The translations under genes were made by a program, and so were the position numbers. The notes beneath the pieces are model-generated. The model saw only the letters and a list, made by a program, of their open reading frames with translations, was not told the DNA's origin and made no database searches. Shown here piece by piece: positions 1-13,710 of a stretch of DNA of 13,710 bases (position 1 is the stretch's first letter; each line of letters begins with the position of its first letter). The DNA is from Clostridia bacterium. Lineage in GTDB: Bacteria > Bacillota_A > Clostridia > Christensenellales > Aristaeellaceae. The stretch spans positions 1 through 13,710 of the forward strand of contig JAFWQM010000094.1 in NCBI GenBank assembly GCA_017509065.1. The letters run 5' to 3'.

Positions 1-86
1 AGATAGACATATGATGTTCCGCTGACGAACTTGATTGTAATCTTACCGCCTGTATCGGGGATTTTGATTCTGCAGTTCAGGTACAT
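1..86 (-). CDS. IS transposase, N-terminal fragment (IS1634/IS4-like), runs off the window
   Basis: Read on the minus strand, an ATG at 86-84 opens a frame of 28 codons that continues past the window edge. It begins MYLNCRIKIPDTGGKIT and continues with basic and aromatic residues ending in SYVY. An AAAGGAGG ribosome binding site lies at 100-93, a good distance from the start. The opening resembles the short beta-rich N-terminus of clostridial IS1634-type DDE transposases, which is why I call it a transposase; no catalytic residue lies inside the window, so this rests on the N-terminal style alone. A strong promoter lies just upstream. It abuts the broken 5' end of the NADAR gene reading the other way, which fits an IS insertion having cut that gene. 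It could also be an unrelated small gene. Confidence 0.45.
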   Translation of the reverse strand, partial: MYLNCRIKIPDTGGKITIKFVSGTSYVY

Positions 87-124
87 CTGCGGCCTCCTTT
101 ATTGAGTGTTAATTGTCCTCAATA

Positions 125-153
125 ATTATACCGCATTTTTCCCTCAAATGCAA
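125..153 (-). promoter_or_regulatory. Promoter of the leftward IS gene
   Basis: On the minus strand, TTGCAT (153-148) and a perfect TATAAT (130-125) are separated by 17 bp. The start of transcription would fall about 30 bp before the ribosome binding site of the gene at 86. This is a normal sigma-A type promoter. Confidence 0.6.
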
Positions 154-185
154 CAGAAAAATGCCGGAACATGTTGATTTTTCTG
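154..185. repeat. Inverted repeat beside the IS promoter
   Basis: CAGAAAAAT (154-162) and ATTTTTCTG (177-185) are perfect 9-bp inverted arms around a 14-nt spacer. It sits between the IS promoter and the broken NADAR gene, so it may be part of the IS end (a transposase site or a hairpin shielding the element from outside transcription). The IS boundary cannot be placed, because the other end of the element is outside the window. Confidence 0.4.
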
Positions 186-223
186 GCATTCTCGGTAATG
201 AAAACTGAGTGCCAATGGTTTGA

Positions 224-895
224 GTGCCAAATGTTCAGGAAGTTAAGGAAAATGATGTTATGGAGGAAATTGCCCGGCATGAGCCGCTTGCGGCCTTTCA
301 GTCCGCCATTGTTCCCATTGTTCCGCCGCAGACGATCGAAGGAATCAGCTCGACCCAGGTTCGGAAGCATTTGTTTGACGTGGATGCCGTTGCCGATATG
401 CTGCATCCCGATGTGGTTTCCATACTGCGGCAGCTCAAACCCGAAGATTTCCCGGAAGAAATCATCGGGTTCAAGGACGGCTTTGCGTTTCTTTCAAACG
501 ACTATCCCGTTCCTGTGTCCTATGAAGGGCTGTCCTATCCCTGCGCGAGCTCCGCGTTTCTGGCCTCCAAGTATGCCGACGCCTCAAAACGCGCTGAAAT
601 TGCCCGCATGAAGCCGGAGAAAGCGAAGCAAAAGTATGGGGCAGGACCGGGAGACGCGGACTGGGAAAGCCGGAAAATTGCCATCATGGACGAAATCGTC
701 AGAAATAAGTTTTCACAGCATCCCGATTTATCGGAGCAGCTCGTAAACACCGGCAGCCGTAAGCTGATCGCAGGCGGAAAAAACGGCGGCTTCTGGGGCG
801 TCGATCTGTATACCTGGAAAGGTGAAAACAGGCTTGGCATCTTATTGATGAACCTAAGAAAAGATTTGAAGGAGGAAAAGATATATGAAGTATAA
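224..895 (+). CDS. 5'-truncated nucleotidyltransferase-NADAR fusion protein
   Basis: Residues about 38-72 hold ISSTQVRKHL followed by an acidic-hydrophobic helix, the pattern of the C-terminal end of NadD-like adenylyltransferases (the SST-x-x-R motif). Residues about 83-215 form a NADAR domain: FLSNDYPVPVSYEGLSYP, AFLASKYAD, KIAIMDEIVRNKFSQHPDL, FWGV, then NRLGILLMNLR. NADAR proteins act on ADP-ribose and related N-glycosides. The nucleotide-binding N-terminal half is missing: a TGA at 221-223 lies directly before the first possible start (GTG 224; an ATG at 260 is the alternative), with no clear ribosome binding site. Two conserved NADAR places also look altered: the acidic residue expected after YPT-V/A is replaced in PCASSAF, and the usual GN-x-W-x-D before FWG reads GGKNGG. 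Probably an IS-cut remnant that is inactive or only partly active. It overlaps the next gene by 11 nt. Confidence 0.7.
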   Translation: MPNVQEVKENDVMEEIARHEPLAAFQSAIVPIVPPQTIEGISSTQVRKHLFDVDAVADMLHPDVVSILRQLKPEDFPEEIIGFKDGFAFLSNDYPVPVSYEGLSYPCASSAFLASKYADASKRAEIARMKPEKAKQKYGAGPGDADWESRKIAIMDEIVRNKFSQHPDLSEQLVNTGSRKLIAGGKNGGFWGVDLYTWKGENRLGILLMNLRKDLKEEKIYEV

Positions 896-1094
896 TCGCG
901 AATGGGCCGTTGAAAAGTACAATGCGGGCGAAGACATGCAGGTGATCGCGTTCTGGGGACACACGCCGAACCCCAAAAAGATGACCAAAGCCTGCTGCAG
1001 CCAATGGTACGATTTCCTCCTGTGCGGGATCGTTGAATCGGTGTTTTTTTTCGCCCGCAGGCAGTTACTATCATATCACAAAAAAAGGAAATAG
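885..1094 (+). pseudogene. 3'-truncated second NADAR-family gene
   Basis: This frame starts at ATG 885, inside the last codons of the previous gene and after an AAGGAGG ribosome binding site (about 869-875), so the two genes were translationally coupled. The first 43 residues, with EWAVEKYNAGEDMQVIAFWGHTP in two parts and KACCSQWYD, match the N-terminus of stand-alone NADAR proteins, which usually continue into a domain of about 150-200 residues. After QWYD the frame turns into unrelated sequence (LLCGIVESVFFFARRQLLS) encoded across a run of eight T at about 1043-1050, and stops at 1094. The rest of the NADAR domain is absent before the terminator at 1105. I read this as the left junction of the island: the upstream gene was cut at about 1010. 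Confidence 0.55.
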
Positions 1095-1104
1095 AAAAGC
1101 AATT

Positions 1105-1137
1105 GACGATGCGTCCAGCGGGCCATCGTCTTTTTTT
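1105..1137 (+). terminator. Intrinsic terminator before the island
   Basis: GACGATG (1105-1111) pairs with CATCGTC (1124-1130), followed by seven T (1131-1137). It insulates the NADAR remnants from the dyad promoter that starts five bases later. Confidence 0.75.
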
Positions 1138-1141
1138 GATT

Positions 1142-1184
1142 TTCTACTCAAAGTAGACAGGGCCGGAAAAAAACATGCTATGCT
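1142..1184 (+). promoter_or_regulatory. Dyad promoter module, copy 1
   Basis: An inverted repeat at 1142-1158 reads TTCTACT-CAA-AGTAGAC (one mismatch at the outermost pair). A -35-like TAGACA (1154-1159) overlaps it, and TATGCT (1179-1184) is the -10 box 19 bp downstream. The predicted start is G1191, followed by TACCAAGGAAAAC, nearly the same as in copy 4. The dyad centre is at about -41. It would drive the gene at 1230. A second -10-like TATACA overlaps at 1184-1189. Confidence 0.7.
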
Positions 1185-1229
1185 ATACACGTACCAAGGA
1201 AAACCACTTCCGCGAAAGGAGCTGATCCC

Positions 1230-1709
1230 ATGAACACGATTCCAATGAAGTACACCGCCGCAACGAAAAAGGCCCTGATCGCGGCAGCGGGCTGCGGGCC
1301 GCTGAGCACTTTCTCCAGCGTAGCGGACGTGGCGACCATTACGGGCATCTGGGGGACCTATCTTTACACAGTCGCCCGCGGGGAGCACGTGGAAATGAAT
1401 AAAGAAACCGCTGTGCAGATTTGCAAATCGGTTCTTCTGGGGGCTGCGGGCTACTATGCCGGCTACAAAATGGCCACCAGGCTGTTTTCCCTCATTCCCG
1501 GAGCGGGCACCCTGCTGGGTATGGGCATCAGCGCCTTGACCAACATCCTGTTTACTTACCGCTTCGCGCTGACCGCATGCACAGTTTTTTCCGCGAACAG
1601 ACCAGGGACGAAAGCGGGCCAATGGGCGGTGGAAATCATCTCCGCTTTCCGGGGAAACGGCACCCTCCGGGACGTTATGGAAATTGCTGTGCTGTGGGCC
1701 AACGGATAA
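1230..1709 (+). CDS. DUF697-like integral membrane protein
   Basis: 159 residues; ATG 1230 follows AAAGGAG at 1215-1221. The layout resembles the DUF697/YcjF membrane fold: a hydrophobic helix with an acidic residue in SSVADVATITGIWGTYLY (about 29-46), a hydrophobic stretch at 64-80, then a Pro-Gly turn and long hydrophobic helix IPGAGTLLGMGISALTNILF (89-108), and an amphipathic tail. Family members are inner-membrane proteins of unknown biochemical role, often near GTPases or stress genes. It shares this helix-PGAG-helix pattern with the product of 2072-2659, so the two are probably distant paralogues. It is the first gene behind a dyad promoter and has no obvious terminator after it; the next dyad promoter begins 21 bp past its stop. 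The family assignment is by pattern only. Confidence 0.65.
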   Translation: MNTIPMKYTAATKKALIAAAGCGPLSTFSSVADVATITGIWGTYLYTVARGEHVEMNKETAVQICKSVLLGAAGYYAGYKMATRLFSLIPGAGTLLGMGISALTNILFTYRFALTACTVFSANRPGTKAGQWAVEIISAFRGNGTLRDVMEIAVLWANG

Positions 1710-1730
1710 TTGTTTCCGATAAGAACGGTC

Positions 1731-1774
1731 GTCTACTCCCGGTAGACACCCGGAAAACGCTCATCCCTTATAAT
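1731..1774 (+). promoter_or_regulatory. Dyad promoter module, copy 2
   Basis: GTCTAC (1731-1736) and GTAGAC (1742-1747) form a perfect 6-bp dyad. TAGACA (1743-1748) is the -35-like element, and a perfect TATAAT (1769-1774) lies 20 bp downstream. The predicted start is G1781, followed by CAAGCAAGGAAAGC. The dyad centre is at about -42. It serves the pair 1811-2020 and 2072-2659. Confidence 0.72.
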
Positions 1775-1810
1775 AAACATGCAAGCAAGGAAAGCAAGGA
1801 GGAAGAAACC

Positions 1811-2020
1811 ATGACGGAAAGCACGAAGAACGGCATGAAGGCGGCTTTAAAGCATACCGCCGCCAAGGCGATGATGAATCCGAAAATGCTCATTGCCTCC
1901 GGCCTGCTCCTTATTGAAGCAGCCCCGGCGCTGGCAGTGGCAGGCGCGGTGGGCGCGGCCGGATACGGCATCGCCCGGCTGATCAAAAAGAATGGGGAAA
2001 ACAAGCAGGAAACGGTTTAA
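1811..2020 (+). CDS. Small membrane protein, 69 residues, unknown function
   Basis: ATG 1811 follows AAGGAGGA (about 1797-1804), and the mRNA leader from the predicted start is only about 30 nt. The protein has a polar, Lys-rich N-terminus (1-26), one long Ala/Gly-rich hydrophobic segment (about 27-57, containing LIASGLLLIEAAPALAVAG) and a charged tail with RLIKKNGENKQE. One membrane helix or a helical hairpin is expected. I do not recognise a family. The same frame is open upstream to 1421, but that part overlaps the preceding gene and has no ribosome binding site. It is followed after 51 nt by the second DUF697-like gene, so the two are probably co-transcribed. Confidence 0.65.
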   Translation: MTESTKNGMKAALKHTAAKAMMNPKMLIASGLLLIEAAPALAVAGAVGAAGYGIARLIKKNGENKQETV

Positions 2021-2071
2021 AGAGATCTGCGCCATAACAAAAAACGATCAAACATAAGGAGGAAAAAAACA

Positions 2072-2659
2072 ATGTCTCAGCTCGCAGCGATAATCAAGCA
2101 ATTGACCCCCTACATCATGGGCAAGGCCTATAACACCGAAAACAAGATCGAAAAGATCATCCTCACCCACTCCGTTACAGCCGCCACCGTGGGCCTGGCG
2201 GGCGGCTTCCTGCCCGGCGCAGGCGCGGTGATCGCCACGGTCGCCTCCACCGGCGCCATCTGGAGCATGTACTACCGGCTGTGCCAGGAACTGGGCATCA
2301 AGATCTCTCAGAACATTCTGAAAACCCTCTCCTCTGCCATCCTGACCAACATTGCCACCAACCTGGGCATCCTGCTGGTGGGTGAGCTGGCGGCCAGCTT
2401 TATCCCCGGCGTATCGCTGGTGGTGTCCGCCGCGGCGTGCTACGGCATCACCTATCTGGCAGGCTATCTGTTCATGAAGCTGCTGGTGAACCTGTTCAAG
2501 GCGGGTAAGAACCCCTCGAACATGACCGCTGAGGAGCTGGCCGCCGCGGGTAAGGAAGCCGTTCGGCAGGAGAACTGCAAGGACATTTTCAGGAACGCCC
2601 GGGAAGAGGCGAAGCAGAAGATCCGCAACGGTGAAATAACCAAGGAAGATCAAAAGTAA
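2072..2659 (+). CDS. DUF697-like integral membrane protein with charged C-terminal tail
   Basis: 195 residues; ATG 2072 follows AAGGAGG (2056-2062). Hydrophobic segments lie at about 32-58 (with the turn FLPGAGAVIATVAST) and 87-140 (SSAILTNIATNLGILLVGEL, then SFIPGVSLVVSAAACYGITY), joined by the MYYRLCQELGI stretch. Residues 142-195 are hydrophilic, strongly charged and helical, probably cytoplasmic. The double Pro-Gly/hydrophobic helix layout matches DUF697-type membrane proteins and the product of 1230-1709. No enzyme motif is visible. It ends its operon: a strong terminator begins 20 bp after the stop. A role as a membrane partner of the downstream signalling proteins is inference from shared regulation. 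Confidence 0.65.
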   Translation: MSQLAAIIKQLTPYIMGKAYNTENKIEKIILTHSVTAATVGLAGGFLPGAGAVIATVASTGAIWSMYYRLCQELGIKISQNILKTLSSAILTNIATNLGILLVGELAASFIPGVSLVVSAAACYGITYLAGYLFMKLLVNLFKAGKNPSNMTAEELAAAGKEAVRQENCKDIFRNAREEAKQKIRNGEITKEDQK

Positions 2660-2678
2660 TCTGCTCCAAACAGATCAC

Positions 2679-2705
2679 GGCTCCCGCGTCTGCGGGAGCC
2701 CTTTT
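2679..2705 (+). terminator. Intrinsic terminator of the DUF697-like operon
   Basis: GGCTCCCGC (2679-2687) pairs over 9 bp with GCGGGAGCC (2692-2700) around a 4-nt loop, followed by CTTTT. A strong GC-rich stem. Confidence 0.85.
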
Positions 2706-2718
2706 CCTGAAAAGTCCC

Positions 2719-2747
2719 TTGTGGCGCGGATGAAAATGGGATATAAT
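2719..2747 (+). promoter_or_regulatory. Sigma-A type promoter of the first LRR gene and probably the kinase
   Basis: TTGTGG (2719-2724) and TATAAT (2742-2747) are 17 bp apart, with a T-rich stretch further upstream. There is no GTCTAC dyad here, unlike the four module promoters. The predicted leader to ATG 2873 is about 120 nt. The same kind of promoter precedes the other LRR gene at 8144. Confidence 0.65.
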
Positions 2748-2872
2748 GGCATCAGATACTGACAGCCCAACGACGCCTTGGCAGATGTCTTTTCAGACGA
2801 TCTTCCTGCGGAGTCCATGGATGAATAGATATATTGATTTTCCAACACAAACAATCAGGAGAGGAAAAGCAC

Positions 2873-4060
2873 ATGAGCGAACAGAGAAAAAGCTATCTGG
2901 AGGGTGGCACCGTCCTAACCTGGGCGGATGTGGACAGGCTCTCGGGCGGCACGCGGAAAACCCTGACCTCCTTCACCATCTCGGAGGGGGTGATCCGGAT
3001 TGGACAGCATGCATTCTCAAACTGTGTCAGCCTGATCAGCGTGACAATCCCGGATAGCGTGACAGAGATAAGTGATTTCGCATTTCGTAACTGCGCCCAT
3101 CTCGCCAGCGTATCGTTCCCCTCAGGGCTGAAAAAAATTGGGGAAAGCGCATTTCAGGATTGCTGCGGGCTGGAGGAAGCCGAATTGCCGCCATCTCTGG
3201 AAACCATCGGAAATGTCGCTTTTTTCCGCTGCAAAAAGCTGCGGAAAATCATCCTGCCGGATTCGATTGTTTCTATTGGAATGCACGCTTTCACACAGTG
3301 TGATCAGCTTGAACTGATAGCGGCGGACAGCAAGCCCAATCCATATATTCATGCTTTCCTGGATGATTGGAAAAAACAAAGGAACACCGTGATTCTTTCA
3401 AGTCCTCATCATGGACTGGAATACTATCCATTGACCCAGCCCGATGAAGGCATGGAAGTCTACCATGAATGTGTTAACTGGGGGAAGGAAAAGCCTGCTC
3501 TGGAAAGCATCGTAGATGTAGAAGTTACTTATCCTTTCTGCTGTACAAAAGGCGATTTGTTTGTTTCATCCTTTGGCCGGAAGGAATATATACAGGGAAG
3601 GCTTTTGGAAATTCTTTCTATTGAGAGCGAAAGAGCTGTGATCCGGGCGGAAATAGTAAGTACCGGCAATTGGCTTTCTTTTGTGAAAAGGCTTTCCAGG
3701 GATGAAATTGAAAAGCTGGAATGGCAGGATTATAAAATCCAGCCAGACATGACCTATTACTCATTTGTGAGTCCATTGGATGAAAAAAAATTCTTCGAAC
3801 TGACTTTTGTTTCTCAGTTTGATATGACATTTGCGTCAGTTATCTATACCGATGAAGATGATGTGGATCATTGTGTGCAATCTTATTCTAAGTATGATAA
3901 GATAGACTGTATCTGCTATCACGATAAAGTGATAGGACTCCACAGATATTGCCCTTTTATGAATCCCCGGAAAATCAAAATATACAAGCCCGAATTACCG
4001 GAATATGACAATCTTCTTCCACGCTACATGAACCCTTCTCCTCGCTCTAAAAAGCGGTGA
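2873..4060 (+). CDS. BspA-type LRR protein with unknown C-terminal region
   Basis: 395 residues from ATG 2873, chosen because AGGAGAGG lies just before it; a TTG at 2834 in the same frame has no such site. After a short charged start, residues about 12-40 hold VLTWADVDRLSGGTRKTLT, a segment shared with the product of 8144. Then come about five BspA-type repeats (LRR_5) of about 23 residues, with the pattern VTIPDSVTEISDFAFRNC, to about residue 165. The remaining roughly 220 residues are mixed polar sequence rich in aromatics and acidic residues (YTDEDDVDHC, YHDKVIGLHRYCPF), which I do not recognise, ending in a basic tail. There is no signal peptide or membrane helix, so it is probably cytoplasmic. 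Base composition becomes visibly more AT-rich after about 3300, suggesting the LRR part was joined to a different gene. The kinase gene follows after 81 nt without a terminator. Confidence 0.75.
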   Translation: MSEQRKSYLEGGTVLTWADVDRLSGGTRKTLTSFTISEGVIRIGQHAFSNCVSLISVTIPDSVTEISDFAFRNCAHLASVSFPSGLKKIGESAFQDCCGLEEAELPPSLETIGNVAFFRCKKLRKIILPDSIVSIGMHAFTQCDQLELIAADSKPNPYIHAFLDDWKKQRNTVILSSPHHGLEYYPLTQPDEGMEVYHECVNWGKEKPALESIVDVEVTYPFCCTKGDLFVSSFGRKEYIQGRLLEILSIESERAVIRAEIVSTGNWLSFVKRLSRDEIEKLEWQDYKIQPDMTYYSFVSPLDEKKFFELTFVSQFDMTFASVIYTDEDDVDHCVQSYSKYDKIDCICYHDKVIGLHRYCPFMNPRKIKIYKPELPEYDNLLPRYMNPSPRSKKR

Positions 4061-4141
4061 AAAAACAAATGTCGGACCGGGTGGCTTGAAACGGGAACAA
4101 ATTGTTTCAGGCGTGTACCGTAAAGAAAAGGAAGATGTACC

Positions 4142-7100
4142 ATGGAAATCAACGGTGTATTCTATTGCTCCCGATGTATGCGCAGGATGGAGGAGGAAGG
4201 AAAGTGCCCCCATTGCGGGTATGACAGCGAAAAACAGGAGCGGAACTCGGATGTCCTGGAGGAAGGGACGCTGCTGGCCGAAAAATACCAGCTCGGCGCG
4301 GTGATCGGTCAGGGCGGGTTTGGCATCACCTACGCGGCGTGGGATGAAAACCTGGAGCGCGCCGTGGCGGTGAAGGAGTATTTTCCCTCCGATTTCGTGA
4401 CCCGGAACACCGACGTGTCCGACGAAGTGGTCTGCCTGGAAAAGTACAGCACGGTTTTCCTGGAGGGCAGGCTGCGGTTCGAGCGGGAAAGCCGGCTGCT
4501 GGCGTCCCTGCAGGAGATTCCCAACGTGGTGAAGGTGCTGGACTATTTTTCCGAAAACAACACGGCCTATATCGTGATGGAATACATCCACGGCGTGCCC
4601 TTAGACGCCTGGATGAAGGAACAGCGCATGAAGCCCGCGCAGGTGCTGCAATTCCTGCGGCCTGCCGCCGACGCGCTGGTGCTGCTGCACAAGCAGGGCA
4701 TCGTGCACCGGGATTTGAAGCCGGACAACCTGCTGGTGGAAGCCGACGGCGCCATCCGCCTGATCGACTTCGGCGCGGCGATGCAGGTGGAGCAGCACGG
4801 AGAGACGATCATCCTGTCCCGCGGCTACGCGCCGGTGGAGCAGTACGGCAAGGAATACGGCAGGCAAGGCCCCTGGTCGGACGTGTACAGCCTGGCAGCG
4901 GTGATCTATGAGCTGCTCACCGGCGTCTCTCCCCAGGAAGCGCTGCTGCGCCTGCAGCGGGATGAGCTGAAATCCCCCGCCACCCTGGGGGTGAAGCTCC
5001 ACAAAAAACAAAGCGCCGCGCTGATGGCGGCCCTGGCCGTACAGCCGGAGAAGCGCACCCAGTCCATGGAGGAATTCCGGGCGGGCTTGTACCTGCTGCC
5101 CCTGCCAGAGCAGGTGCTCTGGCGCAAACGGATGCAGCGCCGCATGATCTCCGCCTTCGCCGTGATTCTGCTGTTGGCCGCGGTGATCGCCGCCAATTTC
5201 ACCACAGGTCTTCCCCTGGGTCACGGGCTGCTGTATACCCTGCAGCAGGACGGCTGGCACATCCTGCGGGAATGGCGCAAGGAATCTCAAAGGGAACTGC
5301 CGGGAAGTCTTCTGGGCCTGCCCGTCACCCAGGTGGAGCGGGATGCATTCCGGGAGGATGAAATCCTGGAGCAGGTCACCCTGCCTCCCTCCGTCCAATC
5401 CATCGGCGACCAGGCGTTTTACGGCTGTCCAAAGCTGAACACGGTGTACATGAACGAGGGCTTGCAAGAAATCGGTCTGAACGCCTTTGACGGCGCGGCG
5501 GAGGATTTGCTCATATGGGGCAGACGAAACGGCGTTCAGGAGGTCTATGCCCAAATGAACCATCTGCGCTTCGTGGATGGCAGTGAAATGGACTTTGAAG
5601 AAAACGAAAACGGCCTCACCCTCACCCGCCTGAAATCCAGCGCGGAGACGCTGGTGATTCCTTCTTATGTGAATGGCGTGCCGGTGGTGGAAATTGATGA
5701 AAGCATTCAAATCAAGAATGCGAAAGAAATCTTTTTTCCAGATTATTTAGGCGTGATCCCCGAAAAAATCTGTACGGAAAACAAACAACTGACATCGATT
5801 CATATTGGCAGGTACACAAAACAAATTGGAAAGTATGCATTTTGGAAATGCTCTCAACTGTCTGCGATCCATTGGGGAAATTCGCTTGAAGAAATTGGCC
5901 TTATGTCGTTCTGTTTATGCGAAAGCTTATCCGAAGCTGTTTTTCCGGAAGGCCTCAGGATCATTCGGGATTCAGCGTTCGGCGGCTGCACAGGCATCAA
6001 GTTTTTAACTATGCCCGATACTGTTGAAATCATGGAGAGACAAGTTTTCGACGGCTGTCATGCGCTGACAGACGTGCGCTTATCAGAACACCTGACTGAA
6101 ATCCCGGAAATGGCTTTTGCAGATTGCGGCATAAAAACCATTCGCCTGCCCCAATCGATCCGTTCCATCGGGTGGATGGCCTTTGGCGGCAGCGGCCTTG
6201 AATACATTGTCATTCCTGCCGGGGTGGAAACAATCGATGGCAGTGTGTTTTCTGATTGTACGTCCCTGTGGTGGGTGGAATTTTTATGTGATGATCTGAA
6301 GCTGGCAGAGGAGGCCAAGGCTTACAGCGAATTCTACGGTTTCCCGCCAGAGCTGGTGGTGGGCGGGCACAAGGGCACGCTGGCCGAATTCATTGCCCAG
6401 GAATGCGGACTGCCCTTTGAGGATATCGCCACCTGGTCAAAGGCATTCCGCCTGGAGGGAGACCGCGCGGTGCTGACGGAAGATGTTCCCATCCTGCGGG
6501 TGCCCTGGTTCAATGTAGAGGAAAATTGTCCCATTGAGCGCACAGAGGGGGTTTCAGGCACCCATGTGGAAGAAATCACCCTGCCCCTGTTTCAGCAGCA
6601 AGTGTATGACTATGAGTTTGAAAACTGTATGTGGCTGAAAAAGGTGTATGCCCGGGGTGCGCTTCAGCGCATCGGCAGCAGTGCTTTCTCATCTTGCAAA
6701 GCCCTGGAATACATCGAAACCACGAATCAGCTGAAATACATCGATACTTGGGCTTTCGAGTATAATGATTCCTTGAAAAACCTTGACCTGAGCGGCGTCA
6801 TCACAATTGGTCAGGATGCGCTGTCCGGCTGCCTTTCCTTAACGGAAGCCAACCTTTCCAAACGGCTTACTGGTGTTGACGAATTTGCTTTCATGGACAC
6901 AGGCATTGAAGGCCTGACCGTTCCCGGGAGTCTGATCGATGTGCCAATTTCATCGTTCGCCGGTGCTTTTATGAAATGGATCGTGGTTGAGAAGGGTGTC
7001 AAGCATATCGACACCTATTCCTTCGTCAACTGTAACGAATCGCGGTATCTGGTACTGCCGCCCGGGCTCCGCCTCATATCCTCCGAAGCTGTGAGCAGTT

Positions 7101-7363
7101 ATTTTCATTCCCTGGAAATATGGATCTATGACCTGGATGTTGAGATCGACCCCATGGCTTTTTACAAGTTTGCTCCCGATCCCTTTCCCTACGCCACCCT
7201 GGAAGAAGCCTTCGCCGAAAACCCTCCGCCCATCATTCATGGCTATCCCGGCTCCACCGCTGAAAAACATGCAAGAGAATGTGGCTTTCGATTTGTGGAG
7301 ATCACTGAAACCTACGAGGAAACCGTGGAAACCGTCAAGCGTCTGGCCAGCCAGGCAGATTGA
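4142..7363 (+). CDS. Zinc-ribbon Ser/Thr kinase with transmembrane helix and LRR ectodomain
   Basis: 1073 residues; ATG 4142 follows AAGGAAG. Residues 9-25 form a zinc ribbon (C9-x2-C12, C22-x2-C25). A full Hanks-type kinase domain spans about 48-318: glycine loop IGQGGFGITY (55-64), ATP lysine K78 in AVAVKEYFPS, catalytic HRDLKPDNLL (189-198; D191, N196), IDFGAA with D209, activation segment with SRGYAPVEQY and SDVYSLAAVIYELLTG. All key residues are present, so it should be active. Basic RKRMQRRM (328-335) precedes one membrane helix (336-352), putting the kinase in the cytoplasm and about 720 residues outside. The outer part is BspA-type LRRs (for example LPPSVQSIGDQAFYGC, IPAGVETIDGSVF) to about 1040. 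It is receptor-like: an outer LRR sensor coupled to an inner kinase. Ligand and targets are unknown. GC is high in the kinase half and drops in the LRRs at about 5690-6300. A terminator follows. Confidence 0.9.
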   Translation: MEINGVFYCSRCMRRMEEEGKCPHCGYDSEKQERNSDVLEEGTLLAEKYQLGAVIGQGGFGITYAAWDENLERAVAVKEYFPSDFVTRNTDVSDEVVCLEKYSTVFLEGRLRFERESRLLASLQEIPNVVKVLDYFSENNTAYIVMEYIHGVPLDAWMKEQRMKPAQVLQFLRPAADALVLLHKQGIVHRDLKPDNLLVEADGAIRLIDFGAAMQVEQHGETIILSRGYAPVEQYGKEYGRQGPWSDVYSLAAVIYELLTGVSPQEALLRLQRDELKSPATLGVKLHKKQSAALMAALAVQPEKRTQSMEEFRAGLYLLPLPEQVLWRKRMQRRMISAFAVILLLAAVIAANFTTGLPLGHGLLYTLQQDGWHILREWRKESQRELPGSLLGLPVTQVERDAFREDEILEQVTLPPSVQSIGDQAFYGCPKLNTVYMNEGLQEIGLNAFDGAAEDLLIWGRRNGVQEVYAQMNHLRFVDGSEMDFEENENGLTLTRLKSSAETLVIPSYVNGVPVVEIDESIQIKNAKEIFFPDYLGVIPEKICTENKQLTSIHIGRYTKQIGKYAFWKCSQLSAIHWGNSLEEIGLMSFCLCESLSEAVFPEGLRIIRDSAFGGCTGIKFLTMPDTVEIMERQVFDGCHALTDVRLSEHLTEIPEMAFADCGIKTIRLPQSIRSIGWMAFGGSGLEYIVIPAGVETIDGSVFSDCTSLWWVEFLCDDLKLAEEAKAYSEFYGFPPELVVGGHKGTLAEFIAQECGLPFEDIATWSKAFRLEGDRAVLTEDVPILRVPWFNVEENCPIERTEGVSGTHVEEITLPLFQQQVYDYEFENCMWLKKVYARGALQRIGSSAFSSCKALEYIETTNQLKYIDTWAFEYNDSLKNLDLSGVITIGQDALSGCLSLTEANLSKRLTGVDEFAFMDTGIEGLTVPGSLIDVPISSFAGAFMKWIVVEKGVKHIDTYSFVNCNESRYLVLPPGLRLISSEAVSSYFHSLEIWIYDLDVEIDPMAFYKFAPDPFPYATLEEAFAENPPPIIHGYPGSTAEKHARECGFRFVEITETYEETVETVKRLASQAD

Positions 7364-7385
7364 GGCAACAAAAGAATCCTTCACG

Positions 7386-7410
7386 CGCCGCCGATTTGGC
7401 GGCGTTTTTT
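7386..7410 (+). terminator. Intrinsic terminator of the kinase gene
   Basis: CGCCGCC (7386-7392) pairs with GGCGGCG (7398-7404) around a 5-nt loop, followed by six T. The next dyad starts only 4 bp later, so terminator and promoter form one compact block, as at 9849-9930. Confidence 0.85.
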
Positions 7411-7414
7411 GCTT

Positions 7415-7458
7415 GTCTACTCCGGGTAGACATGGGGCAGGGGGAAGCGTGGTATGCT
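7415..7458 (+). promoter_or_regulatory. Dyad promoter module, copy 3
   Basis: GTCTAC (7415-7420) and GTAGAC (7426-7431) form a perfect 6-bp dyad with a 5-bp centre. TAGACA (7427-7432) and the -10 TATGCT (7453-7458) are 20 bp apart. The predicted start is G7465 and the dyad centre is at about -42. It drives 7553-7999. Confidence 0.72.
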
Positions 7459-7464
7459 GTACAC

Positions 7465-7500
7465 GTCGAAAGGAAAGGAGCCGAAAAGCTCCGAAACGAC
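7465..7500 (+). other. Hairpin at the 5' end of the mRNA leader
   Basis: Starting exactly at the predicted transcription start, GTCG (7465-7468) can pair with CGAC (7497-7500), and inside it GGAGC (7477-7481) with GCTCC (7488-7492). There is no T run, so it is not a terminator; a 5' stabilising stem or a protein-binding leader is possible. The inner stem also hides a GGAG. Confidence 0.35.
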
Positions 7501-7552
7501 AGAAGCAAAGCAAAAACAATCAACGAAAATAAAAACAAGGAGGATATAAACC

Positions 7553-7999
7553 ATGAAGCGCAATGTATACACTTTGACCGGATCCAAAACCCTTTCCACA
7601 GTGGCAAATGCCTTAGAGCATTATCTGGCTGATTACCAGAAGATGGAGTGCCAGACGCTGACCGCTAAAGATGGCACGCTGCTGGTGCAGGGGCGAGGCC
7701 GTCATGACGGTGTGAAGCAGTGGATCGGCATGGACAAGGCCATCACCGTAAAGCTGACCGCCCTGCAGGGCAAAGCCTTCCAGGCGGAAATCGGGCATGG
7801 GCAGTGGCTGAAAAAGAGCCTTGTGATGAGCGTGAGCATGGTGGTGCTATGGCCGCTGTTCATCACCTCCGGCATCGGCATCGTGAAGCAGAGCCAGCTT
7901 CCCGGCCAGATCGAGCAGGCGCTCCAGCGCTACCTGGCTGACCTGCCCCTCACCGAAAAGAAGGGCAGGAAGGAAGCCAAACAGGCGCTAACCGCGTGA
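7553..7999 (+). CDS. One-TM protein of unknown function, paralogue of the product of 11985-12392
   Basis: 148 residues; ATG 7553 follows AAGGAGGA. Residues 1-82 look like a small alpha/beta domain: a helix with TVANALEHYLADYQKM, two strands around TLLVQGRGRHDGVKQW, and AITVKLTALQGKAFQAEIG. One hydrophobic segment (about 88-112, LVMSVSMVVLWPLFITSGIG) is the membrane helix, followed by a short charged helix QIEQALQRYLADLPL and a Lys-rich end. The product of 11985-12392 has the same order and matching positions (ALEHYLA with GLEDYLA, LLVQGRGRH with YIVQGKSRH, ITVKLTALQ with VTIRLTPVQ). I do not recognise the family. It lies between the kinase and an LRR gene, under its own dyad promoter and with its own terminator, so it is a single-gene unit. 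Confidence 0.75.
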   Translation: MKRNVYTLTGSKTLSTVANALEHYLADYQKMECQTLTAKDGTLLVQGRGRHDGVKQWIGMDKAITVKLTALQGKAFQAEIGHGQWLKKSLVMSVSMVVLWPLFITSGIGIVKQSQLPGQIEQALQRYLADLPLTEKKGRKEAKQALTA

Positions 8000-8011
8000 A
8001 CCGTACCCCAT

Positions 8012-8039
8012 AGCGCCTTCCTCTCAGGAGGGCGCTTTT
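8012..8039 (+). terminator. Intrinsic terminator after the first one-TM gene
   Basis: An 11-bp stem (8012-8022 with 8026-8036, one G-T pair) with a 3-nt loop is followed by TTTT. Confidence 0.85.
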
Positions 8040-8067
8040 ACCTGTTGCCATACAAACAGAATTCTGC

Positions 8068-8096
8068 TTGCTATGGCGGCAAGTATCGAATATAAT
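8068..8096 (+). promoter_or_regulatory. Sigma-A type promoter of the second LRR gene
   Basis: TTGCTA (8068-8073) and a perfect TATAAT (8091-8096) are 17 bp apart. The -10 context, ATATAATGG, is the same as in the promoter of the first LRR gene (2719-2747). No dyad is present. Confidence 0.68.
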
Positions 8097-8143
8097 GGTA
8101 TAAACGGCCAGCATGTTGACAGACGGAAACTGGGGAGGCATGT

Positions 8144-9808
8144 ATGAATTTTTTAATTCCTATCATCATTGTTTTATTGATGATCATTGTTCCAGTGTGG
8201 CAGGATAAAGCTTCAAAAAAGAAATCCAATAAAACAGGACATTTCTTCCCGCCGGAAAGCAGGAAGTCCTTTGGGGCAGCAAATGAAAGCAAAGCTGCTT
8301 CTCCCGCCATCAGCAACCAGGCGAACGATCAGGCAGCGGAACGCAAACCGGTTCAAACATCGGAACCCCTTGTCATACCGCCCGAACCACCTGTGATTCC
8401 GCGGGATCAACAAGGATGTGAAAGCACAGGCACAGCGCTTGCTCCCCAGACGAAGAACAGCGAACCGGTTCAGCAGGCAAAAGCCGCGCCAAAGCCTGAA
8501 ATAAAACCAGCGAATGAAATTTCCTTTCGCGGCACCATCCTGACCCGGGCGGATGTGGACAGGCTCTCCGGCGGCACGCAGCGAACCATGACTTCCTTCA
8601 CCATCCCGGAGGGAGTCATGAAGATTGACGACCATGCTTTTGAGGATTGTTATAAATTGACCAGCATCACGATTCCAGACAGCGTGACCAGCATTGGGTA
8701 TAGGGCTTTCGATGGCTGCACCGGCCTGACCAGCGTCACGATTCCGGACAGCGTGACCAGCATTGAGTGGGATACTTTTTTGGGTTGCTGCAGCCTGACC
8801 AGCGTCACGATTCCAAACAGCGTGACCAGAATTGGGTGTGAGGCTTTCCATGGCTGCACCAGCCTGACCAGCGTCACGATCCCGGACAGCGTGACCGAAA
8901 TTGGGCAGGCTGCTTTCCATGGCTGCACCAGCCTGACCAGCGTCACGATTCCTGACAGTGTGACCAGCATTGAGAGTGTGGCTTTCGCCATGTGCAGCAA
9001 GCTCGAAAAAATCATAGTACCGCATAGTCATCCTTGGCTCGGTATTCTGGACGGCGCATTGATCAGAAAATCGGACAAACTGCTTATTTTTGATGCGCGG
9101 GTATATCAAGGAGATGCGTATGTTATTCCCTATGGAATCAAAAAAATTGGATTCCATGCGTTTTATTCTGCTCTTCAGCTGTCTCATGTAACAATACCAG
9201 AAACTGTAAAAATCATTGGAAATAGTACTTTCGCATATACAAATTTGACAGAAGTTGATATTTCAAACAGTGTAAAGAAAATTGGAGAAAACGCATTTGA
9301 GGGCTCAAAGCTGACTGATGTCACTATTCCTGGCAGCGTAGAGGAGATCGGAGCTTGGGCGTTCTCCAAAAGTAATTTGAGAAATGCAGCCATCCAAAGC
9401 GGAGTTCAGGCCATCAATAAGAAAGCATTCAGCACATGCAGACTGCTGGAAAGCGTTGTCATCCCGAACAGCGTAACCCGGATTGGAAGAATGGTATTTT
9501 ACAGGTCTTCCCTTGTTTCGGTCGTTATTCCATCCAGCGTGGAGAAAATCGGCGAAAGTGCGTTTAAGTCTTGCTGGAAATTATCAGACGTAAAGCTTGC
9601 GGAAGGCGTGAAGATCATAGGCAGAACTGCTTTTTATTGCTGCATAAGTCTGACCAGCATCACAATTCCGCGAAGCGTGACAAAAATCAGAATGATGGCA
9701 TTTGCCAAATGTAAAAAACTGAATAAAGTGGAGCTTCCTATTGGTTTGACAGACATTGAGCGGGGTGCTTTTGAAGGCTGTCCTGATGTGAAGTTTGTAC
9801 GATACTGA
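8144..9808 (+). CDS. Membrane-anchored BspA-type LRR protein
   Basis: 554 residues; ATG 8144 follows GGGGAGG. Residues 3-18 are a membrane anchor (LIPIIIVLLMIIVPV) at the very N-terminus, followed at once by DKASKKK; positive charges after the helix favour a cytoplasmic C-terminal part, so the orientation may be opposite to that of the kinase ectodomain. Residues 20-125 are a Pro/Ala/Lys-rich linker (LVIPPEPPVIP, AAPKPEIKP). Residues 128-152 repeat the leader of the first LRR protein (RADVDRLSGGTQRTMTSFTI). The rest is about 17 LRR_5 units, the first five nearly identical (SLTSVTIPDSVTSI). BspA-type LRRs bind proteins or host matrix. A surface or membrane scaffold role is inference; there is no LPXTG motif or lipobox. 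Confidence 0.8.
   Translation: MNFLIPIIIVLLMIIVPVWQDKASKKKSNKTGHFFPPESRKSFGAANESKAASPAISNQANDQAAERKPVQTSEPLVIPPEPPVIPRDQQGCESTGTALAPQTKNSEPVQQAKAAPKPEIKPANEISFRGTILTRADVDRLSGGTQRTMTSFTIPEGVMKIDDHAFEDCYKLTSITIPDSVTSIGYRAFDGCTGLTSVTIPDSVTSIEWDTFLGCCSLTSVTIPNSVTRIGCEAFHGCTSLTSVTIPDSVTEIGQAAFHGCTSLTSVTIPDSVTSIESVAFAMCSKLEKIIVPHSHPWLGILDGALIRKSDKLLIFDARVYQGDAYVIPYGIKKIGFHAFYSALQLSHVTIPETVKIIGNSTFAYTNLTEVDISNSVKKIGENAFEGSKLTDVTIPGSVEEIGAWAFSKSNLRNAAIQSGVQAINKKAFSTCRLLESVVIPNSVTRIGRMVFYRSSLVSVVIPSSVEKIGESAFKSCWKLSDVKLAEGVKIIGRTAFYCCISLTSITIPRSVTKIRMMAFAKCKKLNKVELPIGLTDIERGAFEGCPDVKFVRY
8657..9001 (+). repeat. Five tandem 69-bp LRR coding repeats
   Basis: Units start at 8657, 8726, 8795, 8864 and 8933, exactly 69 bp (23 codons) apart, each beginning with a near copy of CTGACCAGCGTCACGATTCC. 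The high DNA identity, compared with the diverged repeats after 9002, points to recent unit duplication or gene conversion. Repeat number is likely to vary between strains. Confidence 0.85.
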
Positions 9809-9848
9809 ACAGTGTGCTGATCGTTTTATCCTCCATCTTTCCTGCGCG

Positions 9849-9881
9849 GCGCCGCCATTCCGGCGGCGCTTTTTCTTTTTT
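9849..9881 (+). terminator. Intrinsic terminator after the second LRR gene
   Basis: GCGCCGCC (9849-9856) pairs over 8 bp with GGCGGCGC (9862-9869) around a 5-nt loop, followed by TTTTTC and TTTTTT. Stem and tail resemble the kinase terminator at 7386, and the next dyad begins 5 bp later. Confidence 0.85.
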
Positions 9882-9886
9882 GGCTT

Positions 9887-9930
9887 GTCTACTGCCAGTA
9901 GACCTCCAGCGGACGGGGAGATGGTATGCT
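9887..9930 (+). promoter_or_regulatory. Dyad promoter module, copy 4 (most perfect dyad)
   Basis: GTCTACT (9887-9893) and AGTAGAC (9897-9903) form a perfect 7-bp dyad with a 3-bp centre. TAGACC (9899-9904) and TATGCT (9925-9930) are 20 bp apart. The predicted start is G9937, followed by TACCAAGGGAAAAC as in copy 1. The dyad centre is at about -42. It drives the Hsp70-like operon. Confidence 0.75.
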
Positions 9931-9957
9931 ATACCCGTACCAAGGGAAAACGGCTCC

Positions 9958-9972
9958 CGCCCCTCGGGGGCG
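9958..9972 (+). other. GC-rich hairpin in the Hsp70-like gene leader
   Basis: CGCCCC (9958-9963) pairs with GGGGCG (9967-9972) around TCG in the leader from 9937 to 10022. It lacks a T run, so it is not a terminator, and it does not cover the ribosome binding site. The whole leader is unusually GC-rich. Confidence 0.3.
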
Positions 9973-10022
9973 AAGGACAGCGGCCGGGCGGAAAACGCGG
10001 CGGAACGAAAGGAGAAAGAAAC

Positions 10023-11960
10023 ATGATGTACTTTGGCTTTGATTTGGGCGACGGAGAAAGCTGCATCCATTGGACGAAGGACGGCAGCACCGGGATCGTG
10101 AACGTGGCTCCCGTCAGCGGGCACGGCAGCTTTCTGAGCGCCGTGGCCAGGCTGGAGGGGAACACCGTCGTCGGCCATACCGTGAAGGAAAACCAGGAAA
10201 AGGCCGAGGATGTGCATGTTTGCTTCAAGCGGGATTTCCTGAAGAACGACCCGGAAACCGACCGCGTCATCCGGGATTTCGTCCGAGGCGTTCTGGCAGA
10301 GCTTCGCAAAAACGCGGAGGTAGGCGCGTATGTGGACGACGAAGAAAACGCCTGCTTTATCGTCGGTTGCCCCGCGGGTTGGCAAGCGGAGGATCGGGAA
10401 CGGTATCGCCAGCTGATGCTGGATGCCGGGATGAAAAACGTGAAGATCGTGTCCGAATCCCGGGCTGCCTTTGAAAACGCCCTGCACAGCGCCGAAAACG
10501 GAATCGACCCCGGTATGGACAATCAGACGGTGCTCATCATCGACATCGGCTCCTCCACCCTGGATTTTGCCTACGTGCAGGACGGCAACGAATACGACGT
10601 GGCCACGATGGGCAACGTGCAGCTTGGCGGCGGCATGATGGATGAAATGATCGTGCTGCATTCCCTGGACATGCAGGCACAGGAAACCCCGGCGCTGGCA
10701 CAGGAAGTCCAGGCGCTGATCGCGGCGAACAACGCAAAAAAAAGCAAGCTCATGCTGGCCGTGCGGGATATGAAGGAGGATTACTTCAAGCATGAGGATC
10801 TGTTCCTGGAAGAAAACCGGGTGCTGGAAAAGACCGTGAAGCTGTTTGGCAACGGAAAAATTTACAAAGTCAGGCTGACCCTTTCCCCTGAGATCGTGGA
10901 AAACTACCTCATTTCCCAGCCCCATCCGCTGCTCAGCGGACAGTCCTTTGAAAGTCGGCTGCGGGACAGTCTGGTGTCCGTTTACGAGCAGACCAGGCAG
11001 CGCAAGGAGCCCGATTTGGTGATCCTCACCGGCGGCCCCTCCCGGATGCAATTTTTCCAGGATCTGTGCCGCGTCCAGTTCGCGTCCTCCCGGGTCATCG
11101 TCAGCGACAGTCCGGAATACGATATTTCCCGCGGCTTGGTGTTCGTGGGCAGCGTGGATGAGAACATGACGCAATGCCTGCGGGAAATCGAAGCCTATGT
11201 GCACAGCAGCGAAATCGAGGAAAAAATCGAATACGCGGTGCCCGAACTGGTGCGCAGTATCAGCAGGCCGCTGACCGAATCCATCCTGCACAGCTGCGTG
11301 AAGCCTGCGTTTTTCGCCTGGCGCAATGGCAAGCTGGACACGCTGAGTGATTTTCAGGAAGACGCGCGGCGCAGAATCGAGATGTTTATGCAGTCCTCCG
11401 ATATGCAGAACGCGATCGAGGCGCAGGCGGAGCCCTGGAGTGAAAAAATCATCAGCGCTGTGGAAATGGATCTTTGTGAAATCAGCCGGAAGTATCACGT
11501 GGATTTCAAAATGGACTGCGGCCAGCTGCGTATCCACGGCGGCAGCGGCAAAAGCGCACCGATCACCATCAATTTTATCCATGTGATCCACGCCGTTGTG
11601 TCCATCGTGCTGATGGTGGTGATGGCCACGCTCTGCGGCGGCAGCGGAATAGCGCTGCTCTCCATTGGTCTGGCGGGCATGATTGCGGGAGTGGTGCTGT
11701 CCCTGGTGGTGGCTGTGCTGGGCAAAGAAGCCGCCACGAATTATATGATGGACATGAAAATCCCGGTCTTCCTGCGCGGCGTGATCCGGGAGAGATCGAT
11801 TCTTTCCGAAAAAAATGCTCAAAAAATCGACCGCAGCATTTGCCATGGCATGTTGGCAGATACCCAAATGACAGGCGATCTGGTCAGCCAGGTCAGCGAT
11901 TGCATTGACGCCGCCATTCTCAGCACGGCCTGCGGTGTGGAGCAGAACATGGTTTCCTGA
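10023..11960 (+). CDS. Membrane-anchored Hsp70-like (actin-fold) ATPase
   Basis: 645 residues; ATG 10023 (a second ATG follows at once) was chosen for the AAAGGAGA site just before it, as the open frame upstream runs back through the promoter and terminator. Actin-fold ATPase motifs are in order: phosphate-1 FGFDLGDGES (4-13), phosphate-2 LIIDIGSSTLDFAYV (171-185) and adenosine motif VILTGGPSRM (333-342). Between them, FIVGCPAGW and VSESRAAFENAL match the Hsp70 core (usual VPA and EPxAAAL). Instead of a canonical substrate-binding domain there is a charged helical region (about 380-500), then two hydrophobic segments (518-536 and 541-567) and an approximately 75-residue tail. Such Hsp70 relatives are not the housekeeping DnaK. 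A membrane remodelling or signalling ATPase is inference. It is first in an operon with 11985-12392, 24 nt downstream, under the most perfect dyad. Confidence 0.85.
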   Translation: MMYFGFDLGDGESCIHWTKDGSTGIVNVAPVSGHGSFLSAVARLEGNTVVGHTVKENQEKAEDVHVCFKRDFLKNDPETDRVIRDFVRGVLAELRKNAEVGAYVDDEENACFIVGCPAGWQAEDRERYRQLMLDAGMKNVKIVSESRAAFENALHSAENGIDPGMDNQTVLIIDIGSSTLDFAYVQDGNEYDVATMGNVQLGGGMMDEMIVLHSLDMQAQETPALAQEVQALIAANNAKKSKLMLAVRDMKEDYFKHEDLFLEENRVLEKTVKLFGNGKIYKVRLTLSPEIVENYLISQPHPLLSGQSFESRLRDSLVSVYEQTRQRKEPDLVILTGGPSRMQFFQDLCRVQFASSRVIVSDSPEYDISRGLVFVGSVDENMTQCLREIEAYVHSSEIEEKIEYAVPELVRSISRPLTESILHSCVKPAFFAWRNGKLDTLSDFQEDARRRIEMFMQSSDMQNAIEAQAEPWSEKIISAVEMDLCEISRKYHVDFKMDCGQLRIHGGSGKSAPITINFIHVIHAVVSIVLMVVMATLCGGSGIALLSIGLAGMIAGVVLSLVVAVLGKEAATNYMMDMKIPVFLRGVIRERSILSEKNAQKIDRSICHGMLADTQMTGDLVSQVSDCIDAAILSTACGVEQNMVS

Positions 11961-11984
11961 CCATGAACGGCAAAGGTGAACAGC

Positions 11985-12392
11985 ATGAAGAATAAGCAGT
12001 TTATCCTGCGCCTTTGTCCCGGAAGCACCGTTCGTTCCCTGGCCCACGGCCTCGAGGATTATCTCGCCTGTGAGGAAGGCATGCGCTGTATTGTAATGCG
12101 AACGGAAAACGGCGCTTATATCGTGCAGGGAAAAAGCAGACATGAGGAAATCGCCCGCTGGGCAGGGCTGGGACGGAGCGTGACGATCCGTCTCACCCCT
12201 GTTCAGCGGGATCGGATGCTTGTGGATATTATACCGGAAAAAGAAACGGGAAAGTGCGCATTGCTGACGGCAGGCGTATTCTTCTCCTGGGGCATAGTCT
12301 TAACATCGCTGTGCGGTATGATCAGGCAGCGCCTGCTCATACGGCGGGTGAATCAATTGATACGAGGTGAACTTTACCAATCCACAGCATGA
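11985..12392 (+). CDS. One-TM protein of unknown function, paralogue of the product of 7553-7999
   Basis: 135 residues from ATG 11985; AAAGG at 11972-11976 is at the right distance for this start, and it overlaps the alternative GTG at 11976, which rules that start out. The order is as in 7553-7999: helix with HGLEDYLACEEG, strands around GAYIVQGKSRH, VTIRLTPVQRDRMLVDI, one membrane helix (about 90-111, CALLTAGVFFSWGIVLTSL), then a basic helix MIRQRLLIRRVNQLIRGEL. The tail is shorter and Arg-rich rather than Lys-rich. The N-terminal region of about 85 residues is probably cytoplasmic, given the Arg-rich end, but the orientation is uncertain. It is translated from the Hsp70-like mRNA, so it is a likely partner of that protein. 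No family is recognised. Confidence 0.75.
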   Translation: MKNKQFILRLCPGSTVRSLAHGLEDYLACEEGMRCIVMRTENGAYIVQGKSRHEEIARWAGLGRSVTIRLTPVQRDRMLVDIIPEKETGKCALLTAGVFFSWGIVLTSLCGMIRQRLLIRRVNQLIRGELYQSTA

Positions 12393-12419
12393 GAGGCTTG
12401 AATGGTTATTGACAAATAT

Positions 12420-12584
12420 TCATTTTCGGCCCCGCTGTGAACGGGGGCCTTTTGCTGTTTTGGATTTCTTGATGATCTTCGTCAGCCAGATTCTTTCTTC
12501 GTCGGTGAGCTTTGAGTAGATGATCCCGTTGGACTTACAGAAGATCATCACGGCTTTTTCCAATTGGCTGCTTTTTTGTTTCTG
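12420..12584 (-). pseudogene. Minus-strand coding remnant of unknown family
   Basis: Read on the minus strand from about 12584 to a stop at 12422-12420, the frame is protein-like: QKQKSSQLEKAVMIFCK, then SNGIIYSKLTDEERIWLTKI and a Lys-rich end. There is no start codon with a ribosome binding site upstream; the frame merely continues into the hydrolase region. The last codons run through the terminator of the island, so the original C-terminus is probably lost. It looks like the tail of a chromosomal or mobile gene cut at the right edge of the island. I do not recognise it. Confidence 0.35.
12428..12453 (+). terminator. Intrinsic terminator of the Hsp70-like operon
   Basis: GGCCCC (12428-12433) pairs with GGGGCC (12444-12449) around a 10-nt loop, followed by four T. 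It closes the island 35 bp after the last gene. Confidence 0.75.
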
Positions 12585-12630
12585 AGAAGCCAAGCAAGCA
12601 ATTGTGCGGAATGAAGTGTACTTGGGCTAT

Positions 12631-13413
12631 ATGTTTATCAACGAATACGGCAGCAGGGACAATCCGACTATCATTCGCCTGGCACCAATGATGGTGTCTG
12701 GGTCTGACTTATATCAGCTGATGAAGCCACATTTGACAGGCTCCTATCACATCGTCGCACCGGATCAAGGCGGACATGGAAAGGCCGGAGCCTATCAGTC
12801 AGCGGATAATGAGTATGCTTACCTGAAAGGCTTCCTTCTGGAAATCGGCTGTACCGATATCAAACTCGTTTACGGGGCGTCCCTTGGTGTGGCTGTTGCT
12901 TATCGTCTGTTCTTCGACTCGAACTTTTCTGTTCGCCATGCCTGGTTTGATGGTGTGGCGCTGTGCCAGAATGCTCGCTTTGCGGAGTGGTTTACGAAGA
13001 GGCTGTTCCGAAGCCGCAAGAAGAAGCTGGAAAAAACGCATATCGAGGCATCCCCGTCCCTCGTGAAGATGTACGGATATGACTTTGCAAAGATGATGAC
13101 GAAGAATTTTGAACGGATAACGGAAGCTGATATCGACGCCATCTGCCACGCTTGCTGTCATTACGACCTGCGGAAGCTGACCGAAGAGGAGCAGAAGAAG
13201 CTGCATCTGGACTTCGGCGAGAAGGACTGCGACTGGATGTATTCCAAGAAAACGATCCCGATGTACATGCCGAAAGCAGAATTGACGCTTCGACCAGGCT
13301 ATGCTCACTGTGGTTATATGGCCGCCGAGACGGAGAAGTATGTGACCGAGATTGAAGCGTTTATGGGGAGGGCAGATAGGATGAATGCCCTGTTGTTTTC
13401 TTGCTCACTGTGA
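12631..13413 (+). CDS. Alpha/beta hydrolase family protein
   Basis: 260 residues from ATG 12631. An in-frame GTG at 12604 would add nine residues; I prefer 12631 because MFINEYGSRDNPTIIRLAP is the usual opening of this hydrolase group. Alpha/beta hydrolase marks: oxyanion region LAPMMVSG (17-24), APDQGGHGKAG (43-53), nucleophile elbow GASLG with S84 (82-86), and a late histidine in RPGYAHCGYM (H226); the acid is probably an Asp in the FGEKDCDW stretch (195-202). The substrate cannot be told; esterase or lactonase activity is possible. No clear promoter or strong ribosome binding site is visible, and the last dozen residues after EAFM look like non-native read-through to a stop at 13411-13413, so the gene may have lost its regulation and its natural end. 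It is probably flanking DNA, not part of the island. Confidence 0.75.
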   Translation: MFINEYGSRDNPTIIRLAPMMVSGSDLYQLMKPHLTGSYHIVAPDQGGHGKAGAYQSADNEYAYLKGFLLEIGCTDIKLVYGASLGVAVAYRLFFDSNFSVRHAWFDGVALCQNARFAEWFTKRLFRSRKKKLEKTHIEASPSLVKMYGYDFAKMMTKNFERITEADIDAICHACCHYDLRKLTEEEQKKLHLDFGEKDCDWMYSKKTIPMYMPKAELTLRPGYAHCGYMAAETEKYVTEIEAFMGRADRMNALLFSCSL

Positions 13414-13420
13414 GCACCCC

Positions 13421-13456
13421 TATGCACCCCCTATGCACCCCCTAAATGCACCCCCC
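13421..13456. repeat. Short tandem repeat, TATGCACCCCC
   Basis: Two exact 11-bp units (13421-13431, 13432-13442) and a third, altered unit (13443-13456) follow a partial GCACCCC at 13414-13420, directly after the hydrolase stop. Function unknown; a slippage-prone tract or the edge of a mobile element. Confidence 0.7.
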
Positions 13457-13511
13457 AACAGATTGGTCGAAAAGCCAACCGTATTTGAGAACTGGAGTGG
13501 TAAACTAAAAC

Positions 13512-13664
13512 TGGACACGGAGGGGGTAGAAACTGGACACGAGAAATAGTATTCTGGAATGGATACTAGGAAAGTGGACAGTAGTGTTCGAGAAATGGAC
13601 ACATAAGTCAAACCGTGGACAGGGGGAACCACAATGAAGTACACGAAAGATCAAAGGCTGGACA
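13512..13664 (+). repeat. Phased TGGACA boxes at the left end of an IS
   Basis: TGGACA occurs at 13512, 13534, 13575, 13596, 13616 and 13659, all in the same direction, and a degenerate TGGAAT at 13555. Steps are 22, 21, 20, 21, 20 and 43 bp, that is about two DNA turns or a multiple. The array leads into the transposase-like gene at 13634 and is probably a set of transposase binding sites at the element end. Confidence 0.6.
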
Positions 13665-13710
13665 TAGGAAAAAGGATCTATGAAGGCGAGATCAGCAGGT
13701 TTGAGGCGGC
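13634..13710 (+). CDS. IS transposase or its helix-turn-helix subunit, N-terminal fragment
   Basis: ATG 13634 follows AGGGGG and opens 25 codons to the window end: MKYTKDQRLDIGKRIYEGE, then ISRFEAA. A short basic start, a helix ending in IYEGE and then the first turn of a second helix is the typical opening of the helix-turn-helix part of IS3-type transposases (OrfA-like). The catalytic part is outside the window, so the IS family is uncertain. The TGGACA array runs from upstream into the gene. Confidence 0.55.
   Translation, partial: MKYTKDQRLDIGKRIYEGEISRFEA

Follow-up and report, generated by a model that had tools for sequence, protein, structure and literature searches.

At class II promoters of the CRP/FNR type the activator's site is centred near -41.5, and lambda CI, a sigma-contacting activator of the XRE type, occupies a 17-bp dyad centred at -42 at OR2/PRM. 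The controller (C) proteins of restriction-modification systems are XRE-type helix-turn-helix (HTH) dimers that control their own operon, and the upstream-bound dimer recruits sigma (PMC4041747, PMC3695507). Phosphorylation of DNA-binding regulators by Ser/Thr kinases is also known; the review describing it mentions "XRE" once, as a response-regulator output domain (PMC4601284).

The window – the whole stretch of 13,710 nucleotides that was analysed – contains four 17-bp dyads with the consensus GTCTACT-N3-AGTAGAC, each with no more than one mismatch and each followed by a -10 hexamer (Table 1). We put a probability of about 0.63 on the reading that these dyads are operators of a dedicated XRE/Cro-type regulator acting by class II activation, with a nearby kinase probably the source of its signal. 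The dyads, their geometry and conservation, their co-occurrence with an XRE gene and the kinase linkage are features of the sequence, from which binding, activation and kinase input are predicted. The regulator, encoded within the island in relatives and in an operon itself headed by a dyad, would bind as a dimer to GTCTAC-N5-GTAGAC centred at -41/-42, where the -35 is missing. There it would assist the main holoenzyme of RNA polymerase in engaging a -10 that is mostly extended, after the manner of C proteins and lambda CI. In this way it would drive its own gene together with a regulon whose products include Hsp70-like, LRR, NADAR and small membrane proteins.

The resemblance to C proteins such as C.PvuII, C.Esp1396I and C.AhdI lies in the XRE-type HTH, control of the regulator's own operon and the predicted recruitment of sigma. 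Unlike C proteins, the candidate would serve many operons rather than one and has a kinase nearby, and nearly every promoter carries a single dyad, not a tandem pair; no restriction-modification genes were seen among those neighbours that were identified. The length and centre of the dyad are those of the lambda CI site at OR2/PRM, but a CI-type C-terminal domain was not identified in the candidate, and its regulon is chromosomal. The centre is also that of CRP/FNR class II sites, but the dyad has an odd length (17), and neither a cNMP-binding nor an HTH_Crp domain was among the candidate's Pfam matches.

Table 1. Features of the window, with predicted promoter elements and protein domains
Feature	Position	Strand	Details
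NADAR protein	224..895	+	E 5.9e-24
Dyad 1, TTCTACTCAAAGTAGAC	1142..1158	+	centre -41; -10 TATGCT 1179-1184, extended (TGC); predicted +1 1191
First gene behind dyad 1	1230..1709	+	159 aa, one hydrophobic segment
Dyad 2, GTCTACTCCCGGTAGAC	1731..1747	+	centre -42; -10 TATAAT 1769-1774, without TGn; predicted +1 1781
Genes behind dyad 2	1811..2659	+	69 aa, one hydrophobic segment (1811-2020); 195-aa membrane protein (2072-2659)
Terminator-like hairpin	2679-2700		after the 2072-2659 gene
Receptor-like Ser/Thr kinase	4142..7363	+	kinase domain, one hydrophobic segment, BspA-type LRR part
Terminator-like hairpin	7385..7405	+	directly upstream of dyad 3
Dyad 3, GTCTACTCCGGGTAGAC	7415..7431	+	centre -42; -10 TATGCT 7453-7458, extended (TGG); predicted +1 7465
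First gene behind dyad 3	7553..7999	+	148 aa, one hydrophobic segment; paralogue of 11985-12392
LRR protein	8144..9808	+	follows the 7553 gene after 145 bp; hydrophobic segment at the N-terminus
Terminator-like hairpin	9848..9870	+	directly upstream of dyad 4
Dyad 4, GTCTACTGCCAGTAGAC, perfect	9887..9903	+	centre -42; -10 TATGCT 9925-9930, extended (TGG); predicted +1 9937
Hsp70-like protein	10023..11960	+	645 aa, HSP70 E 5.3e-08, three C-terminal hydrophobic segments
Second gene behind dyad 4	11985..12392	+	135 aa, paralogue of the 7553 protein

With up to three mismatches allowed, GTCTACTNNNAGTAGAC matched the window at exactly four places, with none at 9887 and one each at 1142, 1731 and 7415; 200 dinucleotide shuffles of the window gave a mean of 0.12 matches and a maximum of two, never four. 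The original prediction had named these four dyads and placed their centres at -41, -42, -42 and -42, and both held. Between the dyad's final base and the -10 hexamer lie 20, 21, 21 and 21 bp at sites 1 to 4. This agrees with the 19, 20, 20 and 20 bp given earlier, for which counting began one base later, where the TAGAC(A/C) hexamer ends. A sigma-70 scan of the window with spacers of 16–18 bp returned nine hits; none of the four dyad promoters was among them, so they have no -35 at the normal spacing and are not of the ordinary sigma-70 type. Their arrangement – a site centred near -41.5 from the predicted start and a -10 without a normal -35 – is that of class II promoters. Class II activation is favoured because the centres are fixed at -41/-42, the -10 is frequently extended (TGn at sites 1, 3 and 4 but not at site 2) and a normally spaced -35 is missing. 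A MerR-type promoter was considered and rejected: the dyad occupies the -35 position and stops 20–21 bp short of the -10, rather than lying within a 19–20 bp spacer between -35 and -10.

In the 308 genomes of the family, the bare dyad GTCTACYNNNRGTAGAC occurred 20 times, confined to 10 genomes. As the original prediction would have it, the motif keeps its place before a promoter in relatives: these sites were chosen without any promoter rule, and all 20 are followed by TANNNT at 20–21 bp. TGNTANNNT was found twice with a gap of 20 and 13 times with a gap of 21, and at no other gap within 5–44. The sequence-reversed control was commoner than the dyad but scattered, with one or two matches each in about 80 of the 308 genomes; in another genome search, the reversed pattern gave single matches in seven genomes. 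The dyad with extended -10, at two mismatches or fewer, was present in all 10 dyad genomes and in none of 16 genomes without the XRE gene; at the same stringency there was no match in G209 or G289, which have a weaker XRE. A regulon private to the island, as first proposed, is too narrow a description, with dyads on more than one contig in seven relatives (G001, G005, G131, G145, G180, G256 and G292).

Several targets recur. The dyad 1 promoter and the gene following it are also present in G003, dyad 3 is conserved in G002 and G003, the Hsp70-like gene is preceded by a dyad in G001, G003 and G005, and homologues of the 2072 protein stand behind dyads in G002, G256, G289 and G209. The 7553..7999 type is among the dyad targets seen most often, and the LRR gene at 8144..9808 may be on the same transcript. 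In G256 a dyad lies between divergently read genes with a -10 on either side. The protein of 1230..1709 gave an EcsC hint only (E 0.054, below the cut-off). Positions 260-1018 are 94% identical to C260 of G001, the operon of which is headed by a dyad, and the NADAR gene is probably the end of another such operon starting to the left of the window; an XRE gene is predicted on that side or somewhere else in the genome. Terminator-like hairpins precede two of the dyads, though the total in the window (17) is that expected from shuffles (16.8).

Regulation by one dedicated protein, as originally predicted, is very likely because the dyads track one XRE gene family and have a fixed placement before the -10. 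The suggested CRP/FNR type is not favoured: the best candidate is an XRE-type HTH protein with predicted DNA binding. In relatives its gene is not encoded elsewhere, as had been supposed: G002, G003 and G005 have it on the island that carries the targets, as part of an operon headed by a dyad. The XRE operon is also dyad-headed in G001, and a dyad precedes XRE directly or at a short distance in G145, G180 and G256. The best nine XRE matches in the 308 genomes (E ≤1.5e-34) all fall in dyad genomes, one each, and only the tenth dyad genome, G022, gave no XRE (best E 0.10). The nominal P of 1.6e-16 for this co-occurrence overstates its independence: the query was picked because it followed a dyad in G003, and a single island is common to G001, G002, G003 and G005. 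In G039, G131, G145, G180 and G256 the XRE is only 47–54% identical, and these five genomes show the link as well. More distant XRE-like proteins often occur without the dyad; at E up to 1e-10, another 26 of the 308 genomes have one.

By profile the 257-aa candidate belongs to the XRE/Cro class (HTH_31, 34.7 bits, cut-off 27); HTH_3 (19.6 bits, cut-off 23) and a weak MerR-DNA-bind hint (E 0.096) were below their cut-offs. Among solved structures the XRE profile had no sequence match at 0.01. The predicted structure has pLDDT 84 and pTM 0.48, and the protein's C-terminal half repeats its N-terminal half in degenerate form. With Foldseek the HTH part resembled C.AhdI, 434 Cro, lambda CI, SinR and DdrO with probability near 1 and no match at E ≤0.001 (C.AhdI 1.00, E 0.27; lambda repressor 1lmb 0.98, E 0.73), and the full-length protein gave PrgX, Rgg2 and ComR with low scores.

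That the same XRE protein is instead a repressor, covering the -35 region and blocking polymerase at the extended -10 until a signal releases it, is unlikely but has to be taken seriously. Many XRE proteins act as repressors, the XRE gene is itself behind a dyad, TAGACA within the dyad is -35-like (though 19–20 bp away), and a fixed position alone is compatible with repression. A repressor, however, would be free to bind over the -35, the -10 or +1, whereas every one of the 20 perfect dyads is at -41/-42, and the four promoters of the window have no -35 at 16–18 bp. Across 37 sites the promoter-proximal arm is the better conserved (3 mismatches vs 13, P 0.02), which also weighs against repression. 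Those sites weigh as well against chance or the recent copying of one promoter: sites 1, 3 and 4 are alike even downstream of the -10 (repeat D6), but the spacer is almost unconserved with conservation at both its ends, and with the shuffle test and the 20 dyads in 10 of 308 genomes, all with TANNNT, this explanation is barely credible.

It is improbable that an unlinked regulator, for example a CRP/FNR-like protein, binds the dyads while XRE merely travels with the island. G022 has the dyad without XRE, and in G001–G003 and G005 both are on one island, but the link persists in the five genomes with divergent XRE, and where the recognition helix is changed (SPALWY) the dyads before XRE and before its targets are changed as well. 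An alternative sigma factor, offered earlier as another possibility, would fit several promoters alike around the -10 and downstream and lacking a normally spaced -35; it is nonetheless very improbable, given that the 17-mer upstream has two-fold symmetry, as in a dimer-type site, and the -10 (T-A...T, TGn) resembles that of the main sigma factor.

For the favoured XRE activator, the LRR Ser/Thr kinase nearby probably provides the signal, to judge by gene linkage. Ser/Thr kinase genes are near XRE-like genes at 24 of 31 loci, compared to 0 of 33 controls. A homologue of the window's kinase is near XRE genes in relatives, in a survey with simple gene calling that overlooked the XRE gene in G131 and G039. 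The kinase (PF00069 E 8e-36; LRR_5 in four stretches) is like PknB/PASTA receptor kinases in having a kinase domain and one hydrophobic segment, and unlike them in having BspA-type LRR in place of PASTA; its own promoter was not identified within the window. More tentatively, it may phosphorylate the paired XRE-HTH protein and so activate a multi-operon regulon from the -42 sites. The shared switch and the kinase neighbourhood hint at a signalling circuit so far undescribed. Among the literature matches listed, with most subscription papers outside the scope, there was nothing similar on XRE proteins paired with Ser/Thr kinases or on XRE class II activators, and those for the two half-sites gave no sign of the motif in a bacterial promoter.

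In uncultured gut bacteria, whose regulation is little known, four unexplained repeats thus become a testable circuit with a candidate regulator, an operator, a list of targets and a precisely defined promoter geometry. The kinase-XRE pair, if real, would correspond to a two-component system made of two genes and based on Ser/Thr phosphorylation, and would parallel receptor-kinase signalling in bacteria. Such pairs would be spread through gut Clostridia, each operator changing along with the recognition helix that reads it. If the kinase works via XRE, Ser/Thr receptor kinases of Clostridia would gain a dedicated transcription output readable from sequence, and one could look for functions of the regulon's many LRR, Hsp70-like and small membrane proteins.

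Traces outside the family genomes were few. On viral contigs the dyad-plus-10 pattern matched eight stretches, seven of them one shared sequence with a gap of 18 and one different; a stricter pattern matched one contig, apparently within coding sequence, on which relatives of XRE and target proteins scored no better than E 0.037. Phages (50,697 records) had two partial, unannotated XRE-like matches, and plasmids one distant Hsp70-like match.

The STAB-SD of cry3A is an mRNA stabiliser, a Shine-Dalgarno-like stretch near the 5' end that starts no translation (PMC4113751). Here the likeness is limited to a conserved stretch resembling AAAGGA, placed at +5 to +12 from the predicted start, and there is a conserved element of approximately GTCNAAAGGAAA at predicted +1 to +12. 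This element and the extended -10 are additions to the earlier observation.

The operator-like dyad GTCTACT-N3-AGTAGAC, with at most one mismatch, occurs four times in the window, against 0.12 expected. The gap from dyad to -10 hexamer is 20 bp at site 1 and 21 bp at sites 2–4, with dyad centres at -41, -42, -42 and -42, so that the original observation of four dyads at a fixed distance from a -10 was borne out. None of the four promoters was among the listed matches in a sigma-70 scan of the window with 16–18 bp spacers. A terminator-like hairpin ends directly upstream of dyads 3 and 4; such hairpins are no more frequent in the window than in shuffles.

Relatives gathered through the Hsp70-like protein comprised 74 loci, by their titles mostly from uncultured gut and rumen Clostridia. 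The nearest are in genomes G001 (locus L009, 90%), G002 (L010, 85%), G003 (L011, 93%) and G005 (L013, 67%). The Hsp70-like gene is behind a dyad in G001, G003 and G005; in G002 the dyad is followed by a homologue of the 2072 membrane-protein gene and then the Hsp70-like gene. Dyads with no more than one mismatch number three in the whole G003 genome, every one inside this island; G002 carries six, of which four are on different contigs. The perfect dyad is absent from eight farther relatives (G004, G006–G012).

A search of 308 family genomes for the bare dyad GTCTACYNNNRGTAGAC, with no promoter rule, gave 20 occurrences in 10 genomes. Every one of the 20 is accompanied, to one side or both, by TANNNT at gap 20 or 21. 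A stricter pattern, TGNTANNNT, was found at gaps 20 (n = 2) and 21 (n = 13) and at none of the remaining gaps from 5 to 44. A class-wide sample of 391 evenly drawn genomes gave a single dyad beyond G003, in G393, which has the look of a chance hit because there is no -10 at gaps 5–43 on either side. The regulon had been thought private to the island; in seven genomes (G001, G005, G131, G145, G180, G256, G292) its sites are spread over two or more contigs, and it is therefore not confined to one island. In G145 (contig C315, 1408–1554) two dyad promoters stand in tandem, 103 bp apart, ahead of a single 7553-family gene. One dyad, GTCTACTTTAGGTAGAC, recurs unchanged in seven viral contigs (L001–L006, L008), where the gap to a -10-like word is 18; this spacing differs from that of the window dyads, and it is another element.

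A single dedicated regulator, encoded elsewhere and perhaps of CRP/FNR type, had also been proposed. There is one dedicated candidate, but it is an XRE-type HTH protein encoded in dyad-headed operons: between a ~283-aa membrane protein and a BtpA-like protein in G002 and G003 (257 aa), and after a membrane protein and an RCC1-like protein in G005, where a kinase gene adjoins. In G001 (C62) the HTH gene is also behind a dyad. Pfam assigns HTH_31 to the 257-aa protein (34.7 bits, cut-off 27). Its AlphaFold2 model is all-helical (mean pLDDT 84.4, pTM 0.48, 18 sequences), and in the protein the second half repeats the first in diverged form, with a stretch of 36% identity. Foldseek gave no match to the model at E ≤0.001; the HTH part matched C.AhdI, 434 Cro, lambda CI, SinR and DdrO at probability ~1, none at E ≤0.001, and the top full-length rows, PrgX and Rgg2, had low scores.

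A search with the 257-aa protein found XRE at E ≤1e-10 in 35 of the 308 family genomes. The best nine (E ≤1.5e-34: G003, G001, G002, G005, G180, G131, G145, G039, G256) all belong to the ten dyad genomes, and the next in rank is G209 (1.9e-27); G022, the one dyad genome left over, lacks XRE (best E 0.10). The hypergeometric probability of this co-occurrence is 1.6e-16, but it is uncorrected for kinship and a single island is common to four of the nine. Among the remaining five the best XRE copy is only 47–54% identical and the surroundings differ. A graded test in 30 chosen genomes sought the dyad 20 or 21 bp from an extended -10, allowing up to three mismatches. At two or fewer, sites were present in 10 of 10 dyad genomes, two of four with diverged XRE (G290 and G292, not G209 or G289), and 0 of 16 without XRE at 1e-10. 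The diverged dyads of G292 are GTATACTGCCGGTATAG, ahead of XRE, and GTTTACCGGCAGTATAC, ahead of a 7553-gene homologue. The recognition helix reads SPALWY in G292 and G290, SPAMWY in G289, and SRAYVY or SRANIY-like in most GTCTAC genomes, with SRPNVY and SKAHIY in the two G256 copies. This pattern fits an operator and recognition helix that change together, the diverged sites being loosely chosen.

We put the probability that XRE binds the dyad at about 0.85. Given binding, activation is likely: a dimer-type regulator at -41/-42 would contact sigma where a usable -35 is missing. The main rival, repression by XRE from the dyad, shares the binding step and is the less probable; the place at -41/-42, the frequent extended -10 and the lack of a usable -35 are, as read from the promoters, what a sigma-contacting activator would require. 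XRE activators exist; one is lambda CI, whose site at OR2 has its centre at -42. A further precedent is the C-protein dimer that brings in sigma, as described in PMC4041747. The individual parts are of known kinds; no match for an XRE class II regulon combined with an LRR kinase partner and a start element turned up among the papers listed by the literature searches or in the passages of PMC4601284 consulted.

The promoter alignment has 37 sites, four from the window and 33 from ten relatives, and 17 are outside the 20 perfect dyads. The gap is 21 in 25 sites and 20 in 12; 27 have the TGn of an extended -10, though some sites were selected with the -10 in the search rule, which partly forces its letters. 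The dyad arms hold 1.30–1.94 bits per position and the mid-spacer near 0 (-0.05 to 0.24), with 3 mismatches in the promoter-proximal arm vs 13 in the distal (P 0.02). A start element, about GTCNAAAGGAAA, lies at predicted +1 to +12 (+1 G in 29, +3 C in 28, +6 A in 31 and +9 G in 30 of 37) and resembles the 5' Shine-Dalgarno-like stabiliser STAB-SD described in PMC4113751. With thresholds set to retain most known sites, extended -10 plus start element matched 41 times on dyad-genome contigs, 29 with a dyad and 12 without (7 in shuffle), and 29 times in other family loci (16 in shuffle). Thus the element marks the regulon largely, not strictly, and is partly present at other promoters.

Regulon members were taken as first or second genes behind dyads, from simple gene calls; there are many besides the families tabulated.

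Start element, repeats and gene families of the proposed dyad regulon
Feature	Window position	Occurrence
Start element	1191–1202, 1781–1792, 7465–7476, 9937–9948	Conserved, same place in relatives
7553/11985-protein homologues (148 and 135 aa)	7553; 11985	Behind dyads in window, G001, G003, G005, G022, G039, G131, G145, G209, G292
2072-protein homologues	2072	Behind dyads in window, G002, G209, G256, G289
Hsp70-like	10023–11960	Behind dyads in window, G001, G002, G003, G005; distant one in G292
XRE		Among first or second genes behind dyads
LRR kinase	4142–7363	Behind dyads in G039, G131, G145, G289, G292
NADAR	224–895	Behind dyads in G256 (C17), G290 (C42, C53), G292 (C15, C130); fourth gene in G001 (C260), G002 (C69)
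69-bp repeats	8589–9002	Encode LRR units

NADARs reverse guanine ADP-ribosylation, according to PMC11125620. The window's NADAR gene is probably also in the regulon, because window 260–1018 matches (94% identity) G001 C260, where dyad GTCAACTGAAAGTGGAC heads an operon whose four products are a membrane protein, BtpA, a protein of 197 aa and, last, NADAR. Among loci L012–L020, a gene for a ~250–285-aa membrane protein is directly 5' of the Hsp70-like gene in many relatives that do not belong to the dyad group; in G002, G003 and G005 the two are in separate dyad-headed units.

The product of the window's LRR kinase gene combines a Ser/Thr kinase domain (PF00069, E 8e-36), a single hydrophobic segment and four LRR_5 stretches. 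Among 31 XRE-like loci (L143–L168, L270–L274; 2–3.4 kb each; 26 family, 5 class), 24 have a kinase-domain match at 1e-4, the exceptions being L143–L147, L164 and L270. In longer stretches at L143–L146 (G180, G131, G145, G039) a kinase gene adjoins XRE, except that in G180 a further gene separates the two. There were no matches in 33 control loci of family genomes (47 minus the 14 that contain a dyad with one mismatch or none). The kinase neighbourhood extends to distant HTH relatives, about 30–45% identical. Judged by neighbourhood, the XRE-like proteins are a kinase-linked HTH family of Clostridia, and gene linkage suggests that the kinase may control XRE. At the right edge of the window, TGGACAC-type words recur within 13490–13710 and a reading frame begins there; the segment looks like an insertion sequence end.
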